From Gammaproteobacteria bacterium (GTDB taxonomy: Bacteria > Pseudomonadota > Gammaproteobacteria > GCA-001735895): 64,000 nt of DNA. The translations under genes and the position numbers were made by a program. Location of the stretch: assembly GCA_024638385.1 (NCBI GenBank), contig JAHEKJ010000009.1, positions 1 to 64,000 on the forward strand. Reading direction: 5' to 3'. Below the pieces are notes generated by a model that worked only from the letters and a program-made list of their open reading frames with translations, made no database searches and had not been told where the DNA came from. Positions 1-64,000 of this stretch are shown here, one piece after another; position 1 is the stretch's first letter; the number at the start of each line of letters is the position of its first letter.

Positions 1-1439
1 CCGCCGCGATTGCCGCCGAGTACCCGTTTCGCCTGATCGGCACCGAAAACCAGGGTTTGAGTGCGGCGCGCAACGAAGGCTGGCGCGCGGCCACGGCCGA
101 GATCATCGCCTATATCGACGATGACGCGTACCCCGACCCCGACTGGCTGAGTTTCCTGGCCGCGATCTACAGGGACGGCGATTTCCACGGCGTCGGCGGG
201 CCGAATCTCGCGCCGGACGGCGATGGCTGGAAAGCCGAATGCGTCTACTGCGCGCCGGGCGGCCCGGTGCAGGTGCTGCTGTCCGATGCCGTCGCCGAGC
301 ACATCCCCGGTTGCAACATGTCGTTTCGGCGCAGTGCGCTCGAAGCGGTCGGCGGATTCGACCCGTGCTTTCGAACCGCAGGTGACGACGTCGATATCTG
401 CTGGCGGGTGCAGCGGGAGGTCGGCGAGGTCGGCTTCAGCGCCGCGGCGCTGGTCTGGCACCATCGCCGAAATTCGCTCAAGACCTACTGGCGGCAGCAG
501 TGCGGGTACGGGCACGCGGAGGCCTTGCTCGAGCGCAAATGGCCCGAGAAATACAACAGCGTCGGGCATCTCGACTGGGGCGGCAGGATATACGGCTCGG
601 GCATATCGCTGCCGCTGCCGTGGCGAAGGCAGCGGCTCTATCAGGGCGTCTGGGGCAGCGCGGCGTTTCAGTCCGTCTACCAGCCCGCGTACGGCCTGCT
701 GCAATCGCTGCCGCTGATGCCCGAATGGTACCTGCTGCTAGTCGTGGCCGCGGGGCTCGCGCTGCTCGGGTTCTCGTGGCCGCCGCTGGCGTGGTTCGGC
801 GCGCTCGCGACGGGCATGCTCGGCGTCACCCTGGGGCAGTCGGTATACGGCGCCTGGCGCTCGACCCACTACCGCGGCATCGGTATCGCTTCGCTCAAAT
901 TCTGGACCGTCGTGTGGTTGCATCTGCTGCAACCCCTCGCGCGCCTGAAGGGCCGTCTGGTCAATGGTCTGCATCCGTGGCGCCGGCATCGCCTGAGCCT
1001 GCCGCGCTGGCCTTTCGCGAAACGGGTTTCGATCTGGCGCGAGTCCGGCGAGGACCCGGTTACGACGCTCGAACAGGTTCAACAGTCGCTCGCCGGCGAG
1101 GGCTGGTTCGCGCGCCGCGGCGGCGACTTCGACGACTGGGATTTCGAAATTCAGCCGAATCACATGGTCGGAGTGCGCAGCCGCCTGGCGGTCGAGGAGC
1201 ATGGCGGCGGCCGGCAGTTGCTGCGCTTCGCGCTCGAGCCGCGGCCCGCGTCGATGGCGGCGGTCTCGATTGTGTCGGCCAGCGCGCTGGCGCTGGCTGC
1301 CGGTCTGGCCGGCGCGCCGATCGCGGCGACCGCGCTGGCAGGCGCCGCGGTGCTGGGGCTGTTCGTGGTGGCGAGCGGCAGCGCCCACGGGATCGGCGCC
1401 TTGCGCAGGGTTGTCGAGCGCCTGGGTAGCGCGCCGTGA
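1..1439 (+). CDS. Glycosyltransferase family 2, 5'-truncated by window edge
   Basis: Open frame extends to the window start (AAIAAEYPFRLIGTENQGLSAARNEG...); GT2 motif IAYIDDDAYPDPDWL; C-terminal hydrophobic segments. Confidence 0.85.
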   Translation, partial: AAIAAEYPFRLIGTENQGLSAARNEGWRAATAEIIAYIDDDAYPDPDWLSFLAAIYRDGDFHGVGGPNLAPDGDGWKAECVYCAPGGPVQVLLSDAVAEHIPGCNMSFRRSALEAVGGFDPCFRTAGDDVDICWRVQREVGEVGFSAAALVWHHRRNSLKTYWRQQCGYGHAEALLERKWPEKYNSVGHLDWGGRIYGSGISLPLPWRRQRLYQGVWGSAAFQSVYQPAYGLLQSLPLMPEWYLLLVVAAGLALLGFSWPPLAWFGALATGMLGVTLGQSVYGAWRSTHYRGIGIASLKFWTVVWLHLLQPLARLKGRLVNGLHPWRRHRLSLPRWPFAKRVSIWRESGEDPVTTLEQVQQSLAGEGWFARRGGDFDDWDFEIQPNHMVGVRSRLAVEEHGGGRQLLRFALEPRPASMAAVSIVSASALALAAGLAGAPIAATALAGAAVLGLFVVASGSAHGIGALRRVVERLGSAP

Positions 1440-3229
1440 AGCAGTCGGACCTCACGCTGCTCGGGCGGCTGCTGACGCAGGCGCGGCCGTTCTGGGGACG
1501 TATCGCCTTCATTTACCTGCTCAATTTCGTCGCCATTCCGCTGGCGCTTTTGACGCCGCTACCGCTGATGCTCGCGGTGGACAGCGTGATCGGCGAGAAA
1601 TCCCTGCCCGAATTCCTGCAACCGCTGGTACCGGACAGCGTCGCCCAGGGGCATGGATTGCTGCTCGTTGTAATCGGCATGGCGTTGCTGATCTCGGTGC
1701 TCGGCCAGCTGCAAAGCCTGCTGTTGCTGGCGCTGCAGACGCAGGTCGGCGAGCGCATGGTGTTGCTGTTCCGTGCCCGGCTGTTCCGCCACGCCCAGCA
1801 GCTCTCGCTCAATTACCACGACACGCGCGGCACGGTCGATGCCGTCTACCGCATCCAGTACGACACCCCGGCGATCCAGTGGATCGTGCTCAACGGCATA
1901 ACCCCGTTGCTGACCGCGATCTTCACGCTGATCGGCATGATCTGGATCACCGCCGCGATCGACTGGCAGATGGCACTGGTCGCGCTCAGCGTGACGCCGT
2001 TCGTTTTCGTGTTGACCAACGTCTACCGCCAGCGCCTGCGCAAGCGCTGGAAAAACGTCAAGCGGCTCGAATCCTCGGCGATGTCGGTGGTGCAAGAAGT
2101 GTTCAGTTCGCTGCGGGTGGTCAAGGCGTTCGGGCAGGAATCGCACGAAGACGAGCGCTTCCTGCGCCACGCCCGCAGCAGTCTCGATTCGCGGGTCGCG
2201 GCGATCTGGATCGAGGGCGTCTTCAACCTGCTGCTGGCGCTGGCGATCGCCGGCGGCACCGCGGCCGTGCTCTATCTCGGCGTGCGGCATATCCAGAGCG
2301 GCGTATTGTCGCTCGGCGAGTTCCTGTTGATCATGGGTTACCTCGCCCAACTCTATGGCCCGATCCAAAGCCTCGGCAAGCAGGTGACCTCGCTGCAAAA
2401 CGGCTTCTCCAGCGCCGAGCGCGCCTACCAGTTGCTCGACGAAGCCCCGGAAGTGATCGAGCGCCCGGACGCGCGGCCGCTCGACCGGGCCAGCGGGGAG
2501 ATCGTGTTCGACGAGGTCGGTTTTGCCTATCCGCAGCAGGCGCCGGTGCTGGCGCGGACGAGCGCGCGCTTTCCCGCCGGAAGCGTGATCGGCATCGCGG
2601 GTAAAACCGGCGAGGGCAAGTCGACCCTGGTCTCGCTGATCCTGCGTTTCTACGATGTCGGGCGGGGGCGAATCCTGTTGGACGGCGTGGATATTCGCGA
2701 TTTTACGATTGCCGACCTGCGCAACCAGTTCGCGCTGGTGCTGCAGGACCCGGTTCTGTTTTCCACCAGCATCGGGGAAAACATCGCCTACGCCCGACCG
2801 GAGGCGGAATTCGACGAAATCGTCGCCGCGGCCAAGGCGGCCAGGGCGCATGATTTCATCGAACAGTTGCCGGACGGATACGACACCCAGGTCGGCGAGC
2901 GGGGGTTGTTGCTGTCGGGTGGCCAGCGTCAGCGGGTGTCGATCGCGCGCGCCTTTCTCAAGAATGCGCCAATCCTGATTCTCGACGAGCCCACCAGCTC
3001 GCTCGACGTGCCGACCGAAAACGAAATGCTCAACGAACTGGCGGCGCTGATGCAAAACCGGACCACGATCCTGATCAGCCACCGGCTATCGGCGCTGAGA
3101 AAATGCGACCATATCTTCGTGTTGAAGGCGGGACGGCTCGAGCCGGTTGCGACCGTGGATTCGGTGGTCGCGGAAATGAACACGGAAACGAGTGAAGGCG
3201 AGATGTATGGCCATGAAAAATCCGGTTAG
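1436..3229 (+). CDS. ABC transporter ATP-binding/permease (MsbA-like exporter half-transporter)
   Basis: N-terminal TM domain, Walker A GKTGEGKST, signature LLSGGQRQRVSIARAFL, Walker B ILILDEPTSSLD; overlaps upstream stop. Confidence 0.95.
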   Translation: MKQSDLTLLGRLLTQARPFWGRIAFIYLLNFVAIPLALLTPLPLMLAVDSVIGEKSLPEFLQPLVPDSVAQGHGLLLVVIGMALLISVLGQLQSLLLLALQTQVGERMVLLFRARLFRHAQQLSLNYHDTRGTVDAVYRIQYDTPAIQWIVLNGITPLLTAIFTLIGMIWITAAIDWQMALVALSVTPFVFVLTNVYRQRLRKRWKNVKRLESSAMSVVQEVFSSLRVVKAFGQESHEDERFLRHARSSLDSRVAAIWIEGVFNLLLALAIAGGTAAVLYLGVRHIQSGVLSLGEFLLIMGYLAQLYGPIQSLGKQVTSLQNGFSSAERAYQLLDEAPEVIERPDARPLDRASGEIVFDEVGFAYPQQAPVLARTSARFPAGSVIGIAGKTGEGKSTLVSLILRFYDVGRGRILLDGVDIRDFTIADLRNQFALVLQDPVLFSTSIGENIAYARPEAEFDEIVAAAKAARAHDFIEQLPDGYDTQVGERGLLLSGGQRQRVSIARAFLKNAPILILDEPTSSLDVPTENEMLNELAALMQNRTTILISHRLSALRKCDHIFVLKAGRLEPVATVDSVVAEMNTETSEGEMYGHEKSG

Positions 3230-4295
3230 CGTCGTCGCCTTGCGCGAGCACCAGGCGTTGCGATGCTGGCAAAGCCTGGGCAACGATTTGTCGCCAGTCT
3301 CGATCGTAATCGTCCAGGACGAGGTGACTCGCTGCGTCTGCCGGCTGAAATTCGCGAGCGAGCCCGTCATCGACGCGCCTCGCGGACGGCGCGCGGTTGG
3401 CGTCGCGCCGCCCGGCAACGCCGTCATTGCCAAGCGCGCGCTGCGGGCGGACATCGAAAAGGAAGCCTGGTTTTATCGCGACTCGCTGCCGGCATTGTCG
3501 ATGGCCGTCATCCCGTTCCTCGGCGTCGTCGACGACGACGATCCGGAGTTTGCCTGGCTGTTGATCGGCGATGCCGGTGACGCGCATTACGTCGCCGATG
3601 ATCGGGCACATCGAAAACTGGCTGCCGGCTGGCTGGGCCGGTTTCACGTTACCAGCGCGGAAATGTCCCGGTCGCAGGCCGTCGAGGATCGCGGGCCCGC
3701 GCACTATTTACCCTGTATCGGCGAAGCACTGGGACTGCTGGATGACCGAAGCCTGTATCGCTGGGCCGGCCCGGAAGATCGCCGGGTGCTGGACGAGATC
3801 GAGGCATTTTGCGACAAGATATCCTCGAACTGGGGCGAGCTGGTCCGGTTTTGCGATGCGATGCCGCATACGCTCGTGCACGGCGACATCAAGCCCGACA
3901 ATATGCTGGTAGTGGATTCTGACACCGGGCCCGCGCTTGCGGTGATCGACTGGCACGCAGGCGGGCGCGGCGTGCCGGCGCTGGACCTGGCCAAGTTCCT
4001 GGGATACCGGGTCGGGCTGGATTTCGATACCTACCTCGATTACTGGCGCGAAACCTGGCCGCAATGGGGCATCGGCGCGGTGCGTCGTCTCGGCTACGTC
4101 GGCGAGATCTTTCGCTGGATCGCCAGCGTGCGCTGGCAGCTCGAGGATTTCAACCATGGGCGAATCGAGCGTGGGATATCGAGCATGCGCGTCTACCGTG
4201 ACTGGTCGACCGATATCGAGCGGGCGGCGCCGTGGCGGGACAACCCGGAGCTTGCCGAGCCGGGCTGGCGCCCGATGGATAAATACTGGACATAA
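3207..4295 (+). CDS. Phosphotransferase of the aminoglycoside phosphotransferase/kinase-like fold
   Basis: Catalytic motif LVHGDIKPDNML and AVIDWHAGGRGVPALDLAKF; in-frame ATG at 3207 overlapping ABC stop. Confidence 0.75.
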   Translation: MAMKNPVSVVALREHQALRCWQSLGNDLSPVSIVIVQDEVTRCVCRLKFASEPVIDAPRGRRAVGVAPPGNAVIAKRALRADIEKEAWFYRDSLPALSMAVIPFLGVVDDDDPEFAWLLIGDAGDAHYVADDRAHRKLAAGWLGRFHVTSAEMSRSQAVEDRGPAHYLPCIGEALGLLDDRSLYRWAGPEDRRVLDEIEAFCDKISSNWGELVRFCDAMPHTLVHGDIKPDNMLVVDSDTGPALAVIDWHAGGRGVPALDLAKFLGYRVGLDFDTYLDYWRETWPQWGIGAVRRLGYVGEIFRWIASVRWQLEDFNHGRIERGISSMRVYRDWSTDIERAAPWRDNPELAEPGWRPMDKYWT

Positions 4296-4297
4296 AT

Positions 4298-5431
4298 TTG
4301 GATACGCCCGCCAACACCGATCGACGAATCTTCGAATCCGCAGAGGATAGCGGCCGCGCGTTGCGCATCGCCCAGATCGCGCCGCTTTGGACGCGGGTTC
4401 CGCCGGCGACCTACGGCGGCGCCGAACTGATGGTTCACTGGCTCACCGAGACGCTGGTCGCGATGGGGCACGAGGTCACGCTGTTCGCCTCGGGCGATTC
4501 GCAAACCTCCGCCGAACTGGTCTCGGTTTGCGATGAAAACCTGATCGGTCTGATGGAAAAGAAACTCGCCTACAACTACGACTACTACGTCATCGAGAAC
4601 ACGATCGAAGCGCTGCGGCGCGCCGGCGAGTTCGACGTGGTGCATTGCCACGCCGGTGCGGCGATGATTGCGATTACGTCGGGCTGCCCGGTTCCGGTCG
4701 TGCACACGGTCCACGCTGGGCTGGACTCGCCCGACGAACACTGGCTGCTCGACCGCTATCCGCGGGCCACGGTGGCCGCGATCAGTCGTTCCCAGGTCAG
4801 CACGCTAAACCCGGCGCGGCGCGCCAATATCCCGGTGATTTATCACGGCTGCGATCTGCGCGAGTATCGGCCGCGCTTCGAGGCGGGCGAATACCTGGGG
4901 TTCATCGGCCGCATGAGCGATTACAAGAACCCGGTAACCGCGATCGAGGTAGCCGGGAAGCTGGCGCAGCCATTGGTGCTTGCCGGCACCCCGCAGACTT
5001 CTTCGGAGCAGGATTATTTCGACACCCGGGTCGCGCCGTTCATCGACGACCAGCGTATCAGCTATCTCGGTGCGATCGAGCAGGCGCGCAAGATCGATTT
5101 CATGCGCCGCGCGAGCGCGATGCTGTTTCCGATCCAGTGGGAAGAGCATTTCGGCCTGGTGATGATCGAGGCCATGGCCTGCGGCACGCCGGTCGTCGCG
5201 CTGAAACGAGGCTCGGTGCCCGAGGTCATCGATCCCGACGTGACCGGCTATTTCACCGACGATCCGGACGAATTGCCGGAACTGGTGCTGCGTGCGCAAC
5301 GGCTCGATCGCAAGCGCATCCGGCAGCAGGCCGAGGCGCGCTTTTCGCTCGAGCGCATGGCGACCGATTATCTCGAACTGTATCGTGATCTGATTGCTCG
5401 CCAGGCGGACGACCGGCGCCGGGATAGCTGA
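4298..5431 (+). CDS. Glycosyltransferase family 4
   Basis: N-term RIAQIAPLWTRVPPATYGGAELMVHWL; C-term EEHFGLVMIEAMACGTPVVALKRGSVPEVI. Confidence 0.92.
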   Translation: MDTPANTDRRIFESAEDSGRALRIAQIAPLWTRVPPATYGGAELMVHWLTETLVAMGHEVTLFASGDSQTSAELVSVCDENLIGLMEKKLAYNYDYYVIENTIEALRRAGEFDVVHCHAGAAMIAITSGCPVPVVHTVHAGLDSPDEHWLLDRYPRATVAAISRSQVSTLNPARRANIPVIYHGCDLREYRPRFEAGEYLGFIGRMSDYKNPVTAIEVAGKLAQPLVLAGTPQTSSEQDYFDTRVAPFIDDQRISYLGAIEQARKIDFMRRASAMLFPIQWEEHFGLVMIEAMACGTPVVALKRGSVPEVIDPDVTGYFTDDPDELPELVLRAQRLDRKRIRQQAEARFSLERMATDYLELYRDLIARQADDRRRDS

Positions 5432-5449
5432 AGACCGGGTCGCGGGTTC

Positions 5450-6643
5450 ATGCCGGTCTCGACAGCACTTCCCGAACCGACGCGCGGCAAGGTCGTCGTC
5501 TGGGGGTTGCTGGGTGCCTATCCGTTCGGCGGGATGACCTGGCAAGTGTTGCATTACGTCGCGGCCTTCCGGCAGCTCGGTTTCGATGTCTGGTACGTCG
5601 AGGAAACCCGGGCCAACTCGTTGAGCGCGGATGATTTTTCGCCGACCCAGGAGCATGACCGCAACCTTGCCCACATCCGGCAATGGATGGGGTGGCTCGG
5701 CCTCGAGGACCGCTGGGTTTACCGTCCGCCATCGAGCCCCGATAGCTGCCTCGGCGCGCTTGACGAAGCGGGGCTCGTCGGGCTCTACGCCGAGGCCGAC
5801 GCGGTATTCAACATTTGCGGCGCCCAGGAGCTCAGGCCGCATCATGTCGACATTCCGTGCCTGGTCTACGTCGAAACCGACCCGGTCCAGAAGCAGGTGC
5901 ACCTGGCCAATGGCAAGCAACACTGGATCGACATGTTCAAGGCCTACGATTATCTGTTTACCTACGCAGAAAATATCAATCAGCCGGATTGCGCGATCCC
6001 GCGAACCGATTTCATCTGGCTGCCGACCCGTCCGCCGGTAATCTTGCCCTGGTGGGAAGCTAACCCGCCCGCGGCCGACGCGAAGATCACCTCGGTTGCG
6101 ACCTGGAAGCACAAGGGCAAGGATATCCACTGGAACGGGCAGGTCTGGCGCTGGAGCAAACATCACGGGTTTCTCGAGTACATCGATATTCCGCGTCGCT
6201 CGAGCCTGCCGATCGAGCTGGCGGTGGGCGGCATCCGGCGCGAGGAAAGGCAATACCTGCGCGACAACCACTGGTTGCTGAAAGACCCGACCGGGCTCGC
6301 GGATCCGGATGCGTATCGGGACTACATCGTCGCGTCGCTGGCCGAGTTTACCGTGGCCAAGGAGCAATACGTCAAACCCGTCAGCGGGTGGTTCAGCGAT
6401 CGCAGCGTCTGTTACCTCGCGGCGGCGCGCCCCGTCATCACGATGGAGACCGGTTTCTCGAAGTACATTCCGTCGGGAGAGGGGTTGTTCGGATTCGGCA
6501 CGAAACAAGAAGTCTGGTCGGCGATCGACGCGATCGGCCGCGATTATCCGAAGCAATCGCGGCGCGCGCGGGAAATCGCGCACGAGTATTTCGATGCGAT
6601 CAAGGTCGTTGGCAAGATGACGCGGGACATGGGGCTGGCATGA
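5450..6643 (+). CDS. Putative GT-B-type glycosyltransferase
   Basis: N-term VVVWGLLGAYPFGGMTWQVLHYVAAFRQLGFDVWYVEE; C-term ARPVITMETGFSKYIPSGEGLFGF...EVWSAIDAI resembles a sugar-nucleotide binding half. Confidence 0.6.
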   Translation: MPVSTALPEPTRGKVVVWGLLGAYPFGGMTWQVLHYVAAFRQLGFDVWYVEETRANSLSADDFSPTQEHDRNLAHIRQWMGWLGLEDRWVYRPPSSPDSCLGALDEAGLVGLYAEADAVFNICGAQELRPHHVDIPCLVYVETDPVQKQVHLANGKQHWIDMFKAYDYLFTYAENINQPDCAIPRTDFIWLPTRPPVILPWWEANPPAADAKITSVATWKHKGKDIHWNGQVWRWSKHHGFLEYIDIPRRSSLPIELAVGGIRREERQYLRDNHWLLKDPTGLADPDAYRDYIVASLAEFTVAKEQYVKPVSGWFSDRSVCYLAAARPVITMETGFSKYIPSGEGLFGFGTKQEVWSAIDAIGRDYPKQSRRAREIAHEYFDAIKVVGKMTRDMGLA

Positions 6644-6650
6644 CGACCGG

Positions 6651-8747
6651 ATGCCCATGCTAGCCGCGGCTCGGTGTTCGGGGCGTTTGCGCCCGGCCCG
6701 GAGTCATCGGCACCGCGCAATCCGGATTGCGCTGTTGCTATTGTCGCTGCTGCCGGTTGCCTCGGCATTCGCGCAATCGCCGCAACCCGGCCCTCTGCGC
6801 GTCATCCAGGCGGCCACGCCGGGCAATCCGCCGATCATCGATGGCACCATCGATCCGCTGGAATGGAAGAATGCCGCGGTCGCCAGTGATTTCTGGCTGT
6901 CCGCCGAGCAGAAAGCGCCGGCGGCGCAGACCGAGGTGCTGGTGCTTGCGGACGAGGGATACCTTTATTTCGCGTTTCGCTGCTTCGATGCCAACCCGGA
7001 GCAAATCGAACGTTCCCGGTTTCGCCGTGACAAGGGGCTGGGTTTCGATGACCAGGTCGTCGTCGAAATCGATCCGTTTCACAACCATCGGGAAATATCC
7101 AAGTTTTCGGTCAACGCGCTCGGCACGCAAAATTATTCGATCGCCGGCGGCAGCCCGAGCAAGATCGAATGGAAAGGCGACTGGCAAGCCGCGGCCCGGG
7201 TCACGCAATGGGGTTGGACGGCCGAGATAGCGATCCCGTTCGAAATCCTGAAATACCGGCAAGAGCAGGGCGAGTTCGGCATCAATTTTCTTCGCTATCA
7301 TCACAAGATGCGCGAGTGGAGCGCCTGGGCGGACACCACCCCGCAAGCGAGGCTCGAGCAGATGGGGCATTTGCAGCTGGATTTGCCCGACACCGACAGC
7401 AAGCGCAACCCGCTGACCTTCATGCCGTTCGTGTTCGCGGCGCGCAACACTTTCGACAAGGAAGGCGAGTTTCAGGATCAATTGACCACCGCGGGCGTGG
7501 ACATTCGCTACGAGCCCAACCGCAACAGCACCGCGCTGGTATCGATCAATCCCGATTTCAGTTCCCTCGAGTCGCAGATCACGGATATCGATTTCAGCGA
7601 CAACGAGAAGCGCACCGACGACATACGCCCTTTTTTCGAGGAAGGGCGAGCATTCATCACCCCGGATTCGGACGATGAGCTGTATTTCTACTCCAACCGC
7701 GTGCCGGATTTCGACCTGGGCGGCAAGTACTTCACCCGCCAGCGAGCCTCGCAGTTCGGCATATTGCTGACCGATGACCCGTTCGCGCGCAAGGACCTGG
7801 CGGCGAGATACCGGTTCGAGATCGACGATACCCATCAGTTCAGTTCCATGCTGGTCGCGACCGACGGCGACGAACTCGACAACGAACTGGTCATGCTCCG
7901 CTTGAAGGGCAAGCAGGAATCGGGCGTCAATTACCTTCTTGAATCGGGCGCCACGGCGACCGACGACGACGCAATCGGCGACGGCAGCAGCTACCTCGGT
8001 GCGCTCGGCTGGAGCGGCGACTACTGGTGGGTCGATGGCCGGGTGGACCGGTTCGATGCCGAGTTTTTCCCGGCCAACGGTCTGCAGGACGAGGATACGA
8101 TCGGCACCGAAGCCGCGATCGTTTCGAGCGGGTATTATCGAAGTTATTCCGATCGAACCATAAGCGAAGTCGAGTTCAGCCTCAGTTACGAGGCGCGGGA
8201 TACGCTGGCCGGCGATACGCAGCGCCGCGTTTATTACATCGGCGGCAGCATCGAGACCGCGCGCCAGATCAGGCTGGGGCTGTTTTACAACCTGGGCGAC
8301 TACCGGCCGGTTGCGGGCACCGGCCGCGGCGAGTACGCGGACGAGCTGAGAGAGGACGATTACTGGACTTACTCGATGGACTTCAATACCCGCAGCAACT
8401 GGCTGGGCTACGGTTTTTCGGTATCCGATGGATTTCTCGGCGGCGACGATTACCGCTATGTTACGGGCTATGCCTGGGTCAAGCCGACGCAGTCGACCTT
8501 GCTCAATGTTTCCGCCGAGCAGCTCGATAACTTCGGTGAAACCGAACAAATCGTGATCAGCGGTAGCTGGGATTATTCCCGCAATAGCAGCCTGCTCTTC
8601 CGCTTCGTCAAGTTCGAGGAATTCGAATTCAACCGTCTCGCCTACCGCAAGTCCGTGAGCGACGGCATGGATGTTTTCCTGGTCTACAACGACGATTCCG
8701 GGGCCGAGACCAACTACTCGATGAAACTGTTGTGGACATTCAACTGA
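6651..8747 (+). CDS. CBM9-like/DUF5916-type outer-membrane protein
   Basis: Signal peptide-like N-term, IDGTIDPLEWKNA...VLADEGYLYFAFRCFD (CBM9-like), long C-terminal beta-rich region. Confidence 0.7.
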   Translation: MPMLAAARCSGRLRPARSHRHRAIRIALLLLSLLPVASAFAQSPQPGPLRVIQAATPGNPPIIDGTIDPLEWKNAAVASDFWLSAEQKAPAAQTEVLVLADEGYLYFAFRCFDANPEQIERSRFRRDKGLGFDDQVVVEIDPFHNHREISKFSVNALGTQNYSIAGGSPSKIEWKGDWQAAARVTQWGWTAEIAIPFEILKYRQEQGEFGINFLRYHHKMREWSAWADTTPQARLEQMGHLQLDLPDTDSKRNPLTFMPFVFAARNTFDKEGEFQDQLTTAGVDIRYEPNRNSTALVSINPDFSSLESQITDIDFSDNEKRTDDIRPFFEEGRAFITPDSDDELYFYSNRVPDFDLGGKYFTRQRASQFGILLTDDPFARKDLAARYRFEIDDTHQFSSMLVATDGDELDNELVMLRLKGKQESGVNYLLESGATATDDDAIGDGSSYLGALGWSGDYWWVDGRVDRFDAEFFPANGLQDEDTIGTEAAIVSSGYYRSYSDRTISEVEFSLSYEARDTLAGDTQRRVYYIGGSIETARQIRLGLFYNLGDYRPVAGTGRGEYADELREDDYWTYSMDFNTRSNWLGYGFSVSDGFLGGDDYRYVTGYAWVKPTQSTLLNVSAEQLDNFGETEQIVISGSWDYSRNSSLLFRFVKFEEFEFNRLAYRKSVSDGMDVFLVYNDDSGAETNYSMKLLWTFN

Positions 8748-10153
8748 GACGATATATGCGATATCTGTTGACCATTCTTTATCTTTCGGGTCTGCACGCG
8801 TTTAGTCCCGCGGTCGCCGACGAGAGCGGCACGCTGGATTACGAGTTTGCCATCAGCGTTGAAAAATCGGAGCTCAATGATCTGAGCCTGGGCGACGACC
8901 CGGATCTCGAGCGGCTCGAGGAAGAAGAAATCGAGTTCGAATTCGGTCTCGAATACTGGCCTAACGACCAGCTGCATTTCTTTTTCGTCGGCGCCTTGAA
9001 GGACGAAACCGAGACCGAGAAACCGCGCGGCGATCGCGACAGCCTGTCCGGGCTCGAGCGCAAGGAAATCGGGGTCGGTTACCTGTTCGGTGACGAAATC
9101 GCATCCGATCTGAACGTCGGCCGCATGGAATTCGTCAGCGCCAGCGAGTGGTGGCTCTGGTGGGACGAGGAACTCGACGGGATCAGGCTCGAATCCGCCT
9201 ACGGCAGCATCGATACGATGTTCGGAGTCACCGAGGAGCAGGCGCGCGAGTCGACCGGTCTCGATCGCATCGATCCCGAGATGGAGGACGTTCGCCGCGT
9301 CATGGCCAGCCTGGCATGGGAATTTGCCGACAATCACTCGCTGCTTTTCTACTACCTCGACCAGCAAGACGATTCGAAATCGTATTATTCCGGCTTCGGT
9401 TCGTTCGACGACTGCAACGACGGGCCGCCGGCGCCGGCCTGCGTGAGCGAGGACCGGGACAAGATCGACGACGAGGATGCCGACCTGACCTGGGCCGGGA
9501 TCGGTTATCTCGGCGAGTTCGAAATCGAAGCCGTCGGCGATTTCGAAATCGAACTGCATTATGCGGAAGTCGACGGCGACGAAGTGATCTACGAATTCGA
9601 CGATCCGGACCCGGTGACGAAGTTATCCGAGGTGACCGGTCGGCGGGAAAACAGCGTCGATGGCAGCGCGCGCGGTTATCTCGTCAGCTGGACTCCCGCC
9701 GCGCTCGAAGACTGGTCGTTTACCCTGAGCCGGGCCATCGGTGCGGGTGACGGCAATCCCGATGACGACCGCGACAAATCGTTCCGCCAGACCGGATTGC
9801 AGGGTGACATCGACGCGTTCGGCGAACTCTTTCAACCGGAGCTTTCGAACCTGGAGGTGCGGGCGATTGGCGTGGTATGGGAAGCTTACGATGGCGTCAA
9901 GATCGGTTTGTTGGGGTACGACTACAGGCAGGACAGGTTGGCGGACGAGATGCGCGACGCAGCTCTCGAGATCGACCCGATCGGGCTGGATCGCGATCTC
10001 GGCCGCGAAGTGGACTTGACCCTGACCGTCGAGGCTTACGGCGGCATGGAGTTTACGCTGATTGCAGCCGAGTTCGAGGCCGGCGAGGCCTACGGCGCTA
10101 ATGCGGGAGAAACCAGCCGTTTCGTCAAATTCGAGTTGAGCTACGAATTCTGA
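8732..10153 (+). CDS. Outer-membrane beta-barrel, alginate-export (AlgE)-like
   Basis: Signal sequence; alternating beta-strand composition ending in ...FVKFELSYEF (terminal F typical of OM barrels); immediately downstream of the DUF5916-like CDS. Confidence 0.55.
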   Translation: MDIQLRRYMRYLLTILYLSGLHAFSPAVADESGTLDYEFAISVEKSELNDLSLGDDPDLERLEEEEIEFEFGLEYWPNDQLHFFFVGALKDETETEKPRGDRDSLSGLERKEIGVGYLFGDEIASDLNVGRMEFVSASEWWLWWDEELDGIRLESAYGSIDTMFGVTEEQARESTGLDRIDPEMEDVRRVMASLAWEFADNHSLLFYYLDQQDDSKSYYSGFGSFDDCNDGPPAPACVSEDRDKIDDEDADLTWAGIGYLGEFEIEAVGDFEIELHYAEVDGDEVIYEFDDPDPVTKLSEVTGRRENSVDGSARGYLVSWTPAALEDWSFTLSRAIGAGDGNPDDDRDKSFRQTGLQGDIDAFGELFQPELSNLEVRAIGVVWEAYDGVKIGLLGYDYRQDRLADEMRDAALEIDPIGLDRDLGREVDLTLTVEAYGGMEFTLIAAEFEAGEAYGANAGETSRFVKFELSYEF

Positions 10154-10182
10154 CGATTGGCGGCGAACATCGCCGTCGGAAT

Positions 10183-10725
10183 TTAAACGATCTCGGTGTT
10201 CGACAGCTCTATGCAAAAACAGTCGTTCACCGTTTTGCCGTCGAGTGCCTCGCTATAGGCGTAGAAACACTGTCCACCGAACATGACTATTGCCACCGCA
10301 AGCCAGATTGCGAACGGCTTGTTTTTGCTGTCGTCGAAACGTTTGTAAAGTGTTTCCGCGAGTACCCACTCCCCCATGCACAGACCCGCAAAACCTTCGG
10401 ACACGATAGTCCAGGTAGAAAACGGGATAGAAAAAATTTGTGCCGCCTCTTCGCCGGTCGACAAATTCAAAATCACCCCGTTGATGTGAAATCGAAAGAG
10501 GTCGAGAATCTTGGCGTCTATGAATACGATGAAAACCAGTAACGAATAAAGTATCGCAGCCGGAACTACGATATTGCGTTTGTCGCTCACCAGTTTCTTC
10601 GTGATTGCGAGCGGTACATAAATTTGCGCGCACAGGTCGGTGATTTCGTGCTCGAGCGCGTCGGCGCGGGCCAGCGAATGGGGATATCGGGCGTTCGCGG
10701 AAAGGTCGGTGGTGGGGGTGCACAT
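10183..10725 (-). CDS. Hypothetical membrane protein
   Basis: Two to three hydrophobic segments (IVVPAAILYSLLVFIVFI, FAIWLAVAIVMFGGQCFYAY); AT-richer than neighbours. Confidence 0.5.
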   Translation of the reverse strand: MCTPTTDLSANARYPHSLARADALEHEITDLCAQIYVPLAITKKLVSDKRNIVVPAAILYSLLVFIVFIDAKILDLFRFHINGVILNLSTGEEAAQIFSIPFSTWTIVSEGFAGLCMGEWVLAETLYKRFDDSKNKPFAIWLAVAIVMFGGQCFYAYSEALDGKTVNDCFCIELSNTEIV

Positions 10726-10926
10726 GGTCAACTTCCGTGTCAATTATGGTTGCTCTATTTTTTACCAGAATTACGTAGGAAAATCAGGTAGTTAGTATGA
10801 CTACTTGGGGTGAATTCGAGTGCCCGAGCCTATCCGGGTTACAGGTCGCGTTTTCTACAGGATATATGGAGCTGACTACGTTTTTCCTGTTCGTGAAAAT
10901 GCACACGAATTGCTCGGGTTTCCTGG

Positions 10927-11190
10927 TGTCACCGGACATAGGAAGCTGACCCATATCGGACAAAATTACTCCTCCATCTTTAAATTAGATCGGGTCGTCT
11001 TCACTGGAAGCGGCCCATGCTGGCCGAGGTAGCATGGATGAATACAAAAATATTTTTACGGCGCGGGATGAGCGTCCCGGGGATTGCCCGCGAGTTGGGG
11101 ATAGCGAGGAGGAATACGGTCCGCAGGTATCTGAGGGGCAGTGCGGCCATACGGTTTGTCCCGGATCGCGCGCGACCGGGCTGCGATCAG
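10927..11190 (+). mobile_element. IS21-family remnant: putative left end plus truncated istA N-terminus
   Basis: MNTKIFLRRGMSVPGIARELGIARRNTVRRYLRGSAAIRF resembles the IstA N-terminal HTH; coding similarity ends near 11190; upstream TGTCACCGGACATAG...CGGACAAAA resembles IS21-type repeated terminal boxes. Confidence 0.45.
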
Positions 11191-11393
11191 CCGCAGCAGC
11201 CCCCGACCTGGCGGCGCGCGAGCAGGTCGTAGACCTGCGCCCGGGTCAGTCCGAAACGGCGCGCGATCTGCTCGCAGGATTGTCGCTGGTAACTGTGCAG
11301 CATGACCATCAGGTAGACGTCGTCGTGGCTGATGCCGGCTGGCAGGTCGGCGCCGCGGCGGGACTGGACGGATATAGCGGCGCGATCCGCCAT
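11187..11393 (-). CDS. Small HTH-containing hypothetical protein
   Basis: SYQRQSCEQIARRFGLTRAQVYDLLARRQ HTH-like; starts about 5 nt after upstream aminotransferase stop on same strand. Confidence 0.35.
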   Translation of the reverse strand: MADRAAISVQSRRGADLPAGISHDDVYLMVMLHSYQRQSCEQIARRFGLTRAQVYDLLARRQVGGCCG

Positions 11394-11397
11394 CGGA

Positions 11398-12255
11398 TCA
11401 ATAGTCGAACTTCGACGCGGAGTAGAGGCGGGCGGCTTTTTCCCAGACCGGGCCGGGCTTGCCGTCGCCGACCGGCTTGCCGTCGAGCCTGACCACGGGC
11501 ACGACTTCCTTGCTCGAGCTCGAGATCCAGATTTCGTCGGCGTTCCAGACTTCGTCCATCTTGATGATGCGTTCCTCGACGGGAATGCTGCCGTCGGCGT
11601 GCAGGATCTTGAGCAGGATCTGGCGCGTGATGCCCGGCAGGATCTGGTGATCGAGCGGCGGTGTCGCGACGACCCCGTCCTTCACCACGTAGGCGTTGCA
11701 CGCGCCGCATTCGGTCAACTCGTCGTTTTCGTTGTAGAGCAGGATTTCACCGTCGCCCCGGCTGTGGCCGTGCTGGTAGTGCAGCACGTTGCCGAGCAGC
11801 GAGGTCGACTTGATGTTGCAGCGGTGCCAGCGCATGTCGCGTCCGGTCGAGCAGGTAAAAGGCGTAATCCGGTCGCGGTCGGGCACCGGCGGCGGCGGGA
11901 TCTCGAATGCGTAACCGAAAACGGTCGGCTCGACACCCTCCGGATAGGCGTGGTTTCGCCGGGTATCGGCGCCGCGGGTTACGTGCAGGTAAATGCCGAG
12001 GTCGCCGTTGCCGTTTTCCTCCATCAGCCGGGTGCAGACTTCACGCCATCGATCCTGGCTCCAGCCGAGCTTGATTTCGACCGCGTCGAGGCCGTTGGTC
12101 ATGCGTTCGATGTGCGGGCCGAACCCGACCATGCGGCCGCCGTAGGACGGGATGACCTCGTAGATGCCGTCGCCGAACAGGAATCCGCGGTCCATCGGCG
12201 AAATTCGGGCCTCTTCGAGCGGCAAGTACTCTCCGTTCAAGAATGCAATGGTCAT
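11398..12255 (-). CDS. Class IV aminotransferase (D-amino-acid transaminase-like)
   Basis: FLNGEYLPLEEARISPMDRGFLFGDGIYEVIPSYGG; SLLGNVLHYQHG; ECGACNAYVVKDGVVATPPLD. Confidence 0.88.
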   Translation of the reverse strand: MTIAFLNGEYLPLEEARISPMDRGFLFGDGIYEVIPSYGGRMVGFGPHIERMTNGLDAVEIKLGWSQDRWREVCTRLMEENGNGDLGIYLHVTRGADTRRNHAYPEGVEPTVFGYAFEIPPPPVPDRDRITPFTCSTGRDMRWHRCNIKSTSLLGNVLHYQHGHSRGDGEILLYNENDELTECGACNAYVVKDGVVATPPLDHQILPGITRQILLKILHADGSIPVEERIIKMDEVWNADEIWISSSSKEVVPVVRLDGKPVGDGKPGPVWEKAARLYSASKFDY

Positions 12256-12370
12256 AACAGTCTCCTGGCCGGCGGTGCGGCCCTGCGGCGCGCAGATTAA
12301 AGCAGAACCCAAGAATATCTCAATCCGATCGATATTGAAATTTTACGATTCCGGGTCTCTAAGTCACTAT

Positions 12371-12640
12371 CGTGCACAGACCGTTTTGCGCAGCAAAACG
12401 CCCTGTCAGGTTGCAGTCGACTCGAGGCCGCGGTCGTGCAAGATCGTGCACAGACCGTTTTGCGCAGCAAAACGCCCTGTCCGGTTGCAGTCGACTCGAG
12501 GCCGCGGTCGTGCAAGATCGTGCACAGACCGTTTTGCGCAGCAAAACGCTCTGCCCGGTTGCAGTCCACTCGAGGCCGCGTTCGTTCAAGATCGGGGACA
12601 GTCCGTTTTGCTTAGCAAAACGCCCTGTCCCCCTCGAAGC
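12371..12640. repeat. 74-bp tandem repeat array: three full units and a partial fourth, each carrying CGTTTTGC-(3 nt)-GCAAAACG
   Basis: Units start at 12371, 12445, 12519, 12593 (constant 74-bp period); 8-bp stem with GCA or TTA loop in every unit. Confidence 0.95.
12594..12632. repeat. GGGGACAG-capped palindrome A
   Basis: GGGGACAG-TC-CGTTTTGC-TTA-GCAAAACG-CC-CTGTCCCC. Confidence 0.9.
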
Positions 12641-12667
12641 CAGCGAAGCAACCCGACCCCGCCCCGA

Positions 12668-13513
12668 TCAAAGAAAACCGCAAACCTCGCGCAATTCCCG
12701 GATCACCGACTCGCCCTCGCTCGGGTCGAGGCCGTCCTCGGTGAGCTGGTTGACCCGGGTCACGCCGTCGACGCTGCCGAGCTCGGAAATGTAGCGCAGC
12801 ACCGCGCGCGGCTCGAATTCGGCGAGGAAATCGCGCCCCCGCCACAGCGACAGCAGCGCGATCAGCCCGTAGGCGCCCCAGTTGGAAACGTCGGCGACGA
12901 TCAGTTCGTCGCAGCTCGTCACCGACGGCACGATGTCGAGCTCGCGCAGCGCCGCCGCGACCTTGCCCATGCCGATCTCGTTGCCGCCGTCGCCGATCGC
13001 GATCGTCGGACAGTCGCCGAGGGTCATGAAGGTGTCGAAGCAGGCCGTGTTGCGGCTGATGTTCTCGCCGCGCATGTTGTAGTAACCGCCGTCGGCGGCC
13101 TGGCCCGGGCGTTCGATCGAGACGATCGCGTCCGGACGGAAGTGCGCGAGCGCCTCGCGCGCTTCCTGCTCGCGCCGGTCGTGATCGCCGACGCGGATTT
13201 CGTGCACGCGGTAGCGCTCGCCGATCGCCGCCGAAATCGGCCGGCCGCAGACGATCGTCGGCGTCGCGCCGATTTGTTCCAGTACTCCGTAGAGCGCGAT
13301 CGAGCCGACCGGGCCGTCGGTCTCGAAGGTCTCGACGACCGGGAAGCCGGTGCCGATCAGCACGCTGTCGCGGCAGCGGTCGAGTATTCGCGCCGCGCGC
13401 AGGCAGTAGCCGGGTTCGAGATGCGGCTGCACCGTTTGCATGCCGCGCAGGTTGCGCGCGACGAGGATGTCCTCGATCCTGCGGCTCAGCGCCTTTTCGT
13501 CGACGGTATTCAT
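12668..13513 (-). CDS. DUF4392 protein (D-glutamate cyclase-like C-terminal domain)
   Basis: SVLIGTGFPVVETFETDGPVG and IAIGDGGNEIGMGKV are characteristic of DUF4392; adjacent to PxpABC and DUF1445. Confidence 0.8.
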   Translation of the reverse strand: MNTVDEKALSRRIEDILVARNLRGMQTVQPHLEPGYCLRAARILDRCRDSVLIGTGFPVVETFETDGPVGSIALYGVLEQIGATPTIVCGRPISAAIGERYRVHEIRVGDHDRREQEAREALAHFRPDAIVSIERPGQAADGGYYNMRGENISRNTACFDTFMTLGDCPTIAIGDGGNEIGMGKVAAALRELDIVPSVTSCDELIVADVSNWGAYGLIALLSLWRGRDFLAEFEPRAVLRYISELGSVDGVTRVNQLTEDGLDPSEGESVIRELREVCGFL

Positions 13514-13523
13514 CGCGCCGGCG

Positions 13524-14459
13524 TCAGCAGGGGTGGGGCCGGGTGCGCGCGAAGCGCGCCCGATCGAGGCAATGGATGTTGTGCGCCAGCTCGAGTCCGA
13601 TCGCCTCGAAACGCACGCCCGAGCCCGGCGTCAACTGCGCCAGGCGCGCGGTGTCGGCGGGAATCACGGCGCCGATCTTGGGGTAGCCGCCGATCGTCTG
13701 GCGATCGTTGAGCAGCACGATCGGCTGGCCGTCGGCCGGGATCTGGATCGCGCCGTGACAGATGCCTTCGGAAAGCATGCCCTCGAGGTTCGAATGCACG
13801 CTTTCGCCCTCGAGGCGGAAGCCCATGCGGTCGCAGCGCTCGGTGATCCGGTACTCGGTGTTGTAGAAGCGCCACGTGTGGACGTGATCGAAGGCGTCCC
13901 GCTGATAGCCGGGGACGACGCGCAGCAGCGCCTCCTTGCCGTAGGTCGGTCGTTCGGCGTCGTCGAGTCGCTGATGCCGCTCGCGCGGCGCCGAGTCGCA
14001 GGGCAGGGCATCGCCGGCGCGCAGCTTGTCGCCGGCCAGGCCGCCGATTTTCTCCCGCACGACGGTGGCCGTGCTGCCGAACTCGGGCGCGATCGCGAAG
14101 CCGCCGGCGACCGCGAGGTAGCAGCGCGTACCGGCGGTTGCGAAGCCGATCTCGAGCCGCTCGCCGGCATCGATGTTATAGGTTCGCCACTGCTCGATCG
14201 CCTTGCCGTCGAGCCGGCACGGCGCGTTCGCACCGGTGATCGCGAACGCGGTCGCGACCTCGGCCTCGAGTTCGAGGCCGCCGAAGCCGACTTCGAGGGC
14301 GGTCGCGCCGGCCGGGTTGTCGAGCAGCCGGTTGGCCCAGTCGAAAGCGGCAAAGTCGAGCGGTCCGCCGGTCGTGAGCCCGAGTCCGTGCGCGCCGTAA
14401 CGGCCGCGATCCTGCGGCAGGCTCAACAGCCCCGGCTGGCGGACCTTGAAGCCGCTCAC
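13524..14459 (-). CDS. pxpC: 5-oxoprolinase subunit C (biotin-dependent carboxyltransferase-like)
   Basis: PGLLSLPQDRGRYGAHGLGLTTGGPLDFAAFDWANRLLDNP; partner PxpB and PxpA adjacent. Confidence 0.92.
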   Translation of the reverse strand: MSGFKVRQPGLLSLPQDRGRYGAHGLGLTTGGPLDFAAFDWANRLLDNPAGATALEVGFGGLELEAEVATAFAITGANAPCRLDGKAIEQWRTYNIDAGERLEIGFATAGTRCYLAVAGGFAIAPEFGSTATVVREKIGGLAGDKLRAGDALPCDSAPRERHQRLDDAERPTYGKEALLRVVPGYQRDAFDHVHTWRFYNTEYRITERCDRMGFRLEGESVHSNLEGMLSEGICHGAIQIPADGQPIVLLNDRQTIGGYPKIGAVIPADTARLAQLTPGSGVRFEAIGLELAHNIHCLDRARFARTRPHPC

Positions 14460-15133
14460 AAATCGCCCCCGAGGTCGAGATAGCGTTGCCGTTCGACCGC
14501 CTCGAATCGCACGCGGTCGCCGACCTTGACCGGCATGCTCGGGTCGCGCTGCGGATCGAACATGCGCGTCGGGCAGCGACCGATCAGGTTCCAGCCGCCC
14601 GGCGATTCGGCCGGGTAAACGGCAGTCTGGCGATCGGCGATCGCGACCGCGCCGCGCGGCACTTTCTGCCGCGGGGTTTTAAGGCGCGGCGCGGCGATGC
14701 GCTCGTCGACCTCGCCGAGGTAGGCGAATCCCGGCGCGAAGCCGATCGCGTAGACGCGGTACTCCTGGCTTTGATGGATATCGATGACCTCGCGGGTGGT
14801 CAGGTTGGCGCGCGCGGCCAGCGTTTCGAGGTCGGGCCCGACGTCGCTGCCATAGTAGACCGGCAGGGTCACGAGCTCGCCCTCGGCCGCGGCGCCGGCG
14901 TCGAGGTCTGCGAGCGCCGCGCGCAGCCGGCGCCTGACCGCGAAGTGGTCGTCGCCGTCGATGTCGAAGATGACCAGCAGCGACGCGTAGGACGGCACCA
15001 GGTCGACGAGGGTGTCGGACAGGTTCGCGTCGATGCGCGCGACCGCGGCCTGGATTTGCGCCGACACCTCGGCGCTGGTTTGCTCGCCGAAGTAGACGAT
15101 GAACGCGTTCTGCCCGGCGATTTCGATGCGCAT
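14456..15133 (-). CDS. pxpB: 5-oxoprolinase subunit B (KipI-like)
   Basis: IGFAPGFAYLGEVDERIAAPRL...VPRGAVAIADRQTAVYPAESPGGWNLIGRCP. Confidence 0.93.
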   Translation of the reverse strand: MRIEIAGQNAFIVYFGEQTSAEVSAQIQAAVARIDANLSDTLVDLVPSYASLLVIFDIDGDDHFAVRRRLRAALADLDAGAAAEGELVTLPVYYGSDVGPDLETLAARANLTTREVIDIHQSQEYRVYAIGFAPGFAYLGEVDERIAAPRLKTPRQKVPRGAVAIADRQTAVYPAESPGGWNLIGRCPTRMFDPQRDPSMPVKVGDRVRFEAVERQRYLDLGGDL

Positions 15134-15140
15134 ACGCGGA

Positions 15141-15872
15141 TCAGGCGTGGATGATGGCGCGGATATCGCGAATGGCGGCAATGCCTTCCTCGTTATCGCC
15201 GTGGACACACAGCGTGTCCGGATGCAACTCGATACGGTGGCCGCTGACCGTGGTTACCGTGCCCTTGTGGCATATCTGTTCGACCTGGCCGAGCATCTTG
15301 TCGCGCGGATGCACCGCGCCGGGCTTCGACCGGGCCAGCAGCTTGCCGTCGTCGTCGTAGCAGCGGTCGGCGAAAGCCTCGAACCACAGCTCGATGCCGT
15401 ACTCGGCGGCCTCGCGGCGATGCTGCTCGGCCTCCGGCGTCGCCTGCAGCATCAGGCGCACCGGCTTGTGGAAATCGGCAATGGCCCGCAGGATCGGCCG
15501 CCGCACGTGCTCGTTCTTCATCATGTCGTTGTACAGCGCACCATGCGGTTTGACGTAGGCGAGTTCGAGCCCCTGGATCTTGGCCATGCCCTCGAGCGCG
15601 GCAACCTGGTAATGGATCAGGGCCTTGATCTCGGCCTGCGAGCATTGCATCGAGCGGCGGCCGAAACCGACCAGGTCGGGGTAGGCGGGATGGGCGCCGA
15701 CCATGACCCCGTTGTCCCTGGCCAGCTTCAGGGTTTGTTCGATCACCAGCGGGTCGCCGCCGTGATAACCGCAGGCAATATTGGCCTGGTCGATGTACGG
15801 CATGACGTCGGCGTCGCGGCCCATTTCCCAGGAGCCGTAGCTTTCGCCGAGATCGCAATTGAGCATCAACAT
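15141..15872 (-). CDS. pxpA: 5-oxoprolinase subunit A (LamB/YcsF family)
   Basis: MLNCDLGESYGSWEMGRDADVMPYIDQANIACGYHGGDPLVIEQTLKLARDNGVMVGAHPAYPD. Confidence 0.95.
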   Translation of the reverse strand: MLMLNCDLGESYGSWEMGRDADVMPYIDQANIACGYHGGDPLVIEQTLKLARDNGVMVGAHPAYPDLVGFGRRSMQCSQAEIKALIHYQVAALEGMAKIQGLELAYVKPHGALYNDMMKNEHVRRPILRAIADFHKPVRLMLQATPEAEQHRREAAEYGIELWFEAFADRCYDDDGKLLARSKPGAVHPRDKMLGQVEQICHKGTVTTVSGHRIELHPDTLCVHGDNEEGIAAIRDIRAIIHA

Positions 15873-15885
15873 GATTTACCTCCGC

Positions 15886-16674
15886 TTAGAGCACTGCGAG
15901 ATGACTGTTGGGCAGGTCGGTCACGAGCATGCAGCCGGGCGAATGGGTGATGCAAAACGGCGGCCGCGCCTGCTCGACCGCGACCTGCGGCGTGACGCCG
16001 CAGGCCCAGAATACCGGCACCTCGTCGGCGCGAATCGTCACCGCGTCGCCGAATTCGGGTTTCTTGATGTCGCGGATGCCGATCTTTTTCGGGTCGCCGA
16101 AATGCACCGGCGCGCCGTGCACCGCCGGGAAGCGGCTGCAGATCTGGATCGCGCGGATCGCGTCGCCCGGGATCATCGGCCGCATGCTGACGACCATCTT
16201 GCTGCTGAAACGGCCGGCGGTTTCGCAGTCGATGTCGGTGCGGTACATCGGCACGTTGACGCCCTCGGTGACGTTGCGGACCTCGAGGCCGTCGTCGATC
16301 AGCGCTTCCTCGAACGAGAACGAGCAGCCGAGCACGAAGGCGACGAGGTCGTCGCGCCAGAACTCGCTGACGTCGGGCACTTCACCCACGAGTTCGCCGT
16401 GCTCGAACACCCGGTAGCTCGGCACGTCGCTGCGCAGGTCGAGGTCCAGCCCGAGCCGCGGGATCGTGAAGTCGCCGGGCGACGACGACATGCCGATCAG
16501 CGGGCAGGGTTTCGGATTGAAGGTGCAGAATTGCAGGAATTCGCCGGCGTAGTCGGCCGGCAGGATGCACAGGTTGCCCTGCACGAAACCGCGCGCATAG
16601 CCCGACGTGTTGGTGGTGAATTCGCCGGCGCGAATCAGCTGGCGCAGTTCGAGCGGTGTGATGTGTTGATCCAT
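15886..16674 (-). CDS. DUF1445 (YcsI-type) putative hydro-lyase
   Basis: [67 protein letters not shown]. Confidence 0.88.
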
Positions 16675-16703
16675 GATGACAGCGTGTTGGATTTTGCCTC
16701 GTT

Positions 16704-18335
16704 TTACAATGACTTGGCGCGTTCGCGCAACACGTTTTTCTGGATCTTGCCGGTCGCGGTTTTGGGCAATTCGCCGAAGACGACTTTTTTCGGTCGCTTG
16801 AAGCGCGCCATGTTGGCGGCGCAGAAATCGATCAGTTCCTGCTCGTCCGCATCCTGCCCGGTCTTGAGTTCGACGAACGCGCAGGGCACTTCGCCCCACT
16901 TGTCGTCGGGATAGGCGACCACCGCGGCCTCGCCGACCGCCGGATGCCTGTAGAGCACGCCCTCGACTTCGACCGACGAAATGTTTTCGCCGCCCGAGAT
17001 GATCACGTCCTTGGCGCGGTCGCGCACCTGGATGTAGCCGTCGGGATGAACCACGGCGATGTCGCCGCTCTGGAACCGGCCGTCCCGGAACGCCTTGGCG
17101 GTCGCCTCCGCATCCTTCAAATAACCCTTCATGACCGTGTTGCCGCGAATCACGATTTCGCCCATGGTCTCGGCGTCCCACGGCACCGGTTCGCCGCTCT
17201 CGGGATCGATGACGTCGACCGCCTCGGTCATCGCGAAGCGCACGCCCTGGCGCGCCTTGAGCTCGGCCTGCCGCTCGATCGACTGCGCCGCCCAGTCGGC
17301 CTGCGGCGCCGAGTGCAGGATATGGCCGTAGGTCTCGGTCAGGCCGTAGACGTGCATGACTTCGAAGTTGAAGTCGGCCATGCGCTCGAGCACCTTGGCC
17401 GGCGGCGGCGCGCCGGCGGTCATTGCGTAGACCGGGCGGTCGAAGCGTTTCTGATCCTCTTTCGGTGCGTTGGCGAGCATGTTGAGCACCACCGGCGCGC
17501 CGCCGAAATGGGTCACGTCGTGGCGTTCGATCAGTTCGAAAAACAGCTTCGGCTGGAACGCGCGCAGGCAGACGATCGTGCCGGCCAGCGCGGTCATGGT
17601 CCAGGCATGACCCCAGCCGTTGCAGTGAAACATCGGCACCGTGTAGAGGTACGTCGGATGCGGCGGTAGCGCCCACGACAATACCGTGCCCATCGTCATC
17701 AGGTAAGAGCCGCGATGGTGGTAGACGACACCCTTCGGCAAACCGGTCGTGCCCGATGTGTAATTGAGCGCGAGCGCCTGCCATTCGTCGTCGGGCAGGC
17801 GCCACGAATAGGTATCGTCGCCGCGATCGACGAGGTCCTCGTAAAAGGTGAATTCGTGATCTGTCGGCAGGTCGGGCTTCTCGACCGCGTCGGCGTCGTC
17901 GATGATGATGATTTCCGGGCGCAGCTCGCATTGCCCGAGCGCCGCTTCGAGCACCGGCCATAGCTGGCGGTCGCAGATGAACGCGCGCGACTCGCCGTGA
18001 TCGATGATGTAGGCGACGGTGGCCGCGTCGAGGCGCGTGTTGATCGTGTTCAGCACCGCGCCGGCGAGCGGAATCGAGAAATGGCTCTCGAACATCTCCG
18101 GCGTATTGAACGCGAACACCGACACCGTATCGTTGCGACCGATGCCACGCGCGGCGAGGCTCGACGCGATGCGCGCGCAGCGGTTGCGCGTCTGCGCCCA
18201 GGTATAACGGCGCGCGTTGTAGATCAGCGATTCGCGCTCGGGATAGATGTCGGCGGTGCGTTCGAGAAACGACAGCGGCGACAACGGCACGAAATTGGCC
18301 GCGTTGGCGTCGAGTCGATCGTATTCGGCGGTCAT
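16704..18335 (-). CDS. Acyl-CoA synthetase (AMP-binding), DmdB/fatty-acyl-CoA ligase-like
   Basis: [49 protein letters not shown]. Confidence 0.93.
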
Positions 18336-18347
18336 GGCATCACCTCG

Positions 18348-20654
18348 TCAATTGCGTACCGGCGCGCCGGCGTCGAGCATGCCGTCGATGCGGGCGCGCG
18401 TCGCGTCGGTCTGCACCAGCGTAAGAAACGCGCGGCGCTCGGCGTCGAACAGATCCTGCTCGCTCCAGCTCGTGCCCGGTTCGATGTCGCCGCCGGTGAC
18501 GATACACGCGATTTCGCTGCCGACGCACACGTCGTGGGCGAAGAACTGGCCGTCGGCGTGCGATTTTTCGAGCCATTTGAGCATGTCCTCGAACAGCGGT
18601 CTACCGGGCATCGCAAGCGGCGGCCGGGCGAAGCGCGTACGGCTCGCCGGATCGTCGATCGCGGCCAGCGCCTCGCCGAGAATGCGGTCGCGGTTGATCA
18701 CGTAGCGATCGTGCGGTCGCAGCATGGCCTGCGCGCGCGCGATGACCGGCGAACTCGCGGTCTTGCCGTAGCCGAGATTCATGAAAGCCTTGCGGCACGC
18801 CTCGCCGATGTCGTCGCCGCAGCCGAGTTTTTCGATCCAGCGGTAGAGCGTCTCCTTGCAGCCGCCGCCGCCCGGCACCACGCCGACCAGCGATTCGACG
18901 AGCCCCATGACCGAATTGGCGTGGCAGATGACCTGTTGCGCGTGCAGCACGACCTCGAAGCCGCCGCCGATCGACAGCCCGACCGGCGCCGCGACCACCG
19001 GGAATTCCGCGGCGGCCATGCGGTGGACGGTCTGCTGGAAGTCGGCGAGAAAGCGGTCGAGCCCGTCGAGATCGTCGCGGCGATAGAAATCGCGCACCAC
19101 GCCGAGGTTGACGCCGCACGAAAAATGCTGCGCGTCGTTGTGCACGACCAGGCCGCGCATGCCCTTTGCGGCAACCGCGTCGAGCGCGTCGGCGAGGATG
19201 CCCATCGAGTCGCCGTCGAGCGCGTTGGCCTTGCTGTGGAACTCGACCAGCGCGACGCCGTCGAGGTCGTACCAGCTCGCGACCGCGCAGCTGTTCTGCG
19301 CCGTCAGCGTGCGCCGTTTTTCGCTAAAGCGAATGACCCCGGCGGGGCGCTCGATCGGTCGCCACTCGCCGCCGTGGCGGCGTGCCTCGAGCTTGTCGCC
19401 GGAGACGCGGTAGAAACTCGAACCGGCCGCCTGGGCAAGAAACTCCGGTACCTCGGCGCCCTCGTCTTCGAGCCGCGCGACGAACGCGTCGACGCCGATT
19501 TCGTCGAGCAGCTCGAACGGCCCCTGGATCCAGTTGTAGCCGAGCTTCATCGCGTCGTCGATGCCGAGCGGGCCGTCGTCGACCTCGGGGATCAGCGAAG
19601 CGGCATAGGCCAGCGTGCGCGACAGCACGCGCCAGGCGTATTCGCCGTAGCGGCCGTCGTCTTCCAGCAACAGCGACACGCCGTCCTGCTCGGCGCGCTC
19701 GGCGAGCGGCAACGCGAGCCGCGGCGGCGCGCTCTCGTATTCGCCGGAAGCGAGGTTCAGCACCTCGCGGCCGCCGTCGCCGACGCGGTAAAAGCCTTGC
19801 CCCTGTTTGTTGCCGGTCTGACCGTTTTCGATCATGCGCGTCATCAGCGGGATCTTCGCCGCTTCGCGGTGGAAGGCGTCGGCGGGCGGCAGAATCTCGA
19901 CCAGGCTTTGCACGACGTCGGACATCAGGTCGATGCCGATCAGGTCGTAGAGGCCGAACACGCCGGTCTTCGGAATGCCCATCGGCCGGCCGAAGATCGC
20001 GTCGGCCTCGAGCGGCGTGAGATCCATGTCGAAAGCCGCGTGCAGCGCGCACTGGATCGCGTAGACGCCGACGCGGTTGCCGAGGAAGCCGGGCGTGTCG
20101 CGGCACGGCACGACGCCCTTGCCGAGCTGCTGTTCGCAGAAATCGGCGAGCAGCTCGATGATTGCCGGATCGGTGTCGTCGCCGCGAACCAGCTCGAGCA
20201 GGCGCATGAAGCGCACCGGGTTGAAGAAGTGCGTGATCGCGAAGCGCCGACGAAACGATTCCGGCATGTCCTCGACCAGCAGGCGGATCGGGATCGTCGA
20301 CGTGTTCGACGAGACGATCGCGTCGGCGTGGCAGGTGTCGTCGAGGCGCCGGTACAGGTCCTGCTTGACGTCGAGACGCTCGACCACGGCCTCGGCAATC
20401 CAGTCGCAGTCGCCGAGCACCGAGAAATCGTCGCGCGTGTTGCCGAGACGGATGTATTGCTCGGCCTCCTTGCTGATCAGCCCCGGCGCGTTCGGGTCGC
20501 GCAGGCGCTCGAGCCCGCGTTCGGCGAGCGCATTCGGATTGTCGTCGGTGGGCAGGTCGAGCAGCCAGACGTCGATGCCGGCATTCGCCACCTGCCCGGC
20601 GATACCTGCACCCATGGTTCCGGCCCCGATAACCGCGACCTTCTCGATCTTCAT
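18348..20654 (-). CDS. 3-hydroxyacyl-CoA dehydrogenase/enoyl-CoA hydratase fusion
   Basis: N-term VAVIGAGTMGAGIAGQVANAGIDVWLLDLP; HFFNPVRFMRLLELVRG; C-term crotonase-like VAAPVGLSIGGGFEVVLH...VGVVPGGGGCKE. Confidence 0.92.
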   Translation of the reverse strand: MKIEKVAVIGAGTMGAGIAGQVANAGIDVWLLDLPTDDNPNALAERGLERLRDPNAPGLISKEAEQYIRLGNTRDDFSVLGDCDWIAEAVVERLDVKQDLYRRLDDTCHADAIVSSNTSTIPIRLLVEDMPESFRRRFAITHFFNPVRFMRLLELVRGDDTDPAIIELLADFCEQQLGKGVVPCRDTPGFLGNRVGVYAIQCALHAAFDMDLTPLEADAIFGRPMGIPKTGVFGLYDLIGIDLMSDVVQSLVEILPPADAFHREAAKIPLMTRMIENGQTGNKQGQGFYRVGDGGREVLNLASGEYESAPPRLALPLAERAEQDGVSLLLEDDGRYGEYAWRVLSRTLAYAASLIPEVDDGPLGIDDAMKLGYNWIQGPFELLDEIGVDAFVARLEDEGAEVPEFLAQAAGSSFYRVSGDKLEARRHGGEWRPIERPAGVIRFSEKRRTLTAQNSCAVASWYDLDGVALVEFHSKANALDGDSMGILADALDAVAAKGMRGLVVHNDAQHFSCGVNLGVVRDFYRRDDLDGLDRFLADFQQTVHRMAAAEFPVVAAPVGLSIGGGFEVVLHAQQVICHANSVMGLVESLVGVVPGGGGCKETLYRWIEKLGCGDDIGEACRKAFMNLGYGKTASSPVIARAQAMLRPHDRYVINRDRILGEALAAIDDPASRTRFARPPLAMPGRPLFEDMLKWLEKSHADGQFFAHDVCVGSEIACIVTGGDIEPGTSWSEQDLFDAERRAFLTLVQTDATRARIDGMLDAGAPVRN

Positions 20655-20677
20655 GTCACCAACCTCGATTTTTGCCT

Positions 20678-20776
20678 GTCATTGCGAGGAGCGCGCGACC
20701 GAAGGTCGTGCGCGACGAAGCAATCTCCCGAAACTTGCCCGATCCCGAAAGATTGCTTCGCTGCGCTCGCAATGAC
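20678..20776. repeat. REP/MITE-like GTCATTGCGAGG element R1
   Basis: GTCATTGCGAG...GACGAAGCAATCT...AGATTGCTTCGCTGCGCTCGCAATGAC inverted termini, intergenic. Confidence 0.9.
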
Positions 20777-20788
20777 GAGAATTTCTGC

Positions 20789-20936
20789 GTCATTGCGAGG
20801 AGGGGCGGCCGGAGGCCGACGCGACGAAGCAATCTTGTCGTAGTTAGCCGATCCTCCGGATTGCGTCGTCGCGGAGCCTGCCCCGGCCCCGGCTCGGAGG
20901 CCGGGGTGAACTGCAGCCGGGGCTCCTCGCAATGAC
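20789..20936. repeat. REP/MITE-like GTCATTGCGAGG element R2 with internal GC-rich module (20871-20925)
   Basis: GTCATTGCGAGGAGG...CTCCTCGCAATGAC; internal 55-nt module also present at 39215-39269. Confidence 0.88.
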
Positions 20937-20949
20937 GGCTTTGTTTTCG

Positions 20950-21747
20950 TCATGCCGCGTTTTCGAGCGCGCCGATCAGCGCGCGCAATTCGTGCAGCGT
21001 CTGCTTCGGCGCCTCGACCGGCAGCATGTGACCGTAACGTTCGATGACCGTGACCTTCGCGCGCAGCGCGTCGGCGAGCTGCAGGCCGGCCTTCATCGGC
21101 GTCAACCGGTCCTTGCGCGCGAGAATCAGTTGCGCCGGCAGGTCGAGCGCCTGCGCCACCGCGAGGCCGTTGTTGTAATTGCTGCACGCGAGCAGGTCTT
21201 CGTACATCGGGTTCGAGCCCATGATCTGGCGGCCTATCGCGATCGGCTGCATGCCCGGCACCGCGCTGATTCCGTACTGCGCATCGGGGCCGAAGCCCCA
21301 CAGCAGCAGCATTTCGGCGGCCTTGCCCGCGTCGTTTTTGGCTGCGTCGATCAGTGCCGGGTTGACCGGGATCTCGCCGGCGGTGCCGACGCCGGTGATC
21401 GACCTGAGCGCCGCAGGCGCCTGCCGCGCGAGCTCGAGGATGTCGAGAAAACCCTGCGAATGGCCGACCGCGTGGACCGGCGGCGCGCCGACCGCGGCGA
21501 GAAATTCGCCGAGCCACGCGCCCATGTCCTCGATCGTCTCGAGCGGCTTGCCGGCCGACAGGCTGTGGCCGGGCAGGTCGGGCGCGAGCACCGCGTAGCC
21601 GTTGTAGGCGAACCAGCGCGTCTGCAGCGCCCAGCTGCGATGATCGAGTCCGCTGCCGTGCACGAACAGCACGCTCGGCAGCGATGCGTCGTAGTCCTTG
21701 CCGCCGGTCGCGGCGTAAGTTTTCTCGCCCCTGACTTCGCAGTACAT
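20950..21747 (-). CDS. Alpha/beta hydrolase
   Basis: SVLFVHGSGLDHRSWALQTRWFAYNGYAVLAPDLPGHSLS; GHSQG nucleophile elbow; ATG at 21747 overlapping the MetY-like stop. Confidence 0.88.
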   Translation of the reverse strand: MYCEVRGEKTYAATGGKDYDASLPSVLFVHGSGLDHRSWALQTRWFAYNGYAVLAPDLPGHSLSAGKPLETIEDMGAWLGEFLAAVGAPPVHAVGHSQGFLDILELARQAPAALRSITGVGTAGEIPVNPALIDAAKNDAGKAAEMLLLWGFGPDAQYGISAVPGMQPIAIGRQIMGSNPMYEDLLACSNYNNGLAVAQALDLPAQLILARKDRLTPMKAGLQLADALRAKVTVIERYGHMLPVEAPKQTLHELRALIGALENAA

Positions 21748-23051
21748 CAGGACCCCGCGACGCGTCTGGCGGCGCGAAAGCCGCGTTCGAAATCCGCCTT
21801 GATGTCGCCGATGTCCTCGATGCCGACCGACACCCGCACCAGGTCCTCGCTGATGCCGGCGGCCTCCATGTCCTCGCGGGTCAGCCGCGAATGGGTCGTC
21901 GTCGCCGGGTGCAGCACCAGCGTACGCGCGTCGCCGACGTTGGCGAGGTTCGACGCGAGTTCGAGCGAATCGATGAAGGCCGCGCCGCCGGCGCGGCCGC
22001 CGACGACGCCGAAGCACAGCATCGAGCCGGCGCCGTCGGGAAACAGCGTCGCCGCGAGCGCGTGGCTCGGGTTGCTTTCCATGTCGGGGTAATTGGTCCA
22101 GGTCACGGCGTCCTGCCGCTGCAGCCAGTCGAGCAACGCCTTCGCGTTGGCGACGTGCTGCTTCATGCGCAGGTTCAGCGTCTCTATACCCTGCAGGATC
22201 AAAAACGCGTTGTGCGGGCTCATCGCCGCGCCGACGTCGCGCATCGATTCGGCGCGCATCTTCATCGCCAGCGCCGACGGTCCGAACTCTTCCCAGAAGC
22301 GGATGCCGTGGAACGGCGCGTAGGGCTCGGTCAGTTCGGGGAAGCGGCCGCTCGCGCTCCAGTCGAACTGGCCGCCGTCGACGACGACGCCGCCGATCGC
22401 GACGCCGTGGCCGCCCATCCATTTGGTGGTCGAATGGACGACGACGTCGGCGCCGTGCTCGAACGGCCGGCACAGCGTCGGAGTCGCGAAGGTCGCGTCG
22501 ACGACCACGGGAATTCCGGCGTCGTGCGCGATCTCGGCAATGCCCGGGATATTGGCGATCTCGAGTCCCGGGTTGCCGATCGACTCGCAGAACACGAGCT
22601 TGGTATTGGGCCTGATCGCGGCGCGCAGCGCCTTTTCGTCGTTGATCGGAACGAAGTCGCAGTCGATGCCGAGGCGCTTGATCGTGTGCTTGAGCAGGGT
22701 CGCGGTCGAGCCGTAAATCTGGGTCGCCGAGATCAAATGATCGCCGGCCGAGCACAGCGTGATGAACAGCGTAAACAGCGCGCTCATGCCCGACGCGGTG
22801 CAGATCGCGCCGCTGCCGCCCTCGAGCGCGGCGATGCGCTGCTCGAGCACGGCGACGGTCGGGTTGGTGATGCGGCTGTAGATATGTCCACCCTGCTCGA
22901 CGTTGAACAGCGACGAGCCGGCGCTGACGCTTTCGAACACGTAAGATGTCGTCTGGTAGACCGGCACCGCGCGCGCGCCGTGATCGCTCTCCGGCACGTA
23001 GCCGGTGTGCAGCGCGACGGTATCGGGTTTGAGATAGGTGGATCGGCTCAT
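21747..23051 (-). CDS. O-acetylhomoserine/cystathionine sulfhydrylase family PLP enzyme (MetY-like)
   Basis: DTVALHTGY...VPVYQTTSYVF; VVVHSTTKWMGGHG PLP lysine motif; SVGIEDIGDIKADFERG. Confidence 0.9.
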   Translation of the reverse strand: MSRSTYLKPDTVALHTGYVPESDHGARAVPVYQTTSYVFESVSAGSSLFNVEQGGHIYSRITNPTVAVLEQRIAALEGGSGAICTASGMSALFTLFITLCSAGDHLISATQIYGSTATLLKHTIKRLGIDCDFVPINDEKALRAAIRPNTKLVFCESIGNPGLEIANIPGIAEIAHDAGIPVVVDATFATPTLCRPFEHGADVVVHSTTKWMGGHGVAIGGVVVDGGQFDWSASGRFPELTEPYAPFHGIRFWEEFGPSALAMKMRAESMRDVGAAMSPHNAFLILQGIETLNLRMKQHVANAKALLDWLQRQDAVTWTNYPDMESNPSHALAATLFPDGAGSMLCFGVVGGRAGGAAFIDSLELASNLANVGDARTLVLHPATTTHSRLTREDMEAAGISEDLVRVSVGIEDIGDIKADFERGFRAARRVAGS

Positions 23052-24175
23052 GCGCTTACCTCCGCTCGGCTGATCGCGTCGAAATCGAACGGCAGCGGGA
23101 CGATACGCGCACGCGCGCCGGCGATCTCGACGCTGTCGTGGGCGGCGACGAAATCGCTCTTCATCATTGCCATCGCCAGGTGCAGGCGGTGGCGCGGCGA
23201 CCAGACCTGCGAGCGGATGTCGCCGACGACTCGTCCGCCGGCCTCGAATTCGAAGCGCTCGAAGGTCATCGGCGTCTCGAACACCAGGCCCGTCAAAATG
23301 TGTTCGTGGGTATCCTTGAGCGGGCGCAGCGCCTCGAGGCTCAGCGATTCGATGTCGGCGTCGAGATCGATGAAGGTGTCGAGGCCGCACTCGAACGGGT
23401 TGTGCGCCTGGGTCATATCGTTGCCGTACGACAGCAGCCCGCTCTCGATGCGCTCGATCAGGTTGGGGCCACCGGCGCGGACGTTCAGGTCCTGTCCCTG
23501 CGCAAAAAGTTCGTCCCACAGCGGCTCTGCGAGATCGGCGTCGTTCAGGTAAATCTCGAAACCGTCCTGCTTGCTGTAACCCGAGCGCATGACCATCATT
23601 GCGCGGCCGCGAAACTCGAGCATTTTCGAGCGGAAGAAGCGGATCGACGGCACCGCGTCGCCGAACACGCGGGTCACGAGGGTCTCGGCCTTCGGCCCCT
23701 GAACCGCGAGCGGCCAGATATCGGCCTCGCCGACCTCGACGTCGAGACCGTAACCGAGGGCGAGGCCCTGGGCGAAGAAGCGTACGTCGCTGTCGGCGAT
23801 CGAGATCCACCAGTGATCGTCGGCCAGCTTGATCACGACCGGGTCGTTGAGCAGCGCGCCGGTCTCGTCGCACAGCGGCGCATAGAGGCCCTGGCCAATC
23901 GCGGTGCGGCGAATATCGCGCGGCGTCATGAGCTGGACCAGGCGCTTCGCGTCGGGCCCCCTGACTTCGATCTGGCGTTCGCAGGCGACGTCCCAGACCT
24001 GCACGTGCTCGCACAGGTGCCAGTAATCGGCTTCGTTGCTGTCGAAGAAGGTCGGCAGCAGCATGTGGTTGTAGACGGTGTAGCCGCGCACGCCGGCGGC
24101 CTCGACCCGGCGGGTGAACGGCGTCGCGCGCGTCCGCCGGGAAATACTCAGGATCTTGTCTTTCAAACCAGTCAT
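23048..24175 (-). CDS. dmdA: GcvT-fold methyltransferase resembling DMSP demethylase DmdA
   Basis: YTVYNHMLLPTFF, HLCEHVQVWDVACERQIEV, WWISIADSDVRFFAQGLA, PNLIERIESGLLSYGNDMTQAHNPFECGLDTFIDLD match recalled DmdA motifs rather than canonical GcvT. Confidence 0.7.
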   Translation of the reverse strand: MTGLKDKILSISRRTRATPFTRRVEAAGVRGYTVYNHMLLPTFFDSNEADYWHLCEHVQVWDVACERQIEVRGPDAKRLVQLMTPRDIRRTAIGQGLYAPLCDETGALLNDPVVIKLADDHWWISIADSDVRFFAQGLALGYGLDVEVGEADIWPLAVQGPKAETLVTRVFGDAVPSIRFFRSKMLEFRGRAMMVMRSGYSKQDGFEIYLNDADLAEPLWDELFAQGQDLNVRAGGPNLIERIESGLLSYGNDMTQAHNPFECGLDTFIDLDADIESLSLEALRPLKDTHEHILTGLVFETPMTFERFEFEAGGRVVGDIRSQVWSPRHRLHLAMAMMKSDFVAAHDSVEIAGARARIVPLPFDFDAISRAEVSA

Positions 24176-24416
24176 CCGGTGATTCCGGCGCCGCTACTCG
24201 CCGCCACGCACAGGGGCTGCCATGCTAGACGTTTTTGATTTTGCTGACAATTCGCGAATTACCTGCGGGCAACAGATTCTTGCTCGCACGCGACATCGGG
24301 CGCCGATATTTTGCCGCGCGCGGGCAATATTCGGCGAATAAATCTGCCATAATTACGCGAGTCAATGCATTTGTCTTGCCCGAATTGCTGCCTGTCCGTC
24401 TACCGGCTCGAAATCG

Positions 24417-24608
24417 ATGAAAACTGATCGATTCTCCCGCGTCGAATCGCCGTGCGTGAGGCTGTGCACGCTCGACGACGAGGACGTCTGCCTGGGCTGC
24501 CACCGGCATATCGACGAAATCTGCGCCTGGGCCGCCTCGAGCGATGACGAGCGCGAGCGAATCCTCGAGCGCGCGGCCGTGCGCGCCGAGCGGATGGCAC
24601 GTGGCTGA
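24417..24608 (+). CDS. DUF1289 small cysteine-rich protein
   Basis: SPCVRLCTLDDEDVCLGCHRHIDEICAWAASSDDER. Confidence 0.85.
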   Translation: MKTDRFSRVESPCVRLCTLDDEDVCLGCHRHIDEICAWAASSDDERERILERAAVRAERMARG

Positions 24609-25212
24609 TCTCGATTCGCTCACGGTCGACGAAATCCGCGCGCGCCTGCACGCGCAGAACAGCACGACCTTCGACGTACCGCCGGAGCTGCTCGGCGACG
24701 ACGCGCGCGAAGCCGCGGTGCTGGTGCCGTTCGTGCGCGAGGACGACGCCTGGCACCTGCTTTATATTCGCCGTACCGAGCACGACGTTGACCGCCACAG
24801 CGGCCAGGTCGCGTTCGCCGGCGGCAAGCGCGACGACGAGGATGCGTCGCTGCTCGACACCGCGCTGCGCGAAGCCGAGGAGGAGATCGGCATCGCCCGC
24901 CGCGACGTCGAGGTGCTCGGCCACATCAATCACCATCACACGATCAGCGAATTCCAGGTGCGGCCCTACGTCGGCGTCGTGCCGTGGCCGTACGACCTGA
25001 TCCTCGACGAGATCGAGGTCGCGCGCGCGTTCACGCTGCCGCTGGCCTGGCTCGCCGACCCGGCCAATTATCGTACCGAGGCGCGCCGCCACCCGGCGTC
25101 GGAACGGCCCTGGCCGGTGGTCTATTTCGAACGTTACGATGGCGAATTGCTGTGGGGCGCGACCGCGCGCATGACGCTGTCGCTGATCGACGTGCTCAGG
25201 GTGAGAGACTAG
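24601..25212 (+). CDS. NUDIX hydrolase, CoA pyrophosphatase type
   Basis: VAFAGGKRDDEDASLLDTALREAEEEIGI Nudix box; GTG start overlapping the DUF1289 stop. Confidence 0.9.
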   Translation: MADLDSLTVDEIRARLHAQNSTTFDVPPELLGDDAREAAVLVPFVREDDAWHLLYIRRTEHDVDRHSGQVAFAGGKRDDEDASLLDTALREAEEEIGIARRDVEVLGHINHHHTISEFQVRPYVGVVPWPYDLILDEIEVARAFTLPLAWLADPANYRTEARRHPASERPWPVVYFERYDGELLWGATARMTLSLIDVLRVRD

Positions 25213-25224
25213 GCGAGAACCGGC

Positions 25225-25968
25225 CTAGTGATATTTTTCGGTCGTATAGTGACCCGGCTCGCGCCGGCGGTGCTTTTGCATGCCGCGCGAGACCAGCTCT
25301 TCGCTGACGTCGCGGATCATGTCCGAGCTGCCGCACATCATCACGTGCGAGTCGTCGCCGTTGATCATGAGCCCGGTGTGCTTTTCGAGGGTGCCGTCGG
25401 CCATCAGCGTGGTGACGCGCGCGCCGAGCGCGCCGGCGTGCGCCTCGCGGGTCACGATCGGCACGTAGACGAACTGCTCGCCGTGGCGGGCCAGCAGTTG
25501 CTGAATCAGGTCCTGGTATGCGAGTTCCCCGGCGAGGCTGACGGAATAGCAGAGGACGATTTTTTCGAAACGCTGCCAGGCCCTGTCGCTCTTCAGGATC
25601 GCGAGAAACGGGCCGATGCCGGTGCCGGTTGCGATCATCCACAGGTGTTTGCAATCCGGGATTTCGCTGACGGTCAGGAATCCCGACGGGTTGTCCGATA
25701 CGAGCACGTCGTCGCCGGACTCGAGCGCGAATAGCTTCGGCGACAGCGGACCCTCCTCGACGATGTTGAAGTAGACCTCGAGATAGGGTTCATCGGGCGT
25801 GTTGACCAGCGAATAGGGCCGCGCGAGCACGCCGTCGCCGTCGGCAACGCCGACTCGCACGAACTGGCCCGCCTCGAACGGCGTGAAGGGTACGTCGATA
25901 ACCAGCGCGGTCAGGTAGTCGTTGTGGCGGCGGTTCTCGACGACCTTGCCATTAAGCCAGTTTGCCAT
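25225..25968 (-). CDS. fpr: Ferredoxin--NADP(+) reductase
   Basis: ARPYSLVNTPDEPYLEVYFN; WMIATGTGIGPFLAIL; MMCGSSDMIRD. Confidence 0.88.
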   Translation of the reverse strand: MANWLNGKVVENRRHNDYLTALVIDVPFTPFEAGQFVRVGVADGDGVLARPYSLVNTPDEPYLEVYFNIVEEGPLSPKLFALESGDDVLVSDNPSGFLTVSEIPDCKHLWMIATGTGIGPFLAILKSDRAWQRFEKIVLCYSVSLAGELAYQDLIQQLLARHGEQFVYVPIVTREAHAGALGARVTTLMADGTLEKHTGLMINGDDSHVMMCGSSDMIRDVSEELVSRGMQKHRRREPGHYTTEKYH

Positions 25969-25969
25969 C

Positions 25970-26629
25970 TCAGGCCGCCAGCCGGTTGAGACTGTATGAG
26001 CCGTTCTTCTCCATCGCCTGCAGGTACAGGTCCTCGAATTCGGATACGACCGAGTCGCGCACCTCGGGTAATTCGAGCAGGCGTTTGCCCCAGGCCGCGA
26101 CTTTCGGCAGGATCGCGGGGTCGATCACCGACAGTTTGCCGTCGGCCACCGAATCCTGGCGGAACAGCGGCGCGAACGCGGTATCGGCCAGCGTGAACTG
26201 CTCGCCGTTGAACCAGGGCCCGTCGCCGAGATGTTTTTCGACGCGGCGAAACTGGTCTTCGAGTTCGGCGCGGTAGCGCTGGTAGCGCTCCTGGTCCTTG
26301 CTCATCTTCATCTGGTAGAGGTTGCCGAGCATGTCGGAAGCGAACTCGATCCAGGCGCGGTTCCTGGCGCGTGCCAGCGGGTCCTTCGGCTGCAGTTCGC
26401 CGCCGGTGATCTCGTCGAGATACTCGTTGATCACGGCCGATTCGAACAACACCTCGTCGTCGACCTCGAGCACCGGTACCTTCTTCAGCGGCGACAGCTC
26501 GAGAAACCAGTCGGGCGGGTCGGCGAGGTCGATGTAGGTCACGTCGAATTCGATCCCCTTGTGCTTGAGCGTGATCACGGCGCGCTGCACGAACGGGCAA
26601 GTCTTGAAACTGATCAGGTGTAGCGACAT
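25970..26629 (-). CDS. Glutathione S-transferase family protein
   Basis: HLISFKTCPFVQRAVITLKHKGIEFDVTYIDLADPPDWFLELSPLKKVPVLEVDDEVLFESAVINEYL. Confidence 0.93.
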   Translation of the reverse strand: MSLHLISFKTCPFVQRAVITLKHKGIEFDVTYIDLADPPDWFLELSPLKKVPVLEVDDEVLFESAVINEYLDEITGGELQPKDPLARARNRAWIEFASDMLGNLYQMKMSKDQERYQRYRAELEDQFRRVEKHLGDGPWFNGEQFTLADTAFAPLFRQDSVADGKLSVIDPAILPKVAAWGKRLLELPEVRDSVVSEFEDLYLQAMEKNGSYSLNRLAA

Positions 26630-26761
26630 TGAGTTGTCTCCGGGCATGGGTCAGAATGCTCCAATTCACCCAACTTATGTCTCGGGGACGGGAATCTCAA
26701 CCCCAATTTTGGTGAGGGAATGGGGGAGTGCCGGGGCGCGAAGCCAATCACGGAGAACACC

Positions 26762-27430
26762 ATGTCCACCGCATCCATAGGACTCAGCGACAAACTCCAG
26801 AAATATCTGCTCGACGTCTCGCTTCACGAACCCGAGGCCTGCCGCATGTTGCGCGAGCAGACGCTCGAGATGAGCGAAGCCAACATGATCAGTTCGCCCG
26901 AACAGGTGCAGCTGATCCTGCTGCTGGCGAAGATGCTCGGCGCGAAGCGCGGACTCGAAATCGGCACCTTCACCGGCTACACGAGCCTGCGGCTCACGCT
27001 CGGCATGCCGTCGTTGAAACTGACCTGCTGCGACCTGAACAAGGAATTCACCGCGATTGCGCGCCAGCACTGGCAGGCGGCCGGCGTCGATAACCGCATC
27101 GAGCTCGAGCTCGCACCGGCGCAGCAAACGCTCGATCTGCTGCTCGACGAGGGCTTCGAGGGCGCCTACGACTTCGCCTACATCGACGCCGACAAGACCG
27201 GTTATCGCGACTACGTCGAGTCCTGTCTCGCGCTGGTGCGCCCCGGCGGCCTGATCCTGCTCGACAACGTGCTCTGGGGCGGCGCCGTCATCGATTCCGA
27301 CGATACCAGCGACGACACCGTCGCGTTGCGCGAACTCAACGCGTGGATCCACGCCAACGCCAGGGGCCGCTACGACCTGTCGCTCGTGCCGATCGGCGAC
27401 GGCCTCACCGTCATCCGCAAATTCGCCTGA
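26762..27430 (+). CDS. Class I SAM-dependent O-methyltransferase
   Basis: GLEIGTFTGYTSLRLTLGMP; YDFAYIDADKTGYRDYVESCLALVRPGGLILLDNVLWGG. Confidence 0.93.
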   Translation: MSTASIGLSDKLQKYLLDVSLHEPEACRMLREQTLEMSEANMISSPEQVQLILLLAKMLGAKRGLEIGTFTGYTSLRLTLGMPSLKLTCCDLNKEFTAIARQHWQAAGVDNRIELELAPAQQTLDLLLDEGFEGAYDFAYIDADKTGYRDYVESCLALVRPGGLILLDNVLWGGAVIDSDDTSDDTVALRELNAWIHANARGRYDLSLVPIGDGLTVIRKFA

Positions 27431-27478
27431 CCCGAAGCCACGATCGTGTACGCCCGGGGACCGATTTTTTTGCAGTAA

Positions 27479-27529
27479 GGGGACAGATCCATTTTTGCCG
27501 CCTGCGGCGTCAAAAAAAGATCTGTCCCC
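27479..27529. repeat. GGGGACAG-capped palindrome B
   Basis: GGGGACAGATCCATTTTTGCCGCCTGCGGCGTCAAAAAAAGATCTGTCCCC between convergent genes. Confidence 0.92.
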
Positions 27530-27548
27530 GGCAGCGCTCGAACGTGGC

Positions 27549-28127
27549 TTAGTGCTGGACCTTCAACTGCGGCACGACGCCGTCGAACATCGATTCCAGC
27601 TGGACGCCGAGCGCGTCGCCGAACTTCGACACCGCGATGTAGATCGTGATGACGAAGACCGCGTCGACGATCTGCGGCTCGCTCCAGTGAGCATGCAATC
27701 GCTCCCAGAGCTCCTGCGGCACGCGGTTGGCGTCGTCGCCGATTTGTACGGTCAGGTCGAGCAGCGCCTTCTCGCCGTCGCTGAAATGCGGGCTCGTCCT
27801 GTACTTGTCGCCGTCGATGTCGGCGACCTTTTCCGGCGGGATGCCGAGCATGTCGGAGACGCGTTCGTGCTGCACGACGCAGTACTGGCACTGGTTGCGC
27901 TGGGTCGCTTTCAAAATCAACAACTCCTTGGTCTGCCAGTCGAGCACGCCGTCCTTCAGAATCGCCATGATCATGTCGGTGAACACCGTGCCGTATTCGG
28001 GCTGGTGGCCGAAGACCTTGAAGATATTCAGCAACGCCTGGAACCGCTCCTCGGCTTTGTCGTAAAACGCCACGGTTTCGGCGTCGGCCTGATCTCTTTC
28101 CACGTATGAAACACCCATCGTCGTCAT
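27549..28127 (-). CDS. Carboxymuconolactone decarboxylase/AhpD-like protein
   Basis: TKELLILKATQRNQCQYCVVQHERVSDMLGIPPEKV. Confidence 0.85.
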   Translation of the reverse strand: MTTMGVSYVERDQADAETVAFYDKAEERFQALLNIFKVFGHQPEYGTVFTDMIMAILKDGVLDWQTKELLILKATQRNQCQYCVVQHERVSDMLGIPPEKVADIDGDKYRTSPHFSDGEKALLDLTVQIGDDANRVPQELWERLHAHWSEPQIVDAVFVITIYIAVSKFGDALGVQLESMFDGVVPQLKVQH

Positions 28128-28178
28128 CGTGTCATCCTCCTCGTTTTGAACGATCGTTCTAAAAAGGCCAAATTTTTT

Positions 28179-28760
28179 TTACTGCAACATCGTCCTGGCC
28201 TGGTTGACGATGCTTTCGATTGCTTGCGGATTGACTCCGGAGCGCGTCAGCACGCGCAGTCCGAGAAACAGACCGAGCAGGGCTTGCGCAGTCTCGCGCG
28301 CATCGATCCCCGGATCGATTTCGCCGGCCTTTTGCGCGGCCTCGATATGCGTCAGAAAGTATCTCTCGACCGCCTGCAGGCTTAGCCGTACGAGTGTACC
28401 GACCTCGGGGTCGTGCGGCGACAGCTCGAGCGCACTGTTGACCAGCAGGCAACCCAACGGTCGGCTCGCGTCGTCGGGTTTGCGCGCGGCGCTGACGAAT
28501 GCAGCGACGATCGCGTCGCGTGGCGGATGCGTTTCGCTGATGCGCCGCAGGTGGTGTTCGCGGTAGATCCGGTCGTAGTGTCGCAGCGTTCGCAGGAACA
28601 ATTCGCGCTTGCTCGTGAACGCTGCATAGATGCTGCCGCGGTTGATGCCGGTCGCGTCGACCAGGTCCTGCATCGACGTGCCCTCGTAGCCGCGCTGCCA
28701 GAACGCCAGCATCGCGCTGTCGAGCACTTCGGATTCGCTAAATTTCTTATCCCGCGGCAT
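28179..28760 (-). CDS. TetR family regulator
   Basis: VLDSAMLAFWQRGYEGTSMQDLVDATGINRGSIYAAFTSKRELF HTH. Confidence 0.93.
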   Translation of the reverse strand: MPRDKKFSESEVLDSAMLAFWQRGYEGTSMQDLVDATGINRGSIYAAFTSKRELFLRTLRHYDRIYREHHLRRISETHPPRDAIVAAFVSAARKPDDASRPLGCLLVNSALELSPHDPEVGTLVRLSLQAVERYFLTHIEAAQKAGEIDPGIDARETAQALLGLFLGLRVLTRSGVNPQAIESIVNQARTMLQ

Positions 28761-28809
28761 ACCGATTTCCCGCAATTGGGGACATAGTAGGCAAGTTGAC
28801 AGCAATCGG

Positions 28810-29931
28810 TCAACTCGGATCGGTCGTTCCGACAGTCTCGCTTTCGACCAGATCGGCGAAGCTCGCGCCGAGTTCCGACTCCGTCGCCGCGACCACGGCG
28901 CGCTCGGTGACGAGGCCGCTGACGAGCCGCGCGGGCGTGACGTCGAAGGCGATATTGAACGTCGGGGTCGAGTCGGGCGTCAGTCGAATACGCGTACTTG
29001 CGGCGTTCGCGGTCGCCGGCAGGCTGCTGACCTCGTCGCCGGCGCGCTGTTCTATCGGAATCTCGCCGACGCCGTCGCGGGTCGTCCAGTCGATCGTCGA
29101 ACTCGGCAGGCAGACATAGAAAGGCACGCCGTTGTCGTGCGCGGCGAGCGCCTTGAGGTAAGTCCCGATCTTGTTACAGACGTCGCCGCGGCGCGTCGTG
29201 CGGTCGCTGCCGACGAGGCACAGGTCGACCATGCCGCGTTGCATCAGGTGGCCGCCGACGTTGTCGACGATGTAGGTGTGCGGCACGCCGTGGTGGCCGA
29301 GTTCCCACGCGGTCAGTCCGCCCTGGTTGCGCGGGCGGGTTTCGTCGACCCAGACGTGCACCGGGATGCCTTCGTCGTGGGCGAAGTAGATCGGCGCGGT
29401 CGCGGTGCCCCAGTCGACGGTCGCGAGCCAGCCGGCATTGCAGTGGGTGAGAATATTGACCGGTTCGCCGGCGGGTTTGCGCGCGGCCGCCGCGCGGATC
29501 AGTTCGAGGCCGTGGCGGCCGATCGCCTGGTTGGTCTCGACGTCCTCGTCGGCTATTGCGTTCGCTTCGTCGAGCGCCGCGGCGGCTCGCTCGGCGGGCG
29601 CCAGTTCACCGACGACGGATTGCATCCGGTCGAGCGCCCAGCGCAGGTTGACCGCGGTCGGCCGCGTCGCGAGCAAACTCTCTCGCGCCCCGCGCAGCGC
29701 GTCGTCGCCGGCATCGTCGCGCAAGGCCAGGTATAAACCGTAGGCCGCGGTCGCGCCGATCAGCGGCGCGCCGCGCACGACCATGTCGCGGATCGCGACG
29801 CAGGCGTCGTCGAGCGTGCGGAGCTTGCGGATTTCGAATTCGAACGGCAACCGCGTCTGGTCGATCACGTCGACCGATTCGCCGTCGTCACCGAGCCAGA
29901 TGCTGCGATAGGGAACGCCGTCGACCTTCAC
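28810..29931 (-). CDS. mtnA: S-methyl-5-thioribose-1-phosphate isomerase
   Basis: [88 protein letters not shown]. Confidence 0.95.
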
Positions 29932-29934
29932 GCG

Positions 29935-30573
29935 TCAGTCCCGCTGTCCGTAGCCGGCGAATTTTTCCAGCACCGCGTCCATCTGCGCGTCGGAGAGGAT
30001 CACCGGGTCGCCGGCCTGGCGCGCGTGCCAGTACTGCTTGGCCAGCGTTTCGACCTCGATGCCGAGCTTCAGCACGCGCTCGAGGTCGTCGTCGAAGCAG
30101 ATCATGCCGTGGGTGCCGAGCAGGCACGCGCGCCGGCCTTCCAGGGCGGCGAGCATCGCGTCGGACAGTTCCTGCGTGCCGAACAGCGCGTAATCGGCGC
30201 AGCGGATGTCGCGACCGCCGGCGACCGCGACCATGTAGTGGAACGCCGGGATGTCGAGCCGCAGGCACGACAGCGCGGTGGCGAAGGTCGAGTGCGCGTG
30301 CAGCACCGCGCCGGCCTCGGGCCGGCTCGTGTAGATGTCGCGGTGCATGCGCCACTCGCTCGACGGCTTGCGCGCATCGTGCGTATCGCCGTCGAGGTCG
30401 AGCAGCACGATGTCCTGCGCGGTCAACCGTTCGTAAGGCATTCCGGTCGGCGTGATCAGGAATCCCGCGGCGAAGCGCGCGCTGACGTTGCCGGCGCTGC
30501 CCTGGTTGATGCCGGCGGCGTTCATCGCGCGGCAGGTCGCGACGATCTTGGCGGCGAGGTCCTGGCGCGTCAT
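29935..30573 (-). CDS. Class II aldolase/adducin family (candidate 5-methylthioribulose-1-P aldolase)
   Basis: GINQGSAGNVSAR; LITPTGMPYERL; VLHAHSTFATALSC; LLGTHGMICF; directly upstream of mtnA on same strand. Confidence 0.88.
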   Translation of the reverse strand: MTRQDLAAKIVATCRAMNAAGINQGSAGNVSARFAAGFLITPTGMPYERLTAQDIVLLDLDGDTHDARKPSSEWRMHRDIYTSRPEAGAVLHAHSTFATALSCLRLDIPAFHYMVAVAGGRDIRCADYALFGTQELSDAMLAALEGRRACLLGTHGMICFDDDLERVLKLGIEVETLAKQYWHARQAGDPVILSDAQMDAVLEKFAGYGQRD

Positions 30574-30586
30574 CGTCGCGGTCCGC

Positions 30587-31999
30587 TCAGCCGGGCTCGT
30601 CGCTGCGGCCATAGATATCGTCGAAGCGGACGATGTCGTCTTCGCCGAGATAGGCGCCGGACTGGACCTCGATGATGTCGAGCGGTTGGTCGGTCGGGTT
30701 TTCGAGATAGTGGGTTGCGCCGAGCGGGATGAACGCCGATTCGTTTTCGTGCAGGTCGAAAATCTCGTCGTTACGGAATACCCGCGCGGTGCCCCTGACG
30801 ACGACCCAGTGCTCGGCGCGGTGGTGGTGCATCTGCTTCGACAAACGCGCGCCGGGCTTGACCGTGATGCGCTTGACCTTGTAGCGCTCGCCCTCGTCGA
30901 TCGAGTCGAAGCTGCCCCACGGGCGGTAGACGATGCGGTGGAAATTCTCTTCCTCGCGCGCCTCGGCGGCGAGCCGCGCGACGACCTGCTTGACCTCCTC
31001 GGCCTTGTCGCGGGTCGTCACGAGCACCGCGTCCTCGGTCTCGGCGATGACCAGATCGTCGACGCCGACCGCGGCGACCAGGCGGCTGCCTGCGTGGACG
31101 AGCGTATTGCCGGTATCGGCGACGATCACGTCGCCGCGAGTCGCGTTGCCGTCGGCGTCGCGCTCGCCGACTTCCCACAGCGCCGACCAGCTGCCGATGT
31201 CGCTCCAGCCGGCATCCATCGGCACGACGCAGGCGAGTTCGGTGTGTTCCATCACCGCGTAGTCGATAGAATCCGACTCGCAGGCGGCGAACGCGTCGGC
31301 GTCGAGACGCAGGAAGTCGAGATCGGCGCTGCGGTCGTCGACCGCGCGCCGGCAGTGCGCGAGCATCTCCGGTCGCAGGCGGCCGAGCTCGTCGAGGTAG
31401 GCTTTTGCGCGGAACATGAACATGCCGCTGTTCCAGTAGTAGTCACCCGCAGCGACGTAGCCCTCGGCGGTCGCGAGGTCGGGTTTTTCGACGAATTCGT
31501 CGACGCCGAAGCCGGGACCGTCGGCGGCGCCGCGGCGGATGTAGCCGTAACCGGTCGCGGCCCGCGACGGTACGATTCCGAAGGTTACGAGCTTGCCGGC
31601 GGCGGCGAGCGTTTCGGCCTGGCGCACGGAATCCGCGAAAGCCGCCGGGTCGCCGATTTCGTGATCGGCGGCCAGCACCAGCAGGATCGGATCGTCGGCC
31701 AGCGTCAGCGCGTAGAGCGCCGCCGCCGCGATCGCCGGCGCGGTGTTGCGTCCGGCCGGTTCGAGCATGATCGACAGCTCACCGACGTCGATTTCGCGCG
31801 CCTGTTCGGCGACGATGAAGCGGTGTTCGTCGTTGCAGACGACGATCGGCGCGGCGTGCTCGAGCCCGTCGAGCCGCTGCAGGGTTTTTTGCAGCATCGA
31901 CTCGTCGTGCAGCAGGCTCAGGAACTGTTTCGGGTACATCTTGCGCGAAAGTGGCCACAGGCGGGTGCCAGAGCCTCCGGACAGAATGATCGGGATCAA
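30587..31999 (-). CDS. manC: Mannose-1-phosphate guanylyltransferase/mannose-6-phosphate isomerase
   Basis: [26 protein letters not shown]; cupin C-term [18 protein letters not shown]. Confidence 0.95.
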
Positions 32000-32090
32000 G
32001 CGGGGCCTCGTAGTCGGTGTGAACCGGTCGGTTGTAAATGAAAATGACGAGGTCCATTATAGATCGCCCGGGCAGGCAAAAACAGGCACG

Positions 32091-32312
32091 ATGGCAGACG
32101 AAAAATCCCGCTCCGAGCAGGTGGTCGAAGCCTATAAGCGGCATAAGCTCGCGCGCAGCGCGCTGCGCCGAATTCACGACCTGATCCGCGATTTCGACAG
32201 CGCCCGCGCGGCCGACCGGCGGCTCGCGTGGGTCGGTCTCGCGCTGCTGCTGCTCGCTATCGTTTTAACCTGCTTGTACTACGCGACCGTCGAGCGGGCA
32301 ACGCTGTACTAG
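32091..32312 (+). CDS. Small single-TM hypothetical protein
   Basis: MADEKSRSEQVVEAYKRHKLARSALRRIHDLIRDFDSARAADRRLAWVGLALLLLAIVLTCLYYATVERATLY. Confidence 0.55.
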   Translation: MADEKSRSEQVVEAYKRHKLARSALRRIHDLIRDFDSARAADRRLAWVGLALLLLAIVLTCLYYATVERATLY

Positions 32313-32396
32313 CCGCCCGCCGGCTGCGGGCGTGGATGCAAATGCCGGCGGATTCCATTACCATCGCGGCTCCAGTCAGGCAGCGCGGAGCCTTCG

Positions 32397-33386
32397 ATGA
32401 GCGATACTTTCAGAGCCTACCAGGTCGGCAAGAACGACAGCGGTCAGCGATGCGTCCTGACCGACCTGACCGACGACGACCTGATGGACGGCGACGTCAC
32501 GGTGCGCGTCGAGTACACGACGCTGAACTACAAGGACGGCCTCGCGTTGACCGGCCGCTCGCCGATCATCCGCAAGTTCCCGCTGACTCCCGGAATCGAT
32601 TTTGCCGGCAGCGTGCTCGAATCGAAGCATGCCGACTTCGCGCCCGGCGACGCGGTTATTCTCAACGGCTACGGCGTCGGCGAGTCGCACTCGGGCGGGT
32701 TCGCGCAAAAGGCGCGCGTCAGCGGCGACTGGCTGGTGCCGATGCCCGACGGGCTCGATGCGCGCCGCGCGATGGCGATCGGCACGGCGGGCTATACCTC
32801 GATGCTGTGCGTGATGGCGCTCGAACACCACGGCATCGGCACCGATGCCGGCGACCTGCTCGTCACCGGCGCCGCCGGCGGTGTCGGCAGCATCGCGGTC
32901 GCGATCCTCGGCAAGCTCGGCTACCGCGTCGTCGCGAGCACCGGCCGCCCCGAGGAGAAGGATTTCCTGACCGGTCTCGGCGCGGCCGACATCATCGAGC
33001 GGGCCAAGTTCGCCGAGCCGGCGCGGCCGCTGGCGAAGGAACTCTGGGCCGGCGCGGTCGACGTCGCCGGCGGCAACACGCTCGCCAACGTGCTGAGCCA
33101 GACGAAATACGGCGGCGCGGTGGCGGCCTGCGGTCTCGCCGAGTCGATGAGCCTGCCGACTTCGGTGGCGCCCTTCATCCTGCGCGGGGTCACGCTCTAC
33201 GGCATCGATTCGGTCATGGCGCCACAGGCAAAACGGCGCGAGGCCTGGGCGCGGCTCGCGCGCGATCTCGATTTCGAGTTGCTCGACAGCCTGTCGTTCG
33301 ACGTCGATTTCGAGACCCTGCCGCAGGCGGCAAAGGACATCCTCGACGGCAAGCTGCGGGGCAGGGCGATAATCAAGCTGCCGTAA
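32397..33386 (+). CDS. acuI: Acrylyl-CoA reductase AcuI/YhdH-type MDR oxidoreductase
   Basis: NYKDGLALTGRSPIIRKFPLTPGIDFAGSV; GTAGYTSMLCVMALEHHGI; LLVTGAAGGVGSIAVAILGKLGY. Confidence 0.88.
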   Translation: MSDTFRAYQVGKNDSGQRCVLTDLTDDDLMDGDVTVRVEYTTLNYKDGLALTGRSPIIRKFPLTPGIDFAGSVLESKHADFAPGDAVILNGYGVGESHSGGFAQKARVSGDWLVPMPDGLDARRAMAIGTAGYTSMLCVMALEHHGIGTDAGDLLVTGAAGGVGSIAVAILGKLGYRVVASTGRPEEKDFLTGLGAADIIERAKFAEPARPLAKELWAGAVDVAGGNTLANVLSQTKYGGAVAACGLAESMSLPTSVAPFILRGVTLYGIDSVMAPQAKRREAWARLARDLDFELLDSLSFDVDFETLPQAAKDILDGKLRGRAIIKLP

Positions 33387-33410
33387 TCGGCCACTTCCGG
33401 CTCAATCTAC

Positions 33411-33456
33411 GGGGACAGATCCATTTTTCGCCCGCGGCGAAAAATGATCCGTCCCC
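33411..33456. repeat. GGGGACAG-capped palindrome C
   Basis: GGGGACAGATCCATTTTTCGCCCGCGGCGAAAAATGATCCGTCCCC. Confidence 0.92.
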
Positions 33457-33474
33457 GTCCAGTAAACGACGAAT

Positions 33475-34392
33475 ATGCTGGACAAGACGATTCTCGACAC
33501 GCGTAAATTCGGGCTCGGCGTCACGCTGGTGATCGTCGGCGGCGTGTTCCTGAGCAGCTCGGGCATTTTGCTGCGCAACGTCGAGGCCGCGAACGGCTGG
33601 CAAATCCTGTTCTACCGCGGCTTCGCTTTTTCGATCACGTTGTTCCTGTTGCTGCTGCTGCGGTACCGAAGCGGTATCGGCGCCGCGTTTCGCGCGGTCG
33701 GCGCACCCGGCGTGCTCGCCGGCACGGTGCTCGGGCTCGGCTCGATCTGCTACGTGTTCGCGCTGCTGTTGACGACCGTCGCCAACGCGGTCTTCATCAT
33801 TGGCGCGGCGCCGCTCGCGACCGCGTTCGTCGGCTGGCTCGTGCTCGGCGAGCGCACCTCGCGCTTCGGCGTGATCGCGATGCTGGTATCGCTCGGCGGT
33901 ATCGGCCTGATGTTCGCCGACGGGCTGCTCGAAGGCCGCTGGCTCGGCAACGTCGCCGCGCTCGGCGTGGTCGCGTCGTTCGTCGTGTTCCTGATGATTC
34001 TGCGTGCGCGGCGCAACGTCGACATGCTGCCGGCGACCTGTCTCGGCGGTCTCGTCATGGGCGGCGTATCCGGCCTGGTCGCCGAATCGCTGGCGATATC
34101 GACCCACGACCTGCTGATTTCGATCGCGATGGGCAGCCTGCAGTTCGGCGTGGGTTTCTACTGTTTCACGATCGCGTCGCGTTACATCCTCGCTTCCGAG
34201 GTCGCGTTCTACGCGCTGACCGAGTCGATCCTGAGCCCGATCTGGGTCTGGCTGGGCGTCGGCGAAACGCCGAGCGCGTGGACTCTTGGCGGCAGCCTGC
34301 TGGTGCTGCTGTCGGTCGGCGCCTATTGCGCCCACGGGATTCGCGCCGAGCGGCGGCTGCTGCGCGACGCGCGCCGGTTCAGCGGGGCCTGA
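33475..34392 (+). CDS. EamA/DMT superfamily transporter
   Basis: About ten TM segments in two repeats; GVFLSSSGILLRNVEAANGWQILFYRG. Confidence 0.9.
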   Translation: MLDKTILDTRKFGLGVTLVIVGGVFLSSSGILLRNVEAANGWQILFYRGFAFSITLFLLLLLRYRSGIGAAFRAVGAPGVLAGTVLGLGSICYVFALLLTTVANAVFIIGAAPLATAFVGWLVLGERTSRFGVIAMLVSLGGIGLMFADGLLEGRWLGNVAALGVVASFVVFLMILRARRNVDMLPATCLGGLVMGGVSGLVAESLAISTHDLLISIAMGSLQFGVGFYCFTIASRYILASEVAFYALTESILSPIWVWLGVGETPSAWTLGGSLLVLLSVGAYCAHGIRAERRLLRDARRFSGA

Positions 34393-34846
34393 GGCCGAGC
34401 GCGGCGGCGTCGAGTTCGAGCAAATCCCGCCAGGCGGGCTCCGGCTGCCAGCGGTCGAAGATCGGCGAGCGCGCCCGCGCCGGATCTTCGCCGAGGACGT
34501 GCACCCGGTAAAGGAACATGAACGCCGAAACGCGGTAATTCATGATGCAGTGCACGAACACGCGCCGCTCGCGATGGCATTCGAGCAGATCGCAGAAGCG
34601 ACGAACCTGTTCGGGGCGCGGCGCGTCCCAGGGCACCGGCAGGTGAATGTAGGTCATGCCGAGCGCGGTCACGCGGCGGCCCTCGTCGTCGAGCGAATCG
34701 GCATGCTCCGGCATCGCCAGGTTGATCACGGTATCGTAGCCGGCCGCGGCAATCGCCTCGAACTGGTCCGCGCGGGGCTGGCCGGCGGTGCCGATCGCCG
34801 GCGTCAGCGCGACGAAGTTGCGAATCGAATCAAGCGAATTCGACAT
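34379..34846 (-). CDS. Protein tyrosine phosphatase-like family protein
   Basis: PAIGTAGQPRADQFEAIAAAGYDTVINLAMPEH; VFVHCIMNYRVSAF P-loop-like motif. Confidence 0.7.
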   Translation of the reverse strand: MSNSLDSIRNFVALTPAIGTAGQPRADQFEAIAAAGYDTVINLAMPEHADSLDDEGRRVTALGMTYIHLPVPWDAPRPEQVRRFCDLLECHRERRVFVHCIMNYRVSAFMFLYRVHVLGEDPARARSPIFDRWQPEPAWRDLLELDAAALGLRPR

Positions 34847-35267
34847 CGTCGCCGACGCGGATCGCGCCGGGTTTGACGACGTCGCAGCAGACGCCGCCGC
34901 GCCAGTCCGGGGTCAGCGCTTCGGTGAGCCCCTGGTGCTGCTCGTCCATGCGCGAGCAGGGATCGGTTTCCTCGGTGACGACGAGCTCGACCTCACCGAT
35001 GCGCACGGTCTTGCCGACGAAACTCGGGTCGAAGGCGACGTCGTCGATCAGCAGATTGGCGCGGCGCGTGGTCCACGGCAGTTCGGTGTCGAGCTCCCGG
35101 CACACCTGTTGCCAGGCCGGTTCGCTCAGCAGCGTGACCTGGCGGCCGCGCTGCGGACCGCGAAAGTCGCCGTCGAGGCCGCGCTCGACGCTGATTTCCA
35201 CGTCGTCGACGAGCTGCATCTGCGCGCGCGCCTTGGGTTTTATCGCGATGGCCTTGATGGCGCTCAT
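34830..35267 (-). CDS. MOSC domain protein
   Basis: IAIKPKARAQMQLVDDVEISVERGLDGDFRG; QVTLLSEPAWQQVCREL; RRANLLIDD. Confidence 0.88.
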   Translation of the reverse strand: MSAIKAIAIKPKARAQMQLVDDVEISVERGLDGDFRGPQRGRQVTLLSEPAWQQVCRELDTELPWTTRRANLLIDDVAFDPSFVGKTVRIGEVELVVTEETDPCSRMDEQHQGLTEALTPDWRGGVCCDVVKPGAIRVGDDVEFA

Positions 35268-35304
35268 GATTGCTACTCCCGCAAGTCCAGGGCGGGGCCG
35301 ATTG

Positions 35305-36681
35305 TCACCGTTTCCTCAGGTAATAACAAGGCTCGTAGCGTTTGCCGGGCACCTTCATGCGCTGCTGGCGAACGAAGTCGTGCAGCAGCGCGTCCAGCGC
35401 CTGCATGATCTCGGGAGAGCCGCTGATTTCGAACGGCCCGCGCTCCTCGATCAACTGGATTCCCTCGGCCTTGACGTTACCGCTGACGATTGCCGAGAAC
35501 GCGCACCGCAGGTCGGCCGCGAGCAGGTGTGCCGGCTGGTCGCGGTTCAGGCACAGCGCGGCGACATTGTCGTGGTTCGGCACGAACGGCTGCTGGAACG
35601 GCAGGTCGACGTTCAGCAGCCAGTTGAAGTAATAGGCATCGGAGTGCTCGCGACGGAAATTGCGCACGGTTTCGAGTCCGGCCTCGATCTCGCGCGCGGC
35701 CTTGACCGGGTCGTCGACGATGATCGTGTAGTATTCCTGCGCATGGCGGCCGAGGGCGAGCTCGATGAAATCGTGAATTCGCTCGAAATACTCGCGCGAG
35801 CCGGCCGGCCCGGTCATGATCAGCGGGAACGGGATGCGGTGATTCTCCGGGTTGAGCAGGATGCCGAGCAGGTAGAGGATTTCCTCGGCGGTGCCGACGC
35901 CGCCGGGAAACACGAGAAAACCGTGGCCGAGGCGGACGAAGGCTTCGAGGCGCTTCTCGATGTCCGGCAGGATCACGAGTTCGTTGACGATCGGATTCGG
36001 CGATTCGGCGGCGATGATGCCGGGCTCGGTCAGGCCGACGAAGCGGCCGCGCGCGATGCGCTGCTTGTTGTGGCCGATCGCGGCGCCCTTCATCGGCGCC
36101 TTCATCGCGCCGGGGCCGCAGCCGGTGCAGATATTGATCCCGCGCAGGCCGAGCTGGTAGCCGACTTCCTTGCAGTAGTCGTACTCTTCGCGCCCAATCG
36201 AATGCCCGCCCCAGCAGACGACGAGATTGGGCTCGATCTCGGGCACGAGCACGCGCGCGTTTCGCAGAATATGGAAGACGACGTTGGTAATGCCTTCGCT
36301 GGTATCGACGTTGAAGATCTGGTTCGAGTCGATCTTGTTCTTGACGTAGGAAACGTCCCGCAGAACCGCGAACAGCTGGTCCTGGATGCCCTTGATGACT
36401 TCGCCGTCGACGAAAGCGCTCGCTGGCGCATTCTCGATTTCGAGCTTGATCCCGCGCGCCTGTTGCACGACGCGAATGTCGAAGTCGCGGTACTGCTCGA
36501 GGACTTCTAGCGCGTCGTCGGTATCGCTGTCGACGTTGAGCACGGCAAGCGCGCAGCGGCGAAAGGTCTGGTACAGCCCGTCGGCCTCGCTGCCGCGCTT
36601 GAGCTGGCTGACTTCGAGTTGCGACAGGATGTCCATCTGCCCGCGCGGTGTCAGGCGGGCGTTGCCTTCGGGTTTGTTCAT
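35305..36681 (-). CDS. ppnN: Nucleotide 5'-monophosphate nucleosidase PpnN (YgdH/LOG family)
   Basis: CTGCGPGAMKAPMKGAAIGH; GFLVFPGGVGTAEEILYLLGILL. Confidence 0.93.
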   Translation of the reverse strand: MNKPEGNARLTPRGQMDILSQLEVSQLKRGSEADGLYQTFRRCALAVLNVDSDTDDALEVLEQYRDFDIRVVQQARGIKLEIENAPASAFVDGEVIKGIQDQLFAVLRDVSYVKNKIDSNQIFNVDTSEGITNVVFHILRNARVLVPEIEPNLVVCWGGHSIGREEYDYCKEVGYQLGLRGINICTGCGPGAMKAPMKGAAIGHNKQRIARGRFVGLTEPGIIAAESPNPIVNELVILPDIEKRLEAFVRLGHGFLVFPGGVGTAEEILYLLGILLNPENHRIPFPLIMTGPAGSREYFERIHDFIELALGRHAQEYYTIIVDDPVKAAREIEAGLETVRNFRREHSDAYYFNWLLNVDLPFQQPFVPNHDNVAALCLNRDQPAHLLAADLRCAFSAIVSGNVKAEGIQLIEERGPFEISGSPEIMQALDALLHDFVRQQRMKVPGKRYEPCYYLRKR

Positions 36682-36740
36682 GGTTCCGGGAGCCAATTTG
36701 TGGTCTATAGTATAGTGCAGCGCTATGGGGAATTAATCAC

Positions 36741-37328
36741 ATGAGCGATCAATTATTCGAAGTCGCGTTTGCCGGCGAGATCGCCGACGGCGCCGATCTC
36801 GACGACGTCAAGGCGAAGGTCGGCAAGATGTTCAACGCCGACGCCGACAAGCTCGCGGCGCTGTTCTCGGGCAAGCGCATCGTCATCAAGAAAAACATCG
36901 ACCAGGCGACCGCGGCCAAGTACCGGACCGCGCTCAATCGCGCCGGCGCCGTTTGCGAGGTCAAGCCGATGGGCGGCGGCGCGGCGGCAGCGGCCCCGGC
37001 GGCGAATCCGGCCGCGGCCAAGTCCGCGCCGGCGGAAACCGCGCCCGCGCCGGCCGCGCAGCAATACGAGGCCGGCGACTACGGCGACGTGCCGCCACCG
37101 CCGCAAACCGACCCGTTGGGCATCACCCCCGATCAGATCGAGGACCTCGCGGTCGACATCGCGCCGGTCGGCAGCGAGCTGCAATCCGCCTACGATACCG
37201 CCGAGGAACCGCAGATCGACATCTCCGCCCTCGACGTCGCGCCGGTGGGCGCCGACCTGTCCGACGGCAAGAAGCAAGCCGAGCCGCCGCCGCCGGACAC
37301 CTCCGGCATCACCCTCGAAGAATCGTAA
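36741..37328 (+). CDS. Uncharacterised protein: small N-terminal domain, Ala/Pro-rich linker, repeated DIAPVGxxL motif
   Basis: MSDQLFEVAFAGEIADGADLDDVKAKVGKMF...; linker AAAAPAANPAAAKSAPAETAPAPAA; DIAPVGSEL and DVAPVGADL. Confidence 0.8.
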   Translation: MSDQLFEVAFAGEIADGADLDDVKAKVGKMFNADADKLAALFSGKRIVIKKNIDQATAAKYRTALNRAGAVCEVKPMGGGAAAAAPAANPAAAKSAPAETAPAPAAQQYEAGDYGDVPPPPQTDPLGITPDQIEDLAVDIAPVGSELQSAYDTAEEPQIDISALDVAPVGADLSDGKKQAEPPPPDTSGITLEES

Positions 37329-37517
37329 TCCCGCTAGTACCTGATCCCGGGCACGGGGGCGAAGCCACGATCGTGCGCCACTCCTTGCCGCAGCGAAGGC
37401 AACCCGGGCGTCGCGTCAGACAGGTTGATGTAATCAAATCCAATCGCCGTAGCCGGGCGAGAATCGGTGCGGATACCGGCATCATGCGAGATTCAGGCTG
37501 CATTCGCTGACTTCGAG

Positions 37518-37558
37518 GGGGACAGACCGATTTTGCTGCGCAAAATCGGTCTATCCCC
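37518..37558. repeat. GGGGACAG-capped palindrome D
   Basis: GGGGACAGACCGATTTTGC-TGC-GCAAAATCGGTCTATCCCC, one mismatch across a 19-bp stem. Confidence 0.95.
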
Positions 37559-37570
37559 GTAAGGGCACGA

Positions 37571-38989
37571 TCAGAGGTTATCCGACGCGTAGTCGGCTAA
37601 TCGCGAGCGTTCGACGTTCATCAGCGTGACGTGGCCGCTGTGCTGCCAGTGCTTGAAGCGGTCGACGACGTAGGTCAGCCCCGACGTGGTTTCGGTCAGG
37701 TAGGGCGTGTCGATCTGCTTCAGGTTGCCGAGGCAGACGATCTTGGTGCCGCTGCCGCTGCGCGTGACCAGCGTCTTCATCTGTTTCGAGGTCAGGTTCT
37801 GCGCCTCGTCGATGATGATGAACTTGTTCTGGAACGTGCGCCCGCGCATGAAATTCAGCGAGCGGATCTTGATCCGGTTGCGCAGCAGGTCGTTGGTCGC
37901 CGCCTGCTCCCAGTCGTTCTTTTGCTCGTTGCCGGTCAGGACTTCCATGTTGTCCATCAGCGCGCCCATCCACGGGGTCATTTTTTCCTCCTCCGTGCCG
38001 GGCAGAAAGCCGATGTCCTCGCCGATCGGAATCGTGACCCGGGTCATGATGATCTCCTTGTAAAGCCCCTGGTCGAGGGTTTGCGTCAGCCCCGCGGCGA
38101 GCGCGAGCAGCGTCTTGCCGGTGCCGGCGCTGCCGGTCAGCGTGACGAAATCGATGTCCGGATCCATCAGCAGGTTGAGCGCGAAGTTCTGTTCGCGGTT
38201 GCGCGCGGTAACGCCCCAGACCGAGTGGCGGTGGCCGTAGTGGTTGGTACAGACCTCGATCAGGAATCCCGATTCCTGCCGGCGGCGGACGATGGCCTCG
38301 AAATCCGGCTCGATGAAGACGAACTGGTTCGGATGCCATTCCTCGCCTTCGATAGCCTCGATCTCGTAGTAAGCGCGGCCCTCGTCCTGCCAGCTTTCGA
38401 TCTGCTTGCCGTGGCGCTCCCAGAAATCGGGCGCGAGCTGGCGCGAGCCGCTGAACAGCAGGTCGAGGTCCTCGACCACCCGGTCGTTGGCGTAATCCTC
38501 GGCCTGGATGCCGAGAATCGCGGCCTTGATGCGCAGGTTGATGTCCTTCGAGATCAGGATGATTTCGCGGTCGCGAATATCCTGCTTGAGCGCCATGATC
38601 GTGTCGAGGATCGAGTTGTCGTTCTTGTTGCCCGGCAGCGATTCGGGCAGGTTCGAACCGTGCGCCCGGGTCTGGAAGAACAGCCGGCCGCTGCATCGGT
38701 ACGGCTCCTCGGCCGGCTTGAACTGGCTCAGTTCGAGGCCTTCCTCGATCACGACCGACTGCCGCGCGGTCAGCAGTTCGTCGATGAAGCGGTTGGTCTG
38801 GCGCACGTTGCGTGCGACCTCGGAAACGCCGATCTTGGCGTTGTCGAGCTCTTCGAGCACGGTCATAGGCAGGAAAACGTGGTGTTCCTGGAACTTGAAA
38901 AGCGCGGACGGATCGTGCATCAGGACATTGGTGTCGAGCACGAAAATCTTGATCTCGGTGCCGGAATCGGCGAGGACGATGGGTGACAT
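37571..38989 (-). CDS. PhoH family ATPase with N-terminal PIN domain
   Basis: KIFVLDTNVLMHDPSALFKF; TLTGSAGTGKTLLALAAGL; KFIIIDEAQNLTSKQMKTLVTRSGSGTKIVCLGNLKQID. Confidence 0.95.
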   Translation of the reverse strand: MSPIVLADSGTEIKIFVLDTNVLMHDPSALFKFQEHHVFLPMTVLEELDNAKIGVSEVARNVRQTNRFIDELLTARQSVVIEEGLELSQFKPAEEPYRCSGRLFFQTRAHGSNLPESLPGNKNDNSILDTIMALKQDIRDREIILISKDINLRIKAAILGIQAEDYANDRVVEDLDLLFSGSRQLAPDFWERHGKQIESWQDEGRAYYEIEAIEGEEWHPNQFVFIEPDFEAIVRRRQESGFLIEVCTNHYGHRHSVWGVTARNREQNFALNLLMDPDIDFVTLTGSAGTGKTLLALAAGLTQTLDQGLYKEIIMTRVTIPIGEDIGFLPGTEEEKMTPWMGALMDNMEVLTGNEQKNDWEQAATNDLLRNRIKIRSLNFMRGRTFQNKFIIIDEAQNLTSKQMKTLVTRSGSGTKIVCLGNLKQIDTPYLTETTSGLTYVVDRFKHWQHSGHVTLMNVERSRLADYASDNL

Positions 38990-39056
38990 GCGGAAAACTC
39001 GCGGGAGACGATTAATGGTAATGGAATCGCCGGTTCGCGGGCAAGGGGAGAAATCC

Positions 39057-39191
39057 GAATGGCACTTACTTTAGCCTGTCATTTTCATCATAGCGCCGCG
39101 TCATTGCGAGGAGGCGCCAGCCGACGAAGCAATCTCCCCGGCTCTGACCAGTCCCGGGAGATTGCTTCGCTGCTTCGCGGCTCGCAATGAC
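39057..39191. repeat. Composite REP/MITE-like element R3 including 5' flank conserved at 57100
   Basis: Core GTCATTGCGAG...CTCGCAATGAC (39100-39191); flank 39057-39124 matches 57100-57167. Confidence 0.85.
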
Positions 39192-39214
39192 GGCAAGCGT
39201 CGGGAGATCCCTTT

Positions 39215-39316
39215 GCGGAGCCTGCCGCGGCCCCGGCTCGGGGGCCGGGGTAAACTTCAGCCGGGGCTCGGGATGCCTGCGGCGAATTGCTTCGCTGCTT
39301 CGCAGCTCGCAATAAC
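39215..39316. repeat. Partial REP-like element with GC-rich module
   Basis: 39215-39269 matches 20871-20925 with about 4 mismatches in 55 nt; followed by GAATTGCTTCGCTGCTTCGCAGCTCGCAATAAC right arm. Confidence 0.8.
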
Positions 39317-39352
39317 GCCGACTCCCGTATTCGACCACAGCGGGATATGAAC

Positions 39353-39442
39353 GTCATTGCGAGGAGCGATAGCGACGAAGCAACCTCCTGATTCTTGCCC
39401 GATCGCGAGAGATCGCTTCGCTGCTTCGCAGCTCGCAATGAC
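39353..39442. repeat. REP/MITE-like element R4
   Basis: Matches 57211-57300 with 2 mismatches in 90 nt by eye. Confidence 0.92.
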
Positions 39443-39624
39443 GCCGGTTTTCGGATTCAGGGGGCGGATCCGTTTTGCGGCGCCCTCGGGGCTGGCGGCT
39501 ACCCGGAATTCGAACGACTGGCGTCGCCGCGATGCAGCCGGATCGCAGCCGGCGAGGCGGTATCGACCTTGCCCGCACCACGTGACTCGACATAACATCG
39601 AGATTTTAGGTAGCGGAGACGCCT

Positions 39625-40839
39625 ATGACCGCAACCCCGCCGCTCGCCGGCTACCGCGTGATCGAACTGGGCCAGCTGCTGGCCGGCCCGTTTGCCGGCT
39701 GCCTGCTCGGCTACTTCGGCGCCGAGGTCATCAAGGTCGAGCCGCCGGACGGCGGCGACCCGATTCGTCGCTGGCGCGAGATGCGCGGCGACACGTCGTT
39801 GTGGTGGCGCTCGCTCGCGCGCAACAAAAAGTCGGTCACTCTCGATCTCAAGACCGAGCGCGGCGTCGAGCTGGTTCGCGAACTGATCGAGCGAGCCGAC
39901 GTCGTGATCGAAAATTTCCGCCCCGGCGTGGTCGAGCAGTGGGGGCTCGGGCCGGAAGATTTCCGCGCCAGCAATCCGCGCCTGGTCTACGCGCGTATTT
40001 CCGGATATGGACAAGACGGTCCCTACGCCGGCAAGCCGGGATTCGCATCGGTATGCGAGGGCATGAGCGGCTTTCGCTACGTCAACGGTCATCCCGGCGA
40101 GGCGCCGGTGCGCCCCAACCTGTCGCTCGGCGACACGATCTCGGGAATCCACGCGGCGCTCGGCATCGCGCTGGCGCTGCTCGAGAAGGAACGCAGCGGC
40201 GAAGGGCAGGTCGTCGACGTCGCGCTCCTCGAGTCGATGTACAACCTGATGGAGGCTGTCGTGCCCGAGTACGACGGCGCCGGCGTCGTTCGCGAACCGT
40301 CCGGCAGCACCGTCACCGGTATCGTGCCGACCAACACCTACCGCTGCGGCGACGGCAAATATATCGTCATCGGCGGCAACGGCGACTCGATCTTCCGCCG
40401 CCTGATGGCCGCGGCAGAGCGCCCGGACATGGCCGAAGACCCGCGGCTTGCGACCAATCCCGGGCGGGTCGCGCACGAGGCCGAGATCGACGCGACGCTG
40501 GCCGCGTGGTGCGCCTCGCACGACGCCGCCACGCTGCTCGCGAAACTCGACGCCGCGCGGGTGCCGGCGGGGCCGATCTACAACGTCGCCGACATGCTCG
40601 CCGACCCGCATTTCAACGCGCGCGGGCTGTTCGAGACCGTCGAGATCGACGGCGCGCCGTTGAAGATACCGGCGATATTGCCGCGCCTCGGGCGTACGCC
40701 CGGCGCGACGCGCTGGCCGGGCGGCGCGCTCGGCGCGGCCAATGACGAAGTGCTCGGCGGTCTGCTCGGACTCGACTCCGCCGCGCTCGCCGAACTCCGC
40801 GCGGCGGGCGTCATTGCGCCGCTACCGGCGGAACCTTAA
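39625..40839 (+). CDS. CaiB/BaiF family CoA transferase
   Basis: LAGYRVIELGQLLAGPFAGCLLGYFGAEVIKVEPPDGGDPIRRWR; NKKSVTLDLK. Confidence 0.95.
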   Translation: MTATPPLAGYRVIELGQLLAGPFAGCLLGYFGAEVIKVEPPDGGDPIRRWREMRGDTSLWWRSLARNKKSVTLDLKTERGVELVRELIERADVVIENFRPGVVEQWGLGPEDFRASNPRLVYARISGYGQDGPYAGKPGFASVCEGMSGFRYVNGHPGEAPVRPNLSLGDTISGIHAALGIALALLEKERSGEGQVVDVALLESMYNLMEAVVPEYDGAGVVREPSGSTVTGIVPTNTYRCGDGKYIVIGGNGDSIFRRLMAAAERPDMAEDPRLATNPGRVAHEAEIDATLAAWCASHDAATLLAKLDAARVPAGPIYNVADMLADPHFNARGLFETVEIDGAPLKIPAILPRLGRTPGATRWPGGALGAANDEVLGGLLGLDSAALAELRAAGVIAPLPAEP

Positions 40840-40871
40840 TGCCTGCACAGGCTCCAACCGACGAGGTGAAC

Positions 40872-41330
40872 ATGATGCGTAAATCAATCCTGCTATTGCT
40901 GGCGAGCCTGATCGGCGGCGCCGGCGCGTTACCGGCGTTCGCCGACGGCGGCGGCTCCTACGGTGGCGGCAAGCTGTCGGCCTACACCAAACTGATCGAG
41001 GCGGAGAAGTTCGAACAGGCGATCGGCAAGCTCGGCGAGGCGCTCGAGAAAGATCCGGACGACGCCGACCTGCTGAACCTGATGGCCTTCAGCAACCGCA
41101 AGCTCGGGCGATTCGACACGGCGATGGAGTACTACCAGAAGGCGCTCGCGATCGAGCCCGATCATCGCGGCGCCAACGAGTATCTCGGCGAACTCTACCT
41201 GCAGCTCGGCCAGCTCGACAAGGCCGAGGAAAGGCTCGAAATCCTCGACAAGGAATGCTTTTTCGGTTGTCGGGAATTCGACAAGCTGGAGCAGGCGATC
41301 CGGAAATACCGGCGGCAAAATCCCTCCTGA
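40872..41330 (+). CDS. Secreted TPR protein (paralog 1)
   Basis: Signal peptide; two TPRs (KLIEAEKFEQAIGKLGEALEKDPDDADLLNLMAFSNRKLGRFDTAMEYYQKALAIEPDHRGANEYLGELYL). Confidence 0.88.
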   Translation: MMRKSILLLLASLIGGAGALPAFADGGGSYGGGKLSAYTKLIEAEKFEQAIGKLGEALEKDPDDADLLNLMAFSNRKLGRFDTAMEYYQKALAIEPDHRGANEYLGELYLQLGQLDKAEERLEILDKECFFGCREFDKLEQAIRKYRRQNPS

Positions 41331-41431
41331 TGGCGTAAAAATGTCACAGTCGGGGCCGATTCCGGCGCCGTGACGTGGAGATCGGCAGGCCGCGGCCATA
41401 CAATGGCGGCGTTCACAGCAAGGGATTTACG

Positions 41432-41902
41432 ATGATCTCCATGGCCGGTTCCGGTGTCCCGACCGCCGTCATCCTCACGCTCCTGTTCGCGCTTGCCGGC
41501 CCGCTGTTCGCGGCCAGCGGCAACTATTCCGGCAACGCCGACCTGAAGCCGATTCTCGAGCTGATCGATCAGGGACAATACGACGCCGCGATCGATCGCC
41601 TGCACGTCGAGCTCGACTACGATCCCGATAACGCCGATATTCTGTCACTGCTCGGCTTCAGCTATCGCAAGACCCGTCGCTTCGACGATGCGCTGACCTT
41701 TTATCAGTCGGCGCTGCGCGTCGAGCCGAAGCACCGCGGCGCCAACGAGTACCTCGGCGAGCTATACCTCGAGACCAATCAGCTCGACAAGGCGATGCGC
41801 CAGCTCGAGATTCTCGACGACCTCTGCACCTTCAACTGCAAGGAATACTCGCAGCTCAAGCAAGCTATCGATTCGTACCAGGAGTCGGCGAATAATTCCT
41901 GA
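41432..41902 (+). CDS. Secreted TPR protein (paralog 2)
   Basis: Same layout as upstream CDS: HRGANEYLGELYLETNQLDKAMRQLEILDDLCTFNCKEYSQLKQAI. Confidence 0.88.
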   Translation: MISMAGSGVPTAVILTLLFALAGPLFAASGNYSGNADLKPILELIDQGQYDAAIDRLHVELDYDPDNADILSLLGFSYRKTRRFDDALTFYQSALRVEPKHRGANEYLGELYLETNQLDKAMRQLEILDDLCTFNCKEYSQLKQAIDSYQESANNS

Positions 41903-41914
41903 TATCATGCGGTC

Positions 41915-42868
41915 GTGATCTACTATCGCGACCTGCGCCTCGACCGCGCGAGCGACAAGCGCAAGGACCGCAGCTGGCTGCGGCGACAATGGACGCGGCG
42001 CCGATGCCGCGTACTCGTTCTGCGCCACGACAAGAGCCTGATGCGCTGGCCGCAGGCAAGCGCGCCGGTTCCCGAGGTATTGCACCTCCCCCAGCCCGAG
42101 GTCGACCGCCTGGTCGACGATCCCGAACACGCCGTATTCCTCGGCCTCGACCGGGCCGGGCCGCTGTTCGCGATCGATGCGTCGAGCCTGTCTGAACGCG
42201 AGCTCGAACCCTATCTGCTCGGCGCCAACGAATTCATCGACCTGCGCGACGTCGGCTGGCTGCTCGACGCCGAGCAGGCCGCGCAGCTCGCCTATGCGCG
42301 CGGCTTGCTGTACTGGAATCGCCACCACCGGTTTTGCGGGGTCTGCGGTCATCAGACCCTGAGCGAACAGGGCGGGCACATGCGCCGCTGCGGCAACGAT
42401 AGCTGCGGGCGAATGCATTTTCCGCGCACCGACCCGGCCGTCATCATGCTGGTCGAGGATCGCTCGGATCCGGCCCGGCGACGCTGCCTGCTGGCGCGCA
42501 ATTCGCGCTTTCCGAGCCGCATGATGTCGACGCTGGCCGGTTTCGTCGACCCGCTCGAGAGTCTCGAGGAGACGGTCGCGCGCGAGGTCTTCGAGGAATG
42601 CGGCATCGAGGTGGGCGACATCGAGTACCAGGCCTCGCAGCCGTGGCCGTTTCCGTCGTCGATCATGCTCGGCTTCCGCGCGCGCGCACTGACGACCGAA
42701 ATCAGGATCGACAACGACGAGATCGAGGAGGCTTACTGGTTCGAGGCCGGGCAGCTGCTCGACTTCGGCGAATGGGGCGATGACGGCGACAGCTTCTGCC
42801 TGCCGCGGCGCGATTCGATCGCGCGATTCCTGGTCGAGTCGTGGAAAGAAGAAGTGTTAAAAAGCTAG
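41915..42868 (+). CDS. nudC: NADH pyrophosphatase (NUDIX)
   Basis: Zinc ribbon CGVCGHQT...CGNDSCGRMHFPRTDPAVIML; Nudix box GFVDPLESLEETVAREVFEECGIEVGD; SQPWPFPSSIMLGF. Confidence 0.95.
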   Translation: MIYYRDLRLDRASDKRKDRSWLRRQWTRRRCRVLVLRHDKSLMRWPQASAPVPEVLHLPQPEVDRLVDDPEHAVFLGLDRAGPLFAIDASSLSERELEPYLLGANEFIDLRDVGWLLDAEQAAQLAYARGLLYWNRHHRFCGVCGHQTLSEQGGHMRRCGNDSCGRMHFPRTDPAVIMLVEDRSDPARRRCLLARNSRFPSRMMSTLAGFVDPLESLEETVAREVFEECGIEVGDIEYQASQPWPFPSSIMLGFRARALTTEIRIDNDEIEEAYWFEAGQLLDFGEWGDDGDSFCLPRRDSIARFLVESWKEEVLKS

Positions 42869-42918
42869 CGGAGCCGGCCGGAGGGAGAAGCCGGCCCCGC
42901 CAGACGAGGAGGCCGAGG

Positions 42919-43350
42919 TCACGCGCATCGGGCGACGGCCAGGCGGGTGTCGTCAGCGCCGATTGAAGCGTCGTCGACTCGCGTGATCGATGCTACCTTG
43001 GATACCTGCCGCCGGGCTTCGCGCTCGGCGTTGAGCGCTTCGAGCGTGGTCGCGCCGAGTTCGACCGCGATCAGGTCGCCGCGGTGCAGGCCGATGTCCT
43101 CGAGGTCGTGGTCGCTCAGGCGCAGCAGGTCGCCGAGCGCACGCTTCGCTTCCCGGCGCTCGCGGTATTCGGCGATACCCCGCCTGAGCGAATCGCCGAT
43201 CGCCTGTCCGAGGGCGATGACGGAACGGGCGCGGATTGCGCGGGCCTCGCGCTCGACCGCCGCGGTATCGATGGTGCTGACCTGGCGTGCGTAGTCGCCT
43301 CCGGTATTCGCATCGACCAGCGATGCAACTGCGAAATGGAGTAGTTTCAT
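42919..43350 (-). CDS. DUF1127 domain protein
   Basis: AKRALGDLLRLSDHDLEDIGLHRGDLIAVE. Confidence 0.8.
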   Translation of the reverse strand: MKLLHFAVASLVDANTGGDYARQVSTIDTAAVEREARAIRARSVIALGQAIGDSLRRGIAEYRERREAKRALGDLLRLSDHDLEDIGLHRGDLIAVELGATTLEALNAEREARRQVSKVASITRVDDASIGADDTRLAVARCA

Positions 43351-43470
43351 GTTAGTATTCCTCATCTGAATGTTGATCGGTAAATCATCGTGTAGGCGTA
43401 ATATAGAGCTTGAATAAGCTCCTCACAAACGATATATTTTCCCATTCGATTTAGATTATCTAACATGAAA
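43345..43470. promoter_or_regulatory. Divergent regulatory region with 11-bp inverted repeat over both start codons and inner GAGCTT-N4-AAGCTC
   Basis: TTTCATGTTAG (43345-43355) / CTAACATGAAA (43460-43470); GAGCTTGAATAAGCTC (43406-43421). Confidence 0.5.
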
Positions 43471-44448
43471 AGATTGCCTCCGTTGAAGTCGCTGCAGGCT
43501 TTCGAAGCCGCCGGCCGGCACCTGAGCTTTTCCGCCGCAGCCGACGAACTGAACGTGACGCCAGGCGCGATCAGCCAGCAGATCCGGCAGCTCGAGGAGT
43601 TCCTCGAGGTCAGGCTGTTCAAGCGGCTGAACCGGCAAATCGTCCTGACCGACGCGGGCCAGTTGTTCATGCCGCCGATCGCGAGCGGTTTCGAACAGTT
43701 CGGGCACGCGGTCGAATTGTTGCGGCGCCAGCAAAACGACGGGCCGCTGACGATCACGTCGGCGCCGTCGTTCGTATCGAAATGGCTGATCCCGCGGCTC
43801 GGCGGCTTCAAGCAGATTTGTCCGCAGGTCGACGTACGCATCGACACCTCCGACCGGCTGGTCGACTTCGAGCGCGAGGATATCGACGTCGGCATCCGTT
43901 TCGGCGACGGCGTCTACCCGGAGCTCGAAACGATCTACCTGTTCTCGTTCGACCTGATTCCGGTATGCAGTCCGAAATTGCTCGAACAGGGCGAAGGACT
44001 GCGGCGGATTTCGGACCTGAAAAACCACACGCTACTGCACATCAGCTACAGCCAAATCGATCCCGGCTTTCCCGATTGGTCGATGTGGCTAAAGGCCGTC
44101 GGTGCCGACGATGTCGACGCCAGCCGCGGTATTTTTTTCGATCAGACCGACCTGCTTTACCAGGCCGCGCTCGACGGCCAGGGCGTCGCGCTGCTCGCCA
44201 ACGTCATGGCGGAGCCTGAAATCGAGGCCGGCCGGCTGGTGCAGCCTTTCGCCCAGCGCCTGCCGGTCAAGATGCATTACAACCTCGTGACGACCCCGCA
44301 AAAGGCAAGGGTGCCGAAGGTCGCGGCATTCCGCGAGTGGCTATTGCGCGAGTCGGCCTATTTGCGCGGGGAACCCCCGGACGACGCCGGCGAAGATCTG
44401 CTGGCACTCGAAGCCTGCCAGCCGACGGACGCGCCGGTGCGCGGCTGA
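43465..44448 (+). CDS. LysR family regulator (GcvA-like)
   Basis: LPPLKSLQAFEAAGRHLSFSAAADELNVTPGAISQQIRQLEEFLEVRLFKRLNRQIVLTDAG. Confidence 0.94.
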   Translation: MKRLPPLKSLQAFEAAGRHLSFSAAADELNVTPGAISQQIRQLEEFLEVRLFKRLNRQIVLTDAGQLFMPPIASGFEQFGHAVELLRRQQNDGPLTITSAPSFVSKWLIPRLGGFKQICPQVDVRIDTSDRLVDFEREDIDVGIRFGDGVYPELETIYLFSFDLIPVCSPKLLEQGEGLRRISDLKNHTLLHISYSQIDPGFPDWSMWLKAVGADDVDASRGIFFDQTDLLYQAALDGQGVALLANVMAEPEIEAGRLVQPFAQRLPVKMHYNLVTTPQKARVPKVAAFREWLLRESAYLRGEPPDDAGEDLLALEACQPTDAPVRG

Positions 44449-44454
44449 CGTTCG

Positions 44455-47400
44455 TCAGACCAGTTGCGCGCCGTGCAGATCGTCGGCCCCGATGTCGTGC
44501 GGGCGGTAGTCGCCGGCGAAGAAGGTATAGACGACCGGCAGCACGAACAGCGTGAACAGCGTGCCGATCGCGAAACCCGACACGATCGTGATACCGATAG
44601 CCTGGCGCGCGGCGGCGCCGGCGCCGCTCGCCAGCACCAGTGGCATGATGCCGAAAATGGTCGAAAACGACGTCATCAGGATCGGCCGCAGGCGGAGCGA
44701 CGCGGCCTTGATCACGGCCTCTACCGGGGCCAGGCCTTCCTGCTTCTGCATCGCGTTGGCGAATTCGACGATCAGGATGCCGTGCTTGCTGACCAGCCCG
44801 ATCAGTGTGATCAGGCCGACCTGGCTGTAGATGTTCATCGACGTCCCGCCGAGGAACATCGGGATCAGCGCGCCGAACATCGCCAGCGGCACCGTCGTCA
44901 GGATGATGAACGGATCTCGCAGGCTTTCGTATTGCGCGGCGAGCACGAGAAAGACGATGATGATCGCGAAACCGAAGGTGATCGCGAGCACCGAACCCTC
45001 CTGCACGAGTTGCCGCGATTGCCCCTGGTAATCGTAGGTGTAGCCGGCCGGCGCGACCTCGTCGGCGATGTCGCGCAGCAATTGCAACGCCTCGCCGAGC
45101 GGAACGCCGGGGACCGCCTCGATCTTGGCCGCGTTCTGCTGCTGGAACTGCACCAGCTCGCGCGGCACCGAGGTGTATTCGATCTCCACCAGCGACGACA
45201 GGCTGACCGGCTTGCCCGAGTCGGTGTAGACGTAATACTGGCTGATGATCTCGGCGTTCTCACGCAGGTCGCGACGCGCCTGCGGGATGATCTTGTAGCT
45301 CCGCCCGGCGAGATTGAAGCGGCTGACGTAACCCTCGGCGAGGATCGCGCCGAGCGTCTGCCCGATCTCGCGCATCGAGATGCCCATCGATTCGGCGCGC
45401 TCGCGGTCGATCGTGACGCGGATCTCGGGTTTGGAGAAATTGAAGTCGCTCTTGATGAACCAGAACTTGCCGCTTTCGCGGGCGCGCTCGAGCACCTGCT
45501 GCACGGTGCCGTAGAGCTGGTCGTAGCCCTGCTGGGTCTTGAGCAGGAACTCGACCGGCGTGTTGCCGCTCGCGCCGGGTAGCGATGGCGGGTTGAAAGC
45601 GAAGCTTTGCAGCCCCGGCTGCTGGTCGAGCGCCTGCTGGATCTGCGGGATCATCTGCATCGAGCTCAGGTGTCGCTCTTCCCAGGGTTTGAGCAGCATG
45701 CCGGCGAAGGAGACCGTCGGCCCGGCGAAACCATTGGCCATGAACGACGATTCGTACTCGCTCTCGTATTCGCGAAAGATGTCGATGTACGGCGCGGTGT
45801 ACTTGTTCAGATAGTCAATGCTGCCGTGGTCGGGCGCCTGCGAAAGAACGAAGATGACGCCCTGGTCTTCTTCCGGCGCGAGTTCGTGATTGATCATCTG
45901 GAACATTGCAACGAGCATCGCGACGACCCCGACGACGAACACGAGCGTGACCGAGCGCGTACGCAGCGACGCGGTCAGCGTCCGCTCGTAGCCCGCCCGC
46001 AGCCGGTCGAATTCCCGGCTGATGAAGCGCGCGTAGGCGTTGTTGCCGACGGTCGGTTTGAGCACGCGCGAACACATCATTGGTGACAGCGTCAGCGCAA
46101 TGATCGTCGAGATGATGACCGTGCCGACCAGCGTGAACGCGAATTCCTGGAACAACACGCCGGTCAGTCCGCCGAGCAGGCCGATCGGTGCGTAGACGAC
46201 GCCGAGTACGACGGTCGTCGCGATCACCGGCTTGGCGATTTCGCGCGCGCCGTAGAGCGCCGCCTGCATCGGCTTCTGGCCCTCGCCGATGTGGCGGTAA
46301 ATGTTTTCGACGACGAGAATCGCGTCGTCGACCAGCAGGCCCACCGCCATGACCATCGCCAGCAGCGTCAGCAGGTTGATCGAATAGCCCATCAGCTGCA
46401 TGTAGAACAGCACGCCGACGATCGACAGCGGGATCGTGACCAGCGGGATCAGCGTCGAGCGAAACGAACCCAGCGACAGGAAGATAACCGTGATCACGAT
46501 CAGCGCGGCCAGCGCCAGCGTCGTGATGACTTCGTTTATCGACGCGCGGATAAACTTGGTCGAGTCGTAGGCGATCGCGGTCTTGAGCCCGGGCGGGAAG
46601 GACTTCTCGAGATTCGCGAGCTCGACGTTGACCAGCTGGATGGTCGTCAGCGGGTTGCCGTCGGTGGTGCCGTTGATGCCGATATAGATGGACGGCACGT
46701 TGTCGAACATGACCAGCGAGTCGTAACTTTCGGCGCCGAGTTCGATTTCGGCGACGTCGCCGAGGCGCACCTTGTTGGGTCCCTCGTCGCGGATCACGAA
46801 ACGGCGGAACACATCCGGATCGGCCGAGTCGGTGATCGCGTTGACGTCGGTTTGCACCAGGTTACCGCGGGTCTGGCCGGCTGCCGACTGGTAGTTTTCG
46901 GCGCCGATCGCGCTGACGATGTCGGCTGCCGAAACGTTCTGCGCCGCCATCCGCACCGGGTCCATCCAGATGCGCATCGAATAGGTTTTGCCGCCGAGAA
47001 TCTCGGCCTCGGCGACGCCCCTGACGGTCGACAGCGCCGGCTGCACCGTGCGCAGCAGGTAATCGGTGATCTCGACGTCCGACAGTGATTCGCTGTAGAA
47101 ACTGTAGTAGGCCAGCGCGAAGCCCTCGGCCGATTCCTTGGCGACGACCGGATCCTCGGAATCGGCCGGCAATTCGCCGCGGATCGACGCGACCTTGGTG
47201 CTGACCTCGGTCAGCGCGACGTCGGCGTCGACCCCGAGCTTCATGTGCACTTCGACCCGCGAGACGCTGTTGCTGCTGCTCGAACGCACGAAATCGATGC
47301 CCTCGGTGCTCGACACGACTTGCTGGATCGGCGTGCTGATGAAGCCCTGGATCAGCTCGGCGCTGGCGCCGGGATAGGCCGTCGTGATCGAAATCACCGA

Positions 47401-47523
47401 GGTTTCGAGCTCGGGATACTGGCGCACCTGGGTATTGAAGAACGCCTGCGCGCCGAGCAATACGATCAGCGTGCTGATCACCAGCGACAGCACCGGGCGC
47501 TTGATGAAATAGTCGGTGAACAT
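44455..47523 (-). CDS. RND efflux permease
   Basis: 1022 aa; FIKRPVLSLVISTLIVLLGAQAF; QVGLITLIGLVSKHGILIVEFAN; adjacent MFP. Confidence 0.96.
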   Translation of the reverse strand: MFTDYFIKRPVLSLVISTLIVLLGAQAFFNTQVRQYPELETSVISITTAYPGASAELIQGFISTPIQQVVSSTEGIDFVRSSSSNSVSRVEVHMKLGVDADVALTEVSTKVASIRGELPADSEDPVVAKESAEGFALAYYSFYSESLSDVEITDYLLRTVQPALSTVRGVAEAEILGGKTYSMRIWMDPVRMAAQNVSAADIVSAIGAENYQSAAGQTRGNLVQTDVNAITDSADPDVFRRFVIRDEGPNKVRLGDVAEIELGAESYDSLVMFDNVPSIYIGINGTTDGNPLTTIQLVNVELANLEKSFPPGLKTAIAYDSTKFIRASINEVITTLALAALIVITVIFLSLGSFRSTLIPLVTIPLSIVGVLFYMQLMGYSINLLTLLAMVMAVGLLVDDAILVVENIYRHIGEGQKPMQAALYGAREIAKPVIATTVVLGVVYAPIGLLGGLTGVLFQEFAFTLVGTVIISTIIALTLSPMMCSRVLKPTVGNNAYARFISREFDRLRAGYERTLTASLRTRSVTLVFVVGVVAMLVAMFQMINHELAPEEDQGVIFVLSQAPDHGSIDYLNKYTAPYIDIFREYESEYESSFMANGFAGPTVSFAGMLLKPWEERHLSSMQMIPQIQQALDQQPGLQSFAFNPPSLPGASGNTPVEFLLKTQQGYDQLYGTVQQVLERARESGKFWFIKSDFNFSKPEIRVTIDRERAESMGISMREIGQTLGAILAEGYVSRFNLAGRSYKIIPQARRDLRENAEIISQYYVYTDSGKPVSLSSLVEIEYTSVPRELVQFQQQNAAKIEAVPGVPLGEALQLLRDIADEVAPAGYTYDYQGQSRQLVQEGSVLAITFGFAIIIVFLVLAAQYESLRDPFIILTTVPLAMFGALIPMFLGGTSMNIYSQVGLITLIGLVSKHGILIVEFANAMQKQEGLAPVEAVIKAASLRLRPILMTSFSTIFGIMPLVLASGAGAAARQAIGITIVSGFAIGTLFTLFVLPVVYTFFAGDYRPHDIGADDLHGAQLV

Positions 47524-47529
47524 CGAGCC

Positions 47530-48738
47530 CTAGTTCGAGCTGCGTGAATACTCGGGCACGTCGTCGACGATCGCGACGCGCAGGCTCGGGAACAGCTTCA
47601 GCTGGCCCGAGGTCACGACCCGGTCGCCGGCCGCGAGACCCTCGACGACGCCGGCGACGCCGTCGTCGCGGTAAGCGACGCGCACCTGGCGCGCCGCCAG
47701 GCGGTAATCGGGCGGCGCTTCGGGATCGGCGTCGGGCGGGGTTTCGAGGATGTAAACCGCCTCGCCGTAAATATTGTAGAAGATCGCGGTCTCGGGAACG
47801 GTCAGTACCGGCAGCGCCCGCCGCGACTCGAGTTCCATGTCGGCGAACATGCCGGGCGCGAGCCGGCGCTCGCGGTTGTCGACCGCCGCGCGCACCAGGA
47901 TGTTGCGCGTATCGGCGTCGAGTTCCGGGTTCCAGGTCTCGACCCGCGCCGAGAAGACGCGGTCGGGATACGAGCGGACGCGAAACTCGATCGACTGGTC
48001 CGGCGCGAGGTCGTTGAAGTTACTCTCCGGCAGCGTGAAATCGAGATAGAGCTTGTCCAGCGACAGCAGCGTGACGATCTTTTGACCCGGGGTGATGAAT
48101 TCGCCGATGTCGACCTGGCTGATGCCGAGCTTGCCCGCGAACGGGGCATAGATGCGTTTCTTTGCCAGCGCCGTCTCGGCGACGGTCACGCGGGCGCGCG
48201 CAATGTCGACCAGCGACGCCTGGGTGTCGATGTCGTTGCCGGTGACGAATGACTGATCCTTGAGCTTCAGCAAACGCTGGTACTGGTTGTTGTCGGAATC
48301 GAACTGCGCGCGCGCCGATTCGAGGTTGGCGCGCTCGGTGCTGTCGTCGAGCGCGACGAGCAGCGAACCGGTCTCGACCTCGTCGCCGGACTCGAAATTG
48401 ATCGACTTGACGATGCCCGAGACCTCGGTCGTGATATCGACGCCCTGGTAGGCGACCAGCGTGCCGATGGCCTTGACCCGGCGCTTCCATTGCGCCGGTT
48501 CGGCGCTCGCCACGGTGACGCTGATCGGCGGCGGCTGCTGGCTGCCCTGCGCGATCTGCGCCTGGATCTGCTGCACCTTGAAGAAGGCGAGGACACCGGC
48601 CGTCGCGGCCAGCAGTAGCAATACCAGCAGTAGGCGCAACCACAGGCGCGGGCGTCGGGGCGTTGTAGTCGTGTCGGACAAGTCGTTTGTCTCGGGTCGG
48701 TTAAATACCGCAGATGGGGCCGCAGTCTTGCAAGGCAA
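47530..48738 (-). CDS. RND efflux periplasmic adaptor (membrane fusion protein)
   Basis: VTVASAEPAQWKRRVKAIGTLVAYQGVDITTEVSGIVKSINFESGDEVETGSLLVALD; start codon uncertain. Confidence 0.93.
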   Translation of the reverse strand: MPCKTAAPSAVFNRPETNDLSDTTTTPRRPRLWLRLLLVLLLLAATAGVLAFFKVQQIQAQIAQGSQQPPPISVTVASAEPAQWKRRVKAIGTLVAYQGVDITTEVSGIVKSINFESGDEVETGSLLVALDDSTERANLESARAQFDSDNNQYQRLLKLKDQSFVTGNDIDTQASLVDIARARVTVAETALAKKRIYAPFAGKLGISQVDIGEFITPGQKIVTLLSLDKLYLDFTLPESNFNDLAPDQSIEFRVRSYPDRVFSARVETWNPELDADTRNILVRAAVDNRERRLAPGMFADMELESRRALPVLTVPETAIFYNIYGEAVYILETPPDADPEAPPDYRLAARQVRVAYRDDGVAGVVEGLAAGDRVVTSGQLKLFPSLRVAIVDDVPEYSRSSN

Positions 48739-48817
48739 GACCTATGATAACGATCTGAAATCTTTTTTACAGTGACAGCAAGCTAACAGGGGTGATGGCG
48801 GCGGGCATGATTCGTTC

Positions 48818-49039
48818 TCAAGCCTTGCGGTAGGCCAGTACCCGGTGACGCAGGTGGGCTTCTTGCGCCGAAAACGGGCAGGTCCGGAACAGCCGCGAAC
48901 GATCGAGCAATTGACACGCGCCGGCGGTATCGAGCGCATCGATCCGGTCGCCGAAGCCGTACTCGTCGTGCGCAATCTGCGACAGCGAAAAGACGATGGT
49001 CCCGCCGGGTCTGGTCAGCGCGGGGAGGATTTTCGAGAT
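48818..49039 (-). pseudogene. Possible C-terminal remnant of a SAM-dependent methyltransferase
   Basis: ISKILPALTRPGGTIVFSLSQIAHDEYGFGDRIDALDTAGACQLLDRSRLFRTCPFSAQEAHLRHRVLAYRKA; lacks any SAM-binding N-terminal half. Confidence 0.3.
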
Positions 49040-49125
49040 CGGCCACCGAGATTCCCCTTTGCTTGCTGACGCGAATTGGCCCAAGATTAGGCTTCCGGCA
49101 GCCATGGTTCAAGCGGGAGGCGGCG

Positions 49126-49836
49126 ATGAAGGACGACAAGATTGCACTGGTGAGCGGCGGCAACCGTGGCCTCGGGCTCGAAACCTGCCGGCAGCTGCTC
49201 GAGCATGGATTTCGGGTTTTGCTCGGCAGTCGCGACCTCGACGCCGGAATCGAGGCCGCCAACGCGTTCGGTTCCGAGCACGTCGCCGCGGTGCGGCTCG
49301 ACGTCACCGATTCGGATGATATCGCCGCGCTGGCGCAGCACATCGAAAAGATACACGGCCGGCTCGACGTGCTGATCAACAATGCCGGCATCCTGATCGA
49401 TGCCGATCTCGGCGACCCGGCGAGTATTCGCGATACCGACGCGGAGGTGCTCGAAACCACGTTTCGCACCAACGTCGTCGGGCCGATTTTACTGATCAAC
49501 GCGATGCTGCCGCTGATGGAACGCGTCGACGACGCGCGCATCGTCAATATCTCCTCCGGCATGGGGCAGCTGAGCGGCATGGGAGGGCAGTATCCGGGCT
49601 ATCGTATCTCGAAGACCGCGTTGAACGCGGCGACCTGCATCTATGCGGCCGAACTCGATCCGGCGCGCTTTTCGATCAACGCGGCCAGCCCCGGCTGGGT
49701 ACGAACCGACATGGGCGGCGAGGCCGCGGAGCTGTCGGTCGAGGAGGGGGTCGATACCGTGGTCTGGCTCGCGACCGCACCCGAGGCGCGCGTGACCGGC
49801 GGTTTTTATCGCAGCCGCGAACGCATCGACTGGTAG
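49126..49836 (+). CDS. Short-chain dehydrogenase/reductase
   Basis: ALVSGGNRGLGLETCRQLLEHG; DVLINNAGI; YRISKTALNAAT. Confidence 0.95.
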   Translation: MKDDKIALVSGGNRGLGLETCRQLLEHGFRVLLGSRDLDAGIEAANAFGSEHVAAVRLDVTDSDDIAALAQHIEKIHGRLDVLINNAGILIDADLGDPASIRDTDAEVLETTFRTNVVGPILLINAMLPLMERVDDARIVNISSGMGQLSGMGGQYPGYRISKTALNAATCIYAAELDPARFSINAASPGWVRTDMGGEAAELSVEEGVDTVVWLATAPEARVTGGFYRSRERIDW

Positions 49837-49841
49837 GCCGC

Positions 49842-51107
49842 TTGCTGCACCTCGGCGAACAGGACCGGGCAAGGCTCGACGGCCGCGAGGGGCGCGCGCT
49901 GCAGTTCGCGATGGAGACCGTCGTCGCCGCCGCCGAGATCGATCGCGCCGCGGAATTGATCGATATCGGCTTCGCGCACATCGACGCCTGCTTCTACAAC
50001 GGTCGCGCGCACCTCGATTTCGTCAACTACCTGCTCGACGAGGGCGCGTCGCTGGCGGTGCCGGCCTGGACCAACACCGGTCTCGTGTCGCTCGACGATC
50101 TCGGCCTGCGCGACCCGACCAGAAGCGAGGCGATGCGCGAAGCCCACGAGCTGATGCAGGCTTACGTGCGTCTCGGTTGCCGCCCGGTCTGGACCTGCGC
50201 GCCTTACCAGCTGCCGGGCCGGCCGGAGCTCGGCGCGCACATCGTCGGCTCGGAGTCGAACGCGGTCTGCTTCTACAACTCGGTGATCGGCGCGCGCACC
50301 AACAAGTACGGCGATTACCTCGACGTTTGCGCGGCGATCACCGGGCGCGTGCCGGCGAGCAAGCTGCACCTCGACAGTGGGCGGGTTGCCGAAATCCTGT
50401 TCGACGTACGCGGCATCGATCCGGCGCTGCGCGCCAAAGATCTGTTCTATCACCTGCTCGGGCACGTGATCGGCCGTGAAAGCCGCGCCGCGCTGCCGGC
50501 GATCGTCGGCTTGCCCGCGAGCTGCGGCGAGGACGATCTCAAGGCCATCAGCGCCGCGGCGAGTTCATCGGGCAGCGTGCCGCTGTTTCACGCGATCGGC
50601 ATCACGCCGGAAGCGCCGAGCCTCGACGCCGCCTTCGCCGGCGGCGAGCCCGCGCGCACGCTCGAGATCACCGCGGCCGACCTCGAGCACGCGCGCGACG
50701 AGCTGGGCCGGGACGACCGTGAGCGGCCGCTCGCCGGCGTCGCCCTCGGCACGCCGCATTTCTCGCTGGCGGAATTCGAGCGCCTGGTCGCGCTGCTGGG
50801 CAGCCGCGCGATCGATCCGCGGTTGACGTTTTACCTGACGACCGGCCGCCACGTATTCGCCGAGGCCGCGGCACGTGGCTGGACCGCGACGCTGGAGCGC
50901 GCCGGCATCCGCATCGTCACCGATACCTGTACCTATTTCTCGCCCGCGGTGCGCGGGTTGCGCGGCAAGATCATGACCAACTCGGCGAAGTGGGCCTACT
51001 ACGCGCCGGGCATGCTGCCGGTCGAGGCCGTGCTCGGCAGCCTCGAGGAATGCGTCGAGTCGGCGGTTCGCGGCGAGGTCGCGCTCGACGCCTGGGACAG
51101 CGCGTGA
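49842..51107 (+). CDS. Aconitase X catalytic (large) subunit, DUF521
   Basis: AAELIDIGFAHIDACFYNG; VGSESNAVCFYNSVIGARTNKYGDYLDVCAAITGRVP; IVTDTCTYFSPAVRGLRGKIMTNSAKWAYYAPGML. Confidence 0.9.
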   Translation: MLHLGEQDRARLDGREGRALQFAMETVVAAAEIDRAAELIDIGFAHIDACFYNGRAHLDFVNYLLDEGASLAVPAWTNTGLVSLDDLGLRDPTRSEAMREAHELMQAYVRLGCRPVWTCAPYQLPGRPELGAHIVGSESNAVCFYNSVIGARTNKYGDYLDVCAAITGRVPASKLHLDSGRVAEILFDVRGIDPALRAKDLFYHLLGHVIGRESRAALPAIVGLPASCGEDDLKAISAAASSSGSVPLFHAIGITPEAPSLDAAFAGGEPARTLEITAADLEHARDELGRDDRERPLAGVALGTPHFSLAEFERLVALLGSRAIDPRLTFYLTTGRHVFAEAAARGWTATLERAGIRIVTDTCTYFSPAVRGLRGKIMTNSAKWAYYAPGMLPVEAVLGSLEECVESAVRGEVALDAWDSA

Positions 51108-51526
51108 CGCGGCGTCGACTCGAAGCGGAGGTGCTGATCGCCGGCGTCGCCAGCGGCCTGGCGTTAGTGCTCGACGAACCCCTGAGTTTCTGGGGCGGGT
51201 TCGACCCGCTGGCCGGTGCGATCATCGACGTGCATCACCCGCAGTATCGCGCCAGCGTCGGCGGCAGCGTGTTGTTCATTCCCGCGAGTCGCGGTTCGGC
51301 CGGCACGCCGGGCGGCATCGCCGAGACGCTGCGCAACGGCAGCGGGCCGCGCGCTTTCGTGCTCGGCGAGCGCGACGTCAACATCGGCATCGGCGTGCTG
51401 GTCGCGAACCGGCTCTATGGGCTCGAAGTGCCGGTCGTGCAAATTCCGGCGGAGCAAATGCGCGCGATTCGCAGCGGCGCGCGGGTATCGATCGAACGCG
51501 GGGGCGGTTTGTCAGTCGGCGCCTAG
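51104..51526 (+). CDS. Aconitase X swivel (small) subunit, DUF126
   Basis: LVLDEPLSFWGGFDPLAGAIIDVHHPQYRASVGGSVLFIPASRGSAGTPGGIAETLRNGSGPRAF; GTG start overlapping the large-subunit stop. Confidence 0.9.
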   Translation: MTRRRLEAEVLIAGVASGLALVLDEPLSFWGGFDPLAGAIIDVHHPQYRASVGGSVLFIPASRGSAGTPGGIAETLRNGSGPRAFVLGERDVNIGIGVLVANRLYGLEVPVVQIPAEQMRAIRSGARVSIERGGGLSVGA

Positions 51527-52651
51527 CGCGTCGAGCACGAGGCGATGAAAGTGATGCAGCGCGTGTTCGCTCTCGCCGGGGCGCGCCGGGTCGACCATGT
51601 AGGCGCCCTGGTCGTAGCTGCGTGAACGCAGGCCGCGCTGCACCGATTCGCACAGGCCGACGTCCTCGGGGCCCAGCACGTCGTTGAAATAATCGGTTCG
51701 CGGCTGGTACTTCTCGCCGTCGAGCGTCAGCGTGTGGCCTTCGAAATTGCTGCGGCCGATATCGACCGGACGAATCGAGGCGATATTGAGTTCCGCCGGG
51801 CCGGGCATGACGTTGAAGGTCGTGTTGGGCCACAGGTACCAGAAGATCGCGTGCGGAAATGCCGGTTTCGCGGCCAGCGGGTAGGCGCTGTTGTCGGCTC
51901 GGATTCGCGGCCCGTACTGGCGCGACCAGAGGGCGCCGAGATCGACCCGGTATTCGTCCATGTCGATGATCGACGCGAAGTCCGGGTGCGCCGGGCGGCA
52001 ATGGTAACACTCGACGTAGTTGTCGACGACGACCTTCCAGCCGGCGTCGATGTACTGGTCGCTGAGAAATCCCGCCGGCGCCGGCCGCAGATCGTCGACG
52101 AACGGCAGGTGCGCGCGAATGTCGCGCTCGAGATCGGCCGCGAGCTCGCCGAGCGGCGTCGCGTCGTCGTCGAGATTGACGAAAACCGCGCCACAGAATC
52201 GCTCCAGGCGCACGGGTCGCAGGCAGAACTCGCCGGGCTCGAAGCCGGGACGCGCCTCGCTCATCGGCGCGCGCGCGAGCTCGCCGGTGGCGGTGTACGA
52301 CCACGCATGGTAAGGACAGACGATCAGGCTGCGCAGGTTGCCGCTGCCCTCGAGTAGCTCGTGCGCGCGGTGCCGGCAGACATTGTAGAAGGCGCGCAAT
52401 TCGCCGTCCTGCGCGCGGATGACGAAGATGCTCTCGTCGCAGAGGCGCAGCGTGGCGAAATCGCCCGGGGCTTGCAGCGAGCTCTCGTGCGCGACGTATT
52501 GCCAGGTCCGGTAGAAGATCCGGCGCTTTTCGAGGGCGTAGATATCGGGTTCGAGGTAATACCCGGACGACAGCGTGTAAGATCGCTCGGGGCGATCGCC
52601 GAGCGGTTTGCGCAGCGGCGGCAGGCCGGGTGCGGAGCCGCCGGCGCTCAA
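51512..52651 (-). CDS. Rieske non-heme iron oxygenase alpha subunit (quaternary-amine demethylase type)
   Basis: Rieske CRHRAHELLEGSGNLRSLIVCPYHAWSY; mononuclear-iron motif NYVECYHCRPAHPDF; TTG start at 52651 inferred. Confidence 0.9.
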   Translation of the reverse strand: MSAGGSAPGLPPLRKPLGDRPERSYTLSSGYYLEPDIYALEKRRIFYRTWQYVAHESSLQAPGDFATLRLCDESIFVIRAQDGELRAFYNVCRHRAHELLEGSGNLRSLIVCPYHAWSYTATGELARAPMSEARPGFEPGEFCLRPVRLERFCGAVFVNLDDDATPLGELAADLERDIRAHLPFVDDLRPAPAGFLSDQYIDAGWKVVVDNYVECYHCRPAHPDFASIIDMDEYRVDLGALWSRQYGPRIRADNSAYPLAAKPAFPHAIFWYLWPNTTFNVMPGPAELNIASIRPVDIGRSNFEGHTLTLDGEKYQPRTDYFNDVLGPEDVGLCESVQRGLRSRSYDQGAYMVDPARPGESEHALHHFHRLVLDALGAD

Positions 52652-53679
52652 GTGCGGCTGTCCATGGCCTTGAGGATCATCGCCTGGTCGATCTCGCCGA
52701 CCACGCGGCCCTCGCCGTCGAGCACCGCGAGCGGTCCCCGGGTCCGAATCGCGAGATCGATCAGCTTGTCCAGCTTGTCGTCCTCGCGGCAGCACTCGGC
52801 CCCGTTGCGCTGCACCTCGTCCGATGCCTCGCGCATGACCTTGCCGACCGACAGCACCTTGTAACGCGGCACGTCCTCGGTGAACTCGCGCACGTAGTCG
52901 TCGGCCGGATCGGCGACGATCTCCTCGGGCGTGCCGATCTGCACGACTTCGCCGTCCTTCATGATCGCGATGTGGTCGCCCATCTTGATCGCCTCGAGGA
53001 AGTCGTGGGTGATGAAGATCATCGTCTTTTGCACCTCGGCCTGGATATTCAGCAACTCGTCCTGCATTTCGCGTCGAATCAGCGGGTCGAGCGCGCTGAA
53101 AGGCTCGTCGAAGATCAGGATCTCGGGGTCGACGGCCATCGCCCGGGCGAGGCCGACGCGTTGCTGCATTCCGCCCGAGAGCTCGCGCGGGTAGTGCTCG
53201 GCCCAGCCGTGCAGGCCGACCTTCTCGAGCACCTGCATCGCCTTTTCGCGCCGCGCCTGCTTGTCCATGCCGCGGATCTCGAGGCCGAAGGAGATATTGT
53301 CGATGACCTTGCGGTGCGGGAACAGGCCGAAATGCTGGAATACCATGCTCATGCGGAAGCGCCGCAGCTCGGTCAGCTGCGCGTCGCTGTACTGCATGAT
53401 ATCTTCGCCGTCGATCAGCATTTCACCGGCGGTCGGTTCGATGAGGCGCGAAATGCAGCGCACCAGCGTCGACTTGCCGCTGCCGGACAGGCCCATGACG
53501 ACGAAGGTTTCGCCCGTCTTGATCTCGAAAGAAACGTCCTTGACGCCGATGACGTGGCCGGTCTGCTCCTGTACCTCGGCGCGCGACAGCGAATGATCGA
53601 GGTTTTTCAGCGTCCGCTGCGGATAGGTGCCGAAGATTTTCCAGATATTCCGGCAGACGATTTTGGGCGCGTCGGACAT
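52648..53679 (-). CDS. Glycine betaine/quaternary-amine ABC transporter ATPase (ProV/OpuAA-like)
   Basis: VVMGLSGSGKSTLVRCISRLIEPTAGEMLIDGEDI; ELSGGMQQRVGLARAMAVDPEILIFDEPFSALDPLIRREMQDEL; C-terminal CBS-like tail. Confidence 0.94.
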   Translation of the reverse strand: MSDAPKIVCRNIWKIFGTYPQRTLKNLDHSLSRAEVQEQTGHVIGVKDVSFEIKTGETFVVMGLSGSGKSTLVRCISRLIEPTAGEMLIDGEDIMQYSDAQLTELRRFRMSMVFQHFGLFPHRKVIDNISFGLEIRGMDKQARREKAMQVLEKVGLHGWAEHYPRELSGGMQQRVGLARAMAVDPEILIFDEPFSALDPLIRREMQDELLNIQAEVQKTMIFITHDFLEAIKMGDHIAIMKDGEVVQIGTPEEIVADPADDYVREFTEDVPRYKVLSVGKVMREASDEVQRNGAECCREDDKLDKLIDLAIRTRGPLAVLDGEGRVVGEIDQAMILKAMDSRT

Positions 53680-53803
53680 GAGATTCTCGTAATCGCTCGC
53701 GGCGGCGTCTCATCTTAGCCCGAAGCGAATCGGGCTGTAAACCGGCCGTCTTGCAGGGGCCCGGTATCGACGCTAAGCTAACGCGGTTGCAGCGGGAGAG
53801 GTC

Positions 53804-55936
53804 ATGAGCACGGTAGTCGACGAGCGGGCGCGGCCGGGCTTTATCGGGGAGGTCTGGAATGAGCACCGGGGCTGGGTCGTCAGCTTCGCCGTGTTCGGGA
53901 TTTCGTTGTTGATCTGGAAGCTGCACGGCGGCGAAACGGCGTTCCCGCCGGGCTGGATCGAGGCTTTCCCGTTCGCCGAGCAGGTCGATGCCTTCGACAA
54001 GTGGCTGCGCCCCTATATTCAACCGACGACGCGCGCGGCCGCGGCGGGCGCGGTCTGGCTTTACGAAATCCTGGTCGACTTCCTGACCTTTACCCAGTGG
54101 CAGGTCGTGTTCGTGATCCTGGTGCTGCCGGCCTTCGCCTATGGCGGCCTGCGCCTCGGGCTGCTCGCGATCGTCGGCGTCAGCTCCTTCCTGGTGCTCG
54201 ACTTCTGGGACGAGTCGATGGAAACCCTGAGCCTGATGAGCATTTCGATCCTGATCTCGGTCATCATCGGGGTGCTGCTCGGTATCCTGGCGTCGCAAAG
54301 CGATCGTTTCGAGGCGGTAGTCAAGCCGATCCTCGACACGATGCAGACGCTGCCGGCGTTCGTCTACCTGATTCCGGCATTCTACCTGTTCGGCATCGGC
54401 CCACCGGGCGCGATACTCGCGACCGTGATCTACGCCCTGCCGCCGGTCGTGCGCCTGACCAACCTGGGTATTCGCCAGGTGCCGGCCGGTATCGACGAGG
54501 CCGCGACCTCGTTCGGCGCGACCCGGCTGCAGTCGCTGGTCAAGGTCAAGATCCCGCTGGCGATGCCGTCGATAAAGCTGGGCGTCAACCAGACGGTCAT
54601 GATGGCGCTGGCGCTGGTCGTGCTGGCGACCTTCATCGGCTCGCCGGGTCTCGGCGACGTCGTCTACTCCGGACTGGTGCGGCTCAACGTCGGCAAGGCG
54701 CTCGAGGGCGGGCTCGCGATCGTTTTCATGGCGGTCCTGCTCGACCGCGTGACCTACGCGATGGGCCACGTCGAGCACAGGAGCGTGAGCCAGCACGATC
54801 ACGTGTTCCGCCTGTTTCCGCAAAGCTGGGAAAACTTCAAGCCGGTGCTCTATCTCGAATACGGCATCGACTGGATATGGCGCCGGGTAGCCGAGGCCGG
54901 CAATCTCGTCGCGCTGCTGATTGCCACCGCGATTTACAGCGGCGCCGCGCTCGTCGACTCCGGTTTCGCGCAAAAACTGCGCGAATTCCTGGTCGCGCGC
55001 AGTTTCCTGCTGGCCAGCCTCGTGCTGATCGCGATCCTGATGCTGCTCGACGCCTACGGCGACGTTTTCGGCAAATTCCCGCGCGCCTGGGAATACAGCT
55101 TTCGCACACCGGTCAACCAGTACATGGACGAGCTGGTCACCAGCGAAGTGTTCTACGCGATCACGAAGAGTATCCGCGAGGGCCTTTACCTGGGTTTGAT
55201 CAATCCGCTGAACGTTTTTCTCAAGGGATTGCCGTGGTGGTATACGACGGGACTGTTCGTCGCCGCCGCCTACCTGTTCAGCGGCCGCGCGCTCGCGATC
55301 GGCACGCTGATCGGATTTCTGTTCATCGGCGCAACCGACCTGTGGAGCTACGGCATGATCACGCTGTCGACAGTTACGGTGTCGGTGTTGATCTGTTTCC
55401 TGCTCGGCGTGCCGCTCGGCATCATGGCGGCCCATAACAAGGCCGTCGACACGCTGCTCAAGCCGGTGCTCGACACGATGCAGACGCTGCCGGTGTTCGT
55501 CTACCTGGTACCGGTCGTGATGCTGTTCGGCGCGGGCCAGGTGTCGGCCGTTATCGCGACCGTCGTCTACGCGCTGCCGCCGCTGGTGCGCTGCACGACG
55601 CTCGGTATTCGCGAACTGCCCGAGCAGATCGACGAGGTCTCGAACTCGTTCGGCGCGTCGATGCTGCAGACGCTGACCAAGATCAAGATTCCGATGGCGA
55701 TTCCGGCGATCATGGTCGGCGTCAACCAGGGCATTATGATGGCGCTGGCGATGGAGGTCGTCACTCCGTTGATCGGCGGCAAGGGGCTCGGACTGCAGGT
55801 CTTCGACGGCATGAACCGGGCCTCGATCGGCATTTCGCTCGAAGCCGGTATCGGCATCGTGATGCTCGCGATCATCCTCGACCGGCTGTCGCAGGCCTGG
55901 ACCCGGACCCAGCGCCAGGCGATGGGCCTGAGCTGA
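53804..55936 (+). CDS. Quaternary-amine ABC permease, tandem double ProW-like fusion
   Basis: Two copies of KPxLDTMQTLPxFVYLxP...FGxGxxxAxIATVxYALPPxVRxTxLGIRxxPxxIDExxxSFGAxxLQxLxKxKIPxAxPxIxxGVNQ. Confidence 0.94.
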   Translation: MSTVVDERARPGFIGEVWNEHRGWVVSFAVFGISLLIWKLHGGETAFPPGWIEAFPFAEQVDAFDKWLRPYIQPTTRAAAAGAVWLYEILVDFLTFTQWQVVFVILVLPAFAYGGLRLGLLAIVGVSSFLVLDFWDESMETLSLMSISILISVIIGVLLGILASQSDRFEAVVKPILDTMQTLPAFVYLIPAFYLFGIGPPGAILATVIYALPPVVRLTNLGIRQVPAGIDEAATSFGATRLQSLVKVKIPLAMPSIKLGVNQTVMMALALVVLATFIGSPGLGDVVYSGLVRLNVGKALEGGLAIVFMAVLLDRVTYAMGHVEHRSVSQHDHVFRLFPQSWENFKPVLYLEYGIDWIWRRVAEAGNLVALLIATAIYSGAALVDSGFAQKLREFLVARSFLLASLVLIAILMLLDAYGDVFGKFPRAWEYSFRTPVNQYMDELVTSEVFYAITKSIREGLYLGLINPLNVFLKGLPWWYTTGLFVAAAYLFSGRALAIGTLIGFLFIGATDLWSYGMITLSTVTVSVLICFLLGVPLGIMAAHNKAVDTLLKPVLDTMQTLPVFVYLVPVVMLFGAGQVSAVIATVVYALPPLVRCTTLGIRELPEQIDEVSNSFGASMLQTLTKIKIPMAIPAIMVGVNQGIMMALAMEVVTPLIGGKGLGLQVFDGMNRASIGISLEAGIGIVMLAIILDRLSQAWTRTQRQAMGLS

Positions 55937-56071
55937 TATTTTTCGCACGAAAATCAATCTCTTGGCGGAAAAGTACCCAAACTCGACAAGGCGATATCGA
56001 GGCAGTATGATCATTGCATTCCGCCGCTCGAGGGCGGTTAATAATGCGATTTCCGAAGAGAGGAGAGTGAA

Positions 56072-57022
56072 ATGCGTTTATCGTTCAAATCGATCCTGGC
56101 CGTAACCACGCTGGCCGTCGGCCTGGGGTCCCTGTCGCCGGCGCAGGCCGCCAAGCGACTGACCGCGCCGGATCCGGACTGGACCGGCGGCCTCGTGACC
56201 TGCCTGGTCGCGCAGTACATCCTGGAAAACGAGCTGGATTACAAGGTCAAGCGCGTGACCATACCGTCGGGTCCGGGCGTGTTCGAGGGCACCCGCTCGG
56301 GCGACCTCGATTTCGCCTGCGAATCCTGGCCTTCGTACAATCCGATCACCAACGAGTACATCAAGGAATTCGGCGGCGACGGTTCGGTTGCCTACCTCGG
56401 TGAAACCGGCATCGTCGGCCGCAGCGGTTACTTCGTGCCGCGCTACGTCGTCGAGGGCGACACGTCGCGCGGTATTCCGGCCTCGGCGCCGGGGCTCAAG
56501 TCTTACCAGGACCTGAATCGCTATAAGCACCTGTTCCGCAGCCTCGAGTCGGGCGATCGCGGTAACCTGATCGGCTGTCCGGTCGCGGCCTGGCTGTGCG
56601 AGGATCAGAAGCGGCTCGACATTCTCGGCGTCGATTTCCACGCGCAGGCGCTCGGTTCGGAAACCGCGCACTGGGCCGAGATTCAGGCCAAGTACAAGCG
56701 CGGCGAGCCGTTCGTGGCTTATGCGTGGGCGCCGCACTGGATTCACGCCGCGCTCGACCTGGTCGAGGTCGAATTGCCGCCCTACGACGAGGCCAATTGG
56801 CCGGCGACCAATTGGGCGCAGGACGTGACCCATTTTCACGGCAACCCCAGCATGCTGAAAGAGCATCCCGACGTGGTCGCGCTGTTGCAGAAGATGAAGC
56901 TGACCAATGAGATGCAGTCCAGCATGATCTACGACATCGACGTCAAGAAGAACGACGCCGAGGACGTCGTCGAGGAATGGATGGAAGCCAACGAAAATGT
57001 CTGGCGCCAGTGGTTGCCCTAG
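56072..57022 (+). CDS. Glycine betaine-type substrate-binding protein
   Basis: Signal peptide; DPDWTGGLVTCLVAQYILENELDYKVKRV; FACESWPSYNPITNEYI; PFVAYAWAPHWIHAALDLVEVELPPYDEANWP. Confidence 0.93.
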   Translation: MRLSFKSILAVTTLAVGLGSLSPAQAAKRLTAPDPDWTGGLVTCLVAQYILENELDYKVKRVTIPSGPGVFEGTRSGDLDFACESWPSYNPITNEYIKEFGGDGSVAYLGETGIVGRSGYFVPRYVVEGDTSRGIPASAPGLKSYQDLNRYKHLFRSLESGDRGNLIGCPVAAWLCEDQKRLDILGVDFHAQALGSETAHWAEIQAKYKRGEPFVAYAWAPHWIHAALDLVEVELPPYDEANWPATNWAQDVTHFHGNPSMLKEHPDVVALLQKMKLTNEMQSSMIYDIDVKKNDAEDVVEEWMEANENVWRQWLP

Positions 57023-57044
57023 TCCGCGGCTGACCCGGTCAAGC

Positions 57045-57072
57045 AAAGGCTCCCCCCGGGGAGCCTTTTTTA
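57045..57072 (+). terminator. Rho-independent terminator
   Basis: AAAGGCTCCCC-CC-GGGGAGCCTTT followed by T-rich tail, just after the SBP stop. Confidence 0.92.
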
Positions 57073-57099
57073 TTCTCTCGTAAAATTCAGGTCAGCGCT

Positions 57100-57300
57100 G
57101 AATGGCACTTTCTTGAGCCTGTCATATCCATCAGAGTGCCGCGTCGTTGCGAGGAGGCGCCAGCCGATAACAAGGCGTCATTGCGAGGAGGCGCCAGCCG
57201 ATAAAAAGGCGTCATTGCGAGGAGCGATAGCGACGAAGCAACCTCCTGATTCTTGCCCGATCGCGAGAGATTGCTTCGCTGCTTCGCAGTTCGCAATGAC
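57100..57300. repeat. Composite REP/MITE-like element R5 with three left ends in tandem at 34-bp spacing
   Basis: Left ends at 57143, 57177, 57211 (GTCGTTGCGAGG/GTCATTGCGAGG); complete core 57211-57300. Confidence 0.92.
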
Positions 57301-57334
57301 GCTGGTTCTGGGGCTTTAGTAAGAATCATTCAGT

Positions 57335-58465
57335 TCAGAGGGATTCGGAGACGATGCCGAGGGTGTTGACGAGCTGCGCCGAGTAGTCGGCGTCGTAGGC
57401 GCTCTTGTTTTGCAGCACCGAGAAGATCACGCAGACGACGCCGGTCTCGAGGTTCACAAGCATGAACTGGCCGCCCCAGCCACCGTGGCCGACCCAGCGC
57501 CGGTTGGTATAGAACTGGTTGCTGTAGTACATGCCCTGGCGCGGCGGCGGATACTCGAGCGACGCGCGCTGGCGCGAATGCTCGATGAATTCGGCGTCGC
57601 CGACGCGACGGTTGGCAACGCCGGCGCCGCGGCGCGCGAACAACAGCCCGTAGCGCGCGAGATCGCGCAGGGTCAGGCAGATGCCGCCGCTCAGCACCGG
57701 CATGCCGCCGCGGTCGGTGCCGCAGTAGAGTGCCTGCTCGAAGCCGGCGGCCTCGGCGATCTCGAGCAGCCAGTCGCGCAGCGGCCGGCCGCCGACTTCC
57801 TCGACGGTCCACCCCAGGACGTCGCTGTTGGCCGACTTGTACTGGGGTTCGCGACTGTGATTGGCGAGATCGTCGCCGGTAATGCCGGCGAGAAAATCGC
57901 GCTGCGAAACGTTCAGGTCGTCGCCCTGCAGGCGCCAGCCCTGCGCGGTTTCGTGGGCGTAGCAGGTCGAATCGGGGTCGGCGTAATCCTCGCTGTAATC
58001 GTTGACGACGTCCATGTCCATGACCTGTTGCAAAGTTGCGTCGGCGTAGCCGCTGCCGATCGCCGGCAGGTAGTCGCGCACCTTGCGCTCGAGGTCGAGT
58101 ACGCCGTCGGCGACCAGGCGGCCGACAATCAGGTTGAGCGTGGTCTTGCTGATCGACATGATCGTGTGCGGCTGGTTCGGGCCGAAGTCGCGGGCGTACT
58201 TCTCGAACAGCAATTCCTGGCCGCGCGCGACGGCCATGCCGCAAAAGGCTTCGCCGCCGGTCAGCGCCTGCACCTCCGGCAGCTGGCCGATGCGATGGTC
58301 GATATTCTTCTCGAGCCCGAGCACCAGGTCGGAGCGCAGCGCAATGGCGTAGCGGTTGATCCGGTGCAGATTGCGAAAGCTTTGGCGCCTGAGCGCGGTC
58401 GTGTTCCAGCGCACGCTGTTGCCGGCGAGCACCTCGAGCTCGGGGTTCAGGTAAAATTCGGTCAT
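57335..58465 (-). CDS. Serine hydrolase, class C beta-lactamase-like fold
   Basis: HTIMSISKTTLNLIVGRLVADG (SxxK) ; YKSANSDVLGW; WVGHGGWGGQFMLVN. Confidence 0.9.
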   Translation of the reverse strand: MTEFYLNPELEVLAGNSVRWNTTALRRQSFRNLHRINRYAIALRSDLVLGLEKNIDHRIGQLPEVQALTGGEAFCGMAVARGQELLFEKYARDFGPNQPHTIMSISKTTLNLIVGRLVADGVLDLERKVRDYLPAIGSGYADATLQQVMDMDVVNDYSEDYADPDSTCYAHETAQGWRLQGDDLNVSQRDFLAGITGDDLANHSREPQYKSANSDVLGWTVEEVGGRPLRDWLLEIAEAAGFEQALYCGTDRGGMPVLSGGICLTLRDLARYGLLFARRGAGVANRRVGDAEFIEHSRQRASLEYPPPRQGMYYSNQFYTNRRWVGHGGWGGQFMLVNLETGVVCVIFSVLQNKSAYDADYSAQLVNTLGIVSESL

Positions 58466-58530
58466 CGGGGTCGATTGATTGTCGTGGTCGATGCGATAGC
58501 ATAACAATTTCGACGCTGCCGGGAAGCCAG

Positions 58531-59970
58531 ATGCGCGCCAACAACGTCCTGATCCTGATGTCGGACGAGCACACCCGCTCGGTGCTGGGCACCTACGGCA
58601 ACGCGCTCGCGCAGACTCCGACGCTCGACCGGCTCGCCGCCGGCGGCGTGCGCTTCGACAACGCCTACACGCCGTCGCCGATCTGCATCCCGGCGCGCGC
58701 GAGTTTCGCCACCGGCACGCCGGTATTCGAGCACCGCTGCTGGTCGTCGGCCGAGCCCTATTACGGTCGGCAGACGAGCTGGATGCATCGGCTGCGCGAT
58801 CGCGGCCACCGGGTCACATCGATCGGCAAGTTGCACTACCGCCGCGCCGGCGACGACGTCGGCTTCTCCGAGTCGATCCTGCCGATGTATCTCGCCAATG
58901 GCGGTCGCGGCTGGCCGCAGGGGCTGCAGCGCAAGCCGATGGCCGAGTTTCCCGAGGCCGCGGAGATGGCCGCGCTGCTCGGCCCGGGCGAGACGTCGTA
59001 CACGCGATACGACCGCGATATCGCCGCCGCGGCCGTCGCCTGGCTCGAACTCGAGGCGCCGCGCGAAACCAAGCCCTGGGTCCTGTTCGTCTCGTTCGTC
59101 AGCCCGCACTTTCCATTGTCTGCGCCCGAAGCTTTCTTCGAGCTGTATCGCGATGTCGAGCTGCCGGTACCGTTCGACCGCGATCCCCCGGCCCAGGCCG
59201 ACCATCCGGTCGAGTCGCAGATGCGCGCGTTCTGGGACTATGCCGATCACTTCACCGCCGAATCCGAGCCGCTCGGGCTGAAGAACTACTACGGCCTGTG
59301 CAGCTTCCTCGACGACCACCTCGGGCAGGTGCTCGGCGCGCTCGAGCGCGCGGGCCAGCGTGACGACACGCTCGTGCTCTACACCAGCGACCATGGCGAC
59401 CTGATCGGCAATCACGGTATCTGGGGCAAGTCGTTCATGTACGAGGATTCGGTCGGCATTCCGCTGATCGCGAACGGCCCCGGCATCGCGCCCGCAACCA
59501 ATCCGACGCCGGTCACGCTGGCCGACTTTGCGGCGACGGTCGAACTCGCTGTGGGCGCCGAGCCCGCGCGACCGCACGCGGCATGGCGGGGTCGCCCGCT
59601 GCAGGATTTCTTCGAACGGCCGGAGCCGGATCGACCCGCGCTCGCCGAGTATCATGACGGCGGCAGCCCGTGCGGCGTTTTCATGCTGCGCCAGGGCTCG
59701 TGGAAATTGATCGATTACGCCGAGGGTCACCCGCCGCAATTGTTCGACCTCGAATCGGATCCGCGGGAGACGCGCGATCGCGCCGGCGATCCAGCCTGTG
59801 CGGCCAGGCTCGCCGGGATGCGAAACCGGTTGCTGGAGATTCTCGACCCGGAGGCGGTCAACCGCGCGGCTTTCGCCGACCAGGCGAAGATGATCGAGGC
59901 GCTCGGCGGAATCGACGCGATCCGGGCGAGCCCGAGCTTCAATCACACGCCGATCGAGGAGACGGGCTAG
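58531..59970 (+). CDS. Type I sulfatase (choline-sulfatase/arylsulfatase-like)
   Basis: VLILMSDEHTRSVLGTYGN; SPICIPARASFATG (CxPxR formylglycine motif); LYTSDHGDLIGNHGIWGKSFMYEDSVGIPLI. Confidence 0.93.
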   Translation: MRANNVLILMSDEHTRSVLGTYGNALAQTPTLDRLAAGGVRFDNAYTPSPICIPARASFATGTPVFEHRCWSSAEPYYGRQTSWMHRLRDRGHRVTSIGKLHYRRAGDDVGFSESILPMYLANGGRGWPQGLQRKPMAEFPEAAEMAALLGPGETSYTRYDRDIAAAAVAWLELEAPRETKPWVLFVSFVSPHFPLSAPEAFFELYRDVELPVPFDRDPPAQADHPVESQMRAFWDYADHFTAESEPLGLKNYYGLCSFLDDHLGQVLGALERAGQRDDTLVLYTSDHGDLIGNHGIWGKSFMYEDSVGIPLIANGPGIAPATNPTPVTLADFAATVELAVGAEPARPHAAWRGRPLQDFFERPEPDRPALAEYHDGGSPCGVFMLRQGSWKLIDYAEGHPPQLFDLESDPRETRDRAGDPACAARLAGMRNRLLEILDPEAVNRAAFADQAKMIEALGGIDAIRASPSFNHTPIEETG

Positions 59971-59980
59971 CCCGTGGCGG

Positions 59981-61636
59981 CTATTGGCCGGCCGATTCGG
60001 GCAGGTTTTCGCGCTTGCGTTGTTCGAGCAGGCCGGTCAGCCAGTCGGGGTCCATTTCCGGCACCGACGACAGCAGCAGCCTGGTGTAGTCGGGGAAGGG
60101 CGGCGACAGGATTTCGCTCTTCATGCCCTGTTCGACGACGCGCCCCTGGAACATGACGACGATCTGGTCCGAAATGGCCTTGACCGTCGCGATGTCGTGG
60201 GTGATGAAGATATAGGTCAGGCCGAGTTCCTTCTGCAGACGCAGCAGCAGCTCGAGAATGCCTTTTTGCACGATCTGGTCGAGCGCCGACGTGACCTCGT
60301 CGCAGATGATCAGGTCGGGATTCGCCGCCAGCGCGCGCGCGATACAGATGCGCTGCTTCTGCCCGCCCGACAGTTCCGCCGGCAGCCGGTCGACAAAGGA
60401 TTCGTTGAGCTCGATCATATTCAGCAGCTCGAGCAGCCGATCGTCGCGTTTCTTGCCGCGCAAACCGAGGTAAAACTCCAGCGGCCGGCCGATGATATCG
60501 CGCACGGTGTGACGCGGATTCATCGCCGTGTCGGCCATCTGGTAAATCATCTGGATTTTCTGCAATTGATCGACGCTGCGCTGCTTCAGCGCCGGCGGCA
60601 ACGGCTGGCCGTTGAAGATCACCTGGCCCTTGCTCGGCGGCAGCAACCCGGTAATCACGCGCGCGGTCGTCGATTTTCCCGAGCCGGATTCGCCGACGAT
60701 CGCGACCGTGTGGCCGCGCGGCACGTCGATCGTGACGTCTTCGAGCACCTTGACGCTCCCGCCGTAGCTCGCGTCGACGCCGTCGACGCGCAGAATGTTG
60801 TCTTCCGAATCCTCTTCCGGTTTTTCGATCGAGCGCACCGACCACAGCGACCTGGTATAGGCTTTTTTCGGGCTCGACAACATCGTGCGCGTGTCGGCGT
60901 CCTCGATCGTTTCGCCGTAGCGCAGCACCTTGATCCGGTCGGCCATCTGCGCGACCACGGCGAGGTCGTGGGTGATGTAGATCGCCGCCGTGTTGTATTG
61001 CTCGACGATCGTGCGCATCGCCGCGAGCACTTCGACCTGCGTGGTCACGTCGAGCGCCGTCGTCGGCTCGTCGAAAATGATCAGGTCCGGCCGCGGTGAC
61101 ATTGCCATCGCGGTCATGACGCGCTGCAGCTGGCCGCCCGAAACCTGGTGAGGATAACGCTCGCCGATGTTGTCCGGATCGGGCAATTGCAATACGCGGT
61201 AGAGCCGGCGCGCGTCCTCCATTGCTTCGCTTTCCGACTTGCCGAGGCGGCGCACGGTGGCTTCGACGGTCTGGTCGATCAGCCGGTGCGCCGGGTTGAA
61301 CGACGCCGCCGCGGATTGCGCAACGTAGGCGATGCGCGAGCCGCGCAGCTTGCGCTTCTCCGCCTCCGACGCCTTCATCAGGTCGATGCCGTCGAAGACG
61401 ATCGTGCCGCTGGTGATACGGCAGCCGGGGCGGGCGAAGCCCATCGCGGCGAGGCCGAGCGTCGACTTGCCGGCGCCGGACTCGCCGATCAGGCCCATGA
61501 TCTCGCCGCGGCGCAGCGTCACGTCGACGCCCTTGACGATCTCGTGCCACCGGTCGTCGCTGTAGCCGTCGATGACGATGTCGCGCATCTCCAGCAGGAG
61601 ATCGCCTTTTTGTCCGCGGGTATTGTCGTCAGTCAT
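59981..61636 (-). CDS. Peptide-type ABC transporter ATPase, fused DppD-DppF-like double ABC domain
   Basis: Two Walker A motifs (GESGAGKST, GESGSGKST) and two signatures (VSGGQLQRV, LSGGQKQRI). Confidence 0.95.
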   Translation of the reverse strand: MTDDNTRGQKGDLLLEMRDIVIDGYSDDRWHEIVKGVDVTLRRGEIMGLIGESGAGKSTLGLAAMGFARPGCRITSGTIVFDGIDLMKASEAEKRKLRGSRIAYVAQSAAASFNPAHRLIDQTVEATVRRLGKSESEAMEDARRLYRVLQLPDPDNIGERYPHQVSGGQLQRVMTAMAMSPRPDLIIFDEPTTALDVTTQVEVLAAMRTIVEQYNTAAIYITHDLAVVAQMADRIKVLRYGETIEDADTRTMLSSPKKAYTRSLWSVRSIEKPEEDSEDNILRVDGVDASYGGSVKVLEDVTIDVPRGHTVAIVGESGSGKSTTARVITGLLPPSKGQVIFNGQPLPPALKQRSVDQLQKIQMIYQMADTAMNPRHTVRDIIGRPLEFYLGLRGKKRDDRLLELLNMIELNESFVDRLPAELSGGQKQRICIARALAANPDLIICDEVTSALDQIVQKGILELLLRLQKELGLTYIFITHDIATVKAISDQIVVMFQGRVVEQGMKSEILSPPFPDYTRLLLSSVPEMDPDWLTGLLEQRKRENLPESAGQ

Positions 61637-61645
61637 GGCTAAGGC

Positions 61646-62629
61646 TCAGTCTTTGAGGCCGCTGGTCTTGTGCAGGAACCAGTCGACGACGAAGTTGACC
61701 GCGACCGTCAGCAACGCGATCGCGGCGGCCGGCAGCATCGGCGTCATCGCCGCGGTGATATCGTACTCGGCGAACTGGATCAGGCCCGCGGTTTCGCGCA
61801 CCATCGAACCCCAGTCGGCGGTCGGCGGCTGGATGCCGACGCCGAGGAACGACAGCGACGCGATCGTCAGGAACACGAAGCAGAAGCGCAGGCCGAACTC
61901 GGCGACCAGCGGCGGCATGATGTTGGGCAGGATTTCGCGGCGCAGGATCCAGCCGAGTTTCTCGCCGCGCAGGCGCGCCGCCTCGACGTAGTCCATGACG
62001 ACGACGTTGAGCGAGGTCGCGCGCGCGATGCGGAACACGCGGGTCGAGTCGAGCACGGCGATGATCAGAATCAGGTTGATCGTGTTGGCGCCGAACATCG
62101 ACAGCAGGATCAGCGCGAATATCAGGCTCGGGATCGCCATCAGCACGTCGACCGAGCGGCTCAGCAGGTTGTCGATCCAGCCGCCGTTCCTGATCGCCGC
62201 GGCAATGCCGAGGCCGCCACCGATGAAAAACGCAAGCATGGTCGTGATGAATGCGATACCGACCGTGTTGCGCGCGCCGTAGATCAGCCGCGAGAGGATG
62301 TCGCGACCGAGTTGATCGGTGCCGAGCAGAAATTCCCCGCCCCACGGGGCATACGACAGGTCGAAGATTTCGGCCTCGCCGTGGGGTGCGAGCAGCGGCG
62401 AGAACACCGCCAGCAGGATGTAAATCGCGATGACCGTGAGGCCGAACAGGGCCGTCGGCGGCGCCGATTTAAGGCCGCGCCAGACGTTCTCGGTGAACGT
62501 CCGTCGCGCGCGAATCTGGCCGACCTCGGCGGTTGCGGAGTAACCGGTTTCGGCGAGGTCGAGATCGTCGTGGTGCTGGCTCGCGATCTCGGCATCGGCG
62601 CTCGGCGTTAGTTCATCGTCGCGACTCAT
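61646..62629 (-). CDS. Peptide-type ABC permease (DppC-like)
   Basis: FLLGTDQLGRDILSRLIYGARNTVGIAF; EAARLRGEKLGWILRREILPNIMPPL. Confidence 0.95.
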   Translation of the reverse strand: MSRDDELTPSADAEIASQHHDDLDLAETGYSATAEVGQIRARRTFTENVWRGLKSAPPTALFGLTVIAIYILLAVFSPLLAPHGEAEIFDLSYAPWGGEFLLGTDQLGRDILSRLIYGARNTVGIAFITTMLAFFIGGGLGIAAAIRNGGWIDNLLSRSVDVLMAIPSLIFALILLSMFGANTINLILIIAVLDSTRVFRIARATSLNVVVMDYVEAARLRGEKLGWILRREILPNIMPPLVAEFGLRFCFVFLTIASLSFLGVGIQPPTADWGSMVRETAGLIQFAEYDITAAMTPMLPAAAIALLTVAVNFVVDWFLHKTSGLKD

Positions 62630-63609
62630 CGTGGATGCAATAGCCTCGGGTTAGTGATGATGGCGATAATGTCGGCGAACAGGTTCAGCAGGATGTAGGT
62701 CGCGGCGAAGATCATTGCGCAGCCCTGCACCACCGGCACGTCGCGGGTCGTCACCGCGTCGACCATCAGCTGGCCGACGCCGGGATAGACGAACACGACC
62801 TCGACCACGACGACGCCGACGACGAGGTAGGCGAGGTTGAAGGCGATTACGGTGACGATCGGCGCCCACGCGTTGGGCAGCGCATGGCGCAAAATGATTT
62901 CGGCGCGCGGCGTGCCCTTCAGTTCGGCCATCTCGATGAACGGGCTCGCCATCAGGTTGATGATCGCGGCGCGGGTCATGCGCATCATGTGCGCGACGAT
63001 GACCAGCGTCAGCGTCAGCGACGGCAGCGCGGTCAGGTAGACCCGTTCCCAGAAGGTCGCGTCGGGACTGATGTTGGCGAGCGACGGAAAAATCTTCGTG
63101 AACGAAGACAGCAACAGGATCAACAGGTAGGCGACGAAGAACTCGGGAAACGAAATCGTCGTCAGCGTCGCCGCGTTGACGGCGCGATCGTAGATCGAGT
63201 TGCGATAGAGCGCCGCGGTGATGCCGAGAAACAGCGCCAGCGGCACCGAGATGATTGCCGTCATCGACGCGAGGAAAAGCGTGTTGGCGAGCCGCGGCGC
63301 GAGCAGTTCGATCACCGGCCGCGAGCGGTCGGCGCCGCCGGACGAGCCCCGCCCGGAGAACGAGTTACCCATGTCGCCGGTCAGGATACCGCCGAGCCAG
63401 TCGAAGTAGCGCTCGTGCAGCGGCAGGTCGAGACCCAGCTCCTTGCGAAAAGCGGCCACGGTCTCGGGCAGCGCGGCCTGGCCGAGCACGGCCTGGCCGA
63501 AATCGCCGGGCAGGAACTCGATCGAGCTGAACAGGATCAGCGACACGACGAAGAGCGTGACCAGGCCCAGGCCGAGTCGCTGCAGAATCGTGCGAATTAC
63601 CGGATGCAC
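62626..63609 (-). CDS. Peptide-type ABC permease (DppB-like)
   Basis: IRTILQRLGLGLVTLFVVSLILFSSIEFLPGD; GTPRAEIILRHALPNAWAPIVTVIAFNLAYLVVGVVVVEVVFVYPGVG. Confidence 0.95.
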   Translation of the reverse strand: MHPVIRTILQRLGLGLVTLFVVSLILFSSIEFLPGDFGQAVLGQAALPETVAAFRKELGLDLPLHERYFDWLGGILTGDMGNSFSGRGSSGGADRSRPVIELLAPRLANTLFLASMTAIISVPLALFLGITAALYRNSIYDRAVNAATLTTISFPEFFVAYLLILLLSSFTKIFPSLANISPDATFWERVYLTALPSLTLTLVIVAHMMRMTRAAIINLMASPFIEMAELKGTPRAEIILRHALPNAWAPIVTVIAFNLAYLVVGVVVVEVVFVYPGVGQLMVDAVTTRDVPVVQGCAMIFAATYILLNLFADIIAIITNPRLLHPR

Positions 63610-63725
63610 CCTGAATTCTCCTCCTGCCGGTTTTATTACCGATCGTCGGCAAACGACGATCGGGCCGGTTTCCGTGTCAAAGCCCGGGTGACGCGCTCGC
63701 GCCCGTCACCCGGGAGATTTTTCGC

Positions 63726-64000
63726 TTAAGCGAACCACCAGCGCTCGGCGTTCTTGTTGCCGTCGAACTCCCAGTTGCCTGCAACTTTTTCGGGATGACC
63801 GATTTTCTTGCTGACCGCGTGGATGTTATTGGCGAACATCGGCACCAGCGCACCGCCGTCGTCGTTGACCAGTTGCTGGCACTCGTAATAGATTTCCCGA
63901 CGCTTGTTGGTGTCGAGTTCCGAGCGCGCCTGTATAACCAGCTTGTTGAACCGGTCGGCCGCGGGCGTGCCTTTCCAGGCCGTGTCGTTCCACTTGCTGT
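63726..64000 (-). CDS. Peptide-type ABC substrate-binding protein, C-terminus only (runs off window)
   Basis: Minus-strand frame ending ...VAGNWEFDGNKNAERWWFA-stop; adjacent to DppB-like permease. Confidence 0.75.
   Translation of the reverse strand, partial: SKWNDTAWKGTPAADRFNKLVIQARSELDTNKRREIYYECQQLVNDDGGALVPMFANNIHAVSKKIGHPEKVAGNWEFDGNKNAERWWFA

Follow-up and report, generated by a model that had tools for sequence, protein, structure and literature searches.

A probable DMSP demethylation operon with an embedded metY gene in marine Gammaproteobacteria

Whether marine bacteria capture methanethiol directly to carry DMSP sulfur into methionine, or instead oxidise it and rebuild the amino acid, has been debated for two decades. 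Isotope work on Ruegeria favoured rebuilding (PMC7157515). The question is raised again by a gammaproteobacterial metagenome-assembled genome (MAG; GCA_024638385.1), in which a dmdA-like gene runs directly into a metY-like gene. The stretch analysed here, referred to as the window, comprises the first 64,000 nt of contig JAHEKJ010000009.1, and the genes of interest occupy nt 16704–24175. An earlier note, made from the sequence alone, had read them as a locus for DMSP demethylation and methanethiol capture. Family membership, gene order and the presence of unlinked partner genes support that reading, and we consider it probable (roughly 0.7) that the five genes form an operon by which marine Gammaproteobacteria demethylate DMSP and capture methanethiol directly, with the capturing enzyme encoded in the operon itself.

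Layout of the locus and identity of the predicted demethylase

All five genes of the layout described earlier are present on the minus strand. The dmdA-like gene (nt 23048–24175, 375 aa) belongs to the THF-dependent DMSP demethylase family with the GCV_T fold (NF009133, 3tfh, trees). It is followed by genes for a MetY-like O-acetylhomoserine sulfhydrylase (nt 21747–23051, 434 aa, TIGR01326), an alpha/beta hydrolase (abh; nt 20950–21747, 265 aa, PF12697/PF00561), a FadN-type 3-hydroxyacyl-CoA dehydrogenase/enoyl-CoA hydratase fusion (HCDH/ECH; nt 18348–20654, 768 aa, PF02737, PF00725, PF00378) and an acyl-CoA ligase of the dmdA-linked PRK08162 type (nt 16704–18335, 543 aa, NF006020), a candidate MMPA-CoA ligase with DmdB function. 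The genes are presumably co-transcribed. The stop codon of dmdA and the start codon of metY share the letters ATGA, giving the overlap of 4 nt that had been pointed out; metY and abh overlap by 1 nt. The hydrolase and HCDH/ECH genes are separated by a 295 nt gap (nt 20655–20949) with dispersed palindromic (REP/MITE-like) repeats, a feature absent from the earlier note. Promoter and terminator scans gave hits at chance level only, and a SAM riboswitch, as at SAR11 metY, was ruled out because an Rfam search of the window returned no match. The downstream DUF1445/LamB/PxpBC genes were also considered as part of the system, but they adjoin it only in the closest relatives (L009–L011, L022), and are thus better regarded as a separate 5-oxoproline module.

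The DmdA motifs quoted previously for the first gene product are real. The protein scores 477 bits against the NCBIfam DmdA model NF009133 (cut-off 410), and it matches the structurally solved DmdA of P. ubique (3tfh) far beyond chance (E 3e-100, 47% identity over 335 residues). It is 50% identical to the DmdA of P. inhibens and 54% to that of M. algicola, compared with 29% and 26% to GcvT-like genes of its own genome. Placement against an outgroup, which the note had proposed as a check, puts it inside the DmdA family (node 100/100, 39 rows versus the outgroup), together with SAR11 DmdA (3TFH) and the P. inhibens enzyme, whose role is verified by a mutant, and with the GcvT-like paralogs far outside. 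The P. inhibens dmdA mutant is unable to use DMSP methyl groups under standard conditions, and the qPCR primers given for it match that gene exactly (PMC12366255). Within the family, alternative branching orders of the four DmdA lineages are allowed by the AU test (p 0.33–0.42), and a grouping of the window protein with verified DmdA, to the exclusion of paralogs of the type found on contig C177, has a support of 60/21 (alternatives p-AU 0.415 and 0.328), in a tree built without SAR92, the clade A–E references and R. pomeroyi SPO1913.

A residue described as a 'key' DMSP-contact site of DmdA, W171 (PMC7487153), is Trp in SAR11 but Tyr in the window protein. The substitution was considered as a case against DmdA function and set aside: since the mutant-verified P. 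inhibens enzyme has the same Tyr, Tyr is not disqualifying at this site, nor is Trp defining.

Partner enzymes and the predicted pathway

The ligase scores 820 bits against NF006020 (cut-off 677) and is, over its full length, 58% identical to the ligase linked to dmdA in SAR11 and 54% to that of P. inhibens. The suspicion that it might fall in an unrelated beta-oxidation clade was not borne out, as the dmdA-linked ligases of the window, SAR11 and Roseobacter form one subfamily (PRK08162); in the ligase tree they group at a node of only moderate support (92/77), with a paralog on contig C44 outside. The score against the NCBI DmdB model (3-(methylthio)propionyl-CoA ligase, PRK07008) is 329 bits, below the cut-off of 822. 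This is no ground for dismissing the window ligase, because the one beside SAR11 dmdA falls short likewise (348 bits).

For the HCDH/ECH protein the case is weaker. The gene travels with dmdA, but its product is of the FadN type, and the ECH domain is part of that fusion, not a stand-alone crotonase of the DmdD/AcuH type. Likeness of this domain to DmdD is weak (24% over 139 residues), with both catalytic Glu present. The catalytic residues of the two domains (H142 and E154 of HCDH, E567 and E587 of ECH) are invariant in 36 homologs. The established DMSP demethylation pathway has, to our knowledge, no step for an HCDH domain. The hydrolase retains a triad, S98-D214-H241 (numbered by alignment A1, which starts one residue before the Met), that is invariant in 17 homologs, and its AlphaFold model (pLDDT 92.7) has an esterase/lactonase fold. 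It was also considered as a MetX-type acetyltransferase and rejected, given that the MetX model has no match here and the predicted fold is that of a generic serine esterase.

MetY matches TIGR01326 with 576 bits (cut-off 495), and its PLP lysine, K210, is invariant in 37 homologs. MetX is encoded elsewhere in the genome (418 bits, cut-off 331). The lack of a DmdC-like dehydrogenase at the locus, remarked on before, extends to the whole contig of the window (C185), and the recommended search of the remaining genome found a candidate acyl-CoA dehydrogenase (ACAD) on contig C110, accompanied by a thioesterase and a crotonase. This protein, the best homolog found, is 55% identical to an ACAD at the related locus L017 and 48% to the ACAD of the P. 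inhibens operon. At L017 and L027, the only two of the gammaproteobacterial operon loci examined with an ACAD in the cluster, a DmdC-like enzyme (44–46% to that of the P. inhibens operon) is encoded upstream of, and in the same direction as, dmdA. An aldehyde dehydrogenase is present at L027 as well.

Taken together, these proteins suggest the following route. DmdA is predicted to remove a methyl group from DMSP, and the ligase would convert the product to MMPA-CoA. An ACAD coded elsewhere (C110, or in-cluster in some relatives) would then yield methylthioacryloyl-CoA. Hydration of this, with release of methanethiol, may be the work of a crotonase, for which the fusion's ECH domain and the C110 enzyme are both candidates. 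From methanethiol and the O-acetylhomoserine made by MetX, MetY would form methionine ('direct capture'). Clearance of the C3-CoA product or of a thioester is a possible role for the hydrolase and the HCDH domain.

Gene order among relatives and competing readings

The order dmdA-metY-abh-HCDH/ECH, with or without the ligase, occurs at 26 of 37 informative gammaproteobacterial loci, and metY lies inside the dmdA operon over several gammaproteobacterial families. One operon-bearing isolate is Aliamphritea spongicola JCM 16668 (locus L034), in whose assembly as deposited the ORFs of the operon are broken. Linkage of the ligase to dmdA extends over SAR11, Roseobacter and several gammaproteobacterial families. 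Against the proposed reading, Granulosicoccaceae have dmdA-HCDH/ECH-ligase without metY. The literature search found no paper describing a dmdA-metY operon. The earlier note had proposed that translational coupling of DmdA and MetY traps methanethiol immediately. Across relatives this idea is not supported: the spacing of dmdA and metY there ranges from about 0 to more than 200 nt, so that coupling is true of the window but is not a conserved trait. In addition, DmdA itself makes no methanethiol. The conserved overlap is that of metY and abh (−1 or −4 nt in most relatives), and the overlap of dmdA with metY is peculiar to the window.

DMSP might be demethylated and activated here while the operon MetY serves mainly to turn sulfide into homocysteine, methionine being rebuilt from sulfide and methyl-THF; metY-abh would then have been captured beside dmdA for general supply of sulfur amino acids. 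The pair is indeed found without dmdA at four sampled places, two of them beside an AraC-type regulator, so the operon MetY need not serve methanethiol. CysH is kept in the genome. In R. pomeroyi, direct capture accounts for only about one third of methionine (PMC7157515), and metY expression drops with DMSP (PMC9769926). We nevertheless regard this explanation as unlikely. An ordinary MetY is already encoded on C44, which makes the operon copy an extra one, and no SBP56-type methanethiol oxidase was found in the 91%-complete MAG, which leaves no obvious way of turning methanethiol into sulfide; moreover, metY stays in the dmdA operon over several families.

The substrate may also be questioned. 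The genome has a second DmdA-family gene (C177), whose product resembles Roseobacter DmdA more closely (59% to M. algicola, versus 54% for the window protein), and the window copy could therefore have another sulfonium substrate. Were this a non-DMSP sulfonium or betaine, for example a 3-hydroxylated one such as gonyol, breakdown of its 3-hydroxyacyl chain would fall to the ligase, HCDH and ECH; this would account for the presence of an HCDH in the operon and the usual lack of an ACAD, and would agree with the invariance of H142 and E154. We know of no degradation genes for gonyol. However, the ligase is of the kind that accompanies verified dmdA genes in SAR11 and Phaeobacter, an ACAD does precede dmdA at L017 and L027, and the genome of the window has a DmdC-like ACAD with a crotonase, all of which make such a substrate very unlikely. 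A further and decidedly doubtful idea is that the fusion and hydrolase form a new route of methanethiol release, or else that the operon serves a 3-hydroxylated sulfonium, e.g. gonyol. In the new route, HCDH would oxidise the hydrated intermediate, a hemithioacetal, and the methylthio ester so formed would be split by the hydrolase, close to MetY, into methanethiol and malonyl-CoA. Hardly credible is the view that these genes simply serve the beta-oxidation of fatty acids and that the dmdA-like gene is a misannotated aminomethyltransferase: the ligase, HCDH/ECH and ACAD families do act in beta-oxidation as well, and DmdB and DmdC are promiscuous (PMC5395565), but the window DmdA is far from GcvT in identity and in the tree, the ligase clusters with others linked to dmdA, and metY lies in the midst of these genes.

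If the locus does combine DMSP demethylation with direct capture, metY in a dmdA operon together with the lack of SBP56 would predict which lineages keep methanethiol in biomass and which release or oxidise it. As relatives share the arrangement, the use of DMSP sulfur by marine bacteria becomes directly testable, the operon-bearing Gammaproteobacteria being organisms in which to test methanethiol retention. The locus also draws attention to the PRK08162 ligase subfamily, which accompanies dmdA in SAR11, Roseobacter and Gammaproteobacteria and which the current DmdB model fails to pick up.

Comparison with known systems

Locus L032 (Oceanospirillaceae; ASP10-02a), which we take to be a member of the Ant4D3 clade, has the dmdA-metY-abh-HCDH/ECH order of the window, with no ligase found beside it. 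Co-localisation of putative MMPA-assimilation genes with dmdA was already noted for that clade (PMC6383258). The SAR92 cluster, dmdA-acuH-dmdB-dmdC, in which dmdA was verified by complementation (PMC10746254), is likewise a gammaproteobacterial dmdA cluster with a ligase and a hydratase; by its description, to which the comparison is confined, it differs in having acuH in place of HCDH/ECH and dmdC in the cluster, and metY and the hydrolase are unreported. The SAR11 locus (ACAD-ligase-dmdA; G010, G011) shares the ligase (58%) and has a dmdA of the structurally solved type, but no metY beside it; the metY of P. ubique lies apart, under a SAM-V riboswitch (PMC5069961).

In the plasmid operon of P. 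inhibens DSM 17395 (NC_018291; ACAD-dmdD-ligase-dmdA) the ligase adjoins dmdA as in the window, and both products are similar (DmdA 50%, ligase 54%). It has its own DmdD and DmdC-like ACAD, and is without metY, the hydrolase and the HCDH/ECH fusion. Plasmid pMaD9 of Marinovum algicola (ligase-dmdA-alcohol dehydrogenase-SBP56) also carries the ligase directly upstream of dmdA (DmdA 54%). Where the gammaproteobacterial operon has metY, pMaD9 has SBP56, of the methanethiol oxidase family, a difference that would correspond to oxidation of methanethiol in one system and its direct capture in the other.

Operon genes and the identity of the first gene

Five ORFs lie together on the minus strand, as the earlier note had described, and were assigned to families by NCBIfam, Pfam and PDB searches: a dmdA-like gene (nt 23048–24175; NF009133, 477 bits, cut-off 410; 3tfh, E 3e-100), a metY-like gene (nt 21747–23051; TIGR01326, 576 bits, cut-off 495), an alpha/beta hydrolase gene (abh, nt 20950–21747), a fusion of 3-hydroxyacyl-CoA dehydrogenase and enoyl-CoA hydratase (HCDH/ECH, nt 18348–20654) and a PRK08162-type acyl-CoA ligase (nt 16704–18335). 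The hydrolase gene overlaps metY by 1 nt; its catalytic triad is invariant in 17 homologs, and its predicted structure is confident (pLDDT 92.7) and matched about equally well by numerous esterases and lactonases. Residues H142 and E154 of HCDH and E567 and E587 of ECH are invariant in 36 homologs. Every protein family in the operon is already known, and the HCDH domain is the spot where a new reaction could hide.

Membership of the first gene in the DmdA family, proposed in the earlier note, is borne out by the score over the DmdA model cut-off and by phylogeny, in which the family node received 100/100. Its identity is 47% to the SAR11 DmdA of known structure (P. ubique, 3TFH), 50% to DmdA of Phaeobacter inhibens and 54% to that of Marinovum, against only 29% and 26% to two GcvT-like proteins encoded in the same genome. 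Deletion of dmdA in P. inhibens abolishes use of the DMSP methyl group under standard conditions (PMC12366255), and the qPCR primers published there match the plasmid dmdA used for comparison. A tryptophan has been claimed as the key DMSP residue (PMC7487153), which does not settle the question either way: SAR11 and most of the gamma clade have Trp at this site, and the window protein has Tyr, as does the functionally verified P. inhibens DmdA.

The trees gave no settled branching order for the SAR11, Roseobacter and gamma operon DmdA lineages and a paralog clade, which takes in the second copy of the same genome, on contig C177. Because Roseobacter DmdA resembles the C177 copy more closely than it does the window copy, DMSP can be named only as the putative substrate of the window enzyme. 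Gene context helps to place the gamma operon lineage with the verified ones, as the same ligase type is linked to both; no such ligase was seen beside the paralog-clade members examined, which neighbour a TPP-dependent enzyme.

This second lineage, represented in this genome, SAR11 and Acidiferrobacteraceae (C177:3253–4344, loci L001 and L162; L056:5728–10131; L054:5610–10134), adjoins an acetolactate-synthase-like TPP enzyme. Additional neighbours are a gene resembling FMN alpha-hydroxyacid oxidases in L054 and L056, and an isochorismatase in this genome. Together these genes form a conserved module. Separately, two tandem dmdA-family genes precede metY at L032:7749–10086 (Oceanospirillaceae) and L039:7752–10095, the first L032 copy having Met at the Trp/Tyr site.

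Conservation of the gene order

Eighty related loci were fetched, 41 of them from the gamma clade (L009–L049). Four of these stop just past dmdA; in 26 of the informative 37, metY, hydrolase and HCDH/ECH genes follow dmdA on the same strand, mostly with the ligase next. Oceanospirillaceae loci, L028 and L032 for instance, have no ligase gene adjoining the others, and the block is inverted in L033. Gamma-clade loci carry both metY and the hydrolase gene or neither, both being missing in Granulosicoccaceae. The 4-nt overlap of the dmdA stop with the metY start, pointed out earlier, is real in the window but is not constant in relatives, spacing ranging from -4 to more than 200 nt, while metY and abh are mostly spaced by -1 or -4 nt. 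The operon is also present in a cultured relative, Aliamphritea spongicola JCM 16668 (L034), but there the ORFs for MetY, HCDH/ECH and the ligase are each broken up, apparently through decay or indels introduced in sequencing.

Across an even sample of the class (274 genomes), DmdA exceeded the cut-off in 12 and a hydrolase of this kind occurred in 10. Tight metY-abh pairs were found at four places in other Gammaproteobacteria (L147:6690–8801, L148:6713–8819, L149:6601–8763, L150:8208–10308), two of them (L147, L150) adjoined by an AraC-type regulator. Since no dmdA lies beside them, metY-abh is probably an older pair, later joined to dmdA.

Other features of the window include dispersed palindromic repeats (nt 20678–20953, 39100–39367, 57177–57225) with the core GTCATTGCGAGGAGC (7 matches at ≤1 mismatch, 0.01 expected), and a tandem array (nt 12369–12630; 74-nt unit, 3.5 copies). 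Directly downstream of the ligase is a 5-oxoproline cluster (nt 13524–16665, minus strand) of DUF1445 hydro-lyase, LamB/YcsF and PxpB/PxpC-like genes; DUF1445 and LamB/YcsF are adjacent in the closest relatives only.

Proposed pathway and comparison with known systems

DmdA, DmdB, DmdC and DmdD/AcuH successively yield methanethiol and acetaldehyde (PMC5395565), and MetY is able to join methanethiol to O-acetylhomoserine (PMC5069961, PMC9769926). The DmdA-family enzyme and ligase of the operon would supply steps 1 and 2, other operon products possibly step 4, and MetY would capture the methanethiol. No description of a dmdA-metY-abh-HCDH/ECH-ligase operon was found in the open-access literature searched; co-localisation of MMPA genes with dmdA was noted for the Ant4D3 clade in 2019 (PMC6383258).

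As the earlier note had remarked, there is no DmdC-like acyl-CoA dehydrogenase (ACAD) here, nor any ACAD on the whole contig. The suggested check of the rest of the genome located the best homolog on contig C110 (55% identical to the ACAD of relative L017, 48% to that of the P. inhibens operon), with genes for a 4HBT thioesterase and a crotonase downstream of it in the same orientation. In L017 and L027 an ACAD gene precedes dmdA in the same orientation; in L027 an aldehyde dehydrogenase gene separates the two. The genome also encodes MetX (contig C102; 418 bits, cut-off 331) and, on C44, a MetY of the ordinary kind. CysH is also present, and the organism is therefore probably not dependent on DMSP sulfur. 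SBP56 methanethiol oxidase was not found in this genome; ten other operon-bearing genomes gave only three matches to the family, all distant (about 155 bits vs 587 in a Roseobacter).

Contig C44 also carries a second PRK08162 ligase (L173:6753–11090), which shares 56% identity with the window ligase and has a crotonase and the ordinary MetY in its vicinity. The window ligase scores below the cut-off of NCBI's DmdB model, as does the SAR11 dmdA-locus ligase. The ligase adjoining P. ubique dmdA is one with reported MMPA-CoA ligase activity. The SAR11 locus has the order ACAD-ligase-dmdA, its ligase being 58% identical to that of the window, and the P. inhibens operon has the order ACAD-dmdD-ligase-dmdA, with a ligase 54% identical.
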